Assembly: GCF_000688335.1 (NCBI RefSeq) | Contig: NZ_JHZX01000001.1 | Location: 682,001 to 746,000, forward strand | From: Sediminibacter sp. Hel_I_10 | GTDB taxonomy: Bacteria > Bacteroidota > Bacteroidia > Flavobacteriales > Flavobacteriaceae | Length of the DNA stretch: 64,000 bases | Direction of reading: 5' to 3' | Shown here: piece by piece, positions 1 through 64,000 of the stretch | Layout of the letters: the number at the start of each line of letters is the position of its first letter | Numbering within the stretch: the stretch's first letter is position 1 | Notes under the pieces: generated by a model | Database searches by the model: none | What the model was told of the DNA's origin: nothing | What the model saw: the letters and a program-made list of their open reading frames with translations, nothing else | Position numbers and translations under genes: made by a program

Positions 1-588
1 CTCGTCTTTTAATTTTTGCATGAGCGCAATGTTTTTCTGCTTTTCCTCCTCTAGCATTAATCGACCATATTCCGTATGGTAATGGTGATTTAATAAAAAG
101 TCAAAGTTTAATCGGTACCAATCGTGATCGGCAAATATGCAGTTCATGTGTGTTTTCCATTCTAAGCGTAGTAACTCATTTTTAAGAATGTACTCTTTAC
201 TTGATAAGTGAAATAGATCTGCATCACAGATGATACGTTCTAATTGGGTTTTGGGTCTTTGTGGCATTTGAGTGGCTTTGATACAATTCATAACCTCAGC
301 AATTAATTTAGGAGCATAACCCAACTCACTCAAAAAAAGATGCGCGTTATTCGCACTGATCTCTTCGTGACCGCTATAAGTAGATGAAATTCCTGTATCA
401 TGAAACAGTGCTGCTATTTCCAAGACTTCTGTTTCTTCTGCACTTAGTTTTTCATAATGAGCAATAGTTTGCACATTTTCAAACACCTCTAAGGTATGTT
501 GCACACTATGAAATGGTAAAACACTACACCTGCTCTGTGTCAATAACTTCTGACAATGTTCTTTTACTTCATTTATTATCGCACCCAT
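1..588 (-). CDS. HD-domain metal-dependent phosphohydrolase (3' end outside window)
   Basis: The reading frame is open from the ATG at 588 to the left edge (196 codons), so only the N-terminal part is visible. An HD signature is clear: HTLEVF near residue 36, LFHDTG with the paired His-Asp near residue 63, SGHEE near residue 78 and a later CDADL Asp near 125. These are the metal ligands of HD phosphohydrolases. The gene starts 5 nt after the stop of the PAP2 gene (594-1142) and is probably co-transcribed with it. In many Bacteroidota a similar HD region is followed by a transmembrane Pycsar-effector-like (DUF5706) segment; whether that is so here cannot be seen. Substrate unknown. Confidence 0.8.
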   Translation of the reverse strand, partial: MGAIINEVKEHCQKLLTQSRCSVLPFHSVQHTLEVFENVQTIAHYEKLSAEETEVLEIAALFHDTGISSTYSGHEEISANNAHLFLSELGYAPKLIAEVMNCIKATQMPQRPKTQLERIICDADLFHLSSKEYILKNELLRLEWKTHMNCIFADHDWYRLNFDFLLNHHYHTEYGRLMLEEEKQKNIALMQKLKDE

Positions 589-593
589 AATTA

Positions 594-1142
594 TTAAAAC
601 TTATAGTTAAACCCTAGCAAATAATTACCTTGAGTAGTATTGAATGTGAGCTCCATATGCTCTTGCTGGTATTCCGTAGTAAAAAGCAAGGTACTACCAA
701 TACCTACTACGGCTCCTGCTAATAAATCCCAACCATCATGCTTTTGTGCGTCAATACGGCTAAACGCAGTAAAACCAGCAATAGCATAAGCGGGAATACT
801 ATATTTAAAACCGTAACGCTTGTGAATGAATGAAGCGCCTTGAAAAGAGGTTGACGTATGACCCGAAGGAAAAGCATTATCGCCATTATTAAAAGGTCTT
901 GGTTTATTAACACCAACCTTTACACCATATGTTACGGCTTGATTTAGTAAAAACCCCTTAGTAAATTGCCAAGTTCCCTCACCATCTCCTTTAAATAAAG
1001 TTATGGTAAGTGCTGCTGCTGGAACTGTAATAAGGCCAATATCGCCTGCAGTTTCTATCCCAGATTTTTGAGCTTGAGTTTTTTGAACATTGAAAATTAA
1101 AAATAATACCGGAAGTGGTACCAAAAGCAAATGATTACGCAT
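594..1142 (-). CDS. Secreted PAP2-family phosphatase
   Basis: 182 aa with an N-terminal signal peptide (hydrophobic residues about 4-19, likely cleavage after TQAQ near 25). The three PAP2 acid-phosphatase motifs are present: K-x6-RP as KVGVNKPRP, PSGHT, and a C-terminal Arg...His...Asp block (SRIDAQKHDGWD). Few strong membrane helices follow the signal, so the enzyme probably faces the periplasm and dephosphorylates lipid phosphates or pyrophosphates. It is transcribed apart from the lipid kinase at 1272-2153, with its own predicted promoter at 1214-1248 that carries the cluster's CTTTAA-N5-CTTTAGA box. The HD-domain gene follows 5 nt downstream. Confidence 0.88.
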   Translation of the reverse strand: MRNHLLLVPLPVLFLIFNVQKTQAQKSGIETAGDIGLITVPAAALTITLFKGDGEGTWQFTKGFLLNQAVTYGVKVGVNKPRPFNNGDNAFPSGHTSTSFQGASFIHKRYGFKYSIPAYAIAGFTAFSRIDAQKHDGWDLLAGAVVGIGSTLLFTTEYQQEHMELTFNTTQGNYLLGFNYKF

Positions 1143-1213
1143 AGACCTAACGTTTAATGATTCTATTTATCTAAAGTAATTTATGCTCCTATACGTACTA
1201 ATTTTAAAGTGCG

Positions 1214-1248
1214 TAAATATAATATCTAAATCTAAAGCAAATTTAAAG
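1214..1248 (-). promoter_or_regulatory. Predicted promoter with response-regulator box (PAP2 gene)
   Basis: On the minus strand the box CTTTAAATTTGCTTTAGA (1231-1248) fits CTTTAA-N5-CTTTAGA and lies 9 bp upstream of a -7-like TATATTTA (1214-1221). The same box and spacing occur at 4161-4195, 4342-4376 and 6344-6378. The predicted start of transcription is near 1208, giving a leader of about 65 nt. An extra half-site reads TCTAAAG on the plus strand at 1170-1176. Confidence 0.6.
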
Positions 1249-1271
1249 CGACTATTTCGAATATAAAACAA

Positions 1272-2153
1272 TCACACCAAAACATTTAAAGCATTCTTCT
1301 TGATGGATATGGAAAGCGTAACATCTTTAATATTTGATAATTCACCATCCATTTGCGACTCAAAGACCTCTCCTTGCTGTCTAACTAACGTTAGCGATTT
1401 AGTTTGGTAGCACTTGACTTCTTTGAGAAGTTCAGGCTTTTTAAAAAGCATGAGACCTCCAAAAATGAGCATTTTCAGTTTATTTATTTTAGGAACTATT
1501 ACCACATCCAACAATCCATCTTGCAGAGATGCTTTTGGAGTTAGACTCATATGGTAGCCCATGACGTTTGAGTTGGAGACAAAAATTAAAAACGGATTTA
1601 AGACTTCTGTTTTACCATCAATAGCTATTAAAATTGAATCTTTTTTTGAGAATTGCTGAAACGATTTTAAAGATGCCTTAATATAGCACATCAAGGTTCT
1701 TTTCTGGAACGCTTCATAATTTCCAATAACGTTTGCTGTAAAACCAAACCCAGCATTACTGAAAAAATACCGCTGATTCACACAACCCACATCTATGGTT
1801 GTGATGTGATGATTTTTGATGATGTACAGTGCTTTTTTTATAGGCTTGGGAATACTTAGGTTGGCAGCTAAACCATTACCAGATCCAATAGGAATGATAC
1901 CCAAGGGAATGGTACTACCCACCATGGTAGATGCCACTTCATTAATGGTACCGTCCCCTCCACAAGCCACAATAACATCGGCCTTTTGAAGAATAGACTC
2001 ATTTGTGAGATCAATGGCATGCCCTTTATAGCCTGAAGATTTAATGGTAATGTTGTACCGATCTGCTTCAAAATAATCTTGAAGAAAAAGCTCTGAGAAA
2101 CTGTTTTTACCAGATCCAGCAATCGGGTTTACGATAAAGTGTATGTCTATCAC
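1272..2153 (-). CDS. Diacylglycerol kinase-family lipid kinase (YegS/BmrU/DgkB type)
   Basis: 293 aa, the usual length of soluble DAGK-catalytic-domain lipid kinases. The glycine-rich nucleotide site GGDGT is at residues 65-69, preceded by the N-terminal VNPIAGSGK block and followed by GSGNGLA at 90-96; SQMDGE near the C-terminus is also typical. It should phosphorylate diacylglycerol or a related lipid at the cytoplasmic membrane. Its ATG begins 1 nt after the stop of the LtaS-like transferase gene, so the two are tightly coupled. That pairing makes sense if the transferase leaves diacylglycerol behind. The exact lipid substrate is not shown by sequence. Confidence 0.88.
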   Translation of the reverse strand: MIDIHFIVNPIAGSGKNSFSELFLQDYFEADRYNITIKSSGYKGHAIDLTNESILQKADVIVACGGDGTINEVASTMVGSTIPLGIIPIGSGNGLAANLSIPKPIKKALYIIKNHHITTIDVGCVNQRYFFSNAGFGFTANVIGNYEAFQKRTLMCYIKASLKSFQQFSKKDSILIAIDGKTEVLNPFLIFVSNSNVMGYHMSLTPKASLQDGLLDVVIVPKINKLKMLIFGGLMLFKKPELLKEVKCYQTKSLTLVRQQGEVFESQMDGELSNIKDVTLSISIKKNALNVLV

Positions 2154-2154
2154 T

Positions 2155-4131
2155 TTATTCGCTCTTAATTTTTAAACCGCCATTATGGTACAAATTATCT
2201 GCGACCTCGTAGAAAGAGATGCTTCTTTTCTCAAAATCATCTTCAGAAGGAATAGCGCTCAAGCTATTATCCGAAGGGTTCCAAGAATAAAAATTGGCAT
2301 TTTTCTGTTCATCTAATATCATCACCTTACCCGCTTTTAAATACCCTAATTTTCTATAATTTCCTATAAATGCTCTTTCGTCTTGATGCTTCATTGTTAA
2401 AATATCCTCTCCAAAAAGATTCGATTTATAGTCCCAATGTAACGCTGAAAACAAAGTTGGAAACACGTCTATTTGAGACGCTAGTTTACTAATTTTTTCT
2501 GATTTGTGATTAGGTAAATTAAAAATTATTGCGGGAATATGATAATTATTAATGTCTAGTTCCCAACGTCCTGCACTTTTTGCACAATGATCACTCATGA
2601 TAACAAAAACGGTGTTGTCAAACCAAGGCTTACGCTGTGCTTTTTTTATGAATTCGCCGATGGCATGATCGGTATATTTAACCGCGCCATAGCGTCCAGT
2701 ACCCGAAGGCACATCAATTTGACCTTCAGGATAAGTATAGGGCTTATGGTTAGAAGTGGTCATAACGAAGTCAAAAAACGGTTGTCCCGTAGCGTGGGCT
2801 TTATCAGCTTCCTTAAGCAATTTATTGTAAATGTCCATATCGCAAACGCCCCAAGCATTCTCAAATGTGACCTCCTCATCCTCTATGTTAGTTCTAGTAG
2901 TAGTAATGCTTTGATCTAACAAGAACCCACGACCTCTATCGATTATGTTAAATCCATTACCTCCAAAATACGTATTCATATTATCAAAATAACCGTCTCC
3001 TCCGTAGAAAAAGTTACGCTCATACCCTTGTTGTTTAAAAACCTCTCCAATAGTAAATAAGCCTTGATTGTCTTTACGTTTCACAATACTTCGTCCAGGT
3101 GTTGGAGGAATCGATAATGTTACAGCTTCCATACCTCTTACCGTTCTTGTCCCAGTGGCATAAAGGTTTTCAAAAAACAGACTGTTATTGGCTAGAGAGT
3201 CTAAGGTTGGTGTTATCTTATGTGTACCGCCTAAAACTCCTAAAAAATCGGCGCTTAAACTTTCTACACAAATAAAAATAACATTGGGGGTTATGGGCTT
3301 TTCAATACTATCAGAATTTATGATGGTTCTATAAATAGCATTTTCGTTAGGATGTAAAAACGTAGATTTTGATTCTGAAAAACGCTCTTTGACCCGGGCA
3401 AAAGCCTCTTCTTTAGGAATGGTTTTATAAAATTCAATATAAGGTAATTCATTATTTCTAAAAGCTGAAAAGAAGGAGTAGATCCCCGATTTAGCGAGCT
3501 CATTATTATACCTGTTTTTAGAAAAATCGGCCTGTTGGTTTGTAACAAACAAAGCACTTATAACCACAATCGCAAACCAAGGCAAGGCTGCTATAGATTT
3601 AGATTTAAATGCCGTCTTACTCTTAAAGGTATCTGAAAAATATCCCAATCTGTAAATCATAGCAATACTAGCCAAAACCAGCAATAGCATACTTCCAACA
3701 AGGATAGGAAGTGGATAAGACTCATTGATGTTCTTTACAACTTCATAAGTGTAGATTAAATAATCTACAGAAATAAAATTAAACCGTCTTTGAAACTCAT
3801 CCCAAAATGTAATTTCTCCAAAAAAGGAAAAGAACATGATCAATACACCTATAGACAATCCTAAGTAAGTGACAAATCTATCGACAATTGAACCATTAAA
3901 ACGCTTAGGAAAAAGCAGCAAATAGATGATATACGGTATCGTAAAAAATGAAATGGTTGCCACATCAAATAAAAACCCGATAACGAAGGTGTTGCCTAAT
4001 ATAAAACCGCCTTTATCTACTTCGGAAAAATTCCAGATAAGAAAACACAATCTTACTAGAAAAGATAGTATTAAAAATAAGCAGACGTAAGCCTTTAATA
4101 CTGCAAAACGTGAAGGGAAAATTTTAGACAT
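2155..4131 (-). CDS. LtaS-like membrane phosphoalcohol transferase (sulfatase superfamily)
   Basis: 658 aa. About five membrane helices occupy residues 10-200, followed by a periplasmic alkaline-phosphatase/sulfatase domain from about 282. Metal and catalytic positions can be seen: Glu290 (FICVESLSAD), the nucleophile Thr330 in TGTRTVRG, and Asp514-His515 in MSDHC. Family members move glycerol-phosphate or phosphoethanolamine from a phospholipid to a glycolipid, glycan or lipid A, leaving diacylglycerol. First gene of an operon with the lipid kinase (1-nt gap). The promoter region 4132-4386 carries two copies of the cluster's regulatory box. Bacteroidota lack classical lipoteichoic acid, so the acceptor is open. 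Confidence 0.88.
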   Translation of the reverse strand: MSKIFPSRFAVLKAYVCLFLILSFLVRLCFLIWNFSEVDKGGFILGNTFVIGFLFDVATISFFTIPYIIYLLLFPKRFNGSIVDRFVTYLGLSIGVLIMFFSFFGEITFWDEFQRRFNFISVDYLIYTYEVVKNINESYPLPILVGSMLLLVLASIAMIYRLGYFSDTFKSKTAFKSKSIAALPWFAIVVISALFVTNQQADFSKNRYNNELAKSGIYSFFSAFRNNELPYIEFYKTIPKEEAFARVKERFSESKSTFLHPNENAIYRTIINSDSIEKPITPNVIFICVESLSADFLGVLGGTHKITPTLDSLANNSLFFENLYATGTRTVRGMEAVTLSIPPTPGRSIVKRKDNQGLFTIGEVFKQQGYERNFFYGGDGYFDNMNTYFGGNGFNIIDRGRGFLLDQSITTTRTNIEDEEVTFENAWGVCDMDIYNKLLKEADKAHATGQPFFDFVMTTSNHKPYTYPEGQIDVPSGTGRYGAVKYTDHAIGEFIKKAQRKPWFDNTVFVIMSDHCAKSAGRWELDINNYHIPAIIFNLPNHKSEKISKLASQIDVFPTLFSALHWDYKSNLFGEDILTMKHQDERAFIGNYRKLGYLKAGKVMILDEQKNANFYSWNPSDNSLSAIPSEDDFEKRSISFYEVADNLYHNGGLKIKSE

Positions 4132-4137
4132 TTACTA

Positions 4138-4195
4138 ATCAATTCAATGTTAATTGATGTCTAAAGTACACTATGATTCTAAAGACATCTTAAAG
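4138..4195 (-). promoter_or_regulatory. Predicted promoter with response-regulator box (LtaS-like operon)
   Basis: The box CTTTAAGATGTCTTTAGA (4178-4195, minus strand) lies 9 bp upstream of a -7-like TACTTTAG (4161-4168). This is the same layout as at 1214-1248 and 6344-6378. Transcription would start near 4155, giving a leader of about 24 nt. The leader contains a perfect 7-bp inverted repeat, ATCAATT...AATTGAT (4138-4158), ending just before the ATG. Confidence 0.6.
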
Positions 4196-4215
4196 TCTAG
4201 AAAGTACGGGTGACT

Positions 4216-4259
4216 TTAAAAAGAAAATGTCTAGACCTAAGGAAGATCTGGACATTTTC
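4216..4259 (-). terminator. Intrinsic terminator
   Basis: Nine-base-pair arms GAAAATGTC (4223-4231) and GACATTTTC (4251-4259) are extended inward by four more pairs, one a G-U. On the minus strand the hairpin is followed by CTTTTT. It would end transcripts of the sensor kinase gene (stop at 4387) and of the candidate small RNA. Confidence 0.7.
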
Positions 4260-4338
4260 ATCACATAACACTAATCAATCAATTTAAAAAAACCAATTCT
4301 CTCAAAAAAGTTTTATATCAATTTTTAAAAAGATGATA
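4216..4338 (-). ncRNA. Candidate small RNA downstream of the sensor kinase
   Basis: A predicted promoter with the shared box (4342-4376) points into a stretch with no convincing gene, which ends about 110-120 nt later at a strong hairpin plus T-run (4216-4259). A transcript from about 4336 to 4216 would be a short RNA controlled by the neighbouring response regulator. It shares the 3' end of the regulator/kinase operon. Alternatively the promoter simply adds a second start for the LtaS-like gene with read-through of the hairpin. Evidence is promoter plus terminator only; no conserved RNA family was recognised. Confidence 0.35.
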
Positions 4339-4341
4339 CCG

Positions 4342-4376
4342 CTAATGTAAATCTCAATTCTAAAGATGGTTTAAAG
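4342..4376 (-). promoter_or_regulatory. Predicted promoter with response-regulator box (no gene directly downstream)
   Basis: The box CTTTAAACCATCTTTAGA (4359-4376, minus strand) stands 9 bp upstream of a -7-like TACATTAG (4342-4349), the same geometry as the three other copies. It lies 11 bp beyond the end of the sensor kinase gene. It faces the terminator at 4216-4259 and then the LtaS-like gene. Confidence 0.5.
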
Positions 4377-4386
4377 CGGGACGTTA

Positions 4387-5646
4387 TTATTTAAGCTCTT
4401 TAGTAAAATCTATTGAGAATATGTGGTGATCTACTTCAAATTGATAAGAAATTTGAAAACCATATAAATCACATATTTTCTTTACAATAGCTAAGCCAAG
4501 ACCAGTTGAATGCTTGTCTTTGGATTCTCGGTAAAATCGTAAAAACAAATGTTCTGGATGCTCAAGCGCTTTTTCGCCAAAATTAGAAATGATCAATAAA
4601 TTACCTTTAGTGATAATCAGGATTTCTTCCATTTTCTTACTGTATCTAATAGCGTTGGAAACAAGATTATTTATCAGGATATCGGCAAGATAAGAATCCA
4701 TAGAAACAGTAACTTCCTGTTTTGAAGCGTAAACGAGATTGGCAAATTGCAATTCTTTAAAGCTTTCAATTTTCTCGTTAATTAAATCTGTAAGACTTAC
4801 CTCTTCAATATTTACAAACTGATTATTGTCAATTTTGGTAAGGGTCGTGATACGTTTATTGAGTTGCTTAAGACGTTGTATGTCTTTTTGAATTGAAGTG
4901 ATTTGCTCAAACTGCCTCTCATTGATATCATGCTCGTTGATGATATTATCTATTTTAGCTTGAATGATTGCCAATGGGGTTTGCATCTCATGGGATACAT
5001 CTTCAGTAAATTGCTTTAAGCTTTCGTAATCTGACCTCACTTTATTGGTAAGTACCGTAATTTCATTTTTTAATTCTGAAAATTCTAACACATCGCTATC
5101 CATTAGCGCCAAAGGTGCTTTAGAGGTTAACGAAAACCGCTTCATTTGATCCAAATTTTGAAAAAACGGTCTCCACAATTTCAGGTTTCTTGTCGTATTG
5201 AAATAGAACAACAGCAAAAAAGCTAGAATAAATATCGCAATGTTAGAAATAACGATGGCATAGAGAAAATTTTCTGTCTCCACGACCATATCCCTAATGG
5301 TGATTCTATAGATCTTACCATTAATGGTTTTATAGGTAGAAAGTTCTCTAAACAATTCCATCTCATCTTCAGAAGGATCATAGATGATGGTATCTTTAAT
5401 GATTTCTTCTCCCAGAACTTCTACTTCATGAACCTCTGTAACGGGTGGCAAAGAATACACCGTATTGTTTTTTTTCAAAGCACCCGCAACCCTATATTCC
5501 GTTGATCGTAAGACCTCTTCAATTTCATTTTCTAAGAGATCTCTTGTAAAAACATATAACACAATTGAACTCAATATCACCAAGAATACTCCTGTTAATA
5601 AAAAGGTCTTAGAGGCTTTTTTTACGAGATTTATTTTTTTTGTCAA
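4387..5646 (-). CDS. Two-component sensor histidine kinase
   Basis: 419 aa. Two membrane helices (about 16-34 and 129-149) enclose a periplasmic sensor of roughly 95 residues rich in acidic residues. The dimerisation/phosphoacceptor helix has the H-box SHEMQTPL with His219, followed by a HATPase domain with the N-box (NNLVSNAIRYS) and G-box (STGLGLAIVKKI). The response regulator gene lies immediately upstream, its stop 3 nt before this ATG. The acidic periplasmic loop would fit sensing of cations or cationic peptides, as in PmrB-like kinases, but that is inference. It probably controls the lipid-modification genes on either side. Confidence 0.93.
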   Translation of the reverse strand: MTKKINLVKKASKTFLLTGVFLVILSSIVLYVFTRDLLENEIEEVLRSTEYRVAGALKKNNTVYSLPPVTEVHEVEVLGEEIIKDTIIYDPSEDEMELFRELSTYKTINGKIYRITIRDMVVETENFLYAIVISNIAIFILAFLLLFYFNTTRNLKLWRPFFQNLDQMKRFSLTSKAPLALMDSDVLEFSELKNEITVLTNKVRSDYESLKQFTEDVSHEMQTPLAIIQAKIDNIINEHDINERQFEQITSIQKDIQRLKQLNKRITTLTKIDNNQFVNIEEVSLTDLINEKIESFKELQFANLVYASKQEVTVSMDSYLADILINNLVSNAIRYSKKMEEILIITKGNLLIISNFGEKALEHPEHLFLRFYRESKDKHSTGLGLAIVKKICDLYGFQISYQFEVDHHIFSIDFTKELK

Positions 5647-5649
5647 TGG

Positions 5650-6324
5650 TCAATCTTCTATAAATTTATAGCCGCTCCCGTAAGCGGTCTTAATATACTT
5701 TGCGCCTTGTGATGTCATTTTTTTTCTAAGATTATTGATGTGCACATAAATAAAATCAAAATTATCCAGCAAATCACTATCATCTCCCCACAAGTGCTCT
5801 GCAATAATCTCTTTAGAAAGCACGCGCCCCTTATTTGAAATAAAAAACAGCAACAAATCATATTCTTTTCGGGTTAGGGCCATGGTGTTCCCTTCAATAT
5901 AAGCGGTTCTCGCTTTTGTGTCAATTCGTATTTCATTAAACACGATGATTTCATCTCCCCCGTACTTTCCGCGTCGCAATACGGCATTAATACGAGAACT
6001 CAGTTCTGCCAAATGAAAAGGTTTTGTGATGTAATCATCTGCACCTAAATCTAAACCCTCCAACCTATCGGTAAGCGAATTGTTTGCCGAAATTATGATC
6101 ACCCCTGCCTTTTTCTTGTCTTTCTTTAAAGTCTTCAGAACATCTAAACCACTACCCGATACCAAATTGATATCTAAAATAATGATATCATAATCATAAA
6201 GCGCTACTTTCTCTGAAGCCTCGAGATAATCTGAGGCAACCTCGCAAACATGGTCATCACGCTTTAAGTAGGTTACGATAGATTGTTGTAAATCTAATTC
6301 ATCTTCGGCTATTAGCATTTTCAT
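5650..6324 (-). CDS. OmpR/PhoB-family response regulator
   Basis: 224 aa. Receiver domain with acidic pocket (EDE at 7-9), phosphoacceptor Asp51 (IIILDINL), Ser79 and Lys101 (YITKPF). A C-terminal winged-helix domain follows, with ALTRKEYDLL and the YVHINNLRKK recognition-helix region and TAYGSGYKF wing. First gene of the operon with the kinase at 4387-5646. The 11-bp-period direct repeat at 6361-6378, just upstream of its own predicted -7 element, suggests autoregulation. The same repeat sits before the LtaS-like operon and the secreted PAP2 gene. It is the natural candidate to bind it, because OmpR-family dimers use direct half-sites one helical turn apart. Confidence 0.94.
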   Translation of the reverse strand: MKMLIAEDELDLQQSIVTYLKRDDHVCEVASDYLEASEKVALYDYDIIILDINLVSGSGLDVLKTLKKDKKKAGVIIISANNSLTDRLEGLDLGADDYITKPFHLAELSSRINAVLRRGKYGGDEIIVFNEIRIDTKARTAYIEGNTMALTRKEYDLLLFFISNKGRVLSKEIIAEHLWGDDSDLLDNFDFIYVHINNLRKKMTSQGAKYIKTAYGSGYKFIED

Positions 6325-6343
6325 ACCTATAAATTTAAAGCAA

Positions 6344-6378
6344 TAAAAATAGTATTCGATTCTAAAGTAATATTAAAG
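6344..6378 (-). promoter_or_regulatory. Predicted promoter with response-regulator box (two-component operon)
   Basis: The box CTTTAATATTACTTTAGA (6361-6378, minus strand) is 9 bp upstream of a -7-like TATTTTTA (6344-6351). Transcription would start near 6338, 14 nt before the regulator's ATG. The region also lies upstream of the divergent PAP2 gene (ATG 6478), which has a separate plus-strand -7 candidate TATTTTTG at 6429-6436. Confidence 0.6.
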
Positions 6379-6477
6379 TGAACTTTGTGGTTTCATCACA
6401 GATTTATATTTAATTAAGAATTCTACCCTATTTTTGAAAAGCAAAACAATCTTGATCATTGACCCTAGCTTTAGAGT

Positions 6478-7206
6478 ATGCAAAAAGAACTTAAAATTAT
6501 AATTAATAAATGCAGAGAATTACTATCCCGTATTTTTGTTAGGTACGATAAACAATGGCCCTACATTATCACCTCAGCCATAGCACTGTTAATTGTAGTT
6601 GGTGGTATCAAACTCTTTATAAAGCTTACCGAAAATTTAAAGACCGACGTCCTGGCTCAATACGATACCAATATTACAGACTATATCATCTCTCACAGAT
6701 CACCAGCGCTAACGCAATATTTAGTTTTTGTAACTAATGTAGGCGATGTGTACGGCTATCTTATTGTTTTTCCGTTATGCTCACTCGCCTTTTACCTTAT
6801 TTTCAAAAGCTGGAATTACGTTTTACAATTAAGTTTAGTAATGGTATTGGCCTTAAGTTCTAACATTCTTCTAAAAGACGTCATTAACCGATCTAGACCA
6901 GAGCTAGAACATTTGGTAACTGTAGAGACCTTGAGCTATCCTAGTGGGCACGCCATGACCGCCATGGCCTTTTACGGGTTTTTAATATATCTCTTCTACC
7001 GTTTTAGGATCAATTTATTCTCTAAATGTATTGGTATTGTACTGTTAACCATTCTCATCTTTAGTATTGGCCTTAGCCGTATTTATCTTGGCGTACACTT
7101 CCCTTCAGATATTGTTGGAGGTTTTATTGCCGGTTTTATTTGGGTTGTGTTTTGTGCGCTCATTTTTAATATTATTAGAGCCTTTAGACGAGATCCCAGT
7201 ACCTAA
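6478..7206 (+). CDS. Integral-membrane PAP2-family phosphatase
   Basis: 242 aa with about six membrane helices. PAP2 motifs in order: KDVINRSRP (Lys133 to Pro141), PSGH (155-158) with catalytic His158, and SRIYLGVHFPSD (200-211) with His207 and Asp211. Family members remove phosphate from undecaprenyl pyrophosphate, phosphatidate or lipid A at the outer face of the inner membrane. It is divergent from the two-component operon and shares its upstream region. It is the second PAP2 enzyme in 6 kb and differs from the first in being a multi-helix membrane protein. Specific substrate not determinable here. Confidence 0.9.
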   Translation: MQKELKIIINKCRELLSRIFVRYDKQWPYIITSAIALLIVVGGIKLFIKLTENLKTDVLAQYDTNITDYIISHRSPALTQYLVFVTNVGDVYGYLIVFPLCSLAFYLIFKSWNYVLQLSLVMVLALSSNILLKDVINRSRPELEHLVTVETLSYPSGHAMTAMAFYGFLIYLFYRFRINLFSKCIGIVLLTILIFSIGLSRIYLGVHFPSDIVGGFIAGFIWVVFCALIFNIIRAFRRDPST

Positions 7207-7363
7207 ATCTAGGTCTTTAAAGCGACTTTTTACTTAATAACAATATGCTTTTATAAAGTTATATCTAAAGAAAGATTGATGATAAGCTCTACACTAAAGT
7301 ACAAATCCACTTGACCGCCGCCTTATAATTAAAGGCCATATAGAAAGCCGCCACTCTTTTTCT

Positions 7364-7371
7364 TAATTTTG
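7364..7371 (+). promoter_or_regulatory. -7 promoter element for yidD
   Basis: TAATTTTG matches the Bacteroidota -7 consensus TAnnTTTG. Transcription would start about 10 nt before the yidD ATG at 7388. No clear -33 TTG at the usual distance was found. Confidence 0.4.
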
Positions 7372-7387
7372 TGCTTCATATAAAATC

Positions 7388-7624
7388 ATGCAAAAAATCC
7401 TAACATATCCTTTTGTTCTTTTAATAAAACTCTATCAAGTATTGATTTCTTCGTGGACTCCTGCCAGCTGCAGGTTTGTTCCCACCTGCTCTAGTTATGC
7501 CAAAGAAGCACTCGAGGTGCATGGGCTTATTAAAGGTGGCGGACTGGCCATTAAACGGATTTTTAGTTGTCATCCTTGGGGCGGCTCTGGCTACGATCCT
7601 GTGCCAAAAAAAGAAAACCCATAA
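7388..7624 (+). CDS. yidD: Membrane protein insertion efficiency factor YidD
   Basis: 78 aa. Family hallmarks are present: an amphipathic N-terminus ([11 protein letters not shown]), the Cys-containing [16 protein letters not shown] block and the C-terminal [13 protein letters not shown] block. It helps YidC-dependent insertion of inner-membrane proteins and sits peripherally on the membrane. Outside this lineage it usually lies beside rnpA/yidC; here it is followed 113 nt later by lgt, another envelope-biogenesis gene. Confidence 0.95.
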
Positions 7625-7737
7625 AATATTAGCTTTTAAGAATAAGCAGCAATTAGAGCATAGACTTCCTAAAACTTATATAACGGTTACCCCTTTTTCG
7701 GCATAAATACTATCTTTACCCAATCAAAATTAATGGT

Positions 7738-8565
7738 ATGCTTGCTTTAGAAATTGTCTGGGATCCTACAAAAGGACTCGATCTTGGTTTTTTTACACTT
7801 CACTTTTATAGTGTGATGTGGATTATTGCCTTCTTATTGGGTTTTCAGATCATGAAACGCATTTACAAAAATGAAAACCAAACAGAAGAATCCCTAGATT
7901 CTCTTTTTATCTACTCCGTATTAGGAATTATGCTTGGAGCGCGTTTGGGACATGTGATCTTTTATCAACCAGAATTGATTACCGAAGATTTCTTCAGCAT
8001 CTTTTTACCCTTTAAATTTAAAGGTGGTTTTGAATTTACCGGCTTTCAAGGCTTAGCAAGTCACGGCGCAGCCATTGCCATGATCGCTTCCATGTATTTA
8101 TACAATAAAAAAATATTACACAAGTCTGTATTATGGATCCTGGATCGCGTTGTAATTCCTGTAGCTTCTGGGGCTGTGTTTGTTCGTTTGGGTAATTTTA
8201 TCAATTCTGAAATTATCGGAAAACCAACTCACAGTGATTATGGGGTTGTGTTTAAAAAATTAGGTGAAGATTTCCCAAGGCATCCTGCGCAACTCTATGA
8301 AGCAGGAAGTTATGTGTTTGTGTTTCTAATTTTGTTTTATTTCTATTGGAAAACGAAAAAAAGCGAACAACAGGGCTTTTTATTCGGACTCTTTTTAGTG
8401 CTACTATGGACGGTTCGTTTCTTTGTAGAATTTGTAAAAGAACCTCAAGGCGATGAATACTTTACACTAGCTGGTTTAAATACTGGTCAAATGCTAAGTA
8501 TCCCGTTTATACTCATAGGTCTTTATTTTATGTTTCTCTATAAGCCAAAAACACAGTTGAAATGA
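7738..8565 (+). CDS. lgt: Prolipoprotein diacylglyceryl transferase
   Basis: 275 aa with about seven membrane helices. It carries LGARLGHVIFY near residue 70, the ASHGAAIAM motif near 105 with the conserved His-Gly, and the RLGNFINSEIIG signature around 150-161, whose Arg and Asn are central in Lgt. It transfers diacylglycerol from phosphatidylglycerol to the lipobox Cys of preprolipoproteins. An ATG 5 nt upstream (7733) is out of frame, so 7738 is the start. The stop overlaps the next ATG by 4 nt (8562-8565), linking it to a gene that itself encodes a lipoprotein. Confidence 0.96.
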   Translation: MLALEIVWDPTKGLDLGFFTLHFYSVMWIIAFLLGFQIMKRIYKNENQTEESLDSLFIYSVLGIMLGARLGHVIFYQPELITEDFFSIFLPFKFKGGFEFTGFQGLASHGAAIAMIASMYLYNKKILHKSVLWILDRVVIPVASGAVFVRLGNFINSEIIGKPTHSDYGVVFKKLGEDFPRHPAQLYEAGSYVFVFLILFYFYWKTKKSEQQGFLFGLFLVLLWTVRFFVEFVKEPQGDEYFTLAGLNTGQMLSIPFILIGLYFMFLYKPKTQLK

Positions 8566-9065
8566 ATTTAAATTATCAACGTTCTTTTCTAATGTTATGC
8601 TTCGGAATAGGGCTCTTAAACCTTACCGCTTGTAAAGAAGACAAAAAGCCAACTTCAGTTAAGACTGAAGCCATACGATTTGAGAAAGAGGGCGAACTTC
8701 AGTTAAAAAAAGCAGACACCGATTCTATATTAATGACACTTGCTATAGAAATAGCAGATGATGATTATCAAACCCAAACAGGATTGATGTATCGCGATGG
8801 CATGAAAACAGATCAAGGCATGCTGTTTGTTTTTCCAGATGAAGATTATAGATCTTTTTATATGAAGAACACTAAGTTTCCCTTAGACATCATCTACATA
8901 GCGGAAGACAAGAGCATCGTCAACATTCAAAAGAACGCCCAGCCTATGAATGAGACGTCTTTACCTTCTAGAGGACCTGCAAAATATGTGCTTGAGGTAA
9001 ATGCGGGCTTAACTGATACTTGGGGCTTAGAGGCAGGAGATGTGATGTCTTTTGACACCAACTAA
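8562..9065 (+). CDS. DUF192-domain lipoprotein
   Basis: 167 aa. The N-terminal signal ends in the lipobox LTAC (Cys24). The DUF192 domain follows from about residue 60, with the typical TGLMYRDGM, GMLFVFP, SFYMKNTKFPLDIIYI and VLEVNAG elements. Function of DUF192 proteins is not established; they are small secreted beta-rich proteins. ATGA overlap with lgt indicates translational coupling. Confidence 0.88.
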   Translation: MNLNYQRSFLMLCFGIGLLNLTACKEDKKPTSVKTEAIRFEKEGELQLKKADTDSILMTLAIEIADDDYQTQTGLMYRDGMKTDQGMLFVFPDEDYRSFYMKNTKFPLDIIYIAEDKSIVNIQKNAQPMNETSLPSRGPAKYVLEVNAGLTDTWGLEAGDVMSFDTN

Positions 9066-9347
9066 GCTCTAAATTTAGATTCAAATAAAATAGTAAACCA
9101 TTACAAGTCCTTTCTATTCTCTATCTCTAATTATTGCATTTGTAAATTGAGTGCCATCAACTCATCTCGAGAAACATAGATCTATAAGAGATCTTTAAAC
9201 TAATTGTGCTTGGTTAGTTGCTTGAGCACTGAGACAGCAAAAAGGGACCGCACAGAGGAAATTCGGCAGACTTTCCATGACAGTCATTAAGCACTCTCCA
9301 AAAAATTAATTATAAAAGATGTTGCCAACTGGCTTTTTTTTTTACAA

Positions 9348-9704
9348 TTAATAATCTTGAATTAAAACTTCAGTTGGAATATGAAGAGTGGTATTTAGTT
9401 TTCTAATCATATCTAAAGTCAGCTTTCGTTTTTTATTCAAAATCTCACTAACTCTGCTTTTAAATCCGACAATTTCTGCTAAGTCCTTTTGTTTCATCCC
9501 CATTTGTTCCATTCGAAACTTAATTGCCTCGATTGGGTCAGGCAATCCGATTGGGAATTGCTCGTTTTCATATCGATCAATCAAAATTGAAATAATTTCC
9601 AATTCGTCTCCTTCTTCCGTTTCTTTTTTTGCATCAAAAATGTCCTCAAGTCTGTTGAGAGCTTTTTGATAGTCTTTTTCATTTCTAATTGGTGATATTT
9701 TCAT
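9348..9704 (-). CDS. higA: HigA-type XRE-family antitoxin
   Basis: 118 aa. The N-terminal half (about 1-60) is helical and acidic; the C-terminal half (about 62-118) is a helix-turn-helix of the XRE type with MGMKQKDLAEIVGF and VSEILNKKRKLTLDMIRKL. This fits HigA antitoxins encoded downstream of their toxin. It starts 2 nt after the stop of the broken higB-like gene and would normally bind HigB and the operator at 10034-10048. The antitoxin itself looks intact. Confidence 0.85.
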   Translation of the reverse strand: MKISPIRNEKDYQKALNRLEDIFDAKKETEEGDELEIISILIDRYENEQFPIGLPDPIEAIKFRMEQMGMKQKDLAEIVGFKSRVSEILNKKRKLTLDMIRKLNTTLHIPTEVLIQDY

Positions 9705-9706
9705 AA

Positions 9707-10000
9707 TTAGATGTTATTTGCATCAATTTTATCATATTCTGCGTGAGTTCCAATAAACCTTATCCAGCATATTCCATAATCAAAATTAAATTTTACAATC
9801 AAATGATAATTATTGCCTTTGATGTTGTAAACTATTCGATTGTGTTTTAAAATACTTGCACTAGGATATTCACTTTTCAATTCGTTAATATTGTTCCATT
9901 CGGATTTTTCAGTTTCTCTATATCACGCCTTTAATTGTTCTTCACAATCAGCGTGTTTTTCCCAAAAATCTCGTAAAGTTCCCTTTGCGATTACTCTCAC
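9707..10000 (-). pseudogene. higB: HigB-like toxin gene with in-frame nonsense codon
   Basis: Reading from GTG at 10000-9998, 97 codons remain in one frame to the TAA at 9709-9707, except that codon 26 is TGA (9925-9923). Around it the protein reads EEQLKA-stop-YRETEKSEWNN, where HigB proteins normally have AWY, so a TGG to TGA change is the simplest explanation. The rest is normal HigB-type sequence: MRVIAKGTLRDFWEKH at the start, HNRIVYNIKGNNYHLIVK, and FIGTHAEYDKID near the end. Either a single loss-of-function mutation inactivated the toxin, or a base error is present. The antitoxin follows 2 nt downstream. Confidence 0.85.
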
Positions 10001-10017
10001 GTCGTGATTCTTTAAGG

Positions 10018-10048
10018 CAAATATACTAAAAAGTTACCAATTTGGTAA
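10018..10048 (-). promoter_or_regulatory. higBA promoter with palindromic operator
   Basis: TATATTTG (10018-10025, minus strand) is a perfect TAnnTTTG -7 box, 17 nt before the GTG of higB. A perfect 15-bp palindrome TTACCAA-T-TTGGTAA (10034-10048) covers the -33 side. An antitoxin bound there would block the promoter, the usual autoregulation of type II modules. Confidence 0.65.
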
Positions 10049-10194
10049 TTTCTTCGTTTTTTAGCTTGTTGACAACTCGTTATATTCAAAACAGTCTTTC
10101 ACTTGGAAAGCCAATATTAATGGATCTCATTTTCGAAGAAAAGCAAGATAGAGATGCTCATTATTTTATTTATTTCTTTCAAAATGTTATAAAA

Positions 10195-10222
10195 AAAGGC
10201 CATTTCCGAAGAAATGGCCTTT
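10195..10222 (-). terminator. secDF intrinsic terminator
   Basis: Perfect 12-bp arms AAAGGCCATTTC and GAAATGGCCTTT with a 4-nt loop. On the minus strand it is followed by a run of T, 27 nt after the secDF stop. Confidence 0.88.
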
Positions 10223-10248
10223 GATTTTAATGATAACAACTATTTGAG

Positions 10249-13221
10249 TTATTCAATCTCTCCATCTGGATTAACGCCTTTATTCTTAAGCGTATCATAC
10301 ATTAACGGAGTTGCAATAAATACCGAAGAATAGGTACCAACAACCACACCGACGATAAGGGCAAACAATAAGCCTCTTAACGATTCTGCTCCAAAAGCAA
10401 ACATAGCTATCAATACCACTAAAGTGGTTAAAGACGTATTCAATGTTCTACTTAGTGTGCTATTGATTGCAGCGTTGATATTGTAGCCACCTTTAAACCC
10501 AGCGCGCTCTGCCAATACTTCTCTAATTCTATCAAATACAACCACGGTATCATTCAATGAATAACCAATTACCGTCAAAATTGCAGCGATAAAGGCTTGG
10601 TCAATTTCCATAGAAAATGGCATGAACTTATACAACAATGAGAAAATACCTAAAACGATAATAACATCATGGAAAACAGCCGCGACCGCACCCAATGAGA
10701 ATTGCCATCTCTTGAAACGTATAAGGATGTACAAGAATACAACGATCAACGAGCCTAAAACAGCCCAGAATGATTCTGTTTTAATATCATCTGCGATAGT
10801 TGGGCTCACTTTACTTGACAGTACTTTACCAACACCGTTTTTACCTTGAGAAAAATCTTCATAAGTAATACCTGGCAAGTATTTTTTAAGTCCGTTATAA
10901 AGCATGGTTTGCACCTCTTCATCAACTTCTACTGAGTTTTCGTCAACCTTATACTTAGTAGATATTTTTAGTTGATTGTCTGCACCAATAGTTTTAACCT
11001 CAACGCTATTAAACACATCTTCCAAATCTGCTGCTACAGTAGCAGAACTTACTGCTTCTGGAAAACGGACTTGATACGTACGACCTCCAACAAAATCAAT
11101 ACCTTGATCTAATTTATTAGTAAATAAAGATGCTAAACTAATTAAGATCATAACACCAGAAATGATGTAAGCGATCTTACGTTTACCAATAAAATTAACG
11201 TTATTATTCTTAAATAAGTTTTTAGTGATTCCTGTAGAGAAATCTAAAGACTTATTACGATTTACATACCAGTCTACAAACAGACGTGTAATAAAGATGG
11301 CTGTAAATAATGAAGTTACAATACCAATCAATAAGGTTGTAGCAAAACCTTTAATTGGTCCTGTACCAAATACAAACAAGATAATTGCAGTTAAACCTGT
11401 AGTAATGTTAGCATCTAAGATAGAAGACAAAGCATTTGAGAAACCATCTTTAACAGCTTCTTTTTGTGATTTACCATTACCTAACTCTTCTCGAATACGT
11501 TCAAAAATAAGAACGTTCGCATCTACAGACATACCAATGGTCAATACAATACCAGCTAATCCAGGAAGCGTCAATACTGCACCTAATCCTGAAAGAACAC
11601 CGAAAATCAATAAAATGTTCAATATTAAAGCAATATCAGCAAATATACCTGCCTTGCCGTAGTATAAAACCATCCAAAGTAATACTAAGGATAAAGCAAT
11701 CAAAAATGATAATGTACCACTATCAATAGCTTCTTGCCCTAAAGATGGACCAACTTGATCTGCCTGAATAATTTCTGCTCTAGCCGGTAACTTACCTGCT
11801 CTTAAAACATTCGCTAAATCTGTTGCTTCTAAAACCGTAAAGTTTCCAGAGATTTCTGTATTACCACCTGAAATAGCACCATTTGATGCTGTTGGAGCAG
11901 AATACACAATATCATCTAATACAATCGCAATTTGGCTCCCTTGAGCGGCAGCTCTACCGGTCATTTCTTCCCAAATCTTAGCCCCTTTAGCATTCATTTG
12001 CATAGATACTGTTGGCTTGTTGGTTTGGCTATAAGATTGGCGTGCTTCTGTAACAACACCTCCACTTAATTCTGGCTCGTTGTCTCTATTTCCCTTTAGG
12101 GCATATAAATCAACGTACTCCTCTCCTGTTTCAGTATCAATAGATGGTAAACCAAAAGCAAATTTAGTGTAACGCGCATCTGCTGGAAGGTTAGCTTTAA
12201 CCTCATCCATTTCTAGATACGACTTAAATTTATCTCTATCCTCTAATTTTATAGCAAGTATGCCTCCAGTTCTTGGACCACTTACCATTTCAAATAATGG
12301 ATTGACACCCGTAGTAACATCGGTACTATCTGTTGACGTCTCTCCCAACAAATCATCAATAGTACTGTCGTTTGTTTCTGTTGAATCTTGCTCAACAACT
12401 GCCGTTTCTTGCTTAGTTCCTAAAACTGATTTTAAAGTTTCATTGGTATTAGCGAAGAAATCTCCTAAATTTTGGGGAGTTTCTACATCCCAAAACTGCA
12501 ATTGTGCCGTAGTTGTAATTAACTCTGTAGCACGCTTGATGTCTTTAACACCTGGCAACTCTACCAATACACGACCAGAATTACCTAAACGTTGAATGTT
12601 TGGTGAAGTCACACCAAATTGGTCAATACGCTTTCTTAATACTTCAAAAGCAGAGATAATAGACTCATCTACCTTTTCTTCTAATTTGCTTCTCACATCA
12701 GCATCGCTCATAGAAATATCGATAACATCATCTAAATTTCTGTTTGCAAAAATATCTGGAGAGGCTAATTTCTGATCTCCTTTTACGTTTTCCCAAGCTT
12801 GAAAAAACGATTGAATGTAAGTGTCTTGTGAATCCTTTTGCAATTCTTCAGCATCTGTTAGCGCTTTGTTGAATGCAGGGTCTTTACTGTTATTAGAAAG
12901 TCCATAAAGAATGTCACGTACAGAAATCTGTAATATAACATTTAATCCCCCTTTAAGGTCCAAACCAAGGTTCATGGCTTTTTCCTTAACTTCATTTCCT
13001 GTAAAAGAAGCGATTCCGATATCGTAAACCTCCTTATTAGAAATAGAGTCAATGTAACGCACTTCAGCTTCGTTTATCGCTTCTGCGTTATCATAATTGC
13101 TTGTGGCGTAAGTTTCCGCCTCATTTTCTAACTGGTTACTCTTAAATGTGAATGATAGTTGGTAAATACTTACCAAACCAAACAGTAGAGCAAACAGTAT
13201 AACTAATCCTTTGTTTTGCAT
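10249..13221 (-). CDS. secDF: Fused protein translocase subunit SecDF
   Basis: 990 aa with SecD and SecF fused, as is usual in Bacteroidota. The SecD half has an N-terminal helix, the LGLDLKGGLNVILQ motif (about 83-96), a large periplasmic P1/head region with a Ser/Thr/Asp-rich insert near 270-300, and membrane helices with VGPSLGQEAI and GMSVDANVLIFERI. SecF begins after about residue 640 with QGIDFVGGRTYQVRF and carries a second helix set with YSLNDTVVVFDRIRE. It uses the proton gradient to pull secreted proteins through SecYEG. The promoter at 13254-13284 and terminator at 10195-10222 make it monocistronic. Confidence 0.97.
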   Translation of the reverse strand: MQNKGLVILFALLFGLVSIYQLSFTFKSNQLENEAETYATSNYDNAEAINEAEVRYIDSISNKEVYDIGIASFTGNEVKEKAMNLGLDLKGGLNVILQISVRDILYGLSNNSKDPAFNKALTDAEELQKDSQDTYIQSFFQAWENVKGDQKLASPDIFANRNLDDVIDISMSDADVRSKLEEKVDESIISAFEVLRKRIDQFGVTSPNIQRLGNSGRVLVELPGVKDIKRATELITTTAQLQFWDVETPQNLGDFFANTNETLKSVLGTKQETAVVEQDSTETNDSTIDDLLGETSTDSTDVTTGVNPLFEMVSGPRTGGILAIKLEDRDKFKSYLEMDEVKANLPADARYTKFAFGLPSIDTETGEEYVDLYALKGNRDNEPELSGGVVTEARQSYSQTNKPTVSMQMNAKGAKIWEEMTGRAAAQGSQIAIVLDDIVYSAPTASNGAISGGNTEISGNFTVLEATDLANVLRAGKLPARAEIIQADQVGPSLGQEAIDSGTLSFLIALSLVLLWMVLYYGKAGIFADIALILNILLIFGVLSGLGAVLTLPGLAGIVLTIGMSVDANVLIFERIREELGNGKSQKEAVKDGFSNALSSILDANITTGLTAIILFVFGTGPIKGFATTLLIGIVTSLFTAIFITRLFVDWYVNRNKSLDFSTGITKNLFKNNNVNFIGKRKIAYIISGVMILISLASLFTNKLDQGIDFVGGRTYQVRFPEAVSSATVAADLEDVFNSVEVKTIGADNQLKISTKYKVDENSVEVDEEVQTMLYNGLKKYLPGITYEDFSQGKNGVGKVLSSKVSPTIADDIKTESFWAVLGSLIVVFLYILIRFKRWQFSLGAVAAVFHDVIIVLGIFSLLYKFMPFSMEIDQAFIAAILTVIGYSLNDTVVVFDRIREVLAERAGFKGGYNINAAINSTLSRTLNTSLTTLVVLIAMFAFGAESLRGLLFALIVGVVVGTYSSVFIATPLMYDTLKNKGVNPDGEIE

Positions 13222-13253
13222 TATAATTGGTTTTGTGTCAGTTTAAAAACGCG

Positions 13254-13284
13254 CAAATATAGGCCTTCGTTTAAGAATTGACAA
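13254..13284 (-). promoter_or_regulatory. secDF promoter
   Basis: On the minus strand TTG (13282-13284), 20 bp, then TATATTTG (13254-13261) fit the Bacteroidota -33/-7 promoter pattern. The secDF ATG is 32 nt further on. Confidence 0.65.
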
Positions 13285-13402
13285 TTTATTTATGTGAATA
13301 GATCTATTTTGAAACACCACCCTAGAAATCAATATTTTAAGATGATAGTGGTTAGAATTTGGCCAGCTTTCAATGTCTCAGTTTCTAGCCAGTCCATACA
13401 AT

Positions 13403-14011
13403 TTAGGCGATGGGTCCTGCCCTAACCTCAGGAATTTTATAGGAAAGATGTGTTCTTACGCATCCAAAATACTTGGGAAATTTAGAAATTTCACATATGA
13501 CTAAAAGATGCGGATACTTTGTTTCTGGTGCTGTAGCATAACCATCTGAAGGATTTACAAACCGGTCAAAATCTGATTTTTGAATCAAAGCCCACTCCCC
13601 TGCTAAGCCAAGATGGCTGTCTGGAGCATTTTGAATTTCAAAAACTTTAAGATCGTAAGCGTTTTTTTGATCTTCGGAAGGTTCGTGAGTTTTGTTTGAT
13701 CCTGAAAAATCAATAACAACAGTTTGATCTTCGGAAAATAAGCGTTTGATATCTGCAACATCAGCATCGCTATAATATGTGATTTTGATTTGACCGTCCT
13801 GTGACTCTTGAATATGAACTTGTTCTATCCCAACAGATAACAATTGCTGTTTTACTGCGGAAATTACATCTAAAGATTTAGCAGACTTAGTAGCATCATT
13901 AGAAAACTGAAGGACAATCTCCTGATTGGGATCGATAGCGTTTTGCTGACTGGAAATACCCAATAAGCTTAAAATCACTACTAAAGTACCGATGCACTTT
14001 TTAAAATTCAT
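13403..14011 (-). CDS. Small secreted protein of unknown function, SecD P1-like segment
   Basis: 202 aa from the ATG at 14011; an upstream in-frame ATG at 14044 lies inside the mdh terminator and before the promoter, so it was rejected. Residues 1-22 form a signal peptide. Residues about 45-92 have the pattern of the SecD P1 periplasmic fold: a helix ending in LLSVGIEQVHIQES, a strand, then ADVADIKRLF. They resemble residues about 187-240 of the SecDF encoded next (QFGVTSPNIQRLG ... VKDIKRATELI). The C-terminal half carries PHLLVICEISKFPKYFGCVRTH. No known family was recognised. It precedes secDF in the same direction, but each has its own promoter. Confidence 0.65.
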   Translation of the reverse strand: MNFKKCIGTLVVILSLLGISSQQNAIDPNQEIVLQFSNDATKSAKSLDVISAVKQQLLSVGIEQVHIQESQDGQIKITYYSDADVADIKRLFSEDQTVVIDFSGSNKTHEPSEDQKNAYDLKVFEIQNAPDSHLGLAGEWALIQKSDFDRFVNPSDGYATAPETKYPHLLVICEISKFPKYFGCVRTHLSYKIPEVRAGPIA

Positions 14012-14015
14012 GCGC

Positions 14016-14044
14016 CAAATATAGCAAAAAAATAAAGACCGCAA
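14016..14044 (-). promoter_or_regulatory. Promoter overlapping the mdh terminator, near-leaderless transcript
   Basis: TATATTTG (14016-14023, minus strand) is a perfect -7 box and ends only 4 nt before the ATG at 14011. A TTG 18 bp upstream lies within the mdh terminator hairpin. Transcription would start at or within a few bases of the start codon. Confidence 0.55.
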
Positions 14045-14058
14045 TGCTGCGGTCTTTA
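14033..14058 (-). terminator. mdh intrinsic terminator
   Basis: Arms TAAAGACCGCA and TGCGGTCTTTA (11 bp) with an ATGC loop. On the minus strand seven T follow after one A-T step. It lies 28 nt beyond the mdh stop. Confidence 0.85.
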
Positions 14059-14085
14059 TCTGTATTTTTTAAAAAATAGGTCTTA

Positions 14086-15012
14086 TTATAATTCTAACAG
14101 TCCGTTTGTTTTTTGAACACCTGCAGCGCTTTCTTCCATATGAGCTTGTTCAGCATCACTCAATTTTATGGTAACGATTTCCTCGATTCCGTTACGGCCT
14201 AAAATAACCGGAACACCAATACAAAGATCATTTAAACCATACTCTCCTTCTACTAGTGCAGAACATGGGAATAGTTTCTTTTGATCACAAGCAATAGCTT
14301 GTACCAAACCACTTACCGCTGCACCTGGGGCATACCAAGCAGAAGTCCCTAACAATTTGGTTAAAGTTGCTCCACCTACTTTAGTATCTTCTTTAACTTG
14401 CTCTAAACGCTCTTCTGATAAAAACTCAGAAACCTTAACACTGTTTCTAGTGGCGTGAGCCGTTAGAGGCACCATACCTGTATCGCTATGACCTCCAATC
14501 ACCATGCCGTCAACATCGCTAATAGGAGCATTTAATGCTTCTGCTAATCTGTATTTGAAACGTGCAGAATCTAAAGCGCCGCCCATCCCAATAATTCTAT
14601 TTTTTGGAAGATCAGTAGTTTTGTGTACCAAATAGGTCATGGTATCCATAGGATTACTCACCACAATAATAATGGTATTTGGAGAATGCTCAATAAGGTT
14701 AGAAGATACTGTTTTTACAATACCCGCGTTGATGCCTATCAATTCTTCACGAGTCATCCCTGGTTTACGAGGAATTCCTGAAGTAATGACACAAATATCG
14801 CTCTCTGCCGTTTTTGAATAATCATTGGTAACTCCCGTGATTTTGGTATCAAATGCGTTTAAGGATGCTGTTTGCATCAAATCCATCGCCTTACCTTCAG
14901 CAAAACCTTCTTTGATATCCAACAATACGACTTCACTTGCAAAATTTTTAATGGCAATGTATTCTGCACAACTGGCACCTACGGCTCCTGCTCCAACTAC
15001 TGTTACTTTCAT
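14086..15012 (-). CDS. mdh: Malate dehydrogenase
   Basis: 308 aa, the length of LDH-like bacterial MDHs. NAD-binding GAGAVGAS is at residues 7-14 with the acidic LLDIKEG after strand two. The GIPRKPGMTREEL active-site loop carries the substrate-binding Arg residues; VVSNPMD, GMGGALDSARFK and the catalytic GGHSDTGMVP His motif follow. It interconverts malate and oxaloacetate in the TCA cycle. Single gene, ending in the hairpin at 14033-14058. Confidence 0.97.
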   Translation of the reverse strand: MKVTVVGAGAVGASCAEYIAIKNFASEVVLLDIKEGFAEGKAMDLMQTASLNAFDTKITGVTNDYSKTAESDICVITSGIPRKPGMTREELIGINAGIVKTVSSNLIEHSPNTIIIVVSNPMDTMTYLVHKTTDLPKNRIIGMGGALDSARFKYRLAEALNAPISDVDGMVIGGHSDTGMVPLTAHATRNSVKVSEFLSEERLEQVKEDTKVGGATLTKLLGTSAWYAPGAAVSGLVQAIACDQKKLFPCSALVEGEYGLNDLCIGVPVILGRNGIEEIVTIKLSDAEQAHMEESAAGVQKTNGLLEL

Positions 15013-15222
15013 CTGTTTATTTTTAATGTTTTATGTTGATAATTTTAAGACTCTAAAATTACGACTTTTAAGAATTATAACGAAAAAATGCACCCCATTT
15101 AATTGATCACTTTTTTGAAAAATGCTTAAAATATGCACGAATAGACTGTATAGAACAAATCATTTCTAATAAAGTCCTATTGTATTCCAAAAGATATTAT
15201 GAACTAAAATTTCCGTATAAAA

Positions 15223-15247
15223 AAAAGCGACCACATTGGCCGCTTTT
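15223..15247 (-). terminator. gyrB intrinsic terminator
   Basis: AAAAGCG-A-CCA pairs with TGG-C-CGCTTTT (one A-C mismatch, 3-nt loop), followed by a T run on the minus strand. It lies 25 nt beyond the gyrB stop. Confidence 0.8.
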
Positions 15248-15271
15248 AAATCTTTAAAAAAAGATATGCTA

Positions 15272-17272
<2,001 letters not shown>

Positions 17273-17298
17273 CTAATGCGCCTTTCTTTCGGTACAAA

Positions 17299-17306
17299 CA
17301 AATATA
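17299..17306 (-). promoter_or_regulatory. -7 promoter element for gyrB
   Basis: TATATTTG on the minus strand, 77 nt before the gyrB ATG; no clear -33 TTG at the usual distance. The 11-bp-period repeats at 17386-17416 lie about 80 bp further upstream. Confidence 0.45.
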
Positions 17307-17540
17307 AGAAATTATGACCCATTCTGAAAGCATATCATCGATTGAATTCAATAATTATCAACATTTGTTAATTATTTAAAACCATCTTAAATGAGCTTAA
17401 AATGGTCTTAAAATGGATTTTGACCTTTTTTAACATCTTAGTAAAGGCGCTAAAAAGCAAAAATCCATTACAGGTTATAATTTGAAAATTAAAAATCTGA
17501 AATTTAGAAGATTTCAGAAGTGATTTTCTCTGATATCAAC

Positions 17541-17570
17541 AAAAAAAATCCTCAACAGAGGATTTTTTTT
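17541..17570 (-). terminator. asnB intrinsic terminator
   Basis: Arms of A-run plus ATCCTC and GAGGAT plus T-run, with an AACA loop. It is symmetrical and could work in both directions; only asnB ends toward it, 60 nt upstream. Confidence 0.85.
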
Positions 17571-17629
17571 GTTTAATAATCATAAAACTTAGAACAATCT
17601 GTCATAATGCTCAAAACGTTCGTATGGTA

Positions 17630-19291
17630 TTAATAAGCATCAGAATGCACTTTTGAAACAGCCCTACCAGAAGGATCGTTCATGTTTTTAAATGCTTCAT
17701 CCCATTCTAATGCTATTTTGGTACTACAAGCCACACTAGGCTCTTGCGGTACGCACAATGCTGCCGCATCACTCGGAAAATGCTCTTCAAAAATAGAGCG
17801 GTAATAAAACTCTTCCTTATTTTGAGGCGTTTGTAATGGAAATCTAAAATGAGCGTTTGCCATTTGCTCATCGGTGACAGAGGTGTTTACCATCTCTTTT
17901 AAGGTATCTATCCAACTGTAACCCACCCCATCACTAAACTGTTCTTTTTGTCTCCAAGCCACACTTTCTGGCAACATGTCTTCAAAAGCCTTTCTCACTA
18001 CCCATTTCTCCATACGCTCGCCATTGATCATCTTATCTTGCGGATTGATGCTCATGGCCACATCCATAAATTCTTTGTCTAAAAATGGCACACGACCTTC
18101 AATACCCCAAGCCGCGAGACTCTTATTGGCTCTTAAACAATCATATTGATGTAATTTGCTTAATTTCCTAACGGTTTCTTCATGAAATTCCTTAGCATTC
18201 GGAGCCTTGTGAAAATAGAGGTATCCTCCAAACAATTCATCTGCACCCTCACCAGACAGCACCATTTTTATACCCATAGATTTTATAACACGTGCCATAA
18301 GGTACATAGGCGTACTTGCACGAATGGTCGTAATATCATAAGTTTCGAGGTTATAAATAACGTCACGAATGGCATCTAAACCTTCTTGAATGGTAAACTT
18401 AATTTCATGGTGTACGGTACCAATGTGAGCGGCTACTTTTTTAGCTGCTGCTAAATCTGGAGAGCCTTCTAAACCTACTGAAAAACTATGTAATTGAGGC
18501 CACCAAGCGTCAGAAGTATCATCACTTTCTATTCGCTTTTGGGCATATTTCTTGGCAATAGCAGAAGTTACCGAAGAATCTAAACCACCCGATAATAAAA
18601 CGCCATATGGCACGTCACTCATTAACTGTCTATGTACGGCCGCTTCTAAGGCCTCTTTGATTTTTGAGATACTGGTTTCATTGTCTTTAACGGCATCATA
18701 GTCTGTCCAATCGCGTTTATACCATTGCACAAATTTGCCATCCTTACTGGAGAGGTAATGACCAGGAGGAAACAGTTCTATTTTAGAACATACGCCTTCC
18801 AAGGCTTTTAACTCTGATGCCACATAGAATGTCCCATTTTGATCCCAACCGATGTATAAGGGAATAATACCCATGTGATCTCGAGCTACGAAGTACTCGT
18901 CTTTTTCGGCATCATAGATAGCAAAACCAAAAATACCGTTCATCTCATCTATAAAGTCAACTCCCTTTTTTTCGTATAATGCTAAAATTACCTCACAATC
19001 ACTTTCGGTTTGAAAGTCGTAATCTGGAAACTGCTTCCGTAGTTCACGATGGTTGTATATTTCGCCATTTGCTGCTAAAATCAGCCTTTTATCCGCACTT
19101 ACCAACGGCTGCTTACCCGATGCCGGATCTACAATAGCTAAACGTTCATGGGCCATAATAGCTTTTTCATCACTATAAATACCACTCCAATCTGGACCTC
19201 GGTGCCTTACTGTTTTGGCCATTTCTAAAACTTTAGGTCTTAATTGCTCTGAAGATTGCTTTAGATCAAAAGCACATACAATTCCACACAT
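17630..19291 (-). CDS. asnB: Asparagine synthase B (glutamine-hydrolysing)
   Basis: 553 aa, the length of E. coli AsnB. After processing of Met1, Cys2 is the N-terminal glutaminase nucleophile (MCGIV); RHRGPDWSG and NGEIYNH build the glutaminase site. The synthetase domain has the ATP-pyrophosphatase loop LSGGLDSS at about 231-238 and LSGEGADELFGGY. It makes asparagine from aspartate, glutamine and ATP. Monocistronic; a degenerate -7 (CATATTTG on the minus strand near 19331-19338) lies upstream. Confidence 0.96.
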   Translation of the reverse strand: MCGIVCAFDLKQSSEQLRPKVLEMAKTVRHRGPDWSGIYSDEKAIMAHERLAIVDPASGKQPLVSADKRLILAANGEIYNHRELRKQFPDYDFQTESDCEVILALYEKKGVDFIDEMNGIFGFAIYDAEKDEYFVARDHMGIIPLYIGWDQNGTFYVASELKALEGVCSKIELFPPGHYLSSKDGKFVQWYKRDWTDYDAVKDNETSISKIKEALEAAVHRQLMSDVPYGVLLSGGLDSSVTSAIAKKYAQKRIESDDTSDAWWPQLHSFSVGLEGSPDLAAAKKVAAHIGTVHHEIKFTIQEGLDAIRDVIYNLETYDITTIRASTPMYLMARVIKSMGIKMVLSGEGADELFGGYLYFHKAPNAKEFHEETVRKLSKLHQYDCLRANKSLAAWGIEGRVPFLDKEFMDVAMSINPQDKMINGERMEKWVVRKAFEDMLPESVAWRQKEQFSDGVGYSWIDTLKEMVNTSVTDEQMANAHFRFPLQTPQNKEEFYYRSIFEEHFPSDAAALCVPQEPSVACSTKIALEWDEAFKNMNDPSGRAVSKVHSDAY

Positions 19292-19440
19292 AACTTTATA
19301 TTTTAATATCGTTAATTTTATTATCTATAGGCAAATATGTAAATAACCTTACAATTATAAAACCTAAAACCAATAAATGATTTCAATTTAATACTTTTTA
19401 TTATTCATTAAGTTTAAATCACAACCAAAAGACAGTTTTG

Positions 19441-19482
19441 GTTTACAAACTATGACAGTTGTAAACTTTAACAGGAGTTTAC
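19441..19482 (+). promoter_or_regulatory. Candidate operator upstream of the DUF2911 gene
   Basis: A perfect inverted repeat GTTTACAA (19441-19448) and TTGTAAAC (19459-19466) is followed by a third half-site GTTTAC (19477-19482), about 70-110 nt before the ATG at 19551. The region lies between divergent asnB and the DUF2911 gene, so either could be the target. Confidence 0.35.
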
Positions 19483-19550
19483 GACTTTAGAGTCTAAACA
19501 TAACGCATAAGAATCTTAAATTATAACCTTATTTAAAAAAACCAATACAC

Positions 19551-20096
19551 ATGAAAACTACAATGACATCAATTTTTGCTTTAGCATGTATCGTGCTATT
19601 TTCAGTAAACAGCAACGCGCAAGATTTCAAGGACTTAGACAAAAGTCCTATGGACGTAGCTGCTTACCCTTCAGATTACAAAGATTCAAACAAATTAATC
19701 AAAGTTACTTACAGCAGACCTCAACTTAACGGAAGAGAATTATCAAAATTAGCACCTAATGGCGAAGTTTGGCGCACAGGTGCCAATGAAGCGGCAGAAC
19801 TAACATTATACACCCCTATGATGTTAGGCAACACTAAAGTTCCTACAGGAACTTACACACTTTACATGATTCCAGGAGAAAAGGAATGGACAGTTATCAT
19901 TAATAAAGATATAAATGTTTGGGGAAGCTACTTTTATAAAGAGGAAAATGATGTTGCTCGATTAGCAGTTCCTGTCTCAGAAGACAACGCACCCCTAGAG
20001 GCTTTTTCTATTGCTTTTAAAGAAGCTGACAATGGCGTACACATGCACCTTGGTTGGGATAAAACACGAGTAGCGGTACCGTTTACAAAATCTTAA
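19551..20096 (+). CDS. Secreted DUF2911 protein
   Basis: 181 aa with a signal peptide (about 1-23, cleavage after SNA/Q). The DUF2911 core follows: KVTYSRPQLNGRELSKLAPNGEVWRTGANEA in pieces near residues 50-82, then PTGTYTLYMIPGEKEWTVIIN and a C-terminal HLGWDKTRVAVPF. The family is common in Bacteroidota and has no established function. Single gene with the hairpin 20125-20171 behind it. Confidence 0.87.
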   Translation: MKTTMTSIFALACIVLFSVNSNAQDFKDLDKSPMDVAAYPSDYKDSNKLIKVTYSRPQLNGRELSKLAPNGEVWRTGANEAAELTLYTPMMLGNTKVPTGTYTLYMIPGEKEWTVIINKDINVWGSYFYKEENDVARLAVPVSEDNAPLEAFSIAFKEADNGVHMHLGWDKTRVAVPFTKS

Positions 20097-20124
20097 CTCG
20101 CGGCTTACTAAATAAGCTATATTT

Positions 20125-20171
20125 TATAAAGCTCAAAATCAATTGTTTAAACATTTGGTTTTGAGCTTTAT
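20125..20171 (+). terminator. Probable terminator after the DUF2911 gene
   Basis: Long arms ATAAAGCTCAAAA and TTTTGAGCTTTAT pair around an AT-rich loop, 28 nt after the stop. The T-rich tail is short and interrupted, so efficiency is uncertain. Confidence 0.55.
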
Positions 20172-20237
20172 TCGTTTTGGCATAAGTTTTGGATTTAAAT
20201 AAAATAGAACGAAACGTTTAATTTAAAATCCAAGATC

Positions 20238-21422
20238 ATGAAACAATTTTTACTTTCTACAGCACTTCTTTTGATACTGAGCTCTTGTAGCGGAAGAAAA
20301 CAAATTGAAAGAGCGATCAGTCATGGCAACTATGACCAAGCTATTAATGATGCCTTGGATAAACTAGAGACCAATAAAGACAAAGCCAGAAAGCAAGATT
20401 TCATCGTCATGCTTAAAGATGCTTATGACAAGGTTTTAGCCGAAGATTTAAATTCGATCAACCACTTAAAAAAAGATGGCAATCCTGAGCAGTACAAATT
20501 AATTTTTGAGACCTATCTGGACTTAGAAGCGAGACAAAATGCCATCAAACGGGTATTACCCCTTAGCATTAATGGAAAACCCCTCAAGCTTAAGTTTAAC
20601 GATTACACTTCGGAAATCGTTACATATCGTTTTAAAACCTCAGACTATCTTATAGATGAAGGTATTGCACTATTGGATTCTGAAGACAAATATAGCGCAA
20701 GAGCTGCTTATAATATATTCGAATATATTGAAAGCATAAACCCTAATTTTGAGAACACTAGAGGGTTATTAACAGAAGCTCATGAAAAAGGTACCGATTA
20801 TGTCATGGTCTCTATAGAAAATCAGACCCAACACATCCTTCCGAAGCAATTGGAAGCAGACTTGTTGAATTTTGACACTTATGGTCTCGATCAATTTTGG
20901 ACGGTTTATCATGCCAATGCCTCTTTAGATCTTAATTACGACTATGCGATGCAACTTCAATTGAAGGACATTCAAATCTCACCAGAACAGGTCAACCAAA
21001 AACAAGAATTAAAGCAAAAGCGTATTGTTGATGGTTGGGAATATCAAACCGATGCTGACGGAGCCATTTTAACAGATAGCCTAGGTAATAAAATTAAAGT
21101 AGATAAGATTGTAAACGTGAGAGCCCGCTATTTTGAAGTGAGTCAATTTAAATCGACTCAACTGGTTGCAGATGTTGTTTACACCGATTTAAGAACCCAG
21201 CAAACATTAGATGCATTTCCTATTAATAGCGCTTTTGTTTTTGAGAATTTTTATGCAACCCTAAGAGGAGACCAGAGAGCCTTAAGCCGTAGTGAATATG
21301 ATTTGACCAAAAACAGAAGGCTTAATTTTCCTACAGATGCTCAGATGGTTTTTGATACTGGAGAAGATTTAAAACTGAAATTAAAAGCGATCATTAGCTC
21401 TTATAGAATACGACGCGCATAA
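20238..21422 (+). CDS. Lipoprotein of unknown function
   Basis: 394 aa. Lipobox LSSC with Cys17 at the end of a short signal peptide. The N-terminal 180 residues are helical and repeat-like (RAISHGNYDQAINDALDKL, then SARAAYNIFEYIESINPNF), suggesting TPR-type helical hairpins. The C-terminal half looks beta-rich, with VVYTDLRTQQTLDAFPI. No family was recognised. It stands alone, followed 22 nt later by a strong terminator. Likely anchored in an envelope membrane. Confidence 0.75.
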   Translation: MKQFLLSTALLLILSSCSGRKQIERAISHGNYDQAINDALDKLETNKDKARKQDFIVMLKDAYDKVLAEDLNSINHLKKDGNPEQYKLIFETYLDLEARQNAIKRVLPLSINGKPLKLKFNDYTSEIVTYRFKTSDYLIDEGIALLDSEDKYSARAAYNIFEYIESINPNFENTRGLLTEAHEKGTDYVMVSIENQTQHILPKQLEADLLNFDTYGLDQFWTVYHANASLDLNYDYAMQLQLKDIQISPEQVNQKQELKQKRIVDGWEYQTDADGAILTDSLGNKIKVDKIVNVRARYFEVSQFKSTQLVADVVYTDLRTQQTLDAFPINSAFVFENFYATLRGDQRALSRSEYDLTKNRRLNFPTDAQMVFDTGEDLKLKLKAIISSYRIRRA

Positions 21423-21444
21423 TATCTTGTAAGTTCAAATAATG

Positions 21445-21475
21445 ACTCCCTAAGACATTTTCTTGGGGAGTTTTT
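21445..21475 (+). terminator. Intrinsic terminator of the 20238-21422 lipoprotein gene
   Basis: Arms ACTCCCTAAGA and TCTTGGGGAGT (11 pairs, one G-U) around CATTT, followed by four further T. It abuts the end of the convergent methyltransferase-like gene. Confidence 0.85.
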
Positions 21476-22229
21476 ACTTTTTGACAAACACCATACAGTG
21501 CTGCCACGGCAAGTTTTCAATATTCTTTTTTAGAACGAAACCAGCGGCAGCCATTTCCTTTACAGCTTGAGCTTCGGTCATTTTATGAAGTCTTTTTATA
21601 GGCACGTCAGGATCTTCACCGCGATATTCTATAAGATAAATTTCCCCATCCTCCTTAAGGCTTGTTTTCATAGAAGCTAATATTTCCTTCGGAAAATTAA
21701 ACTCATGATAAACATCTACCATTAAAACTTTATCGATCGCTTTTTCAGGAAGATTAACGCTTTTTTCACTGCCTTTTGTAATCTTAATATTCTGCGTCGC
21801 AGACGTGTCTTTTCGCCTTTTCATAGCGTTTAACATTTCGTCTTGAATATCAACGGCATACACTAGACCATTGATAGCCAACGGCGCCATTTTAAAAACG
21901 TGATATCCAGAACCTGCGCCAATATCTGCAATAACATCGTCCTTTTGAATGTTCATATTCGCAATAAGCTTAGAGGTGTTTTCCTCCTCCTCGCGGTCGG
22001 TTCGTTCTAGCCAATTAATGCCTTGAAACCCCATCACATGAGCAATTTCTCTGCCCATATACCATTTACCAATACCATTTGCATCGCCCTTTTTAAACGT
22101 GTAGACCACAGAAGCGTTTTGCTTTTGCGCACAACTAATGTTGAACATCAAAACAGCGAATGTGAAACTGTATAGTGTTCCTATAACTGATTTTCTGTAA
22201 AATTTAAAATTATAAAAAGATTTATTCAA
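21474..22229 (-). CDS. Class I SAM-methyltransferase-like protein with lipoprotein signal
   Basis: 251 aa. The catalytic fold shows motif I VIADIGAGSGYHVFK (about 99-113), the acidic VYAVDIQDEM of motif II, and later LMVDVYHEF and DGEIYLIEYRG. The N-terminus carries a hydrophobic stretch ending in FNISCAQK, a plausible lipobox (Cys33), preceded by basic residues. A methyltransferase outside the cytoplasm would lack SAM, so either the signal is a membrane anchor facing the cytoplasm or the fold has another use. Its first 8 nt overlap the end of ytxJ, so the two are one operon. Confidence 0.75.
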   Translation of the reverse strand: MNKSFYNFKFYRKSVIGTLYSFTFAVLMFNISCAQKQNASVVYTFKKGDANGIGKWYMGREIAHVMGFQGINWLERTDREEEENTSKLIANMNIQKDDVIADIGAGSGYHVFKMAPLAINGLVYAVDIQDEMLNAMKRRKDTSATQNIKITKGSEKSVNLPEKAIDKVLMVDVYHEFNFPKEILASMKTSLKEDGEIYLIEYRGEDPDVPIKRLHKMTEAQAVKEMAAAGFVLKKNIENLPWQHCMVFVKK

Positions 22230-22605
22230 ACCTAGCTAAATCAATATCATTAACGGCACCATGACTCCCGTTAGCAACCACTACTCCATTTTGAACAACC
22301 AAGAGCTGCGGAGACTCATGCATCACTTGAAATTGACTTGCAATCTCATTTGAGATATCGCGATGATTAAGTAAATCCAAATAATATAAATCAAGATGAG
22401 CATCCTCATTATAACTTGAAACAAACTGATTCATGGCCATTCTACTAATACCGCATCTTGTAGAATGCTTGAATATCACTTGAGCCTTCGTTTTAGACTT
22501 TTCTACAATCTCGCTAAGCTGAGAAGTTGAACTTAATTCTTGCCAAGGCAATACTTTTTCCTCTTTGGATTCTGAACTGCCAAATATATTTTTTAAAAAT
22601 CCCAT
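22222..22605 (-). CDS. ytxJ: Bacillithiol-system redox protein YtxJ
   Basis: 127 aa thioredoxin-fold protein of the YtxJ (DUF2847) family. It carries the single-cysteine active-site stretch HSTRCGISRMA near residue 50 and the cis-Pro region HESPQLLVV near 99. YtxJ is thought to take part in removing bacillithiol from proteins, as a monothiol bacilliredoxin-like enzyme. The last 8 nt overlap the methyltransferase-like gene. Confidence 0.88.
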   Translation of the reverse strand: MGFLKNIFGSSESKEEKVLPWQELSSTSQLSEIVEKSKTKAQVIFKHSTRCGISRMAMNQFVSSYNEDAHLDLYYLDLLNHRDISNEIASQFQVMHESPQLLVVQNGVVVANGSHGAVNDIDLARFE

Positions 22606-22851
22606 AATTTCATTTTAAGTTTATTACTGTAGCCAATTACTTTTTTAATAACCTATAGTCTCATGGTTTAATTGTACCTTTCAAAAGCACCCTTAACTGA
22701 CTAAAAGTCACGCTATCACTAAGAAATAGAGACATTTTGTCTTAAGCTCTCCTGTTTTTAATAACGGTAAGATTATTGAAATGGCTAGATTGTAATATAA
22801 CAAATAAAAAAGAGATTCCTATTTCAAAGGAACCTATAAACAATATTTAAC

Positions 22852-25461
22852 ATGAATTTTAATAATTATACCATAAAATCCCAAGAGGCGATTCAGCAGG
22901 CTCAGCAGCTGGCGCAAAGTTTGGCTCATCAGCAAATTGAAAATGAGCACATTTTCAAATCCATTTTTGAGGTTGATGAGAATGTCTTGCCTTTTTTACT
23001 TAAAAAATTAAACGTTAATCTTAACGTACTTAAACTGACGTTAGACAAACAATTAGAGAGCTTCCCTAAGGTTACTGGTGGAGATTTATCCATTTCTAGA
23101 GAAGCTAGCAAATCTTTAAATGAAGCATCGATCATCGCCAAAAAAATGAATGATGATTATGTGTCTATAGAACATTTAATCTTAGCCATTTTTAAATCGA
23201 ACAGTAAGATTGCTCAAATGCTAAAAGACCAAGGCGTCACTGAAAAGGGCTTACAATCTGCTATTGACGAGTTGAGAAAGGGTGATCGTGTGACTTCACA
23301 AAGTCAAGAAGACACGTACAACTCTCTAAATAAATACGCTAAAAACCTCAACCAATTAGCAAAAGACGGAAAATTAGATCCTGTAATAGGTCGAGACGAA
23401 GAAATAAGACGAATTTTACAAATTCTATCGAGAAGAACCAAAAACAATCCGATTCTTGTTGGAGAGCCTGGTACAGGTAAAACAGCGATAGCAGAAGGTT
23501 TGGCTCATAGAATTGTAGATGGAGATGTTCCAGAAAATTTAGTCGACAAGCAAATTTATGCTTTAGATATGGGCGCTTTGATTGCTGGCGCCAAATTTAA
23601 GGGAGAGTTTGAAGAACGTCTTAAAGCCGTCATCAACGAAGTGACTACAAGTGAGGGTGACATCGTATTATTTATAGACGAAATCCATACGTTAGTAGGC
23701 GCTGGTGGCGGACAAGGTGCCATGGATGCGGCCAATATTTTAAAACCAGCGCTTGCTCGTGGCGAGCTAAGAGCCATTGGCGCCACTACTCTTGATGAGT
23801 ATCAAAAGTATTTTGAGAAAGATAAAGCGCTTGAACGCCGTTTTCAAAAAGTAATGGTAGATGAACCAGATACCGAAAGCGCCATTTCCATATTGCGAGG
23901 AATTAAAGAAAAATACGAAGCACATCATAAGGTTCGCATTAAAGATGAAGCGATTATCGGCGCTGTAGAACTTTCTGAGCGTTACATCACCAATCGTTTT
24001 CTTCCAGACAAGGCCATTGACCTTATGGATGAAGCGGCTTCAAAATTAAGAATGGAAATTAATTCCAAACCAGAAGAACTTGATGTTTTAGACAGAAAGA
24101 TCATGCAATTAGAAATTGAGCTAGAAGCCATAAAACGCGAGAAGGATGAAACGAAGTTAAAATCACTACGTTCAGATTTGGCAAACTTTAAGGAAGAGCG
24201 TAATGAAATCTATGCGAAGTGGAAAAGCGAGAAAGATGTTGTTGACTACATTCAGAGTACAAAATCTAATATTGAAGAATTTAAGCTAGAAGCAGAACGC
24301 GCAGAACGCGAGGGAGATTACGGTAAGGTTGCTGAAATTCGCTACGGAAAAATAAAAGAATCTCAAGAAAAACTTGAAGTGCTCCAAAAGGAATTACAAA
24401 AGAACCAAAGCGGCAGTTCACTCATAAAAGAAGAAGTTACTTATGAAGATATTGCTGAAGTAGTTGCAAAATGGACAGGAATTCCTGTTACCAAAATGCT
24501 ACAAAGTGATCGAGATAAACTATTGAGACTAGAAGACGAACTTCATAAGCGCGTTGTTGGCCAAGAAGAAGCAATTGAAGCGGTAAGTGATGCCGTGAGA
24601 CGTTCAAGAGCAGGGTTGCAAAACCCGCAAAAACCCGTTGGCACCTTCTTATTTTTAGGAACAACCGGCGTTGGTAAAACGGAGTTAGCTAAAGCTTTGG
24701 CTGAGTATCTCTTTGACGATGAAAATGCCATGACCAGAATAGATATGAGTGAATACCAAGAACGTCATAGTGTAAGCCGTTTGGTAGGAGCGCCTCCTGG
24801 TTACGTTGGTTATGATGAAGGTGGTCAATTAACTGAGGCCGTAAGACGCAGACCCTATTCTGTAGTGTTACTCGACGAAATTGAAAAAGCACATCCAGAT
24901 ACCTTTAATATTTTATTACAGGTTTTGGATGAAGGCCGATTAACGGACAATAAAGGTCGTATCGCAGATTTTAAAAACACCATCATTATTATGACCTCCA
25001 ACATGGGTGCTAATATTATTCAAGAGCGATTTGAAGCCACTAAAGATGTAGAATCGGCTATGGAATTAGCGAAGGTTGATGTTCTTGGATTGTTGAAGCA
25101 AAGCGTGCGTCCAGAGTTTTTAAACCGAATTGATGACACCATTATGTTTACACCTTTAACTAAAAAAGACATCAAACAGATTGTAGGTTTACAGCTTAAA
25201 GGCGTCAAAAAAATGATTGCTAAACAAGGCATTACTTTTGATGCTACTCCTGAAGCCATCACCTATTTATCAGACAAAGGGTATCATCCAGAATATGGCG
25301 CCAGACCGGTAAAACGAGTGATCCAAAAAGAAGTGCTTAATGAGTTAAGTAAAGAGATTCTTTCTGGAAAAGTAACTACCGATAGTATCATATTGCTGGA
25401 TGCTTTCGACAATCAATTGGTGTTTCGAAACGAAGAACATAGCGTTTCAGAAAACATCTAA
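22852..25461 (+). CDS. clpB: ATP-dependent disaggregase ClpB
   Basis: 869 aa, the expected length. The N-domain (about 1-145) is followed by NBD1 with GEPGTGKT at 204-211, the coiled-coil middle domain (about 400-530, [16 protein letters not shown] region) that marks ClpB rather than ClpA/C, and NBD2 with GTTGVGKT at 603-610. The pore loop [11 protein letters not shown] and the C-terminal [10 protein letters not shown] sensor region are present. It works with DnaK to dissolve aggregates. The 245-nt upstream region shows no clear CIRCE-type operator. Confidence 0.97.
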
Positions 25462-25508
25462 TTCAGTTGTACAATATTTAAATTAAAAAAGCATCTATTA
25501 ATAAAAGC

Positions 25509-25540
25509 GACGTCACTCTTATACAGTGGCGTCATTTTTA
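25509..25540 (+). terminator. clpB intrinsic terminator
   Basis: Arms GACGTCACT and AGTGGCGTC (one T-G pair), 7-nt loop, then ATTTTTATT, 47 nt after the clpB stop. Confidence 0.75.
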
Positions 25541-25577
25541 TTAAAATTTCCCTAACTTACAGTGTAAATTACGCAGT

Positions 25578-25982
25578 ATGGGCATCATTAAATATTATAG
25601 TTTCGAAGATTCCGAAGTATTTATCTTTGACGATTTCATCATCAACCAAGTCAATCAAGGCGTGGTGATTCAACCAGAACACAATGATATTCTGAATGAA
25701 ATTATTAAAGAACATTTCAGCGGAAAAAATATGGTTTATGTGTCTAACCGCGCAAAATCTTATGCCGTAAACCCCTTAATCTATCCTGAAACCGAAAAAA
25801 TCCCTAACTTATTAGCCATTGCTATGATTCCAAAAACAGAGTTGATGCGAAAGAACGCTGAGTTTGAAAAAGAATTTTTCAATAAACCCTATGAAATTTT
25901 CGACCGTCTCACAGATGCGATTCACTGGGTAGGCAACATGATTGATCAACAAAAGTCAAAAGAATATTTAGAACAGAAATAG
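25578..25982 (+). CDS. Conserved hypothetical protein, copy 1 of a tandem pair
   Basis: 134 aa, no signal peptide or membrane segment. It is closely related to the next gene: both begin with MG, a YSFEDSEVFIFDDF/YDLEDSEVFVFDDF block and IINQ/LINQ. They share VSNR, a SYAVNPLIYPETEKIPNL-like block, IPKTE, MRKNAE and KPYEIFD. The alternating alpha/beta pattern, with a central strand MVYVSNR and a helix DAIHWV at the end, resembles SpoIIAA/STAS-like folds, but that is only inference. Function unknown. Confidence 0.75.
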   Translation: MGIIKYYSFEDSEVFIFDDFIINQVNQGVVIQPEHNDILNEIIKEHFSGKNMVYVSNRAKSYAVNPLIYPETEKIPNLLAIAMIPKTELMRKNAEFEKEFFNKPYEIFDRLTDAIHWVGNMIDQQKSKEYLEQK

Positions 25983-26021
25983 AAGCTTAGCATTTGAGCT
26001 TAGTAAAAAAAGGCAATAACT

Positions 26022-26429
26022 ATGGGTATGTTTTATCATTATGACCTTGAAGATTCTGAAGTCTTTGTCTTTGACGATTTCCTCATCAACCAAATCAAGG
26101 AAGGAGTAAAAATCCAGTCTCATCACAATGAAGACCTAAAGGTGGTTCTATCAGAACATTTTAAAAATAGACCTATTGCCTATATCTCTAACCGCGTCAT
26201 GTCTTACGCTGTAGATCCATTAGTATATAAAGAGACCGAGAAAATCCCAAATCTCGTGGCTATGGCCATTATTCCAAAAACAGAGGCCATGCGTAAAAAT
26301 GCAGAATATGAGCGACAGTTTTTTGGCAAACCTTACGAAATATTTGACAATCTTAGCGAGGCCATCGCTTGGGTTCACAAGTTGATTACCAATGAGAATG
26401 AAAAGATCAAATTAACGAAAAGCAATTAG
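26022..26429 (+). CDS. Conserved hypothetical protein, copy 2 of a tandem pair
   Basis: 135 aa, paralogue of the gene ending 39 nt upstream, collinear over its whole length with no insertion larger than a residue or two. Conserved positions cluster in EDSEVFVFDDF, ISNRVMSYAVDPLVY, EKIPNLVAM and KPYEIFDNL, marking the likely functional face. The divergence in between shows the duplication is not very recent. A possible STAS/SEC14-like fold is a weak guess. Confidence 0.75.
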   Translation: MGMFYHYDLEDSEVFVFDDFLINQIKEGVKIQSHHNEDLKVVLSEHFKNRPIAYISNRVMSYAVDPLVYKETEKIPNLVAMAIIPKTEAMRKNAEYERQFFGKPYEIFDNLSEAIAWVHKLITNENEKIKLTKSN

Positions 26430-26513
26430 TGTCGTCCATGCAAGAGAGCTTAAACATTAAAATGCGACACGCGACTTTTCGATAAATACAACAAAACTTT
26501 AAGAAATACGTTA

Positions 26514-26600
26514 TTATACTTCCGTATAAGTTTTTAACTTTGCAGTGCTATTAATCCCCAAATTTACATTTAGAGATCAGATCTATATTCCAATAGATCT
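26514..26600 (+). promoter_or_regulatory. deoC promoter region with two inverted repeats
   Basis: TAACTTTG (26535-26542) is a -7 box. Just upstream, TTATAC-TTCC-GTATAA (26514-26529) is a perfect inverted repeat in the spacer. In the predicted leader, AGATCTAT...ATAGATCT (26579-26600) is a second perfect repeat. Both are plausible operator or hairpin elements for deoC. Confidence 0.45.
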
Positions 26601-26630
26601 CGGTTGATAACGCTTAATAGACTTATTTAA

Positions 26631-27287
26631 ATGAATATTAATTCACATATTGACCACACACTTCTAGATGCTTGTGCAACTGAACGTGATATTATCGAGC
26701 ATTGTAACGAAGCTAAAAAACATAAATTTTATTCTGTTTGCATCAACAGTTGTTACGTGCCTTTGGCAAAACAACTTCTCAAAGATACTGATGTAAAAAT
26801 TTGTACCGTAGTAGGCTTTCCTCTGGGGGCTGTTTCTACTGAAACCAAAGTTTTTGAAGCAAAACATGCCTTGTCTGAAGGTGCCGATGAGATTGACATG
26901 GTCATGAACCTTGGTTTTTTCAAAAGTAAAAACTACGTTGAGGTGTTAAAGGATATTAGCGATGTGAAATTAGCTATTGGTGAAACGCCCTTAAAAGTCA
27001 TCATAGAGATTAGCGAATTATCTAAAAACGGAGTGGTAAAAGCCTCTGAAATTTGCGTAGATGCCAAAGTTGATTTCGTTAAAACCTCAACTGGATATAC
27101 AAAGAACGGTGCGACACTTACTGCAGCCAAAATCATTAGAAAAACAGTTAAAGATCACTGTAAGATTAAAGCTTCTGGTGGGATACACGACTACGAAACC
27201 GCTAGAAAATATGTAGATATTGGTGTAGAGCGTATTGGTACCTCTATGGGCGTTCATATTGCAGAAGGAGAGTTTACTGAAGCATAA
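26631..27287 (+). CDS. deoC: Deoxyribose-phosphate aldolase
   Basis: 218 aa, the normal bacterial length. Class I aldolase TIM barrel: IDHTLLD at the start, CTVVGFPLG, EIDMVMNLGFFKSKNY, the Schiff-base Lys in VDFVKTSTGY, and KASGGI with the second conserved Lys. It splits 2-deoxyribose-5-phosphate into glyceraldehyde-3-phosphate and acetaldehyde, salvaging nucleosides. No deoxynucleoside phosphorylase gene is nearby. Confidence 0.95.
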   Translation: MNINSHIDHTLLDACATERDIIEHCNEAKKHKFYSVCINSCYVPLAKQLLKDTDVKICTVVGFPLGAVSTETKVFEAKHALSEGADEIDMVMNLGFFKSKNYVEVLKDISDVKLAIGETPLKVIIEISELSKNGVVKASEICVDAKVDFVKTSTGYTKNGATLTAAKIIRKTVKDHCKIKASGGIHDYETARKYVDIGVERIGTSMGVHIAEGEFTEA

Positions 27288-27383
27288 TTAAAAGAAATTG
27301 ATCTTAATAGATTGATTTAACACACTTTTTCGAAATCTATGGGATTGAGATGTTATATTTGATAGAACTTCAAATACAATAAT

Positions 27384-27683
27384 ATGAAACTATCATTACT
27401 TTCCATTTGCTTATTGACGCTACCTTTTTACGGTTATTCCCAAGATGATACGCAACAAAAAAGTAATATAACGACACCACCTTCCTCTAAAAATTTATTG
27501 ATCAAAGAGACCTTGTTTTCTAGTGTATTGAAGCCTGAAAATAAAATAACTTTAAATCATGCTGTCAATAAAAAGGCAGAACTAAAAACAATAAATACGC
27601 TTGCAACAGATTCTAAAACGAGAGCCGATCGTGCCATAGCACTTTACGTTTTAAGTGATGATCTTAAGCCCAAAAAGAAATAG
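27384..27683 (+). CDS. Small secreted hypothetical protein
   Basis: 99 aa with a clear signal peptide (about 1-19, ending YGYSQ). The mature part is polar, Lys/Thr/Ser rich, low in cysteine and tryptophan, and ends in KPKKK. No domain recognised. Eleven nt separate it from the secreted histidine phosphatase, so they are probably co-transcribed. Confidence 0.55.
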   Translation: MKLSLLSICLLTLPFYGYSQDDTQQKSNITTPPSSKNLLIKETLFSSVLKPENKITLNHAVNKKAELKTINTLATDSKTRADRAIALYVLSDDLKPKKK

Positions 27684-27694
27684 TCTAAATTGAT

Positions 27695-28207
27695 ATGTCT
27701 ATGAGAACCCTCGTATCAATTATTGTTATTTGTTTATTTAGCATTTTATCATTTTCGCAAGAAAGCCGCTCAGAAACCACTTGCTATTATCTTATAAGAC
27801 ATGCAGAAAAAGATCGTAGTGATCAAACTAATGCTGATCCCGATCTTTTAGAAATTGGTCAACAACGTGCTGAACAATGGCGAGATTATCTCAAGGATAT
27901 TAAATTTGATGCGGTGTATTCTACAGATTATAATCGTACCAAACAAACGGCGCTTCCTACAGCAAAAGCCAACAACTTACAATTGCAATATTACAATCCT
28001 AATTCATTATATTCTAAGGAGTTTCAACAAGACACAAAAGGCAAAACGGTTTTAATTGTTGGTCATAGCAACACAACGCCGTCCTTTGTAAATGCTATTA
28101 TTGGTGAAGAACAATATGAAGCCATAGACGATAAAACAAACAGCAATCTCTATGTGGTTAAAATTTCCGAAGAAACAGTTACCCATGATCTTATTACTGT
28201 AAACTAA
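27695..28207 (+). CDS. Secreted histidine phosphatase (SixA/phosphoglycerate-mutase type)
   Basis: 170 aa with a signal peptide ending near LSFSQ (about 24). The histidine-phosphatase RHG motif appears as RHAEK, with phospho-accepting His near residue 36; VYSTDYNRTKQTA carries the second Arg and VGHSNTTP the second His. It should hydrolyse a phosphomonoester in the periplasm. An ATG two codons downstream (27701) is an alternative start. The last 14 nt overlap the convergent DUF6503 gene. Confidence 0.83.
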   Translation: MSMRTLVSIIVICLFSILSFSQESRSETTCYYLIRHAEKDRSDQTNADPDLLEIGQQRAEQWRDYLKDIKFDAVYSTDYNRTKQTALPTAKANNLQLQYYNPNSLYSKEFQQDTKGKTVLIVGHSNTTPSFVNAIIGEEQYEAIDDKTNSNLYVVKISEETVTHDLITVN

Positions 28208-28940
28208 CGGTTACGTTCGTTAACTCGATTTTTGAGAGCAGCTCCAATTGTTTTTTTTCAAATACATCTGGGAAATTTTGAAGAGATTTTAATGTTGATG
28301 TCGTTTTGTAATTATTATAGTCAACAAAACGAATGCCTTTAATATAACGTTCATTATAAGCTTCACGAAACCGAAATCCTTTACCATCTTGCTCTTCGTA
28401 CGAGTATGCTAAATAGTCTGGTGTAAAGGTTTTGGTATTGATCCAGTACATAAAGACGTCTTCAAAATCTTCTCCTCCTCCATCTTGTTTAAAGGTGATT
28501 TCTACAACATGGTAGTTTTTCCCATTTATGATGGTTTCATTAAGTAGTTTCTTTTGAACGGCATCTGCGTTGAGCCCATAGGGAAGCACCGAAAAATAGT
28601 GTACCGAATTGACCGAAGCCGAATAAAGAGACGCCATAGAATCTGAAACGGCCACCCGCTTGTCATTTAATTGTCTCGAGAATCCGTCATTGGTTAAAAC
28701 ATCTGTGACGGTTCCTGTGGTATCTTGAAAGTTACGAGTTAATTCAAAAATGCCATTAGAGCGTTTTGCCGTATAGTGTTTATCTCTAAATGCGAACGCA
28801 ATCTCAGCGTCGCCAACAAGATCGCCGCCACAAACAGAAATCGATTGCTCTATAATATTACTTGCAGTGCGCTTTTGTTTTGACTCTTCTTTACAATTAC
28901 AAAACAAAAACACTAACAATAAAAAGGGAATATATTTCAT
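28194..28940 (-). CDS. DUF6503-like lipoprotein
   Basis: 248 aa with a lipoprotein signal (lipobox FCNC, Cys16). The body has the features of DUF6503 proteins: an N-terminal SVCGGD region, a beta-rich middle with RNFQDTTGTVTDVL, and EITFKQDGGGEDFEDVFMYWIN followed by a long beta-rich tail. Such proteins are typical of Flavobacteriia and of unknown function; the layout resembles LolA/LppX-like half-barrels, which is inference. It lies near deoC. The stop overlaps the convergent histidine phosphatase gene. Confidence 0.7.
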   Translation of the reverse strand: MKYIPFLLLVFLFCNCKEESKQKRTASNIIEQSISVCGGDLVGDAEIAFAFRDKHYTAKRSNGIFELTRNFQDTTGTVTDVLTNDGFSRQLNDKRVAVSDSMASLYSASVNSVHYFSVLPYGLNADAVQKKLLNETIINGKNYHVVEITFKQDGGGEDFEDVFMYWINTKTFTPDYLAYSYEEQDGKGFRFREAYNERYIKGIRFVDYNNYKTTSTLKSLQNFPDVFEKKQLELLSKIELTNVTVSLQ

Positions 28941-29030
28941 ATTTGGATCATTTCAGAATTAAAGATGGCAACAAAAGGAAATCCTTTTGGCTTAAATGAT
29001 GTGTGGTCTTTATAAATTACTTAAAAACCT

Positions 29031-29038
29031 TAACTTTG
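29031..29038 (+). promoter_or_regulatory. -7 promoter element for smpB
   Basis: TAACTTTG fits TAnnTTTG and ends 6 nt before the smpB ATG at 29045, so the mRNA should have almost no leader. Confidence 0.5.
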
Positions 29039-29044
29039 TATACT

Positions 29045-29503
29045 ATGGAGAACAAGGTCAACATAAAAAACAAAAAAGCAAAATTTGAATACGAGATTCT
29101 CGATAAATACGTGGCTGGTATTGTTTTGACGGGAACAGAAATCAAAAGCATTAGAGAGGGCAAGGCGTCCATTGCTGAAGGTTTTTGCGAATTTAATGAT
29201 CGTAGCGAGCTATTTGCAATCAATATGACCATACAAGAATATGCCTTCGGAAATCATTACAACCACAAACCTAAGGCCGAACGAAAATTATTATTAAACC
29301 GTCGTGAGCTTAAAAAGCTCGAAAAGGAAGTTAACATTAAAGGAAACTCCATAATCCCTTTGCGATTATTTATAAATGATAGAGGTTTAGCTAAGCTTCA
29401 AATTGCTCTTGGAAAAGGTAAAAAGCTATATGATAAGCGTGATACCATCAAAGATCGTGATAATAAACGCAATCTAGACCGCATTAAAAAAATCTATAAT
29501 TAG
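29045..29503 (+). CDS. smpB: SsrA-binding protein SmpB
   Basis: 152 aa from the ATG at 29045. A GTG-type extension starting at 29003 would lie upstream of the promoter and is not conserved in the family. Core motifs: NKKAKFEYEI, AGIVLTGTEIKSIR, EGFCEF, RKLLLNRREL and the C-terminal basic tail GKGKKLYDKRDTIKDRD. It delivers tmRNA to stalled ribosomes. The tmRNA gene itself was not found in this window. Confidence 0.96.
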   Translation: MENKVNIKNKKAKFEYEILDKYVAGIVLTGTEIKSIREGKASIAEGFCEFNDRSELFAINMTIQEYAFGNHYNHKPKAERKLLLNRRELKKLEKEVNIKGNSIIPLRLFINDRGLAKLQIALGKGKKLYDKRDTIKDRDNKRNLDRIKKIYN

Positions 29504-29643
29504 GCCGTTATTTTTTTCTAAAGAAAATAACAATTCATAAATCTTTAACAACCACGAGAAAATTTTATAGTTATGTTTGGTTTTCTTAGGCAACCATTTG
29601 ATCATTTGGTGCGTCTATAGAATATAACCAACAACCAGATACT

Positions 29644-32109
29644 ATGAAATTAAAACTACTTCTGCTTTTTACTGTTTTCAGTTTTACCTGCGCGCAATCT
29701 CAAATTAAGGGCGTTATCTCCGATCAAAATAAAGATCCACTGCCTTTTGTCAATATTTTTATTGAAAACACCTATAAAGGGACCACCAGTAATGAACAAG
29801 GCATTTATGAGTTAAATATCTCGAAACCGGACACCTATACTGTCGTCTTTCAATTTTTGGGTTATAAAACCGTAAAGAAAACGGTTGAGATTAAAAGCTT
29901 TCCGTTTGAGCTTAATGCTACTTTACTGGATGAGCAAATTAGTTTAAATGAAGTCGTTATCAATTCTGAAGATAATCCTGCCAACGCCATCATGAGACAG
30001 GCCATTGACAAACGCGAAGAAAATTTAGAAAAGATCAACTCTTATAAGGCCGATTTCTATTCTCGCGGATTGATACGAATCAAAGATGCCCCAGAAAAAA
30101 TCTTAGGCCAAGAGGTTGGTGATTTGGGTGGCGGATTGGATTCTACCCGTAGTGGCGTGATTTACCTTTCTGAAACCATCTCAAAATTAGAATATCTTAG
30201 ACCCGATAAGCTTAAAGAAAAAATATTAGCTTCTAAAGTAAGCGGTGATGATAATGGCTTTAGTTTTAACAATGCCATTGATGTGGATTACGATTTTTAC
30301 AACAAAACCATTGAACTGGGCAATAATATCATCTCCCCTATAGCCAATAATGCCTTCGGATACTACCGTTTTAAATTAGAAGGTATATTTTATGATGACC
30401 GTGGTAATTTAATCAACAAAATCAAAGTCACCCCAAAACGACAAAATGACCCCGTGTTTGAAGGTTACATTTACATTGTGGAAGATCAATGGACCATTTA
30501 TGCCACCGAACTCAGTATTTCAGGGACACAAGCAAGAATCCCAGTGGCCGACTCTATAAAAATCACACAAAACTTCTCTTATTCTAAAAACGACAACATT
30601 TGGGCAAAAATTTCGCAGAATATCGATTTTAAATATGGTCTCTTCGGTATCAAAGGAGATGGTAGGTTTACAGCGGTTTACAGTAACTATGAGTTTAATC
30701 CAGGTTTGACCAAAAGAGATTTTAGTAGAGAAATCGTCTCCTTTGCAGATGAAGCTAATAAAAAAGACAGCTTGTTTTGGCAACGTGTAAGACCTGTACC
30801 ACTTACTGATGAGGAAATTACAGATTATATTAAAAAAGACAGCATCCAGATTGTAAAAGACTCCAAGGTCTACAAAGACTCTGTAGACACCGCGAACAAT
30901 ACATTTAAATTGGGCGATATCTTGGGAGGCTATACCTATCAAAATACTTATAAAGAGTGGAGCGCAGGAATCACCTCTCCAATACAAACCATTACTTTTA
31001 ATACCGTTCAAGGTTGGAATGCCAACGTGGGTGCCTTTTACCGTAAAAGTTATGATGATTACAACCGCTACTTATCCATTAACGGTAACGCTAATTATGG
31101 GTTTAGCGATGACCGCCTTCGCGGTACCTTATCTGCCACTTATAAATTCAACAATACAAGTAGACCTTACCTCACCGTTTCTGGTGGAGTGACTACGCAG
31201 CAGTTTAATGCTTCAGAACCCATATCGAAACTTTTAAACACAGGCTATTCTTTATTAGCCGAAAAGAATTACATGAAACTCTATGATAAGAGCTTCGCTC
31301 AAATAGGATATAGTAATGAGCTATTTAATGGCTTTAGGCTTTATGCCAATTTGAGTTACGAAAGAAGAAAAGCACTTTTCAACACTACAGATCAGGTTTG
31401 GTATCCACAGGATGATCGTGATTATACAAGTAATAACCCTATAGATCCTACCGCTTATGGCATTGCTCCTTTTGCTACCCATAACATCCTTAAGCTAAGC
31501 ATAGATGCAAGAATCAACTTCGCTCAAAATTACTTAAGCTATCCTGATGGCAAATTCAATATTGGTAATGAGAAGTACCCTACACTATTTGTGGGTTATG
31601 AAAAAGGTCTTGCGGCCTCTATAGACGGATATAATTTTGACCAAGTTAGAATGAGAGTGAGCCAAGGCGTTGATATTGCTGATAAAGGAAAATTTCAGTA
31701 CAATCTAAAAGCAGGAAAATTCTTTGGAGCAGATGACATTTCGTTTGTAGATTTTCAGCATTTTAATGGCAACCAAACCAACATTGGTGCTGGAAGTTAT
31801 CTCAATGTATTTAATAATTTACCCTATTATGCAGCCAGTACCAACGATTCGTATTTAGAGATGCACGCCGAGCATGATTTTAATGGATTTTTATTGGGTA
31901 AACTCCCCTTGTTGAGAAAGCTAAATTTCAATCTTATAATTGGCGCTCATGCTTTGGCAACACCAGATAACAAACCTTATCAAGAGTACACCATTGGTTT
32001 AGATAATATTGGCTGGGGTAAATTTAGATTTTTGAGATTGGATTATTTACGTTCGTACCAAGGCGGTTTTCAAAGCGATGCTATTGTATTTGGTCTAAAG
32101 TTTTTCTAA
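29644..32109 (+). CDS. DUF5686 outer-membrane protein with carboxypeptidase-like regulatory domain
   Basis: 821 aa. A signal peptide (about 1-19) is followed by a carboxypeptidase-like beta-sandwich (about 20-105: IKGVISDQNKDPLPFVNIF, GTTSNEQGIYEL), as in TonB-dependent receptors but without a plug domain. The DUF5686 region follows and ends in a C-terminal beta-barrel finishing with Phe-Phe (IVFGLKFF), typical of outer-membrane proteins. Role unknown. It lies downstream of smpB with 140 nt between, and converges on pcm. Confidence 0.88.
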   Translation: MKLKLLLLFTVFSFTCAQSQIKGVISDQNKDPLPFVNIFIENTYKGTTSNEQGIYELNISKPDTYTVVFQFLGYKTVKKTVEIKSFPFELNATLLDEQISLNEVVINSEDNPANAIMRQAIDKREENLEKINSYKADFYSRGLIRIKDAPEKILGQEVGDLGGGLDSTRSGVIYLSETISKLEYLRPDKLKEKILASKVSGDDNGFSFNNAIDVDYDFYNKTIELGNNIISPIANNAFGYYRFKLEGIFYDDRGNLINKIKVTPKRQNDPVFEGYIYIVEDQWTIYATELSISGTQARIPVADSIKITQNFSYSKNDNIWAKISQNIDFKYGLFGIKGDGRFTAVYSNYEFNPGLTKRDFSREIVSFADEANKKDSLFWQRVRPVPLTDEEITDYIKKDSIQIVKDSKVYKDSVDTANNTFKLGDILGGYTYQNTYKEWSAGITSPIQTITFNTVQGWNANVGAFYRKSYDDYNRYLSINGNANYGFSDDRLRGTLSATYKFNNTSRPYLTVSGGVTTQQFNASEPISKLLNTGYSLLAEKNYMKLYDKSFAQIGYSNELFNGFRLYANLSYERRKALFNTTDQVWYPQDDRDYTSNNPIDPTAYGIAPFATHNILKLSIDARINFAQNYLSYPDGKFNIGNEKYPTLFVGYEKGLAASIDGYNFDQVRMRVSQGVDIADKGKFQYNLKAGKFFGADDISFVDFQHFNGNQTNIGAGSYLNVFNNLPYYAASTNDSYLEMHAEHDFNGFLLGKLPLLRKLNFNLIIGAHALATPDNKPYQEYTIGLDNIGWGKFRFLRLDYLRSYQGGFQSDAIVFGLKFF

Positions 32110-32130
32110 TCTGAAATGTAACGATAAGAA

Positions 32131-32772
32131 CTAATTCTTATCTTCTAACAGCGGAACAAACCTAAATTCTCCAAACTCGTGCTGTTCAAATTCTTTTGGC
32201 CCTTTTCTTATGATTAGGGTCATTATTTGTACATCATCACCCACAGGAATTACGAGACGTCCGCCTATTTTTAATTGACCCAATAACGGCTTTGGCACAA
32301 ATGGCGCTCCAGCAGTGACGATAATGCCGTCAAAAGGCGCTTCATCTTTTAAACCGATATAGCCATCACCAAAGATGAACTTTTTAGCGCGATAGCCTAA
32401 CTTAGGCAAAAATTTACTGGTTTTTTTATAAAGCTCATGTTGACGCTCTATAGAGTAAACTTGAGCACCTAATAAGCACAACACTGCTGTTTGGTAGCCA
32501 CTACCCGTACCTATTTCAAGTATTTTATGACAGGGCTGTAATTTTAATAATTCAGTTTGAAATGCTACCGTATAAGGTTGCGAAATGGTTTGATCTGCAG
32601 CAATAGGGAATGCCTTGTCTTGATATGCATGATCTAAAAACCCAGAATCCATAAACAAGTGCCGTGGTATTTTACCAATGGCATCCAGCACCTTAACCTC
32701 AGTAATCCCTTTTTTCTTAACTGTAGCAACCAATTGTTGCCGCATACCCTGGTGTTTGAACGTGTCTTTCAA
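32131..32772 (-). CDS. pcm: Protein-L-isoaspartate O-methyltransferase
   Basis: 213 aa. PCMT motifs: the AFPIAADQTISQPYTVA substrate loop split around residue 60, SAM motif I ILEIGTGSGYQTAVL, the acidic VYSIERQHEL of motif II, and FDGIIVTAGAPFVPKPLL near 140. It repairs isoaspartyl residues in damaged proteins. It lies alone and converges with the DUF5686 gene. Confidence 0.95.
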   Translation of the reverse strand: MKDTFKHQGMRQQLVATVKKKGITEVKVLDAIGKIPRHLFMDSGFLDHAYQDKAFPIAADQTISQPYTVAFQTELLKLQPCHKILEIGTGSGYQTAVLCLLGAQVYSIERQHELYKKTSKFLPKLGYRAKKFIFGDGYIGLKDEAPFDGIIVTAGAPFVPKPLLGQLKIGGRLVIPVGDDVQIMTLIIRKGPKEFEQHEFGEFRFVPLLEDKN

Positions 32773-32964
32773 TGGAAATCTATTTTAAGCGCAAGTTAAT
32801 TGAATCGCTTTTAAGTTCAAAATGTAATGCCATCTCAGAGAAATTTTAAAAGCCTTAAGAACTCGTTCATGAGCTTTAATCAACTAACTACTACCGTTAA
32901 TGATTTCAAGGACACTCATCCAAAATATTCGTTTACTTATTCGTAACTTTCCTACTTGAAATCT

Positions 32965-32972
32965 TATTTTTG
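32965..32972 (+). promoter_or_regulatory. -7 promoter element for the Gfo/Idh/MocA gene
   Basis: TATTTTTG, 16 nt before the ATG at 32989, fits TAnnTTTG. No good -33 element at the expected spacing. Confidence 0.4.
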
Positions 32973-32988
32973 TTAAAAACCACAAACA

Positions 32989-33948
32989 ATGCTAAAAGCT
33001 GGGGTACTTGGGGCCGGACATTTGGGTAAAATCCATTTGAGGCTGCTCAATCAATCAAATACATATGAACTCATCGGTTTTCACGATGCAGATGCAGAAA
33101 ACGGTAAAAAGGTAGAAGCCGAGCTAGGCTATAAATTCTTTCCCACCATCGAAGGACTTATTGATGCGGTGGATATGGTAGATATTGTCACACCAACACT
33201 TTCACATTACGATTGTGCAAAAAAAGCCATTGCCAAAGGCAAACACATCTTTATTGAAAAACCAATAACAAATACGGTTGCAGAAGCAGAGCACATTAGA
33301 GCACTTTTGGCAGAGCACAACATTCGTGGCCAAGTTGGGCATGTGGAACGATTTAATCCCGCATTTATCGCCATCAAGGACCATATCATAAACCCTATGT
33401 TTATAGAAACCCACCGTTTGGCTGAATTTAACCCTAGAGGTACAGATGTTCCTGTAGTTTTAGATTTAATGATTCATGACATTGATATTATTCTTAGTGT
33501 GGTGAAATCAAAAGTCAAAAATGTATCGGCAAGTGGCGTATCAGTAATCAGTGACACACCAGATATTGCCAATGCTCGTATAGAGTTTGAAAATGGCTGC
33601 GTTGCAAACTTAACCGCAAGTCGTATTTCACTTAAAAATATGCGTAAAACACGGTTTTTTCAGAAAGACGCCTACATCTCAGTTGATTTTCTTGAGAAGA
33701 AATGTGAAGTAGTAAAAATGAAAGATGCTCCCAAAGAACCTGGTGATTTTGATATGATTTTACAAAATGCGGAAGGCATCAAAAAGCAAATCTACTTTGA
33801 CAATCCAGAGATCTCAAACAATAATGCCATCCTTGATGAATTAGAAACCTTTGCTCACGCCATTAACACCAACTCTACCCCGATTGTAACATTACATGAC
33901 GGTACTGAGGCATTGCGTGTGGCCACCATGATCATCGATCAGTTTTAG
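32989..33948 (+). CDS. Gfo/Idh/MocA-family NAD(P)-dependent oxidoreductase
   Basis: 319 aa. N-terminal Rossmann domain with GAGHLGKIH (8-16), the family motif IFIEKPITN near residue 87-95, and the C-terminal alpha/beta domain with VGHVERFNPAF and LMIHDIDIIL. Enzymes of this family oxidise or reduce sugars and related compounds. The substrate cannot be told from sequence; the closeness of the HVERFNPA and HDIDI motifs to UDP-sugar or biliverdin-reductase-like members is only suggestive. It is followed 92 nt later by the hydroxyacyl-CoA dehydrogenase. Confidence 0.87.
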   Translation: MLKAGVLGAGHLGKIHLRLLNQSNTYELIGFHDADAENGKKVEAELGYKFFPTIEGLIDAVDMVDIVTPTLSHYDCAKKAIAKGKHIFIEKPITNTVAEAEHIRALLAEHNIRGQVGHVERFNPAFIAIKDHIINPMFIETHRLAEFNPRGTDVPVVLDLMIHDIDIILSVVKSKVKNVSASGVSVISDTPDIANARIEFENGCVANLTASRISLKNMRKTRFFQKDAYISVDFLEKKCEVVKMKDAPKEPGDFDMILQNAEGIKKQIYFDNPEISNNNAILDELETFAHAINTNSTPIVTLHDGTEALRVATMIIDQF

Positions 33949-33998
33949 TAACAATTTGACACAAAAAAGCATCATAATAAATTTTAATTAAAAAACCG

Positions 33999-34026
33999 TT
34001 TCGCGAGACCATCAGTCTTCTCGAAA
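33999..34026. repeat. Short hairpin repeat element, copy 1
   Basis: TTTCGCGAGAC...TCAGTCTTCTCGAAA can fold on itself. It shares GAGAC, TCAGTCTT and CGA in the same order with 36947-36972. Both copies end 14-15 nt before a start codon. Confidence 0.35.
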
Positions 34027-34040
34027 TAAAAAATAATGTC

Positions 34041-34931
34041 ATGAAACATATTGCAGTAATAGGTGCAGGAACCATGGGTAATGGTATTGCCCATACTTTT
34101 GCACAAAGCGGATTCAAAGTTCAATTGATAGATATCAGTGACGCATCCTTAAAAAAAGGCTTGGCCACAATCTCTAATAATTTGGACAGAATGGTCAGCA
34201 AAGAGAAAATTTCCGAAGCAGATAAAAAAACAACATTAGATCATATTTCTACCTTTACCAGCATTGAAGAGGGTGTGAAAAACGCAGATCTAGTAGTAGA
34301 GGCAGCCACAGAAAATATTGACCTAAAACTAAAAATCTTTAAGCAGCTGGATGAAGCGTGTAGCCCAGAAACAATTTTAGCGAGCAACACCTCCTCTATC
34401 TCCATAACGCACATTGCATCTGTAACGTCTAGGCCTAGCCAAGTTATCGGAATGCATTTTATGAATCCCGTACCCATCATGAAATTGGTTGAGATTATTC
34501 GCGGTTATAATACTAGTGATGCTGTGACCAATACCATAATGGAATTATCAAAAACATTAGGAAAAACACCTACAGAGGTTAATGATTATCCAGGTTTTGT
34601 GGCCAATCGTATTTTAATGCCAATGATCAATGAATCTATTGAAACACTTTACAACGGTGTTGCAGGAGTTGAAGAGATTGATACCGTAATGAAATTGGGC
34701 ATGGCACATCCTATGGGACCTTTGCAACTGGCCGATTTTATTGGTTTAGATGTTTGTCATTCTATTCTTCAGGTCATGCATGATGGTTTTAAAAATCCGA
34801 AATATGCACCTTGCCCTCTGTTGGTAAATATGGTGAGAGCTCAAAAATTAGGTGTAAAATCTGGTGAAGGTTTTTATGATTATTCTGAAAGTAGAAAAGC
34901 CGAAAAAGTGGCGAAACAGTTCGCTAAATAA
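34041..34931 (+). CDS. 3-hydroxyacyl-CoA (3-hydroxybutyryl-CoA) dehydrogenase
   Basis: 296 aa, the length of single-domain bacterial Hbd/PaaH enzymes. NAD-binding GAGTMGNGIA (8-17), the SNTSSISIT stretch, the catalytic GMHFMNPVP His motif, and the C-terminal dimerisation domain with PGFVANRILMPMINE and KLGMAHPMGPLQLADFIGLD. It oxidises L-3-hydroxyacyl-CoA with NAD in beta-oxidation or aromatic/butyrate catabolism. No thiolase or enoyl-CoA hydratase lies alongside, so the pathway is open. Confidence 0.93.
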   Translation: MKHIAVIGAGTMGNGIAHTFAQSGFKVQLIDISDASLKKGLATISNNLDRMVSKEKISEADKKTTLDHISTFTSIEEGVKNADLVVEAATENIDLKLKIFKQLDEACSPETILASNTSSISITHIASVTSRPSQVIGMHFMNPVPIMKLVEIIRGYNTSDAVTNTIMELSKTLGKTPTEVNDYPGFVANRILMPMINESIETLYNGVAGVEEIDTVMKLGMAHPMGPLQLADFIGLDVCHSILQVMHDGFKNPKYAPCPLLVNMVRAQKLGVKSGEGFYDYSESRKAEKVAKQFAK

Positions 34932-34983
34932 GATCTCATAACGTTTTAAATCTGAAAATAAAAAGTTACAAAATCAATCTCCG

Positions 34984-36222
34984 TTGTCTAAAATCATTCC
35001 ATTTAAAGCTGTAAGACCTACCCGAGACAAAGTAAGCCTTGTGGCAGCGCGTTCTTATCAAAGTTATACGCTCGAACAACGTGAAGCTAGGCTTCGTGAC
35101 AATCCGTTTTCTTTTTTACATATTGTAAATCCTGGTTATCGCTATGACAAGGAAATATCTGGTAAAGAACGTTATCAGCTCGTGAGAAACCGGTATTTGG
35201 AGTTTAGGGAGGATGATATCTTTATTCAAGATCAAACACCAAGTTATTATATCTACAAAATTGTAGATAGAGAACATCAGGAGTTTAATGGTATCGTGGC
35301 GGCAGCAAGCTGTGAAGATTATGAAAACGATTATATAAGACGCCATGAAGACACCATTGAACACAGGGAAATAGTATTCAAGGACTATCTCAAAACCGTT
35401 GGTTTTAATGCAGAGCCCGTATTATTGACCTATCCAGACAATGCTATTATTGCAGCTATCATTTCTGAAACGCAAAAGGAACGTGCTGAGTTTGAGTTTA
35501 CCACTACCTATAGAGACACCCATTATCTTTGGAATGTTACCGATGAAAGCACCATAGCAAAAATAAAGGCTGAATTTGCTGCCATGAAAACCATCTATAT
35601 TGCAGATGGGCATCACCGTTCGGCCTCCTCTTATTTATTATATAAAGAAGAAAAAGAGCAGAATACTTCGCATGATGGAGCGGAGAACTATAACTTTTTT
35701 ATGTCTTATCTCATTCCAGAATCTGATTTGAGAATTCATGAATTTCATCGTGTGGTCAAAGATCTTAACGGACTTTCGAAAGAAGAATTTTTAATTAAAT
35801 TAGATACTATTTTCCGAATTGAGAATAGAGGCATTATGCCTTTTAAGCCTTCTGAAAAACATCATTTTAGCATGTATTTAGATGGTGAGTTCTATTCTTT
35901 ATTTCTTCGGAAAACAGGTTATAAGATTCACAACTCACTAGATGCTTTGGATGCACAAATATTATATCAAACCATCCTAAAACCAATTTTAGGAATTGAT
36001 GATTTGAGGGATGACACCCGAATTGCATACATCAACGGCAAAAAAGATGTCGTAAACCTTAAAAGTAGTATCGACTCCGGTGCTTATGCCGTAGGCTTTG
36101 GCATGCTTCCTGTAGATATCAACGAAATGAAACATATTGCCGATGATGGTTTAAAAATGCCACCAAAAAGCACATTTATTGAACCAAAATTACGAAGTGG
36201 CGTGACTATTTATGAATTTTAA
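34984..36222 (+). CDS. DUF1015-domain protein
   Basis: 412 aa, starting at a TTG (34984-34986) that gives the normal N-terminus SKIIPFKAVRPTRDK; no ATG or GTG is available there. DUF1015 motifs: NPFSFLHIVNPG, YYIYKI, the IADGHHRSASSYL active-site-like block near residue 205, and GMLPVDI toward the C-terminus. DUF1015 proteins are often described as SerK/ParB-like kinases acting on free serine, but assignment here is not certain. It is in the plus-strand run before yggS. Confidence 0.87.
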   Translation: MSKIIPFKAVRPTRDKVSLVAARSYQSYTLEQREARLRDNPFSFLHIVNPGYRYDKEISGKERYQLVRNRYLEFREDDIFIQDQTPSYYIYKIVDREHQEFNGIVAAASCEDYENDYIRRHEDTIEHREIVFKDYLKTVGFNAEPVLLTYPDNAIIAAIISETQKERAEFEFTTTYRDTHYLWNVTDESTIAKIKAEFAAMKTIYIADGHHRSASSYLLYKEEKEQNTSHDGAENYNFFMSYLIPESDLRIHEFHRVVKDLNGLSKEEFLIKLDTIFRIENRGIMPFKPSEKHHFSMYLDGEFYSLFLRKTGYKIHNSLDALDAQILYQTILKPILGIDDLRDDTRIAYINGKKDVVNLKSSIDSGAYAVGFGMLPVDINEMKHIADDGLKMPPKSTFIEPKLRSGVTIYEF

Positions 36223-36250
36223 AAATCACGACCGCTCAAAAAAAACAGTT

Positions 36251-36904
36251 ATGTCTATAAAAGAGAACTTAAAACATATTCAATCGCAACTACCTGAACA
36301 GGTTACCTTGGTAGCCGTTTCTAAAACCAAACCCGTGAGCGACCTTATGGAAGCTTACGATGCAGGCCAGCGTATTTTTGGAGAGAACAGAATTCAAGAA
36401 ATGGCGGAGAAATATGAAGAGATGCCTAAAGACATTCAATGGCATGCTATTGGACATGTACAGCGTAATAAAGTCAAGTACATGGCAGAGTTTGTGAGTC
36501 TCATTCATGGAGTAGACAGTTTGAAGCTATTGAAAGAAATTAACAAACAAGCAGAAAATTACGATCGAACGATATCCTGCCTACTTCAAATAAAAATAGC
36601 TGAAGAAGATAGCAAGTTTGGGATGGATGCTAAAGATGCCGAAAACATCTTAACCTCAGATGCTTTTTCTAAACTCAAGAATGTTAAAGTTGCAGGCGTT
36701 ATGGGAATGGCCACCTTTACAGATGATGACACCCAGATTAAAAAAGAATTTGATAGGTTACAGTCCATATTTGAGCATTTAGCAACATTAAATCCAGACC
36801 TAAAGACCATTAGTATGGGAATGAGTGGTGATTACAAAATTGCGATTGAGTCTGGCAGCACCATGATTAGAGTTGGAAGTAGTATATTTGGAGCAAGAGA
36901 CTAA
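36251..36904 (+). CDS. YggS/PLPBP-family pyridoxal-phosphate homeostasis protein
   Basis: 217 aa from the ATG at 36251; an upstream ATG at 36212 overlaps DUF1015 and adds a non-conserved extension. PLP-binding Lys in LVAVSKTKPV, then FGENRIQEM, HAIGHVQRNKVK, the SKFGM region, and the phosphate-binding SMGMSGDYKIAIESG with GSTMIRVGSSIFG at the end. It binds PLP and balances vitamin B6 and amino/keto-acid pools; no enzymatic reaction is established. It sits 28 nt downstream of DUF1015. Confidence 0.93.
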   Translation: MSIKENLKHIQSQLPEQVTLVAVSKTKPVSDLMEAYDAGQRIFGENRIQEMAEKYEEMPKDIQWHAIGHVQRNKVKYMAEFVSLIHGVDSLKLLKEINKQAENYDRTISCLLQIKIAEEDSKFGMDAKDAENILTSDAFSKLKNVKVAGVMGMATFTDDDTQIKKEFDRLQSIFEHLATLNPDLKTISMGMSGDYKIAIESGSTMIRVGSSIFGARD

Positions 36905-36946
36905 GCTATCTTAAAGTCGATTAAAAAACATAAATTCAAAACTCAT

Positions 36947-36972
36947 CGTAAGAGACTCCTCAGTCTTAACGA
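36947..36972. repeat. Short hairpin repeat element, copy 2
   Basis: CGTAAGAGACTCC-TCAGTCTTAACGAC shares its core order (GAGAC, TCAGTCTT, CGA) with the element at 33999-34026. It lies 15 nt before the presumed start of the exonuclease/GIY-YIG gene. Confidence 0.35.
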
Positions 36973-36987
36973 CATAAAGGCAAGATC

Positions 36988-38361
36988 ATTATCTACGCAA
37001 TATTAGACATAGAAACTACGGGCGGTAAATACAACGAAGAAGGCATTACAGAAATTGCCATCCATAAATTTGACGGCCATAAGGTTGTTGACACCTTCGT
37101 AAGCTTGGTAAATCCAGAACGAGAAATACAACCCTTCGTGGTGAATCTCACAGGCATCAATAGCAAGATGCTAAGAACAGCCCCCAAGTTTTATGAGGTA
37201 GCTAAACGTATTGTTGAAATCACTGAAGATTGCATTATTGTAGCCCATAATGCAGAATTTGATTATCGGATATTACGGACAGAGTTCAAACGCTTAGGGT
37301 TTCCATTTAAAAGAAAAACCCTGTGTACGGTACAATTGTCTCAACAGCTTATGCCAGATCAAGAGTCTTATAGTTTAGGAAAACTGACACGTGCTCTTGG
37401 TATCCCGGTAAGTGATAGACATAGAGCCAATGGGGATGCCCTTGCTACTGTAAAATTATTTAAGATGCTTTTGTCTAAAGATTCAGATAAAACCATCATT
37501 ATCGATAGCGTAAAAGAGGATGTGTCTAAACGTATGAAAGACAACCATATTGAAATTGTTGAGAGTCTTCCATCAATTACAGGGGTCTATTATATTCATG
37601 ATGAAAGCGGACAGATCATTTATATCGGTAAGAGTAAAAACATTAAGCATCGCGTCAACCAACACTTAACCAAGACAGATCGTAAGTCGAAAAAAATACA
37701 ATTACTGGTAAAATCAGTCACTTACGAAGCAACAGGCAGCGAGTTGGTCGCCCTACTAAAAGAGAGCGAAGAGATTAAACGAAAATCACCCAAATTAAAT
37801 AGAGCTCTGCGTCAAAAGCGGTTTTCTCACGGACTCTATAGCTTTATAGATCAAGATGGCTACCTCAATTTAAAGGTTGAACAAATCAGTAAAAATTCGA
37901 ATCCAATAACGACATTTGGTAATTTACAAAGCGCTAAATCATTTTTGTTCAAAATGGTTGAAGTTCATGAGCTTTGTCTCAAATTAACGGGGTTAGAACT
38001 CTCTAAAACGGCCTGTTTTAACCAAAGCATTAACAAATGTAATGGCGCCTGTATCCAAAAAGAACCTGTAGATGTTTACAACCATCGTGTTTCAGAATTA
38101 ATTCAGAAAAATTCATATAGTAATCAGGATATGGCCATAATAGATAAAGGTCGTGATATTGATGAACGTAGTGTTATTTATGTAAAAGATGGCGTTTTTA
38201 AAGGTTTGGGATTTGCTGATCTTAATTATCAAATCAATAAAACCTCAATACTTGAGTCTATTATAACCCCCATGGAAAATAATAGAGATACTCAGCACAT
38301 CATACAAAGTTATTTACGTAAAAACAGACGTGTAAAAATCGTCCCAATTCAAACTACATGA
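36988..38361 (+). CDS. Exonuclease (DNA polymerase III epsilon-like) / GIY-YIG nuclease fusion
   Basis: About 457 aa. The DEDD exonuclease domain (about 1-170) starts with AILDIETTGG (Exo I Asp7 and Glu9), then VAHNAEFDYRIL (Exo II) and HRANGDALAT (Exo III). A GIY-YIG domain follows (GVYYI 199-203, IIYIGKS) and then a UvrC/Cho-like Cys cluster (CFNQSINKCNGAC, about 343-355). Between the upstream stop (36967-36969) and Exo I there is no ATG, GTG or TTG. ATT at 36988 best matches the N-terminus of relatives; the TTG at 37105 would delete Exo I. Likely role in DNA repair. ATGA overlap with the next gene. Confidence 0.82.
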   Translation: MIYAILDIETTGGKYNEEGITEIAIHKFDGHKVVDTFVSLVNPEREIQPFVVNLTGINSKMLRTAPKFYEVAKRIVEITEDCIIVAHNAEFDYRILRTEFKRLGFPFKRKTLCTVQLSQQLMPDQESYSLGKLTRALGIPVSDRHRANGDALATVKLFKMLLSKDSDKTIIIDSVKEDVSKRMKDNHIEIVESLPSITGVYYIHDESGQIIYIGKSKNIKHRVNQHLTKTDRKSKKIQLLVKSVTYEATGSELVALLKESEEIKRKSPKLNRALRQKRFSHGLYSFIDQDGYLNLKVEQISKNSNPITTFGNLQSAKSFLFKMVEVHELCLKLTGLELSKTACFNQSINKCNGACIQKEPVDVYNHRVSELIQKNSYSNQDMAIIDKGRDIDERSVIYVKDGVFKGLGFADLNYQINKTSILESIITPMENNRDTQHIIQSYLRKNRRVKIVPIQTT

Positions 38362-40322
38362 GAACCTACCTACTCCTAATTTTTCTAGCCTTCACTAATT
38401 CTGTTTTTTGCCAGGACATCGAAGATTCTGAAAATTTCATTGTAACCAAATCCGATCTTGAGCAAAAAGTTTATCCAAAAGACTCAACTGCAAATGCACT
38501 TATACTATATGAGGTAGGTAAAAGTTGGGTTGACAGGAACGACTTTGAGTTAAACACAATAGTACGCCGAAAGCTTAAGATACTCAACAGGGATGGATTT
38601 AATGAAGGCACTATTGGTGTTGTTTTATATGACAACGGAAAGGGGAAGAAGGAAAAAATTGAGGATATCAAAGCCACTATTTATAATATTGAAAATGATG
38701 AGATTACTTCAACCAAGCTTAATGAAGCTGATATATTTGAAGAGGCTTATGACGAAAATTATACTATAGTTAAATTCACTTTTCCAAATTTAAAAGAAGG
38801 CTCAGTAATAGATTATAGCTATAAAACAGAATCGCCCTTTATGTTTAAATATAAAGGTTGGAATTTTCAGGGTAATATTCCAAAAATTTACAGCGAATAC
38901 AATGCAAGTATTCCCGGAAACTGGGAATACAATATTAAATTAGTTGGAGGAAAAAGATTAACAACCAAGTCTTCAAAATTAAAAAAACACTGTTTAAACA
39001 CGTCTAATGGTTCTAGTGCAAATTGTGCAGAGTATAAATATGCCATGAAAGATATCCCTGCTTTTATAGAAGAGGATTATATGACTACCAAAAATAATTA
39101 TCTGGCGAGAATTGAATATGAATTAAAAACATTTAGGGCATTTGATGGGCGAATAGACCATATCACAGCAAGTTGGGAGGATACCGATAAAGAAATCAAA
39201 AAAGAAACAGATTTGGGTAGAGAGTTGAGAAAATCTGCTGTAGTTAAAAATCTGTTACCAGATTCAATAGCGAGCGTTAAAAACACTCTTGAGAAATCGA
39301 AAGCGATATTTAAGTTTGTTCAGCGTAATTATAATTGGAATGAAGAGTTTAAAGTATTGTATAATATATCGATAAAAGATTTGACAAAAGAAAATTCTGG
39401 AAGCATTGGAGAAATAAATGCACTTTTGCATAATCTTCTACTTGAAGAACATATAGAAGCAAAACCGGTATTATTATCTACTAGGCAAAACGGGTTTGCG
39501 ACACAAATATATCCTGTGCTATCAGACTTTAATTATTTATTAATTCAGGTTAAAATAGATGGGACCAACTATCTTTTAGATGCTACTGACAAATTTCTAA
39601 CATTCGGTCAGATACCATTTAGATGTCTTAATCAAAACGGTCGCTTGATTGATTTTGACAAAGAAAGTACTTGGGTTGATATTAAACCTGAAAAGAGCAG
39701 TAAGATCCAATACATATCAGGAATGAATCTTGATGACCAACTTAATCTAACAGGTAAAGTAAGAAGCGTTAGTTCAGGATACCACGGTTTAAATGCAAAA
39801 AAGTCATATAATGACTATAAATCATCCTATCTTAAAACTTTTGAAAAAGAAAATAGCGACATTAATTTTGATAATTTAGAAGTCGTTACTACAAATGTTG
39901 ATGATAAGAACTTTAGCATCAACTTTGAAATTTCTTCAGAGATTAGTGCCGTGGGTAACAAAATATTTTTAAATCCTTACATCTTAAAATTCTTTTCCAA
40001 AAATCCATTTAAACTTCAAGAGCGTAGTTATCCAGTAGACTTTGGTTATGAGGATACTTATATTTTTACCTCTACCCTCACTTTAGACGAAAGCTATAAG
40101 ATTTTGGAACTTCCAAAACCTGTTAATATAGGGCTACCCGATAATAAAGCCACTTTAACTTCTCAATTCAAACAAAGTGGAAATACCATTCAAATTTATT
40201 TTAAACTAGCGTTTAATGACGCTATTTATGAACCCGTATTTTACGACGCGCTGAAAGAGCTAATGTCTACTGTAGTCGATGTACAGACAAACGCACTGAT
40301 TGTTTTAGAAAAGAAACCATAA
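38358..40322 (+). CDS. DUF3857 / transglutaminase-like secreted protein
   Basis: 654 aa with a signal peptide (about 1-19, ending VFCQ). DUF3857 occupies about residues 50-230, a transglutaminase-like segment about 280-420, and a beta-rich DUF3858-like tail follows. In the transglutaminase region the usual catalytic Cys is not evident (the segment reads GSIGEINALLHNLLLEEH where many relatives have GDC.), so it may be non-enzymatic. Such proteins are common near Bacteroidota envelope genes. Start codon overlaps the stop of the exonuclease gene, so they are translationally coupled. Confidence 0.85.
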   Translation: MRTYLLLIFLAFTNSVFCQDIEDSENFIVTKSDLEQKVYPKDSTANALILYEVGKSWVDRNDFELNTIVRRKLKILNRDGFNEGTIGVVLYDNGKGKKEKIEDIKATIYNIENDEITSTKLNEADIFEEAYDENYTIVKFTFPNLKEGSVIDYSYKTESPFMFKYKGWNFQGNIPKIYSEYNASIPGNWEYNIKLVGGKRLTTKSSKLKKHCLNTSNGSSANCAEYKYAMKDIPAFIEEDYMTTKNNYLARIEYELKTFRAFDGRIDHITASWEDTDKEIKKETDLGRELRKSAVVKNLLPDSIASVKNTLEKSKAIFKFVQRNYNWNEEFKVLYNISIKDLTKENSGSIGEINALLHNLLLEEHIEAKPVLLSTRQNGFATQIYPVLSDFNYLLIQVKIDGTNYLLDATDKFLTFGQIPFRCLNQNGRLIDFDKESTWVDIKPEKSSKIQYISGMNLDDQLNLTGKVRSVSSGYHGLNAKKSYNDYKSSYLKTFEKENSDINFDNLEVVTTNVDDKNFSINFEISSEISAVGNKIFLNPYILKFFSKNPFKLQERSYPVDFGYEDTYIFTSTLTLDESYKILELPKPVNIGLPDNKATLTSQFKQSGNTIQIYFKLAFNDAIYEPVFYDALKELMSTVVDVQTNALIVLEKKP

Positions 40323-40343
40323 TCTTTTAGTATTTTTGATTGT

Positions 40344-41213
40344 ATGAGCAACCAAAATTCTAAAAGCACTTGGAGAAGTAGACTTCATGAAATCATTTAT
40401 GAAGCCGATACCCGTGCAGGTAAAGCATTTGACGTCGTTCTTCTTATTGTTATTTTATTAAGCATTGCTTTTGTAATGCTAGAAAGCATCAGAAGCATTG
40501 ACAGAGCATACGGTGAGGTCCTCAATATTGCCGAATGGGTAGTTACGATCTTATTCAGTTTAGAATACATCGCAAGGATCATCACCGTTAGAAAACCATT
40601 TAAATACATTTTTAGTTTTTACGGTATAGTTGATTTTCTTTCTACAATACCCATGTATATTTCTTTTTTTATAGGCGGTGGTCATGCCCTAGTTGCTTTT
40701 AGAGCCTTAAGATTGCTACGAGTATTTAGGGTTCTAAAATTAGCACGTTACTTGGGTGCTTCAGACATGTTATCTTCTGCCTTGAAGGCGAGTCGCGCTA
40801 AAATTTCGGTATTTCTGTTTGCCGTGTTGATCCTATCGGTGATATTTGGAACATTAATGTATCTTATTGAAGGTGCCGAAAGCGGATTTACCAGTATCCC
40901 CATAAGTGTCTATTGGTGTATTGTGACTTTAACGACAGTAGGATTTGGAGATATTGCCCCGGTAACACCTTTAGGCCAATTGATCGCTACATTTATTATG
41001 ATCATGGGTTACGGTATTATTGCCGTACCAACTGGAATTGTTTCTGCGGAATATACTTCACAAGTCAATAAAGGAGCACCAAAAGCTCCTAAAAAACCAT
41101 ATCCAAATACACACTTAAATTCTCAATCCTGCCATAATTGTCACGCAGACAAGCATAAAGATAATGCTGAGTTTTGCTATAATTGTGGCTATAGATTGCA
41201 CCATGATGTCTAA
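40344..41213 (+). CDS. Voltage-gated-type potassium channel with C-terminal zinc ribbon
   Basis: 289 aa. Six membrane segments (S1 about 28-48 to S6 about 205-235). S4 carries regularly spaced arginines (FRALRLLRVFRVLKLARYLG), and the pore has the selectivity filter TTVGFGD near residue 195. After S6 a cytoplasmic tail ends in two CxxC pairs (SCHNCHADK and FCYNCGYRL), a treble-clef/zinc-ribbon arrangement that should bind one Zn ion. The combination suggests metal- or redox-sensitive gating, or simply tail oligomerisation; this is inference. The last nucleotides overlap miaA. Confidence 0.9.
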   Translation: MSNQNSKSTWRSRLHEIIYEADTRAGKAFDVVLLIVILLSIAFVMLESIRSIDRAYGEVLNIAEWVVTILFSLEYIARIITVRKPFKYIFSFYGIVDFLSTIPMYISFFIGGGHALVAFRALRLLRVFRVLKLARYLGASDMLSSALKASRAKISVFLFAVLILSVIFGTLMYLIEGAESGFTSIPISVYWCIVTLTTVGFGDIAPVTPLGQLIATFIMIMGYGIIAVPTGIVSAEYTSQVNKGAPKAPKKPYPNTHLNSQSCHNCHADKHKDNAEFCYNCGYRLHHDV

Positions 41214-42114
41214 ATATCTCATTGCTATTGTTGGCCCAACTGCCATAGGAAAAACGGCTTTAAGCATCAAACTGGCCAACTATTTTAATACAGAAATCAT
41301 TTCTGCAGACTCAAGACAGTTCTATAGAGAGATGTCTATAGGAACCGCCGCTCCAACCAAAACAGAGCTAGCATCTGCACCACATCATTTTATCCACCAC
41401 AAATCTATTGAAGACAACTATAGTGTTGGAGCCTTTGAGCGCGATGCGATAGCTCAACTCGATCAACTTTTTAAAACACGTCCAGTGGTCATTATGGTCG
41501 GGGGATCTGGGTTATATGTTGATGCCGTGACAAAAGGTTTAGATGAGTTTCCAGAAGTCAATCCAAAAATAAGACCCGATTTGAATGAAAAACTTCAATC
41601 TGAAGGACTTGAAGCATTACAATTTCAGCTTAAGCAATTAGACACTAAAGCTTATGAAACTATCGCCATAGATAATCCACATCGTGTGATCAGGGCTTTG
41701 GAAGTTTCTATTTCTAGTGGTAAGCCTTATTCTTCTTTTTTGACTTCTGAAACAAAGCAGAGAACCTTTGAGACCATTACCATAGGGGTTACAGCAGATC
41801 GAGAACTTATTTATGACAGAATCAATAATCGAGTTGACGTCATGATAAAAGATGGACTGGTAGATGAAGTTGAAGCGCTGCTGCCAAAGAAACAATTGAA
41901 TGCTCTAAATACGGTTGCCTATAAGGAGCTATTTAATGTACTAGAAGGTGAGTGGGATTTGGAATTTGCGATTTCTGAAATAAAAAAGAATACTAGACGC
42001 TTTGCAAAACGACAGTTAACCTGGTTTAAACGAAATAAAGACACGCTTTGGTTTGACACAGAAACGGATATAAATCAAGTTATTGAGGCCATTGAATTAG
42101 CGATAAAAGCATAA
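41206..42114 (+). CDS. miaA: tRNA dimethylallyltransferase
   Basis: 302 aa from the ATG at 41206 (MSKYLIAIVGPT); an in-frame ATG at 41203 and a longer start at 41164 are possible but add non-conserved residues. P-loop GPTAIGKTALS (about 10-20), the substrate motif ISADSRQFYREMSIGTAAP, GSGLYVDAV, and the tRNA-binding region FAKRQLTWFKR near the C-terminus. It attaches an isopentenyl group to A37 of tRNAs reading UNN codons. It overlaps the channel gene by 8 nt. Confidence 0.95.
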   Translation: MSKYLIAIVGPTAIGKTALSIKLANYFNTEIISADSRQFYREMSIGTAAPTKTELASAPHHFIHHKSIEDNYSVGAFERDAIAQLDQLFKTRPVVIMVGGSGLYVDAVTKGLDEFPEVNPKIRPDLNEKLQSEGLEALQFQLKQLDTKAYETIAIDNPHRVIRALEVSISSGKPYSSFLTSETKQRTFETITIGVTADRELIYDRINNRVDVMIKDGLVDEVEALLPKKQLNALNTVAYKELFNVLEGEWDLEFAISEIKKNTRRFAKRQLTWFKRNKDTLWFDTETDINQVIEAIELAIKA

Positions 42115-42150
42115 AATTTAAAATATTCTTGAAATAATATATAAAAACTC

Positions 42151-42179
42151 TTGCTTTCAATTATTTAACCTTACATTTG
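42151..42179 (+). promoter_or_regulatory. Cold-shock gene promoter
   Basis: TTG (42151-42153), 18 bp, TACATTTG (42172-42179): a good match to the Bacteroidota TTG/TAnnTTTG pattern. The ATG is 26 nt downstream of the -7 box, so the leader is short. Confidence 0.65.
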
Positions 42180-42204
42180 TGGCTTAAATAATTTAATTAA
42201 TATT

Positions 42205-42396
42205 ATGAGTAAAGGTACAGTAAAATTCTTCAACGATACTAAAGGTTTCGGATTTATCACAGAAGAAGGAAACAACAAAGAACATTTTGTACACATTTCT
42301 GGTTTAATCGACGAAGTTCGTGAAGGAGATGAAGTAGAATTCGAATTAACAGAAGGAAAAAAAGGATTGAACGCAATTAACGTAAGAGTTATATAA
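42205..42396 (+). CDS. Cold-shock domain protein (CspA family)
   Basis: 63 aa single cold-shock domain. RNP1 KGFGFI and RNP2-like HFVHIS are present with VKFFNDTKGFGFITEE at the start. It binds single-stranded RNA/DNA as a chaperone. It has its own promoter and a strong terminator. The short predicted leader (about 20 nt) argues against the long cold-sensing 5' region of E. coli cspA. Confidence 0.95.
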   Translation: MSKGTVKFFNDTKGFGFITEEGNNKEHFVHISGLIDEVREGDEVEFELTEGKKGLNAINVRVI

Positions 42397-42417
42397 TTTC
42401 GATATTTTTTTAAAGTT

Positions 42418-42447
42418 AAAAGCCCATCTTACGATGGGCTTTTTTTA
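42418..42447 (+). terminator. Cold-shock gene terminator
   Basis: Arms AAAAGCCCATC and GATGGGCTTTT, TTAC loop, then further T; 22 nt after the stop. Confidence 0.9.
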
Positions 42448-42469
42448 TGGCATAAAAAGTCATGATATA

Positions 42470-42502
42470 AAAAAATCCAATCGATTAAGATTGGATTTTT
42501 TT
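42470..42502 (-). terminator. Terminator of the RprXY-like operon
   Basis: Arms A-run plus TCCAATC and GATTGGA plus T-run around GATTAA. It is symmetrical and may work both ways; the regulator gene at 42521 ends toward it. Confidence 0.85.
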
Positions 42503-42520
42503 AGTATTATAAAGTAATAT

Positions 42521-43237
42521 TTATTCAGAATCTTTACTGTTAACCACTAATCTAAAGCCTTCTCCATGAATATTTAAAATTTCAACCTCTTCATCTAGTT
42601 TTAAATATTTACGCAGCTTAGCAATATATACGTCCATACTTCTAGACGTAAAGTAATTATCATCTCTCCAAATCTTAGTTAAAGCCAGTTCTCTTGGCAT
42701 TAAATCATTTTCATGAAGTGCCAACATGCGGAGTAGCTCGTTTTCCTTTGGAGATAATTTAATAGGATCTTTACCATCAAATTTCAAGAAACGAAGTTTA
42801 GAATTAAGATCAAATCTTCCAATCTTAAATTCAAACTGCTTGCTATCTGCAACACTATCGGTTGCTTTTCTTTGCATGATTGCCTTGATTTTCATCAACA
42901 AGACTTCACTATCAAAAGGTTTGTTCAAATAATCATCTGCACCTACCTTATACCCCTTTAAGACATCTTCTTTCATGGCTTTTGCCGTTAAAAAAATAAT
43001 GGGCACATCTTCATTCTTCTCTCTAATCTCTTTAGCTAAGGTAAAGCCATCCTTGTAAGGCATCATGACATCTAAAATACATAGATCATAATCATCTTTT
43101 TTGAATTTCTCAAAACCTTCCATTCCGTTCTTGGCATGAACTACATCATAATCATTCATCTGCAGGTAATCCTTTAATACCGTACCGAAATTTGGATCGT
43201 CCTCAACTAAGAGTATTTTTTTATTTTGTTCTTCCAT
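42521..43237 (-). CDS. OmpR-family response regulator, RprY-like
   Basis: 238 aa. Receiver with EDD (12-14), phosphoacceptor Asp56 (CILDVMMPYKDGF) and the YLNKPF Lys; C-terminal winged helix with LSPKENELL and YIAKLRKYLK. Strongly resembles the RprY regulators of Bacteroidota. It follows the sensor kinase gene with a 3-nt gap in the same operon. Targets are not apparent here. Confidence 0.93.
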   Translation of the reverse strand: MEEQNKKILLVEDDPNFGTVLKDYLQMNDYDVVHAKNGMEGFEKFKKDDYDLCILDVMMPYKDGFTLAKEIREKNEDVPIIFLTAKAMKEDVLKGYKVGADDYLNKPFDSEVLLMKIKAIMQRKATDSVADSKQFEFKIGRFDLNSKLRFLKFDGKDPIKLSPKENELLRMLALHENDLMPRELALTKIWRDDNYFTSRSMDVYIAKLRKYLKLDEEVEILNIHGEGFRLVVNSKDSE

Positions 43238-43240
43238 AAT

Positions 43241-44812
43241 TTAAGATATTAATGGTAGCTTAATTATAAACGTACTACCTTTTCCTTTTTCGCTTTCTAC
43301 TGAAATATGACCTTGATGGTCATCTATAATTCGTTTGACATAGGCTAAACCTAAGCCGTGTCCTTTTACATTGTGTACATTACCAGTGTGTTCTCTATAA
43401 AACTTCTCAAACACACGCTTTTGTACTTGTTTTGACATCCCATTACCTTGATCTGAAATTTTCAGCAAAATGCTGTTTCCAACATTCTCTGTATAGACAT
43501 CAATTTTGGGAGGTTCGTCACTATACTTAATCGCATTATCCAACACATTTACAATAACGTTTGTAAAATGTGTTTCATTAGCAAGAACCGACGATTCTTC
43601 TGCGTTTAAATGTGTTTTAACATAGCCTTGTCTGTCTTCAACAATAAGCTCTACGTGCGTAATGGCATCTTCAATAAGATCGTGTAATAGAAAACGTTCC
43701 TTACTAATATTCAACTCATTTTTCTCAAGTTTTGAAATTCTTAGAACATTCTCAACTTGTGCATGCATGCGCTTATTTTCATCTTTGATCATTTTTAAGT
43801 AACGCATTACCTTTTCTTGATCTCCAATGATTTTTGGGTTTCGAATAGAATCTAAGGCCAAGTTTATTGTTGCAATAGGCGTCTTGAACTCATGCGTCAT
43901 ATTATTAATAAAATCTGACTTGATCTGTGAGATCTGACGCTGCTTAATCAATTGATAAATGGCACTAGAGTATGCTAGTATAATTACCGAAGTAAAGATG
44001 ATAGATAAGGCAATCATTCCATAAATGGAAGACAATAAATAACGCCTTCTTTCTGGAAAATCAACATAAAGGCTAAAATCACTCTGATTATTATTATCTA
44101 AAAAAACAGGCACGCCAATAGTAGACTGCGTGTTCAATTCAAAATTTTCAGAATGTACCTTAGTTGATAAGTCATTATCATATATAGCAAACTCATAATC
44201 TGTACTAATACCGTTATTTTTAAGCTGAGTATTGATTAAGCTATCTACTTCTTCGGTAGATACTCTTTTATACACCGGTAAGTTTTGAAATTGATCCCTA
44301 GTTATGGTTTCAAATTGTGCCTTGTCAAGATACGTCATATCATTGATGCTCTTGATAGACTTTTGAAGACTCAAACTCGCATTACCGTCAACATCATCTG
44401 TTTTAAAAATAGAGGTTGATCTATTGCTTTTAAAACGGCTTAAATTGATACTATCCAATCCAATTTCAAAGAACAATGATGGTACTTTATAACTTTCTTC
44501 TGAAATGGCATTACCATAAACTCTTGTTTCTCGGGAAGCATCATCCTGTTCTAGAATGATAATTTGCCGCATTGCTGAAGAATCTGGGTTTACGCCATTA
44601 TTTATTAAATCCTGAATCTTACTAGAGTATAATCTAAACTCATTATCCTCTATGGCTTTAGAAACAAAACTAAGAGAGCGCTTTGCGTTTAGTGTAAACT
44701 GCTTTTCTTCATTTTCAAGAGAATTATTAATAAAGAGCGCCTGAACAAAAATAATCCCTATGAGGGATAAACTCATCAACACCACCAATAAAACGAAAAG
44801 CTTTTTGCCCAT
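43241..44812 (-). CDS. Sensor histidine kinase, RprX-like
   Basis: 523 aa. N-terminal membrane helix (about 5-28), a large periplasmic sensor (about 29-258) and a second helix (about 260-285). The phosphoacceptor is His307 (NNMTHEFKTPIAT), and the C-terminal HATPase has NVLDNAIKYS and GHGLGLAYVKRI. Size and layout match RprX-type kinases. First gene of the operon with the response regulator at 42521-43237; coaE ends 64 nt upstream of its start and may feed into it. Confidence 0.93.
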   Translation of the reverse strand: MGKKLFVLLVVLMSLSLIGIIFVQALFINNSLENEEKQFTLNAKRSLSFVSKAIEDNEFRLYSSKIQDLINNGVNPDSSAMRQIIILEQDDASRETRVYGNAISEESYKVPSLFFEIGLDSINLSRFKSNRSTSIFKTDDVDGNASLSLQKSIKSINDMTYLDKAQFETITRDQFQNLPVYKRVSTEEVDSLINTQLKNNGISTDYEFAIYDNDLSTKVHSENFELNTQSTIGVPVFLDNNNQSDFSLYVDFPERRRYLLSSIYGMIALSIIFTSVIILAYSSAIYQLIKQRQISQIKSDFINNMTHEFKTPIATINLALDSIRNPKIIGDQEKVMRYLKMIKDENKRMHAQVENVLRISKLEKNELNISKERFLLHDLIEDAITHVELIVEDRQGYVKTHLNAEESSVLANETHFTNVIVNVLDNAIKYSDEPPKIDVYTENVGNSILLKISDQGNGMSKQVQKRVFEKFYREHTGNVHNVKGHGLGLAYVKRIIDDHQGHISVESEKGKGSTFIIKLPLIS

Positions 44813-44875
44813 CGACCAAATTTAACATTTTAACATTTACAAAAACTGCCTTTAACCTTACATTAACACATCATT

Positions 44876-45472
44876 TCAGATGTATTTATGAGCATTCCTT
44901 AAAAGTTTAGCATGAATGTTCTCAACTTGTTTTTCTGTAGAATCTAAATCGTGATTTTCTATAATAAAATCCGATTTATCTGCCTTGTCTTTATCAGACC
45001 ATTGATTTTCCATGATCTTTTCTATAGACGCCCTTGAGCGGTCATCTCTAGATAGAACCCGCTCTATGCGCGCTTCTTTCTCTGCAACTACAGTAATGAT
45101 TTGATCATATTGGTGCTGCATATCGTGTTCAAAAATGATGGCGGCTTCCTTTATAGCGTATGGAGCGTCCTGTTTTTTACACCATTTTTTAAAATGCGCT
45201 GCTACCTTAGGATGAACGATGGCATTCATTTTTGCAAGTAAATCCCGATTATTAAAAATGGCCTCTGCGATTAACTTTCGGTCTAATATATTCTCGTGAT
45301 AAACCTTCTCACCAAAAAGAGCAACAAGTTCCCGTCGCACTACTTTTGAGCGCCCCATGATCAATTTAGCTTCAACATCAGCCACATAGATTGGGACCCC
45401 AAGTTTTTTGAAATAATTTGCAACAGTGGTTTTGCCACTACCTATACCTCCAGTTAGGCCAACGATCATCAT
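44876..45472 (-). CDS. coaE: Dephospho-CoA kinase
   Basis: 198 aa with P-loop GLTGGIGSGKTT (5-16), YVADVEAK with the conserved Asp, and the LID-like ARIERVLSRDDRS. It performs the last step of coenzyme A synthesis, phosphorylating dephospho-CoA. The ATG overlaps the stop of the YbbR gene by 4 nt. The coaBC gene of the same pathway is at 56634-57845. Confidence 0.95.
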   Translation of the reverse strand: MMIVGLTGGIGSGKTTVANYFKKLGVPIYVADVEAKLIMGRSKVVRRELVALFGEKVYHENILDRKLIAEAIFNNRDLLAKMNAIVHPKVAAHFKKWCKKQDAPYAIKEAAIIFEHDMQHQYDQIITVVAEKEARIERVLSRDDRSRASIEKIMENQWSDKDKADKSDFIIENHDLDSTEKQVENIHAKLLRNAHKYI

Positions 45473-46443
45473 TGTGTAATTACAAATTCAACCTTATCCT
45501 GTTTCATTTTAGCAGTTTTTACTTGGGGATTGTTAATGGTTAATTTTGGCGTGAAAAAGGATTGGTTTTGTTGTTCGACCTCATTATAATCACATTCTAT
45601 TTTAAAATCATTCGGTTTGATGGATTTATAATCTGTGAGACTCACATAGTAGGAGACCTTTATAGTCTTTGGAAAATAATTAATCTGTTTGTTAGCAGGT
45701 AAATTATTCAACAATACAGGAACATCAAGTGTGCCTTCTGTAAATTTAGCGACAGGTATGCTGACCTTAACGCTTTCCGAAGAAAATTTAAGCTGACTCG
45801 CATTTTCGGGTAACTCTAGATTTATAGATTGGTCCACAGGATTTTTAACCTCATTTAAAACAACAGTTTTTGTATAAATCTCCTCAAGTTCTGAAATCTT
45901 GGCTTGTGGCCCAATAATTTCAATTGAATCCGGGATGACCCTTATAGAATCTATAGCGTCATAGCCAGAGGCAAAAGATATTTCAGATTTTATCTTTACG
46001 GGAATTTTCTTCACGCTTAATGTATCAAACGGAAATTCAACAAGATTTGGAGCAATTGAGATGATTTCGGTAGACCCACCTAATTGATCTTTTATTTGTT
46101 CTCGGTTATCATCTGCCAACCAAATGTAAGTATCATTTTCAATAGTAGCATTTTGCTCTAGGTCTACCCCAATACTATGGCTAATAAGACTATAATAAAA
46201 CAGCTTAAAGCCATAATCTGATATGGTTAATTTCACTTCTGGGACCGTATCAAATGTAATGACTCTACTTTCTGGAACATTTGTATAGTCTAATTGCAAC
46301 GTTACCGTCTCAGTATAAACCTGTGACAATTTCGTAAAGACCAATATGGAAAATGATAGTAACAAAAACAGTCCGAAAACATTTATTTTTTTACTCTTAA
46401 CAGACTTGGCAAGTTTTTGTTTAATGTATTTGATCATTGTCAA
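45469..46443 (-). CDS. YbbR-domain protein
   Basis: 324 aa with one N-terminal membrane helix (about 22-42) and beta-rich YbbR-type repeats outside the membrane, e.g. IKSEISFASGYDAIDSIRVI in pieces with PDSIEIIGPQAKISELEEI and VSIPVAKFTEGTLDVPVLL. A second ATG two codons in (46437) is equally good as start. In Firmicutes YbbR modulates c-di-AMP cyclase; here it lies between a glycosyltransferase (overlap 23 nt) and coaE (overlap 4 nt), a usual Bacteroidota order. Confidence 0.87.
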   Translation of the reverse strand: MTMIKYIKQKLAKSVKSKKINVFGLFLLLSFSILVFTKLSQVYTETVTLQLDYTNVPESRVITFDTVPEVKLTISDYGFKLFYYSLISHSIGVDLEQNATIENDTYIWLADDNREQIKDQLGGSTEIISIAPNLVEFPFDTLSVKKIPVKIKSEISFASGYDAIDSIRVIPDSIEIIGPQAKISELEEIYTKTVVLNEVKNPVDQSINLELPENASQLKFSSESVKVSIPVAKFTEGTLDVPVLLNNLPANKQINYFPKTIKVSYYVSLTDYKSIKPNDFKIECDYNEVEQQNQSFFTPKLTINNPQVKTAKMKQDKVEFVITQ

Positions 46444-47440
46444 AGAATAAGTTCGGAAATCTTGATTTTGGGTCTTGTTTTAAAATATGTATGGCAATAT
46501 GAGATTTTGCAAAACCAATACCATAACCAAAAAACTGAATAAATATAGCCAATACCGATTGAAATGCCACGCTTATGTTTTTGGAATTTATCAGTGATAA
46601 GACAAAAACCAAGAGCACATAAACTAAATACATTAATATTGGCAACAAGAATCCCAATATCAGTAAAACTAAAGACATTAATAAACCGACACTAAAACAA
46701 GTTGGAAGCCAATAGGTGATTTTCTCGGTTTCTGGATGCCATTTATTAAGTATGGGTCTTACTAAACCAAATTTAGAGACTTGCTTATAGAAACTTTTCC
46801 ATGAAATACGACGTTTGTGATAGACGAATGCCTTCGGAAAAATTACAGTTCTAAATCCCATGTTATTAAGTCTTATTGAAAGATCTGGATCTTCTCCTGG
46901 ATGTATGGTACCAAATCCCCCTGAAGCTAAAAATGCTTTTTTAGAAATGCCCATATTGAAACTTCTAGGCTGAAAATCTTTAATTTCAGCATTTCCACCT
47001 CTAATACCTCCAGTGGTGATTATTGAAGTCATTGCGAAACTGATGGCTTTTTGAAGATTTGTAAATGATGGATGTGCTGCATCTGGACCTCCAAAACAAT
47101 CTACAAAATTGGATTCTAAATACTTTTTTACAAAAGTTAAATAGGTCTTTGGCAAGATACAGTCTGAATCTAAAATGATAAAATAATTACCTTTTGATTT
47201 AAGCATACCAAAGTTTCTGGAGTCTCCAGGACCAGAGTTCGCTTTAGAATAGTAGGATAGGTTTAACTGCTGTTGATAGCGCTCTACAACGGCTTTACAG
47301 TCTAAGGTAGAACCATCTTCTACAATCACAATTTCAAATGCGTGATTCCCATCTAAGTTTTTGAAACTTTCTAAGAGCTCATCCACCTCATCGGGTCTAT
47401 TATAAACTGGGATTACAAAAGAAAAAGATAATCTTTCCAT
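46421..47440 (-). CDS. Family 2 glycosyltransferase
   Basis: 339 aa. GT-A fold: FSFVIPVYNRPDEVDE start, IVIVEDGS, the DXD-like LDSDCIL (near residue 112), GGPDAAH, and HPGEDPDLSIRL with the acidic catalytic ED near 199. C-terminal membrane helices (about 245-315) anchor it. It transfers a sugar to a lipid carrier or glycan; acceptor unknown. First gene of a run with YbbR and coaE. Confidence 0.9.
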   Translation of the reverse strand: MERLSFSFVIPVYNRPDEVDELLESFKNLDGNHAFEIVIVEDGSTLDCKAVVERYQQQLNLSYYSKANSGPGDSRNFGMLKSKGNYFIILDSDCILPKTYLTFVKKYLESNFVDCFGGPDAAHPSFTNLQKAISFAMTSIITTGGIRGGNAEIKDFQPRSFNMGISKKAFLASGGFGTIHPGEDPDLSIRLNNMGFRTVIFPKAFVYHKRRISWKSFYKQVSKFGLVRPILNKWHPETEKITYWLPTCFSVGLLMSLVLLILGFLLPILMYLVYVLLVFVLSLINSKNISVAFQSVLAIFIQFFGYGIGFAKSHIAIHILKQDPKSRFPNLFFDNDQIH

Positions 47441-47563
47441 GAGGTAAAGGTAAGTATTGTGTTCTTAAAATAACTGGAGAACAGCGCAGCGAATTTAAGT
47501 TTTTAGAGAATGAATATCCTAATTGCAAAAACTAAAATATCAATCCTATAAGAGGCAAACAAA

Positions 47564-47589
47564 AAAAGTCCCGCTCTCGCGGGACTTTT
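47564..47589 (-). terminator. Terminator of the large type IX cargo gene
   Basis: Arms AAAAGTCCCGC and GCGGGACTTTT, TCTC loop. A-run on the plus side gives a T-run on the minus strand; 30 nt after the stop. Confidence 0.9.
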
Positions 47590-47618
47590 CAAATTAATTA
47601 AGGTTAGTTAGCTATTAG

Positions 47619-50600
47619 TTACTCTTTAATCAATTTTATTGTTCTAGACGTATTTCCAATAGTCACTTTAGCAAAATAAGCACCTTGCTCAAAAGATCCA
47701 GTTTCTAAGTCTGCTTCTAAAGCTCTTGGCGATACATTTAATACTTCTTGACCCAACATGTTATAAATTACAACATGATCAATTTGTGATTGCGCTTTAA
47801 GGTGCAATTGATTGTTGATTGGGTTAGGGAAATATGTGAAATTAGATTGATTTTCAATTATGCTTGTAGATAATGTCGAGTCTACCGTCACTATATAATC
47901 TTCGGTCTCACCTCTTCCATTCCCATATGAACAAGGAGCATCATCTCCAGGGTTGGAATCATTGTAATCTATCATTACACGCATTCTATAATCTCCATTT
48001 GGAGTACCATCAGGAATTGTAATAGTTCCTGTAAATGGTCCGCTACCATAACTTGTTGTGGTAAAGGCTACCTCAGATGTATCAAATGTATAGTCGTTAT
48101 TCCAATCTATCCAAACTGCACTTCCTACGGTACCTCCAACAATTACTATTTCAAAATCTAATTCGTCATTAGATGCCCCACTTACCGCTAAAGACTCTGT
48201 GTTATTTTGAAAACCATTAGGTGCAAATCCTGAAGATAGGTTTGAGATATTTTCGTACTCCCCTAAAGTTGAAAAGCTATCAATATATGTTGCACTACTT
48301 GTACTTGGTGGCACACAATAGCCAGCATTAAATGTAAAAACGGCAGACCATGCACTCAGATCACCACCGTCGCAGTTACTTTGAACACGTAGATCATAAA
48401 GCGTATCCAAGGTTAAACCTGTAGCCGTAGCAAATATATCTGCAGTAGAGCCACTATCTATAACACCAACACCTTGATCATTACCTTGAGGCACAATTTC
48501 CCAGTTATATTCTATTGGAGTAGTTCCATCAGTTGGTGCTTCCCATGACAAATCTGCTGAATCAGGTGCTACAAAACTAGCGGCAAGACCATCTGGAACA
48601 TAGCAAGTAGGCGGAGTACCTACGCAAACATCAAAGGTTGATGTTTGTCCAGGATTAGAAGTCCAGGTATATACTTGAACATAATACGTATTACCAGGTG
48701 TTAACCCTTCTAAATTCACAGTTTGTGGGTCACTGCATTCTATGCTTTCTCCTAGATCACCGCAAGTACCTTCGTAAAACGTTATATACATATCACTGGT
48801 ACCGCTTGTGAAATTGGTAAGTGACAGTCTATGCTCCTCTGATGTTGCTTCAAAAGTGAACCAAATATCATCATCTTCGGTACCAAAACAGGTGCTATTG
48901 CCAACACCTGAATCAGTAGCTCCAGCGATAGTAGCGTTAGTTACCTCATTACAAGAATAGTCTGGATTAACAGTTAAAGCTATAGCTCCAGAACAATCAT
49001 CATTTGCCAAAGGCTCAACAATGAGTTCAATATTAACGTTATCTGTACCGTCCCAAGCACCATTAAATCCGCCATAAGTAAAACCTGAGTTATCCAGACG
49101 CCATCTTGCTGCTACATAATTTGAACCAATAGGTGCTGTTGCAGTTTCATAAAAGTACTCATCATCATTCCCATTATCTCCTAAATAAGTAGCCTCTTGC
49201 CATAATGTGGTATCCCATGTTGCAGGGTCTGTATTTTCATCATTTATTGCAATCCAACACTCAATACCAGCTCCTTGTCCTTCGGGGTTAGTCAGTCCAT
49301 CTTCGTAGGCTTTTGCATAAACAGTTACTGAAGTACCAACCTCTACTGTTAATGATTCTGAACTTCCATTTTCCGGGTCACTTCCTGTTTCCTGCACATA
49401 TTGCACATTATAAAAATCGAGCACTGAACCATCATTGACATTAACTGGCGCACCCACTGCGTCTAATGCTGCACAAATATCATTCTCACTCACAATATCC
49501 AAAACTTCTGCTGCTGTCGTCGTACCAAAAGTAACCACGCTTAAATCTAAAAAGTTAGGATCTGTTTCAAAAGCTGAATCTGTAAGAGCTACGAGTGTAT
49601 GGATTGTGTAATCACCTAATTCAGTTACATCAAAACTTGGTGTTGCAGACACTTGCTCGATTACTAAATCTGCTCCTGAAGTTAACACATACGTTACGTC
49701 GTAATCAGCAGGCACCGTTGGCGCTGCATCTTCGGTCGCACTAATAGTTACAGTAGTTCCAGATAAAACTACTGACGCTTCATCTGCAGTTAAGGTACCT
49801 GCTGCTGCATTACAACCCTCTTCTATATCTAAAGTATATGCTGTACTTTGTGGAGTAGCCCAAGTAGAAATCACGATATAATATGTTATCCCTGATGTTA
49901 AGGCAGCTTCAACAACTCTATCTTCTGTACCGCTATTTCCTACAAAACCAACGCAAGTCGGCTCTGCATCTACACATCCATCTAAAACATGTAATCCAGA
50001 GTATGTGGAACCAATATTTGATAACGTAAATACAAAATTACCATCACTAGCTGGTGTAAATGCATATACAACATCATCTCCGCTCATATAGAATGCACTG
50101 CATGAACTTGAATTATTTTCATAATCATCTCCATAAAGATTCGTATTGTCTGAAGTGGTATATGGTAACTCACTTACAACAATAGGATCACTGCAAACTG
50201 ACCCAGTAATGGGAGTATCAATAGTTGTAAACGTTTGCTCTGTACATCCAGTTGCACTACCGTTGTCATTGTATGGCGTGATAGTAACATAATAAATTGT
50301 TTCAAACGCTAATGTGCCAAGGTCATAAGAGGTGACATTACCAACGTTCGTTGTAGCCAAAACTTCAGATCCTCCACTAGTCGTTCCAACTGTTAACTCA
50401 TAAAATGTTGGTACTCCTGTAGCTGCACTCCAAGATATGTTGCCATCAATCTCCACATCTGTCTCTTCAGCTAGAACCGCGTCACAGTTTGGTGGATTTT
50501 CTGCTACCTGTGAAGCAATAAAATTATCCACATAAAAAAAATAGTCACCGCCAGCCCAAGTGTTAAGTATTCTTAATTTCACATCACTATCCATTGGCAA

Positions 50601-51041
50601 ATCTGTACCTGCAATTGTGGTACTAGCAACAGCACATTCGTTGTCTACAATGTGATTGCTATCATCTATTGTAAACGCAGTTGTCCAAGTTGCTCCATCA
50701 TCGTTGGAATATTGTAATTCTGCAGTTCCCCAACCCGCCGGAGTTGCAACGGTAGCCGCAGACCAGTTGACCACTTTGTATTCGAAACTTACTGTAAGAT
50801 CTGTAGCATTGGAAGCACCTACTAAATTTGGTGAGGTCAAATTTGCCGAAAGAACTCCAAAATTCCCTCCATACAAATTAACTCTTTCAGAATTGCCCTC
50901 ACATGATTGTGAACCGGTATTGGAGTAATTGTCAGTCCAACCTGAGGGAGTTCCCGAATTGAAATTCTCGAAAATCCCGACCTGAGCATACGAAAACATG
51001 ACTGATAAAACTGCCGTTAGCAGAATGGTAATTTTTCTCAT
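47619..51041 (-). CDS. Large secreted multidomain protein with GEVED and type IX (Por) sorting domain
   Basis: 1140 aa with a signal peptide (about 1-19). It has an N-terminal jelly-roll-like domain with FENFNSGTPSGW, then several fibronectin type III modules with regularly spaced Cys and Trp, C-rich choice-of-anchor type regions, and a GEVED domain near 930-1060 (WIDWNNDYTFD, GETEDYIV). The type IX sorting tail TYFPNPINNQLHLKA ... GAYFAKVTIGN ends with KLIKE. It is exported by the type IX system and probably acts in adhesion or glycan binding. No catalytic motif was seen. Its large, repetitive, Thr/Ser/Asp-rich body is usual for such cargo. Confidence 0.9.
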   Translation of the reverse strand: MRKITILLTAVLSVMFSYAQVGIFENFNSGTPSGWTDNYSNTGSQSCEGNSERVNLYGGNFGVLSANLTSPNLVGASNATDLTVSFEYKVVNWSAATVATPAGWGTAELQYSNDDGATWTTAFTIDDSNHIVDNECAVASTTIAGTDLPMDSDVKLRILNTWAGGDYFFYVDNFIASQVAENPPNCDAVLAEETDVEIDGNISWSAATGVPTFYELTVGTTSGGSEVLATTNVGNVTSYDLGTLAFETIYYVTITPYNDNGSATGCTEQTFTTIDTPITGSVCSDPIVVSELPYTTSDNTNLYGDDYENNSSSCSAFYMSGDDVVYAFTPASDGNFVFTLSNIGSTYSGLHVLDGCVDAEPTCVGFVGNSGTEDRVVEAALTSGITYYIVISTWATPQSTAYTLDIEEGCNAAAGTLTADEASVVLSGTTVTISATEDAAPTVPADYDVTYVLTSGADLVIEQVSATPSFDVTELGDYTIHTLVALTDSAFETDPNFLDLSVVTFGTTTAAEVLDIVSENDICAALDAVGAPVNVNDGSVLDFYNVQYVQETGSDPENGSSESLTVEVGTSVTVYAKAYEDGLTNPEGQGAGIECWIAINDENTDPATWDTTLWQEATYLGDNGNDDEYFYETATAPIGSNYVAARWRLDNSGFTYGGFNGAWDGTDNVNIELIVEPLANDDCSGAIALTVNPDYSCNEVTNATIAGATDSGVGNSTCFGTEDDDIWFTFEATSEEHRLSLTNFTSGTSDMYITFYEGTCGDLGESIECSDPQTVNLEGLTPGNTYYVQVYTWTSNPGQTSTFDVCVGTPPTCYVPDGLAASFVAPDSADLSWEAPTDGTTPIEYNWEIVPQGNDQGVGVIDSGSTADIFATATGLTLDTLYDLRVQSNCDGGDLSAWSAVFTFNAGYCVPPSTSSATYIDSFSTLGEYENISNLSSGFAPNGFQNNTESLAVSGASNDELDFEIVIVGGTVGSAVWIDWNNDYTFDTSEVAFTTTSYGSGPFTGTITIPDGTPNGDYRMRVMIDYNDSNPGDDAPCSYGNGRGETEDYIVTVDSTLSTSIIENQSNFTYFPNPINNQLHLKAQSQIDHVVIYNMLGQEVLNVSPRALEADLETGSFEQGAYFAKVTIGNTSRTIKLIKE

Positions 51042-51171
51042 TGTTTGTTAATTTTTAGTTAATAGAAGGTTAAGATATAAAGTTTAAACCACCTATCAGC
51101 CTGCCAATTAATCTAATCGATAAAACGGTTTTTTATTCGTTAAAAGAACTGTTTTTTGAAAAAAATTTGGG

Positions 51172-52875
51172 CTATTTCTTGATAAATGAATAGCTCTTTG
51201 TAAAATCATCACTGCTGATTTTGATTAGGTACATTCCAGAAGTTAAATTGGAGACATCTGCCTGTTTTAACAAAGAATCAAAGGGCACGCTCACAATTCT
51301 TCCTGAGACATCATAAACAACACATTGACTAACAGCGATATTGGCTCTTACGTAAAGAATTTCCTTTACAGGATTAGGATAAATCAAAATATCCTCCGCA
51401 TCAACTGGATCTAGATTTAAAGTAGCACCCTCTATAAACTCTACGGTCTCATTGCCCTCAATATCTGTATAGCTCTCTATTAAACCATTGGGCCAAGTAA
51501 TAGTTAACTCATCTATAATCTCTGTAGCGCCCAAACCAAAATATATAGAACTTGAATTTTGACTCAAGTATCCTTCCCCACAGTGCGTATAACGAAACTG
51601 GTGTTCGCCATTAATCGTCATTTCCAATCTTGCTCCTACAGCATCTCTGTTGCTCTCTGCACCCTGTAGTTTTATCTTAAGCCAATTATTAGCTGTAGTG
51701 GTATTATTGTGCCACAAATACATATTTTGATTCATATTGTTACTCACCGCCATATCAGGAAAACCATCATTGTCAACATCTCCAATAGCGTTAGAGTGGC
51801 TAAACCCCAGATCCCCTGAAAAACAACTGTTATTCAAAGTAAAGCTTTCATCACCATCATTTACGTAAAATGCAGCAGGTAAATAAGGACCAGTTGCCGT
51901 ATTGTATTGGCTGCAAACATATAAATCAAGATTTGTGTCATTATCCGCATCAAAAAAAGCAGCGCCCCAACTTATACTGTTCATTAAAGTATTTGACGAT
52001 GAGGCAATATCGGTAAAGGTTTCGTCTCCATTATTTTTCAGAAACACGTTACCGTTTTGGGTGTTGGTGAGGTAAATATCAAACCAGCCGTCATTATTAA
52101 AATCTCCTACTGTAACCGTCATGGCGTCAATAATAACTCCTGCTCCTGACGACTCACTAATATCAGTAAACGTGCCATCTCCATTGTTTTTGTAGAGTTT
52201 ATTCGGAAACTCATACTTATCATTAGAAACATATAAATCTTGAAATCCATCATTATTGATATCTAAAAATGCAGAACAAAATGAATACATTAGAGTCTGA
52301 TCAATTCCCGCAGAAACACTTACTTCGGTAAAGGTTTGATCTCCATTATTTCTATAGAGCTTATTAGGATACGTAATCGAACGGTTACTTAAAAACACAT
52401 CTAAAAAACCATCATTATCATAATCTCCCCAAGATGCACCATAAGTCTCAAAATTAGTGGGGGATATTCCCGAACTATTAGTTATATCTTGCATCACCAT
52501 ATCCCCGTTATTTACCAGTAAGCGATTTCCATTAGTATCACTCGTCACAAAAAGATCTTTATCACCATCGTTATCAATATCTACCCAATTAACCTGTCGG
52601 GTTTGATAGAGAAACGTAGGAACCGTAAAATCGTCTTCTACAAAAGCACCATTGTTATTCTTAAAATAATGCACATCTTGATTACTGCCTGATGTTAAAG
52701 TAATGTCATCCCAACCGTCTCCGTCATAGTCATGAAATGTGATTCCGTTGCCTAAGAAGGTGGTTCCTGAAGAAATATCAAGCCCCAATACTGGAGCTTC
52801 ATTTACGAAACTAATTTGAGCGTTTGAAACACCAAATAAAAGAAGTACGAAGAAACAAGAAAAGTAGTTTTTCAA
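51172..52875 (-). CDS. FG-GAP/VCBS repeat and ASPIC/UnbV protein with type IX sorting domain
   Basis: 567 aa with a signal peptide ending near SNAQ (19). A run of FG-GAP/VCBS-type blades carries Ca-binding DxDxDG motifs, e.g. DYDGDGWDD, DIDNDGDKD, DFNNDGW, DVDNDGFPD, forming an integrin-like propeller. An ASPIC/UnbV domain follows (GARLEMTINGEHQ, YFGLGA, ITWPNG), then a type IX sorting tail (LIYPNPVKEILYV ... GMYLIKISSDD). Extracellular. Both it and the preceding large cargo gene are transcribed toward 47619. Confidence 0.92.
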   Translation of the reverse strand: MKNYFSCFFVLLLFGVSNAQISFVNEAPVLGLDISSGTTFLGNGITFHDYDGDGWDDITLTSGSNQDVHYFKNNNGAFVEDDFTVPTFLYQTRQVNWVDIDNDGDKDLFVTSDTNGNRLLVNNGDMVMQDITNSSGISPTNFETYGASWGDYDNDGFLDVFLSNRSITYPNKLYRNNGDQTFTEVSVSAGIDQTLMYSFCSAFLDINNDGFQDLYVSNDKYEFPNKLYKNNGDGTFTDISESSGAGVIIDAMTVTVGDFNNDGWFDIYLTNTQNGNVFLKNNGDETFTDIASSSNTLMNSISWGAAFFDADNDTNLDLYVCSQYNTATGPYLPAAFYVNDGDESFTLNNSCFSGDLGFSHSNAIGDVDNDGFPDMAVSNNMNQNMYLWHNNTTTANNWLKIKLQGAESNRDAVGARLEMTINGEHQFRYTHCGEGYLSQNSSSIYFGLGATEIIDELTITWPNGLIESYTDIEGNETVEFIEGATLNLDPVDAEDILIYPNPVKEILYVRANIAVSQCVVYDVSGRIVSVPFDSLLKQADVSNLTSGMYLIKISSDDFTKSYSFIKK

Positions 52876-53029
52876 AATAATCAGATTATTTAACGATAAT
52901 TTAATCTAAAAGTAAACAAATAAATAGTCACTTTCTTAAAATACAGAGGCATCGTTATTAACCGAATAAGATAAGATTGAAGATGTCATGTTTTTACATG
53001 CCATCTAATACCTTCTTTTTTAAAACAGA

Positions 53030-53056
53030 AAAACCGATGGTTGAGCCATCGGTTTT
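53030..53056 (-). terminator. fabI intrinsic terminator
   Basis: Arms AAAACCGATGG and CCATCGGTTTT with a 5-nt loop, A-run/T-run flanks; 25 nt after the fabI stop. Confidence 0.88.
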
Positions 53057-53080
53057 TCTAGTATGTATTTAGAGTAATTT

Positions 53081-53899
53081 TTATTTATTCTCTACAAAGG
53101 TCTCCATTACAGCATCACTTACCCCCATATTACTAAAACCGCCATCATTATAAAGGTTTTGAAGTGTCACTCTCTTAGTAAGGTCACTAAACAAGGTCAC
53201 TGTATAATTAGCACAATCTAAAGCCGTGGCGTTTCCTAAAGGTGACATTTTCTCAGCATAAGCAATAAAGCCGTCAAATCCTTTTACACCGCTTCCTGCT
53301 GTAGTAGGCGTTGGTGATTGTGAGATGGTATTGACTCGTACTTTTTTATCTTTTCCGAAGAAATAACCAAAACTACGTGCAATACTTTCTAAATAGGCCT
53401 TATTATCTGCCATATCATTGTAATCTGGAAACACACGTTGCGCTGCCATATAAGTTAAGGCTACAATGCTGCCCCACTCATTCATAGCATCTGCCTTATA
53501 AAGTGTTTGCATGACCTTATGAAAAGACATTGCAGAAACATCTGTTCCTTTTTGCGTCCAAGCATAATTTTGATCGGTGTAGTGTTTGCCTTTTCTCACG
53601 TTTATAGACATCCCGATAGAATGGAGTACAAAATCTATTTTACCACCCAAAATCTCCATGGCTTGTGCTACTAAATTTTGCAAATCTTCTTCTGAGGTTG
53701 CATCTGCAGGAATAATTTGAGAGCCAGTTTTTTCCGCCAATTCATTAATCTGTCCCATTCTCATGGCAACGGGTGCATTGGTCAACACAAAAGTTCCACC
53801 TTCTTCGTGTACGCGCTCTGCTGTTTTCCAAGCAATAGAATTTTCATCTAGTGCCCCAAAAATAATTCCCTTTTTTCCTTTTAGTAAATTGTATGACAT
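53081..53899 (-). CDS. fabI: Enoyl-[acyl-carrier-protein] reductase (NADH)
   Basis: 272 aa, FabI-like SDR. N-terminal GIIFGALDENSIAWKTAERV replaces the classical GxxxGxG, as is normal for FabI. The catalytic triad TYMAAQRVFPDYNDMADNK is complete, with the two Tyr and Lys spaced as in FabI. It reduces enoyl-ACP in the last step of fatty acid elongation and is the target of triclosan-like inhibitors in other bacteria. A -7 box TATTTTTG (53932-53939) lies upstream; single gene with terminator. Confidence 0.95.
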   Translation of the reverse strand: MSYNLLKGKKGIIFGALDENSIAWKTAERVHEEGGTFVLTNAPVAMRMGQINELAEKTGSQIIPADATSEEDLQNLVAQAMEILGGKIDFVLHSIGMSINVRKGKHYTDQNYAWTQKGTDVSAMSFHKVMQTLYKADAMNEWGSIVALTYMAAQRVFPDYNDMADNKAYLESIARSFGYFFGKDKKVRVNTISQSPTPTTAGSGVKGFDGFIAYAEKMSPLGNATALDCANYTVTLFSDLTKRVTLQNLYNDGGFSNMGVSDAVMETFVENK

Positions 53900-53931
53900 A
53901 GTTTGAGTAATTAGCAGTTTTTAAAACCTTT

Positions 53932-53939
53932 CAAAAATA
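53932..53939 (-). promoter_or_regulatory. -7 promoter element for fabI
   Basis: TATTTTTG on the minus strand, 32 nt before the fabI ATG. A TTG lies 16 bp further upstream (53956-53958), slightly closer than usual. Confidence 0.45.
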
Positions 53940-54019
53940 GAAATCGTTTTATTTACAATGGTTAATATTTTAAAGTCAAAGTTAAAAAAACTTTATACTT
54001 AAAACTGAAATGCTAACTA

Positions 54020-55672
54020 TTAATTGAGTAGTTCTTTAGCATGAGCCAAAGCAGATGAAGATAGGTCTGACCCTCCTAGCATTTGTGCAATTTCAACAAT
54101 ACGTTCTTCTTGAGTTAATTGTTTAATCTGGCTGAATGTGACATTATCAATATCTTCTTTAAATACTTTATAATGTGTATCGCCTTTAGCTGCAATTTGG
54201 GGTAAGTGTGTTATTGAAAACACCTGCATCTTCTTACTCATTTGTTGCATGATTACTCCCATTTTATTAGAAATTTCACCAGAAACTCCGGTATCAATCT
54301 CATCAAACATAATGGTTGGTAATTGTGTGTATTTTGTAAGAACCGATTTAATAGCAAGCATAATACGAGACAGCTCCCCTCCTGAAGCGGCCTTTTTCAA
54401 CTCGTTAAACTGACCTCCTTTATTTGCTGAAAAAAGAAATTGAAGATCATCTTTTCCGTTATCCAAGAATACTTCGGAAGGGTTGAGCTTGATATCAAAC
54501 TTAGCGTTTGGCATCCCCAGAGTTTCTAAAATGGTTTCTAATTGCTGCGTTAATTTAGGTAGAATGGTTGATCGCTTATCGTGTATAGCATCTGATAACT
54601 TTTGTAATTCCAACTCGCAAGTCTCTAATTGCTTTTGGGTTTCTAAAATATCGTCATCCAGATGTTCTGTCACCTCTATTTTTGATCTTAGATCTTCCCG
54701 TATGGCAATTAATTCATCAATATCTGAAACACTGTGCTTTTGCAAAAGGTTATTAATGATTTGCAGCTTCGCGTTGACCTTGTCTAATTGATCTGGGTCT
54801 GCTTCTAACTGGTCTTGTAGCTGTTCTATTTCAGAAAAAATATCATCCAGTTCTATCAAACTACTCGCCACCCGCTCATAAATGGATTTATAACTTGACG
54901 AATAATTAGAGAGTTTGGAAAGCTGACTTTTAATTTCGGTCAAAGAAGCCGTTACACCAATATCATCATTACTCATAAGCTCATGAGATGCATTCAATTT
55001 TTCTTTGATTTCCTCTACGTTATTGAGCGTTTCGTACTCAGCTTCTAAAACCTCAAGCTCCCCTTTAATCAGTTTAGCATCATCTAATTCTTTTAACAAA
55101 AAGCTATTATAATCCAGCTCTTTAATTGCCTCGGCTTTTTGTTCTTGCAAGGCCTTAAGCGCTTTTTTAAGTTGCTTAAATTGCTTTAGTTGACCCGAAT
55201 AAGTTTCTAAAAGCTTGGCATTATCAGCCAAAGCATCGATAACTTGAAACTGAAAATCATCATTGGTCAACTGCAACGTTTGATGTTGTGAATGAATGTC
55301 TAGCAAACGCACACCCAAAACTTGGAGACTATCTAAATTTACAGGCGTATCATTGATAAAAGCTCTCGATTTTCCCGATGGCAATATCTCACGCCTAATA
55401 ATGGTCAAAGGCTCATAATCTAAATCTTCAGATTTAAATAAGGATTTGAGATTGTATTTTGTAATGTCAAACGTGGCTTCAATCACACATTTTTTTGAGT
55501 CGTCTTTGACACTGCTCAAATCTGCACGTTTTCCTAAAATAAGTGACAAACCTCCTAATAGTATCGATTTTCCCGCTCCCGTTTCTCCTGTAATAATGGA
55601 TAAACCATTATTAAATTTAACAGATAGATCATCTATTAACGCGTAATTTTTTATGGAAAGTTGTGTGAGCAC
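54020..55672 (-). CDS. recN: DNA repair protein RecN
   Basis: 550 aa, the expected length. Walker A GETGAGKS (29-36), long coiled-coil arms (about 150-370), the ABC signature GGELSRIMLAI near residue 430 and Walker B IMFDEIDTGVSG. An SMC-like ATPase that tethers DNA ends in double-strand break repair. Last gene of the minus-strand run dapA to recN. Confidence 0.96.
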   Translation of the reverse strand: MLTQLSIKNYALIDDLSVKFNNGLSIITGETGAGKSILLGGLSLILGKRADLSSVKDDSKKCVIEATFDITKYNLKSLFKSEDLDYEPLTIIRREILPSGKSRAFINDTPVNLDSLQVLGVRLLDIHSQHQTLQLTNDDFQFQVIDALADNAKLLETYSGQLKQFKQLKKALKALQEQKAEAIKELDYNSFLLKELDDAKLIKGELEVLEAEYETLNNVEEIKEKLNASHELMSNDDIGVTASLTEIKSQLSKLSNYSSSYKSIYERVASSLIELDDIFSEIEQLQDQLEADPDQLDKVNAKLQIINNLLQKHSVSDIDELIAIREDLRSKIEVTEHLDDDILETQKQLETCELELQKLSDAIHDKRSTILPKLTQQLETILETLGMPNAKFDIKLNPSEVFLDNGKDDLQFLFSANKGGQFNELKKAASGGELSRIMLAIKSVLTKYTQLPTIMFDEIDTGVSGEISNKMGVIMQQMSKKMQVFSITHLPQIAAKGDTHYKVFKEDIDNVTFSQIKQLTQEERIVEIAQMLGGSDLSSSALAHAKELLN

Positions 55673-55753
55673 AGGCTATGTTGGAGTTCTATAGTTGTTG
55701 GTTATGAGATCTTTGATATCAAATGAATGTTTCATTTGAATAGGTAATTCTGG

Positions 55754-56641
55754 CTAAAAGCTAATACTACGCCATTGGGATGAACGTGTTGGCGCAATCT
55801 TAGTAAGTACTTCTTTCAATTCGGCGACATTTACTGTAGGTCCGCCGCTAAAAATCTGTTGAATTTCATCTGCTTTAGCATCAAAAAACACACGCAGTAA
55901 AAATGAATTAGGCCTACGACTGTTCATCGTTTTCAAGTTTTGGATACCAGATGCTATTTGCTCTTTCCCCGTTTTAGGATCTTCACTCATAACATCCAAA
56001 CCGTTTCTATGATAATCGTACATTACATTTCTAAATTCTTTAAATGTAGGAGAAAGCAGATTGTCTATTAAGGTAAACCGTGTTTGCTGTCCGTCTTCTA
56101 GCTTCCAGCCTTTGGTATTTAATTGTTGTGAATAATTTAAAATGGTTTGCGCTTGTTTAAAATGCTCATCACCGCCTTTAAGCGCAAACGTATCTGCATC
56201 TAAGCCTAACAACATGTAGATATGAAAAGTAAGCACAGACACGAGATTAGATTCGAATTGATTAGGATTAAAGATTAAATTCTGAAATTCTAAGTATTGA
56301 AAATTGAAGTTCTTATCATTAAAATTATAAACTGGTGTAGAATAACTTGAACCATACACAGGCCTTGAGGATTGTACTTGAATGGTGCCTTGAAATGAAT
56401 CTGAATTGTAGTCATTTATGGTAATCACCATGCTGCACGTAATGCGTTCTTGGGTTTTATAATTACCGTCTGTCCACTCGGTATTGTTTACAAATTCGGT
56501 TAATTGGCGCTCCAAGGTTTTAAATACTTGAACATTTTCATTACCCGTATTTTGAGCATTTACCACTACCTCACAATTGAGCTCTTGGGCCGAAGACGCC
56601 ATACTCAACACTCCTATTAATGATAAAATTATGTTACGCAT
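55754..56641 (-). CDS. DUF4835-family protein
   Basis: 295 aa with a signal peptide (about 1-18, ending MASSAQ). The sequence LNCEVVVNAQNTGNENVQVF at the mature N-terminus and LTFHIYMLLGLDADTF near 140-160 match the Bacteroidota DUF4835 family of unknown function. Its position between coaBC and recN is typical in Flavobacteriia. The start overlaps the coaBC stop by 8 nt, so they are coupled. Confidence 0.87.
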   Translation of the reverse strand: MRNIILSLIGVLSMASSAQELNCEVVVNAQNTGNENVQVFKTLERQLTEFVNNTEWTDGNYKTQERITCSMVITINDYNSDSFQGTIQVQSSRPVYGSSYSTPVYNFNDKNFNFQYLEFQNLIFNPNQFESNLVSVLTFHIYMLLGLDADTFALKGGDEHFKQAQTILNYSQQLNTKGWKLEDGQQTRFTLIDNLLSPTFKEFRNVMYDYHRNGLDVMSEDPKTGKEQIASGIQNLKTMNSRRPNSFLLRVFFDAKADEIQQIFSGGPTVNVAELKEVLTKIAPTRSSQWRSISF

Positions 56642-57845
56642 CTATTGTCTTTATAATAAATTGGATGAGATCATTAGCCACCTCTGATTTCGATTTTAAA
56701 GGAAACTCCTTGGCCTCATGATCACCTGTTATAAAAGTAACTTTATTTGTTGAACTACCAAAACCTGCACCTTTATCGTTTAAAGAATTTAGCACAATCA
56801 TGTTCAGGTTTTTAGACTTCAATTTTGAAATGGCATTGGCCATCTCATTATTGGTTTCAAGGGCAAAACCCACCAAAAACTGTTTGGTCTTGATCTCTCC
56901 AAGAGATTTTAGAATATCCTGAGTTTTTTCTAGCTCTAAAGTTAACGTTGTATCCTTCTTTTTTATTTTTTGAGTGGCTACATTTTTTGGACGATAGTCT
57001 GCTACGGCTGCTGATAAAATAGCGACATCTGCCGTTTCAAAATGTAAATGAACTTCATCATACATCTCTTTTGCGCTGGTGACTTTCTTAAGCTGAATCA
57101 AATGACTATCTACATTTTCGTGCGAAGGTCCAGATACTAATATCACCTCAGCTCCCATCTTAGCCGCCGATTTTGCGATCTCAAATCCCATTTTCCCACT
57201 TGAGTGATTTCCAATAAACCGAACTGGGTCAATAGACTCATAAGTTGGTCCTGCGGTAATGAGTATCTTTTTACCACGTAACGGTAATTTTCCTAAAATA
57301 TCATCTTCTATAAATTGAACGATGTCTTCAGGCTCTGCCATTCGACCTTCGCCAACAAGACCACTTGCCAATTCTCCGCTAGTTGCTGGAATCATAATAT
57401 TTCCGAAGCCTTGAAGTGATTTTAAGGATGTTAATGTAGACTGGTGTTTGTACATATCCAAGTCCATCGCAGGCGCAAAGTAAACAGGACATTTAGCAGA
57501 TAGATACGTAGCTAACAAAAGGTTATCACAAGCACCATTAGCCATTTTAGACAAGGTATTAGCCGTGGCAGGGGCAATAATAAATAGATCTGCCCACAGT
57601 CCAAGCTCAACATGATTATTCCAAACCGCATTGTCATCCTCTTCATTCACAAAAGAGGAAAACACGGGGTTTTTAGATAAAGTAGAAAGTGTTAAGGGGG
57701 TAATAAAATCTTTAGAAGCAGGTGTCATCACGATTTTCACGGTGGCACCTGCTTTTATAAAAAGCCGTGTAAGGCTCGCAGTTTTATAAGCGGCGATACC
57801 GGCAGTAATGCCCAAGAGTATGTTTTTCCCGCTTAATATAGACAT
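56634..57845 (-). CDS. coaBC: Bifunctional phosphopantothenoylcysteine decarboxylase / phosphopantothenate-cysteine ligase
   Basis: 403 aa from the ATG at 57845; upstream starts to 57899 would overlap rpoZ and add a non-conserved extension. CoaC half: GITAGIAAYK, catalytic His in NNHVELGLW, the PAMDLDMY motif. CoaB half begins near 185 with KKILITAGPTYESIDPVRFIGN and carries SSGKMG and AAVADYRP. It makes 4'-phosphopantetheine from phosphopantothenate, cysteine and CTP. Placed 7 nt after rpoZ. Confidence 0.95.
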   Translation of the reverse strand: MSILSGKNILLGITAGIAAYKTASLTRLFIKAGATVKIVMTPASKDFITPLTLSTLSKNPVFSSFVNEEDDNAVWNNHVELGLWADLFIIAPATANTLSKMANGACDNLLLATYLSAKCPVYFAPAMDLDMYKHQSTLTSLKSLQGFGNIMIPATSGELASGLVGEGRMAEPEDIVQFIEDDILGKLPLRGKKILITAGPTYESIDPVRFIGNHSSGKMGFEIAKSAAKMGAEVILVSGPSHENVDSHLIQLKKVTSAKEMYDEVHLHFETADVAILSAAVADYRPKNVATQKIKKKDTTLTLELEKTQDILKSLGEIKTKQFLVGFALETNNEMANAISKLKSKNLNMIVLNSLNDKGAGFGSSTNKVTFITGDHEAKEFPLKSKSEVANDLIQFIIKTIDA

Positions 57846-57852
57846 AGGTATC

Positions 57853-58185
57853 TTATTCCTGGATATCGTCGTCTGTATTTCTGTAGTAGATTTTATCATC
57901 TAACCACTCTTGTACAGCCAATGCGTGAGGTTTTGGTAATTTTTCGTAAAATTTAGATACCTCAATTTGCTCTTTGTTTTCAAAAATCTCCTCAAGACTA
58001 TCGTTATAAGTTGCAAATTCTTCAAGCTTGTCAACTAACTCACGTCTAATATCTGTGTTGATTTGTTCTGCGCGTTTTGAAATCACAGAAATAGCTTCAT
58101 AGATATTATCGGTTGGGGCGTCGATAATGTTTCTGTCATAAGTTACAGAACTAACTGGAGCCGTGGTTTTTTTTAAATCTGTCAT
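57853..58185 (-). CDS. rpoZ: DNA-directed RNA polymerase omega subunit
   Basis: 110 aa. The omega fold is seen in DAPTDNIYEAISVISKRAEQIN (two pieces), with the C-terminal acidic and helical ending. Bacteroidota omega is longer and more diverged than in E. coli. It assembles with the beta' subunit. The order bamD, rpoZ, coaBC is the usual one in this group; the gap to coaBC is 7 nt. Confidence 0.87.
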   Translation of the reverse strand: MTDLKKTTAPVSSVTYDRNIIDAPTDNIYEAISVISKRAEQINTDIRRELVDKLEEFATYNDSLEEIFENKEQIEVSKFYEKLPKPHALAVQEWLDDKIYYRNTDDDIQE

Positions 58186-58197
58186 TGGTATCGTATA

Positions 58198-59013
58198 TTA
58201 GCTTTTTGTATCAAATTGTTGTAACGCGCTGGTCATTTCAGCATTCATTCTATCTGCCTCAGGCATAAATTGAGAGCTTGGATAAAATTTCTTAAAGGAA
58301 TCATAGTATCCCTTTGCAATATTTAATCGCTCCTCTTTTCTTCGATCTACACTATTGATGCCCAATCTGTAAGCCGAATCTAATCGGTAAAACATAGCAT
58401 CTTCCCTAAAACTAGTTCCAGGGTATTCTATTAAAAAATTATCAAACGCCTTAATAGCCGCTTCATAATCTGAGGATTCAAAATAGGCAATCTTGTTATA
58501 CTGTTTTGCAATTTCAAATGCCTTTTTCTCTAATTTATAATCCAACTCCTTAATAAGGATATTAGCTTCTGCCAAATACTGAGAGTTTGGATATTTATTG
58601 ACAAACAATTGTAACTTCTCAAGAGCCTCAATGGTTTCTTTTTGTTCTTTAGAATATACTGGAGAGAGCTGATAATAACTCTTTGCAGATAAAAACGATG
58701 CTTCTTCTACCTTTTCACTCTGTGGATATGAGCGCTCAAAATTCTCAAATTGATATCCAGAAATATAATAATCTTTCATTTGATAAAATGCATTGGCATG
58801 CATAAACATCAACTTTTCGGCCTGTGGCTTACCCCGGAATTTAGGCACAATCTGCTCAAACAATCGGTTGGCTTTATTATACTTACCAGCATCATAAAGT
58901 TCTGTACCGAACTTAAACTTGGTGGCTACATCCTCAGACTTCAATGCTTTTTGGTATTCACTACAAGAGGACAATACCAAAACAGCCGTCATTACATAAA
59001 AAAAATTCTTCAT
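58198..59013 (-). CDS. bamD: Outer-membrane assembly lipoprotein BamD
   Basis: 271 aa lipoprotein (lipobox LSSC, Cys17). Five TPR-like repeats, e.g. YNKANRLFEQIVPKF, YYISGYQFENFERSYPQS, AIKAFDNFLIEYPGT, match BamD/YfiO. It is part of the BAM complex that inserts beta-barrel proteins. A -7 box TACTTTTG (59030-59037) lies 16 nt before the ATG, giving a very short leader. Confidence 0.93.
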   Translation of the reverse strand: MKNFFYVMTAVLVLSSCSEYQKALKSEDVATKFKFGTELYDAGKYNKANRLFEQIVPKFRGKPQAEKLMFMHANAFYQMKDYYISGYQFENFERSYPQSEKVEEASFLSAKSYYQLSPVYSKEQKETIEALEKLQLFVNKYPNSQYLAEANILIKELDYKLEKKAFEIAKQYNKIAYFESSDYEAAIKAFDNFLIEYPGTSFREDAMFYRLDSAYRLGINSVDRRKEERLNIAKGYYDSFKKFYPSSQFMPEADRMNAEMTSALQQFDTKS

Positions 59014-59029
59014 ATTAAAAAACAGGTTG

Positions 59030-59037
59030 CAAAAGTA
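59030..59037 (-). promoter_or_regulatory. -7 promoter element for bamD-rpoZ-coaBC
   Basis: TACTTTTG on the minus strand fits TAnnTTTG; a TTG 24 bp upstream (59062-59064) is somewhat far. Confidence 0.45.
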
Positions 59038-59132
59038 CGTATTAATAACGTATTAAAAAAACAAAAGTTAGGGACGAAAATAAGGGTTGTGATTAGCCTA
59101 AAATCCTATTTAAGTTATATTTAACGCTAAAA

Positions 59133-60014
59133 TTAAGAATCTAATTTTTGAAGTGCTGTTTTGATTTTTTCCTGAAGTTCAGCGCTAGCCTCAACCAATG
59201 GCAATCTCACAGTTGGTTTCGCTAAACCTAATGCCGTTAAAACTGCCTTGATCCCCGCAGGATTGTTTTCAGAAAAAATTAAGGAGGTCATATCCATAAG
59301 ATCAAAATGGATGTTGTAAGCTTCTTTCGCTTTTCCTTCAAGACCCAATCGAATCATTTTTGAGAACTGCTTTGGTAAAGCCTGACCGATAACAGAGATC
59401 ACACCAGCGCCTCCGGCTAAAACAATCCCCAAAACCAGATCATCATCTCCTGATATAATTAGAAAATCTTGAGGTTTATCTCTAAGTAATTTTAAATATT
59501 GAGCAACATTATTTCCTGCTTCTTTTACGGCAATGATGTTTTTAAAATCGTTTGCTAATCTTATAGTGGTTTCTGGCGTCATGTTTGAAGCCGTTCTCCC
59601 TGGTACATTGTATAAGATAATATCTACAGGACAAACTGCAGAAATTGCCTTGAAATGTTGATAAATACCTTCTTGTGTGGGTTTACTATAATAAGGTGAG
59701 ACTGATAGAATAGCATCGATCTCAGACAAATCGGTACTATTGATCTCCTCGATGACTGCAGCTGTATTATTACCTCCAATTCCCAATACCAAAGGGACAC
59801 GCTTATCTGTAGCCTTTACAATTGTTTTAGTGATTTCTATTTTTTCTTGCTTTGTAATGGTTACGCTTTCGCCTGTGGTCCCACTGATCACAATATAATT
59901 GGTACCGTTTTTAATATTGAAATCCACCAAATTGGCTAACGCCTCATGGTCAACTGTTTGATCGTCTTTAAATGGTGTAATAATAGCAATACCGGTGCCG
60001 TTGAACTTAGTCAT
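59133..60014 (-). CDS. dapA: 4-hydroxy-tetrahydrodipicolinate synthase
   Basis: 293 aa. DapA motifs: GTGIAIITPF at the start, SGTTGES, the catalytic ILYNVPGRT Tyr/Arg motif, the Schiff-base Lys in IIAVKEAGNN, and GDDDLVLGIVLAGGAGVISV. It condenses pyruvate and aspartate semialdehyde in lysine/diaminopimelate synthesis. The ATG shares one base with the stop of the DUF6913 gene (TAATG), indicating coupling. Confidence 0.95.
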   Translation of the reverse strand: MTKFNGTGIAIITPFKDDQTVDHEALANLVDFNIKNGTNYIVISGTTGESVTITKQEKIEITKTIVKATDKRVPLVLGIGGNNTAAVIEEINSTDLSEIDAILSVSPYYSKPTQEGIYQHFKAISAVCPVDIILYNVPGRTASNMTPETTIRLANDFKNIIAVKEAGNNVAQYLKLLRDKPQDFLIISGDDDLVLGIVLAGGAGVISVIGQALPKQFSKMIRLGLEGKAKEAYNIHFDLMDMTSLIFSENNPAGIKAVLTALGLAKPTVRLPLVEASAELQEKIKTALQKLDS

Positions 60015-60532
60015 TATAATTTGTTTAGTACGTTTAAATATTTAGTCAACTCGCTCGTAAAAAGCTTGAATTGATTGGTTTCAACATCAATGGTTAAATC
60101 AAAAAACCGTAAATCCCTAGGTGAAATTCCCACTTTAAATTCGGCCTTAGATTGGGCTGCAATAACATCTAACTCCAAATGTGGCTCCCTATAAAAACAT
60201 AACAGCATATCATAATTGGTATCTACAAACAGCTGCAGTTCTGGATGGTTTATTTTCCCGTTCCACCCAATATGTTTTGGGCTGTAGTAGGCTCCCCACA
60301 ATTCACGTGATGCTTTTTCATCGGCCACAAAGGCTACAATACGTGTTCTAGCTTGCTGAATATCAAGACTTTTAAAAAAAGTATGAATGGCTTCTACATC
60401 ATAATATTCATCTGTATTGAGAAGCACACCAACTGTTTGAATATCACCTTGTTTTACTGAGCCAGAGCGCTCGCTTAACAATTTGTTGATATACTTTTGA
60501 TTCGATTTTTCCTTAAATCGCTTAAAAAACAT
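60014..60532 (-). CDS. DUF6913-family protein
   Basis: 172 aa, cytoplasmic. Features of the Bacteroidota DUF6913 family: basic N-terminus (KRFKEKSNQKYIN), then the alpha/beta region VGVLLNTDEYYDVEA, WGAYYSPKHIGWNGKI and ISPRDLRFFDLTI. Function unknown. It overlaps dapA by one base, as in many relatives. Confidence 0.83.
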   Translation of the reverse strand: MFFKRFKEKSNQKYINKLLSERSGSVKQGDIQTVGVLLNTDEYYDVEAIHTFFKSLDIQQARTRIVAFVADEKASRELWGAYYSPKHIGWNGKINHPELQLFVDTNYDMLLCFYREPHLELDVIAAQSKAEFKVGISPRDLRFFDLTIDVETNQFKLFTSELTKYLNVLNKL

Positions 60533-60550
60533 TTACCTTTGACGTTTGCA

Positions 60551-60558
60551 CAAATGTA
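60551..60558 (-). promoter_or_regulatory. -7 promoter element for DUF6913-dapA
   Basis: TACATTTG on the minus strand, 18 nt before the DUF6913 ATG. The region is shared with the divergent nucleotidase pair (ATG 60603). Confidence 0.4.
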
Positions 60559-60602
60559 GTAAAAACTCATTTCAAGACACGCTCTAAGATTCACAATAAA
60601 AC

Positions 60603-61355
60603 ATGAATAAATACTTGATCCTTGGCTTGGGCATGCTCACCTTAATGGCGTGCCAACAAAAATCTTACCTCAATAGAATTGAAGGCAAGCAAATCAATAT
60701 CTCTGATACGATTGCCATTGATCAAAATATTGATGATTTTATTAAACCGTATAGGGAAAATGTCAAAAAAAATCTTGACAGTGTTTTAGCTTATGCTGTA
60801 GACACCTATTCAAAATCTGATGGGGATTATAATACCGCTATAGGTAACATGATGGCAGATGCTGTTTATGAAGAATCCAACCCCGTTTTTAATAGTAGAA
60901 CAGGAAAAAATATAGACATCGTGCTTTTAAATCACGGTGGAATCCGCTCCATTATTTCTCAAGGAAATATAACGGCAAGAACTGCTTATGAAGTCATGCC
61001 CTTTGATAATGAGGTCGTGGTGGTACAACTGAAAGGTCCGCAAGTAAAAGAACTCATTGATTATTTATCAAAATCGAAGCGAGCACACCCAATCTCGGGG
61101 CTTCAAATCACATTAGATGCTGATGACCATGTAAAATCTTCAAGTATCAATGGTGCTCCACTTGATTTAGAGAAAACCTATTTTGTGGCGACCAATGATT
61201 ATTTATACAATGGTGGCGACCATATGGACTTTTTTAAAACCAATGACAGTCTTTATGTTTTAGATTATAAAATAAGGAATGTTCTTATCGATTATTTTAC
61301 AAAGATAGACACGCTTAAACCGAAGATAGACAACCGTTTTATTCAGCTTAACTAA
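60603..61355 (+). CDS. 5'-nucleotidase C-terminal-domain lipoprotein
   Basis: 250 aa. Lipobox LMAC (Cys17). The body matches the 5'-nucleotidase C-terminal substrate-binding domain: NHGGIRS, ITARTAYEVMPFDN, KELIDYLSKS, FVATNDYLYNGGDHM. Alone it lacks the metal site. The metallophosphatase half is encoded 2 nt downstream, so the two should form one two-subunit enzyme of the UshA type. Confidence 0.9.
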   Translation: MNKYLILGLGMLTLMACQQKSYLNRIEGKQINISDTIAIDQNIDDFIKPYRENVKKNLDSVLAYAVDTYSKSDGDYNTAIGNMMADAVYEESNPVFNSRTGKNIDIVLLNHGGIRSIISQGNITARTAYEVMPFDNEVVVVQLKGPQVKELIDYLSKSKRAHPISGLQITLDADDHVKSSSINGAPLDLEKTYFVATNDYLYNGGDHMDFFKTNDSLYVLDYKIRNVLIDYFTKIDTLKPKIDNRFIQLN

Positions 61356-61357
61356 TT

Positions 61358-62266
61358 ATGAAGAGAAGAGCATTTATTCAAAGAACCTCTGCAGCTTCTG
61401 CATTAATTGCATTGGGCGGTGCAGGACTCACATCTTTTGCGTCATCAACAAAAAAGATAACCATACTCCATACCAACGACGTGCACAGCCATATTGATCC
61501 TTTTGGTCCAGATGACGGTAGAAATCCAAACCAAGGAGGAGTTGCCAGACGCGCTACATTGTTAGATGCCATTAGAAAAGATAATCCACATACACTTTTA
61601 TTAGATGCTGGGGATATTTTTCAAGGCACCCCTTATTTTAATTATTATGGTGGTGAGCTGGAATTTAAGCTTATGAGTATGCTTAAATATGATCTCGCAA
61701 CTATTGGAAATCATGATTTTGATAACAGTATTGACGGACTTTACGCTCAACTCCCTCACGCCAAATTTGATTTTGTCTCTGCCAATTACGATTTCTCAAA
61801 TACAGTGATGGATACCCATGTTGAACCTTATCGTACATTTACCAAAGACGGGATTAAGATTGGTGTTTTTGGATTAGGAATTGAGCTTGATGGCTTAGTG
61901 GATAAGCGCATGTATAAGGAAACTAAATATTTAGATCCTTTAGAAACCACTCAAGAGATGTCCCGCATCCTTAAGGAAGATGAAAAATGTGATCTTATCA
62001 TATGCTTATCACATTTAGGCTACGAATACAGCCGTGCTGAAAAACCGAGTGATCTAAAAATTGCTGAAAACAGCACCAATATTGATCTTATAATTGGTGG
62101 GCATACACATACATTTCTTAAGAAACCTACCGTTGTAAAAAATAAAGACGGAAAAAACGTGTTGGTAAATCAAGTAGGTTGCTACGGAATTAATTTAGGC
62201 AAGATCGATTTCTACTTTGACGCTAATAAAAACAAATCTGCAGAAGGCGTATCTATTACCGTATAA
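61358..62266 (+). CDS. 5'-nucleotidase metallophosphatase-domain protein with twin-arginine-like signal
   Basis: 302 aa. N-terminal MKRRAFIQRTSAASALIAL resembles a Tat signal. Metallophosphatase motifs: ILHTNDVHSH, LDAGDIFQG, IGNHDFD and IIGGHTHTF, the last holding metal-binding His residues. It provides the dinuclear metal catalytic domain; the gene 2 nt upstream provides the substrate-binding domain. Likely periplasmic nucleotide or nucleotide-sugar hydrolase. Confidence 0.92.
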   Translation: MKRRAFIQRTSAASALIALGGAGLTSFASSTKKITILHTNDVHSHIDPFGPDDGRNPNQGGVARRATLLDAIRKDNPHTLLLDAGDIFQGTPYFNYYGGELEFKLMSMLKYDLATIGNHDFDNSIDGLYAQLPHAKFDFVSANYDFSNTVMDTHVEPYRTFTKDGIKIGVFGLGIELDGLVDKRMYKETKYLDPLETTQEMSRILKEDEKCDLIICLSHLGYEYSRAEKPSDLKIAENSTNIDLIIGGHTHTFLKKPTVVKNKDGKNVLVNQVGCYGINLGKIDFYFDANKNKSAEGVSITV

Positions 62267-62341
62267 TTACTTAGAGGTTATTGGCGTCCAAAATGCTTGT
62301 GAAATACTAATACCTTTTTGTCCATTGAATTTAAACAGTCT

Positions 62342-62367
62342 ACATCTAAATAGTGATGTTTTTTTCA
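62342..62367 (+). terminator. Weak terminator after the nucleotidase pair
   Basis: ACATC and GATGT arms (5 bp) with an 8-nt loop are followed by a T-run. The stem is short, so support is modest. Confidence 0.4.
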
Positions 62368-62437
62368 TCTGAAGGCTCGCTTAACTGCATTGAAACAATG
62401 CAATAGCATCATCTCAGTCGCTTTTAATGACACTAAA

Positions 62438-63172
62438 TTAGCGATCGTAAGTATATTGTATTGGAATTTGATGTTTTAAACGTGACTGCATGTACAAGAA
62501 TAAAAATGCCAAGACAAAAAACACGGAACACATCACGTTTACAATATTAAAAGGAGCCACATAAAAATAGGCCAATTGTAATACTTCTGAAAACACAATA
62601 AAAATAGAGCCAATAAGAATGTGAATGGCTTTTTGATCGTCCCTATACATATAATTGATTAGAGCCAAACACATTAAGAATACGATAATAGCGTTATACG
62701 CCATTTCTAAAGCATATTCACTTCCGCTCAACAAGTCTGCACCCTTTACGGTAACTGAAACATAATGCACACAGAATATACCGAGAACAATTAAAAGAAA
62801 AATTTGTAATGGAAATTTTTTGAATACCGCCTTTACATTAAGAGTCGAAAAGATTCGAAGAATTAGTAGGCTATAAGCAAAAATATAAAGGATATTAATA
62901 AAAAAATAAAACACTTTATACTGCGCATCACTTAAGGACGTTCCCTCATTGAAGGATATAAAATTAAAAATATCCGCTATTGTAAAAACCACCAAAAAGG
63001 AAGAAAACAAAATACTTTTTTGTCTATTACCTATCAAATATAATGTGGTGAGCAAAACCATAGCCAAAGCCCTTATACCTGCAGCCCACTTTTCGTGATC
63101 TGCAGTTTGAAAAGCTAAAAACATAACGCTCATCCCAATGAGGCTAGCTCCTAAAATCTTCGTCAATTTCAT
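62438..63172 (-). CDS. Integral membrane protein of unknown function
   Basis: 244 aa with seven to eight membrane helices starting at about residue 7, 31, 53, 83, 122, 155, 186 and 213. No catalytic motif was recognised. The helix-rich layout with short loops recalls YhhN/TMEM86-type lysoplasmalogenases, but the sequence shows no firm signature. It is a single gene ending toward the nucleotidase pair and starting 97 nt from the end of ligA. Confidence 0.6.
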   Translation of the reverse strand: MKLTKILGASLIGMSVMFLAFQTADHEKWAAGIRALAMVLLTTLYLIGNRQKSILFSSFLVVFTIADIFNFISFNEGTSLSDAQYKVFYFFINILYIFAYSLLILRIFSTLNVKAVFKKFPLQIFLLIVLGIFCVHYVSVTVKGADLLSGSEYALEMAYNAIIVFLMCLALINYMYRDDQKAIHILIGSIFIVFSEVLQLAYFYVAPFNIVNVMCSVFFVLAFLFLYMQSRLKHQIPIQYTYDR

Positions 63173-63269
63173 AACTTGTAAAATTTAATAGCAGTCAAAT
63201 ATACATATAAAATGCAATTAATCGAACTTTTATGCTTTTAATCGTTTAAAACTACCATTTTGTAGGATT

Positions 63270-64000
63270 CTACTTTAAAATATCCAACACATCCTGTTCT
63301 GAAATAATAGGCACATTGAGGGTCTCAGCCTTCGCCCTCTTACTCGGCCCCATGTTTGCCCCTGCAACCAAATAATTTGTTTTAGAAGATATAGAACTTG
63401 ATACTTTGCCCCCATTATCCTCAATTAATTTCTTAAGCTCCGTTCTTGAAAGTGTCTCAAATACCCCAGAAATAACAAAGGTACCACCATCTAACCTATT
63501 GGTCTGGTTGGCTAATTTTTCAGCAGAGATTTCTAATTGTAGTCCGTGTTTTTTTAACTTCTCAATATAAACTCGATTCTCTGTAGATTCAAAAAAGTCG
63601 ACCACGCTTTGCGCAATGCGTTCTCCAATTTCATCTACTGAGATCAATTCTTCTACCGAAGCTGCTGCTAAAGCATCTATAGTTTTATAATGTTTTGCCA
63701 GTTTTTTTGCTACAGTCTCCCCGACAAAACGAATACCTATTGCAAACAGGACGCGTTCAAACGGAATCTCCTTTGAAGACTCAATACCTTTAATCAAGTT
63801 TTCGGCACTTTTTTCAGCCATCCGTTCCAAAGGCAACACATCCTCTTTTTTTAAATCATATAAATCAGAATAATTGGAAATCAATCCTTCATTAACCAGA
63901 AGCGCCACTGTCTCTCCTCCCAAACCTTCAATATCCATCGCTTTACGGGAAATAAAATGCTGGATACGGCCTATGATTTGAGGCTTACAGCCATTATAAT
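63270..64000 (-). CDS. ligA: NAD-dependent DNA ligase, C-terminal part (5' end outside window)
   Basis: The frame is open from the right edge to the stop at 63270. The visible part starts in the zinc finger (Cys in YNGCKPQ, near 64000), then GRIQHFISRKAMDIEGLG, the helix-hairpin-helix region (DALAAASVEELISVDEIGERIA) and a BRCT domain (GTFVISGVFETLSRTELKKL, YLVAGANMGPSKRAKAETL). The gene continues upstream beyond the window, with the adenylation domain missing from view. Confidence 0.95.
   Translation of the reverse strand, partial: YNGCKPQIIGRIQHFISRKAMDIEGLGGETVALLVNEGLISNYSDLYDLKKEDVLPLERMAEKSAENLIKGIESSKEIPFERVLFAIGIRFVGETVAKKLAKHYKTIDALAAASVEELISVDEIGERIAQSVVDFFESTENRVYIEKLKKHGLQLEISAEKLANQTNRLDGGTFVISGVFETLSRTELKKLIEDNGGKVSSSISSKTNYLVAGANMGPSKRAKAETLNVPIISEQDVLDILK

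What the first reader, a model, noticed from the sequence alone, without database searches (positions are those of the whole stretch)
1214..6378. Four identical two-half-site boxes mark a putative response-regulator regulon
On the minus strand CTTTAA-N5-CTTTAGA occurs at 1231-1248, 4178-4195, 4359-4376 and 6361-6378. All four match at 13 fixed bases and have 11-bp half-site period. Each lies exactly 9 bp upstream of a -7-like element (TATATTTA, TACTTTAG, TACATTAG, TATTTTTA). Three precede genes: secreted PAP2, LtaS-like transferase plus lipid kinase, and the two-component operon itself. One precedes no gene. A direct repeat at one-turn spacing next to an OmpR-type regulator gene, including its own promoter, is the classical picture of its binding site.
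Basis: partly seen in the sequence, partly recalled or inferred. Interest (0 to 1): 0.75.

Follow-up and report, generated by a model that had tools for sequence, protein, structure and literature searches.

The report
Portable envelope-remodelling regulon with its operator
Four (really five) copies of a short DNA box mark the promoters most likely switched by a neighbouring two-component regulator that seems to remodel the outer membrane of flavobacteria, and the same box sits at the same kinds of genes in most genomes that carry this regulator.

Summary
All four boxes (CTTTAA-N5-CTTTAGA, minus strand) are present, each exactly 9 nt before a TAnnTT -7 element. The 4.1-Mb genome holds one other perfect 13-base box, inside a coding gene, without a -7.

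The box tracks the regulator. In 397 family genomes box plus -7 occurs 34 times in 20 genomes (reversed control: 1 match); 17 of the 20 are among the 28 genomes with a close orthologue of the response regulator, and an 18th has it cut by a contig end. Boxes stand before first genes (LtaS-like 11/11, PepSY-like 11/13, TolC 7/8, outer-membrane barrel 8/10) and before 0/75 genes inside operons.

The genes (LtaS-like transferase, lipid kinase, PAP2 phosphatases; in relatives ArnC/ArnT-like enzymes and RND efflux) point to envelope, perhaps lipid A, remodelling, as PmrAB or ColRS do in Proteobacteria.

Additions: a fifth, degenerate box serves the divergent PAP2 gene (6402-6419 +); the "gene-less" box looks like the surviving promoter of a deleted PepSY-like gene. 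Binding, activation and signal are untested.

The parts
6361..6378 (-). Box 1 CTTTAATATTACTTTAGA, promoter of the regulator-kinase operon (36 nt before the ATG); -7 TATTTTTA at 6344-6351
4359..4376 (-). Box 2 CTTTAAACCATCTTTAGA with -7 TACATTAG at 4342-4349; no gene of its own follows; likely surviving promoter of a deleted PepSY-like gene
4178..4195 (-). Box 3 CTTTAAGATGTCTTTAGA, promoter of the LtaS-like/lipid-kinase operon (46 nt before the ATG); -7 TACTTTAG at 4161-4168
   Evidence: box at 11 of 11 orthologous LtaS-like promoters, own included
1231..1248 (-). Box 4 CTTTAAATTTGCTTTAGA, promoter of the PAP2/HD operon (88 nt before the ATG); -7 TATATTTA at 1214-1221
6402..6419 (+).
   Evidence: matrix score 18.8; best of eight shuffles 10.3; boxes also before two orthologues, L205 and L040
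5650..6324 (-). OmpR/PhoB-family response regulator, 224 aa; Asp51, Lys101; recognition helix FIYVHINNLRKK
4387..5646 (-). Sensor histidine kinase, 419 aa, above the cut-off of NCBIfam's PorY-family model
2155..4131 (-). LtaS-like transferase of the sulfatase superfamily, 658 aa
1272..2153 (-). YegS/DagK-type lipid kinase, 293 aa
594..1142 (-). Secreted-looking PAP2-family phosphatase, 182 aa, weakly LpxE-like (40.9 bits against a cut-off of 177)
1..588 (-). HD-domain protein (runs past the window's start), probable second gene of the PAP2 operon (5-nt gap)
6478..7206 (+). Membrane PAP2-family protein, 242 aa, divergent from the regulator operon
4223..4259 (-). Hairpin followed by five U between boxes 2 and 3; aligns with the hairpin behind the PepSY-like gene of relative L207; would end a ~120-nt RNA started at box 2 (start inferred)
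   Evidence: the strict terminator scan did not call it

Best explanation
The box is the operator of the OmpR/PhoB-type response regulator encoded at 5650-6324. On an unknown envelope signal the neighbouring kinase phosphorylates the regulator; two DNA-binding domains bind head-to-tail to CTTTAA and CTTTAGA, 11 bp apart, at about -39 to -22, where the -33 promoter element would lie, and recruit sigma-A polymerase to the TAnnTT(TG) -7 element at a fixed 9-nt distance. This switches on a small local regulon: the regulator operon, an LtaS-like head-group transferase with a kinase that would recycle its diacylglycerol, and two PAP2 phosphatases (one through a weak divergent box), to remodel the outer membrane. 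The fourth promoter lost its PepSY-like gene and now at most makes a ~120-nt terminated RNA. Shown by computation: box and -7 geometry, rarity, conservation at orthologous promoters, co-occurrence with the regulator. Inferred: binding, activation rather than repression, the chemistry of remodelling, and the signal.
For: Perfect box: 4 in the window against 0.01 expected, 1 elsewhere in the genome and that one coding. Box plus -7 in 397 family genomes: 34 matches in 20 genomes, reversed control 1; 17 of 20 are among the 28 regulator-positive genomes, and an 18th (G333) has an 81%-identical regulator cut by a contig end. In 59 chosen genomes, without mismatch: 32 matches in 17 of 29 regulator-positive genomes, 0 in 30 others; at up to one mismatch 89 against 19. 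(28 loci, at most 2 of 17 positions off): LtaS-like 11/11, PepSY-like 11/13 (the two missed have a box inside an over-long predicted start), TolC 7/8, barrel 8/10; genes inside operons HK 0/28, DagK 0/11, RND 0/7, MFP 0/8, HD 0/10, ArnT 0/7, LAB_N 0/4; other genes 4/194, two of them shortened copies of the barrel gene. A perfect TAnnTT at gap 9 for 62 of 74 boxes that were chosen by the box alone. In G160 an unlinked perfect box precedes a TolC-MFP-RND operon. Recognition helix VH(I/V)NNLR in all orthologues of 68% identity or more. BasR/PmrA are among the closest solved regulators, and A. baumannii PmrA binds TTTAAG-N5-TTTAAG (PMC10927774, passages).
Against: No binding, expression or phenotype data. 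G404 has a perfect box plus -7 before a PAP2 gene but no close orthologue of the regulator. 11 of the 28 regulator-positive genomes have no perfect box plus -7; two regulator-positive genomes, G009 and G152, have none even at one mismatch, and G009's perfect box before its PAP2 gene lacks a proper -7. Of three perfect sites far from the regulator, only G160's sits directly before a known target family; G073's precedes an unidentified 344-aa frame inside a cluster with PepSY-, PAP2- and LtaS-like genes, and no target was recognised behind G061's. Sites of one cluster and of related genomes share ancestry, so counts are not independent events. The split into first and inner genes was mine, made after seeing the maps. 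The LtaS-like protein hits no EptA model, so lipid A as its substrate is a guess.
Confidence: 0.88

Rival explanations
1. The box is part of a specialised core promoter, read by an alternative sigma factor or a sigma-A variant, and the two-component system merely lies among genes of that class.
For: The box-to--7 distance is fixed at 9 nt (62 of 74) and the box covers the -33 region.
Against: A sigma factor's promoters would be expected scattered and independent of this regulator; here they cluster around it and follow its presence. The box is a tandem repeat at 11 bp, typical of OmpR/PhoB dimers, and the -7 is the normal sigma-A element (TAnnTTTG at -12 to -5 in F. psychrophilum, PMC9723704, passages).
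Confidence: 0.05
2. The box is bound by another OmpR-family regulator of the cell, not by the neighbour.
For: Such regulators are many (21 to 46 first-look candidates in genomes of the genus), and G404 has one box without the orthologue.
Against: 18 of 20 box genomes carry this regulator (one of them as a contig-end fragment), while only 28 of 397 genomes have it at the threshold used.
Confidence: 0.05
3. The four boxes are only a duplicated promoter fragment spread by recombination, without regulatory meaning.
For: Tandem box-gene units occur in relatives (L147, L145).
Against: Outside box, W-T-Y and -7 the columns of 70 sites carry little information, and the four spacers in the window differ: selection rather than copying.
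Confidence: 0.02
4. Box 2 drives a functional small RNA of about 120 nt rather than being only the relic of a PepSY-like gene.
For: Perfect box, -7, and a stable hairpin with U-run (z -4.8) about 80 nt on.
Against: In close relatives L144 and L207 the stretch between kinase and LtaS-like gene holds a PepSY-like gene ending in such a hairpin; the hairpin region aligns with that of L207 (score 47, 0 of 200 shuffles as good), less with L210 (4 of 200) and not significantly with L144 (27 of 200). No Rfam family at gathering score. No other genome of the genus has the LtaS-like gene, so conservation of an RNA could not be tested there.
Confidence: 0.15

Closest known systems
PmrA/BasR (PmrAB) regulon of Enterobacteria and Acinetobacter
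   Same: OmpR/PhoB regulator; hexamer direct repeat with 5-bp gap (TTTAAG-N5-TTTAAG in A. baumannii, PMC10927774, passages); recognition helix VHIHNLR against VHINNLR; envelope-modifying targets
   Different: Scores 155.5 against a PmrA model cut-off of 330; half-sites CTTTAA/CTTTAGA; Bacteroidota -7 element; LtaS-like transferase without an EptA model hit; barrel, PepSY-like and RND genes in relatives
ColRS / RaxRH lipid A remodelling regulons of Pseudomonas and Xanthomonas (PMC8306577, passages)
   Same: Regulator-kinase pair next to a phospho-head-group transferase, with a divergent PAP2/LpxE-type gene beside the pair and, in some relatives here, an ArnT-like gene
   Different: Other phylum, transferase family and kinase; metal response not shown here; ColR's own box was not compared
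PorXY of Porphyromonas
   Same: The kinase passes NCBIfam's PorY-family model (401.3 against 350 bits)
   Different: The regulator here has an OmpR-type DNA-binding domain and lies next to its kinase; that PorX lacks such a domain and lies apart from porY is recalled, not tested

Membership tests
OmpR/PhoB response regulators | Receiver plus winged-helix Trans_reg_C domain | tested here: met
   PF00072 and PF00486 above cut-off
OmpR/PhoB response regulators | Phospho-acceptor Asp and switch Lys in the receiver | tested here: met
   Asp51 and Lys101 located; their roles by analogy
OmpR/PhoB response regulators | Tandem half-sites about one helical turn apart upstream of the -7/-10 | tested here: met
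   (sequence only)
OmpR/PhoB response regulators | Phosphorylation-dependent binding of the site | not testable with these tools
   needs purified protein
PmrA (BasR) | Score above the NCBIfam PmrA equivalog cut-off | tested here: not met
   155.5 against 330 bits
PmrA (BasR) | Operator HTTAAD-N5-HTTAAD | tested here: not met
   same geometry, but the window's second half-sites are all CTTTAGA, one base off in the best frame; motif from PMC10927774
ColRS/RaxRH lipid A regulon | EptA-family phosphoethanolamine transferase under control | tested here: not met
   sulfatase/LtaS-like; nearest solved chain 3lxq (uncharacterised VP1736), then LtaS; no EptA model among the hits
ColRS/RaxRH lipid A regulon | PAP2/LpxE-type phosphatase next to the pair | tested here: met
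   PAP2 domain certain in P0005 and P0006; LpxE model only weak for P0005, 40.9 against 177 bits
ColRS/RaxRH lipid A regulon | Metal-responsive kinase with periplasmic ExxE | tested here: inconclusive
   many of the kinases read there carry an ExxE after the first membrane helix, but a paralogue (L163_2) has one too; read by eye
PorY-type histidine kinases | Score above NF052314 cut-off | tested here: met
   401.3 against 350
PorXY system | Control of type IX secretion genes | not tested
   none stood out among the families named, but no search for such genes was made

The most novel reading that the evidence does not exclude
This is a portable, self-contained regulon of Flavobacteriaceae, a counterpart of PmrAB/ColRS that moves between genera as one block: regulator, kinase, operators and targets together. 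In a deeper branch operator and recognition helix seem to have changed together: first half-site CTTTAG instead of CTTTAA, and Val194 to Thr, Asn197 to Arg/Gly, at positions that match base-contacting Val192 and His195 of Klebsiella PmrA. That would make it a natural test case for how OmpR-type regulators change specificity.
Probability: 0.4. Interest if true: 0.65.

Novelty: new member of a known kind. Interest (0 to 1): 0.52.

Why it matters
The listings of my ten paper searches named few Bacteroidota response regulators with known targets (RprY and PorX of Porphyromonas, seen as listings only). This gives a sharply defined operator, its position on the flavobacterial promoter and a list of likely targets for a regulator found in 25 of 237 sampled genera, so binding, activation geometry and signal can be tested at once. 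If the targets do remodel lipid A, it shows that Flavobacteriaceae have their own regulated envelope programme built like PmrAB/ColRS, and one that appears to pass between genera.

Tried and rejected
Chance: rejected. Genome-scattered regulon: rejected for this genome, where the extended pattern at up to 3 mismatches is no more frequent than its reversed control (21 against 24) and only the four sites stand out. PepSY or barrel remnant by protein similarity in the 259 bp around boxes 2 and 3: nothing better than E 0.13, and no PepSY-like protein in the genome with one query (the tool warns that an empty answer without a positive control shows nothing). Leader of box 2 against the leaders of relatives: not above shuffles (ten comparisons in all, of which L207 tail 0 and L210 tail 4 of 200 shuffles were as good). 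Rfam for the hairpin: only sub-threshold hits. Sigma-70 promoter and strict terminator scan of 4100-4500: none. A periplasmic ExxE metal motif as a signal clue: present but not specific. Foreign base composition of the island: none (34.9 against 36.1% GC). Protein scan of genome contigs: of 80 loci the six nearest (L036-L041, 50-75% identity) were used, L040 and L036 most; the other 74 were not. In some searches the six deeper-branch loci (L166-L171) were left out (L036 of that branch was in), and L147 was dropped as a part of L205; the 28 loci come from 25 genomes or records, regulator genes of two genomes were counted twice (L202/L203, L204/L219), and regulator and kinase rows include paralogues (L163, L207). 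Papers opened for passages but not used for a claim: PMC2681069, PMC2904496, PMC10197871.
Full report
What was checked. The four boxes were read directly and re-found by pattern search. For the exact 13-base box the window has 4 matches against 0.01 expected from 100 shuffles. At one mismatch the bare box is not enriched (41 against 35 for the reversed control), so the evidence rests on the full box with its -7. Each box is followed by exactly 9 nt and a TAnnTT element. That the organism is one of the Flavobacteriaceae is inferred from its named relatives (Nonlabens antarcticus and Flavobacteriaceae metagenome genomes).

Orthologous loci. A search of 397 genomes of the family with the regulator protein gave 28 genomes, the own one included, with a close orthologue (E at most 1e-78, 56-100% identity, 25 of 237 genera). 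The regions around them were fetched, with one more genome of the same genus (G009) and named relatives. Boxes recur just before the regulator, just behind the kinase, before the LtaS-like gene and before the PAP2 gene. One search examined 28 loci from 25 genomes or records (six deeper-branch loci left out; two genomes contribute their regulator twice), scoring box plus -7. With at most 2 of 17 positions off, boxes stand before 11 of 11 LtaS-like, 11 of 13 PepSY-like, 7 of 8 TolC and 8 of 10 outer-membrane barrel genes, 13 of 27 PAP2 genes (some of them second genes of operons or paralogues), 2 of 3 divergent PAP2 genes, 3 of 6 ArnC-like, 2 of 5 DUF347, 2 of 4 epimerase and 19 of 30 regulator genes. 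The two PepSY-like genes without a box there have one inside an over-long predicted start (L203, L205). Before genes that lie inside operons (HK, DagK, RND, MFP, HD, ArnT, LAB_N) it is 0 of 75. Among all other genes it is 4 of 194; two of the four are shortened copies of the barrel gene. A Fisher test of four first-gene families (37 of 42) against the inner genes (0 of 75) gives 2e-25; the grouping was mine, made after the maps were seen, and orthologous sites are not independent.

Presence of box and regulator. The box with W-T and -7, no mismatch, occurs 34 times in 20 of the 397 genomes; the reversed pattern occurs once. 17 of the 20 belong to the 28 regulator genomes (hypergeometric 7.5e-20); 11 of the 28 have no such site. 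Of the remaining three, G333 has the regulator cut by a contig end (81% identity over residues 1-101), G217's match is inside a 740-aa reading frame and it has no regulator hit at E 1e-25, and G404's box lies 263 nt before a PAP2 reading frame in a genome whose best regulator hit is 33% identical. G404 is unexplained: a regulator lost, or another regulator. In 59 chosen genomes, 29 with and 30 without the orthologue, there are 32 zero-mismatch matches in 17 of the 29 and none in the 30; at up to one mismatch 89 against 19 (the 19 in 11 of 30 genomes; reversed control 24 in all 59). G009 and G152 have the regulator but no match; G009's perfect box before its PAP2 gene has no proper -7. Three of the 32 sites lie away from the regulator: G160's precedes a TolC-MFP-RND operon; G073's precedes an unidentified 344-aa frame in a cluster with PepSY-, PAP2- and LtaS-like genes, where the PepSY-like gene has a near-perfect box of its own; behind G061's no target family was recognised.

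Anatomy of the promoter. 70 distinct sites were chosen by box (at most 1 mismatch) and -7 (at most 1), so those columns are conserved by choice; not chosen, yet strongly conserved, are W19 T20 Y21 right behind the box, and the other flanks are close to background. For 74 boxes chosen by the box alone, a perfect TAnnTT stands at gap 9 in 62. In F. psychrophilum the sigma-A element TAnnTTTG lies at -12 to -5 (PMC9723704, passages read); by that ruler the box covers -39 to -22, the place of the -33 element. That is the position of an activator that replaces a weak -33 contact; activation is inferred from this.

A fifth site. A matrix built from 85 sites of relatives, without the window's own, ranks the four sites first (28.4 to 35.9) and then 6402-6437 on the + strand (18.8), against a best score of 10.3 in eight shuffled windows and a next real score of 12.2. 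It sits before the divergent PAP2 gene (6478-7206), and orthologues of that gene in L205 and L040 have boxes there. Regulator and PAP2 gene thus probably share a two-way control region.

The gene-less box. In L144 and L207, close relatives by regulator identity (89 and 88%), the stretch between kinase and LtaS-like gene holds a PepSY-like gene with its own box and a hairpin behind it. In the window the gene is missing; box, -7 and hairpin remain. The hairpin region aligns with that of L207 above all 200 shuffles, with L210 above all but 4, but not significantly with L144 (27 of 200 as good), and the leader does not align above chance (ten comparisons). The hairpin is stable (z -4.8), but a strict terminator scan did not list it. 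The likeliest story is deletion of the gene, leaving an orphan promoter that could make a ~120-nt RNA; a functional small RNA is possible but not supported. L207 itself shows a shortened barrel gene behind another box, so cargo genes seem to decay elsewhere too.

What the regulon does. In the window: LtaS-like transferase, YegS-type lipid kinase, two PAP2 proteins and an HD-domain protein. Transferases of this kind take a head group from a phospholipid and leave diacylglycerol, which a kinase can return to phospholipid synthesis (established knowledge of LtaS/OpgB-type and DagK enzymes, from recall). In relatives the same box precedes PepSY-like proteins, a TolC/adaptor/RND pump, an outer-membrane barrel protein, a DUF347 membrane protein, an epimerase, and an operon of an ArnC-like glycosyltransferase, a protein with the lipid-A-biosynthesis N-terminal domain and an ArnT-like transferase. 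The NCBIfam names are all below their curated cut-offs, so substrates stay open; but the set as a whole says envelope, perhaps lipid A, remodelling. ColRS/RaxRH neighbourhoods (eptA, lpxE, arnT) are the nearest parallel (PMC8306577, passages read).

The regulator. Receiver and winged-helix domains, Asp51 and Lys101 are present. The nearest solved chains are DrrD (3.6e-37) and BasR/PmrA (2e-36); the PmrA helix VHIHNLR matches VHINNLR here. In Klebsiella PmrA, Asn188 and Asn196 make base-specific contacts, and Thr187, Val192 and His195 contact bases hydrophobically (PMC4660055, passages read). By the alignment Asn196 corresponds to Asn198 here, conserved in all orthologues. In the deeper branch (55-59% identity) Val194 is Thr and Asn197 is Arg or Gly, and the first half-site is mostly CTTTAG: 8 of 9 perfect sites against 4 of 35 in the main branch (Fisher 2e-5; the CTTTAA form was sought in 397 genomes and the CTTTAG form in 59, sister genomes are not independent, and G061 breaks the rule).

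Movement. Within the genus (23 genomes) the LtaS-like gene is in the own genome only, and the close regulator in two; a third genome, G021, has a 49%-identical regulator. In trees of regulator and kinase the window's proteins group with six other genera (100/100 in both). In the kinase tree the same-genus G009 groups with G371 and G173 (100/99); in the regulator tree its place is unresolved but outside the window's group. The island is therefore probably not inherited within the genus by simple descent. Base composition does not differ.

Literature. Ten full-text searches listed no paper that, by title and start of abstract, describes this regulator or box in Flavobacteriaceae; the listings were capped at 6-20 papers each and the library lacks most subscription journals, so this is weak evidence of novelty. 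Papers were seen as passages or listings only.

Noticed in passing
   Followed up: yes
G404:C53:449340-449372, locus L241: Perfect box plus -7 upstream of a PAP2 gene in a genome with no close orthologue of the regulator.
   Followed up: partly
L207 10641-11204 (same place in L145): Shortened outer-membrane-barrel gene (187 aa) still carrying its own perfect box: cargo decay inside the regulon.
   Followed up: partly
L205 / L147 (G132): Two PepSY-like genes and a PAP2 gene with boxes 638 bp apart each, suggesting duplication of box-gene units.
   Followed up: no
L163 (G152): A second, 51%-identical regulator with its kinase lies next to the orthologue, with PAP2 and HD genes close by; the orthologue's reading frame holds one TAG stop.
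   Followed up: no
L264 (G348), 659-1312: In the deeper branch, boxes stand before a 109-aa secreted-looking small protein, and others upstream of a gene that looks like DNA gyrase subunit B (by eye, from its first residues).
   Followed up: no
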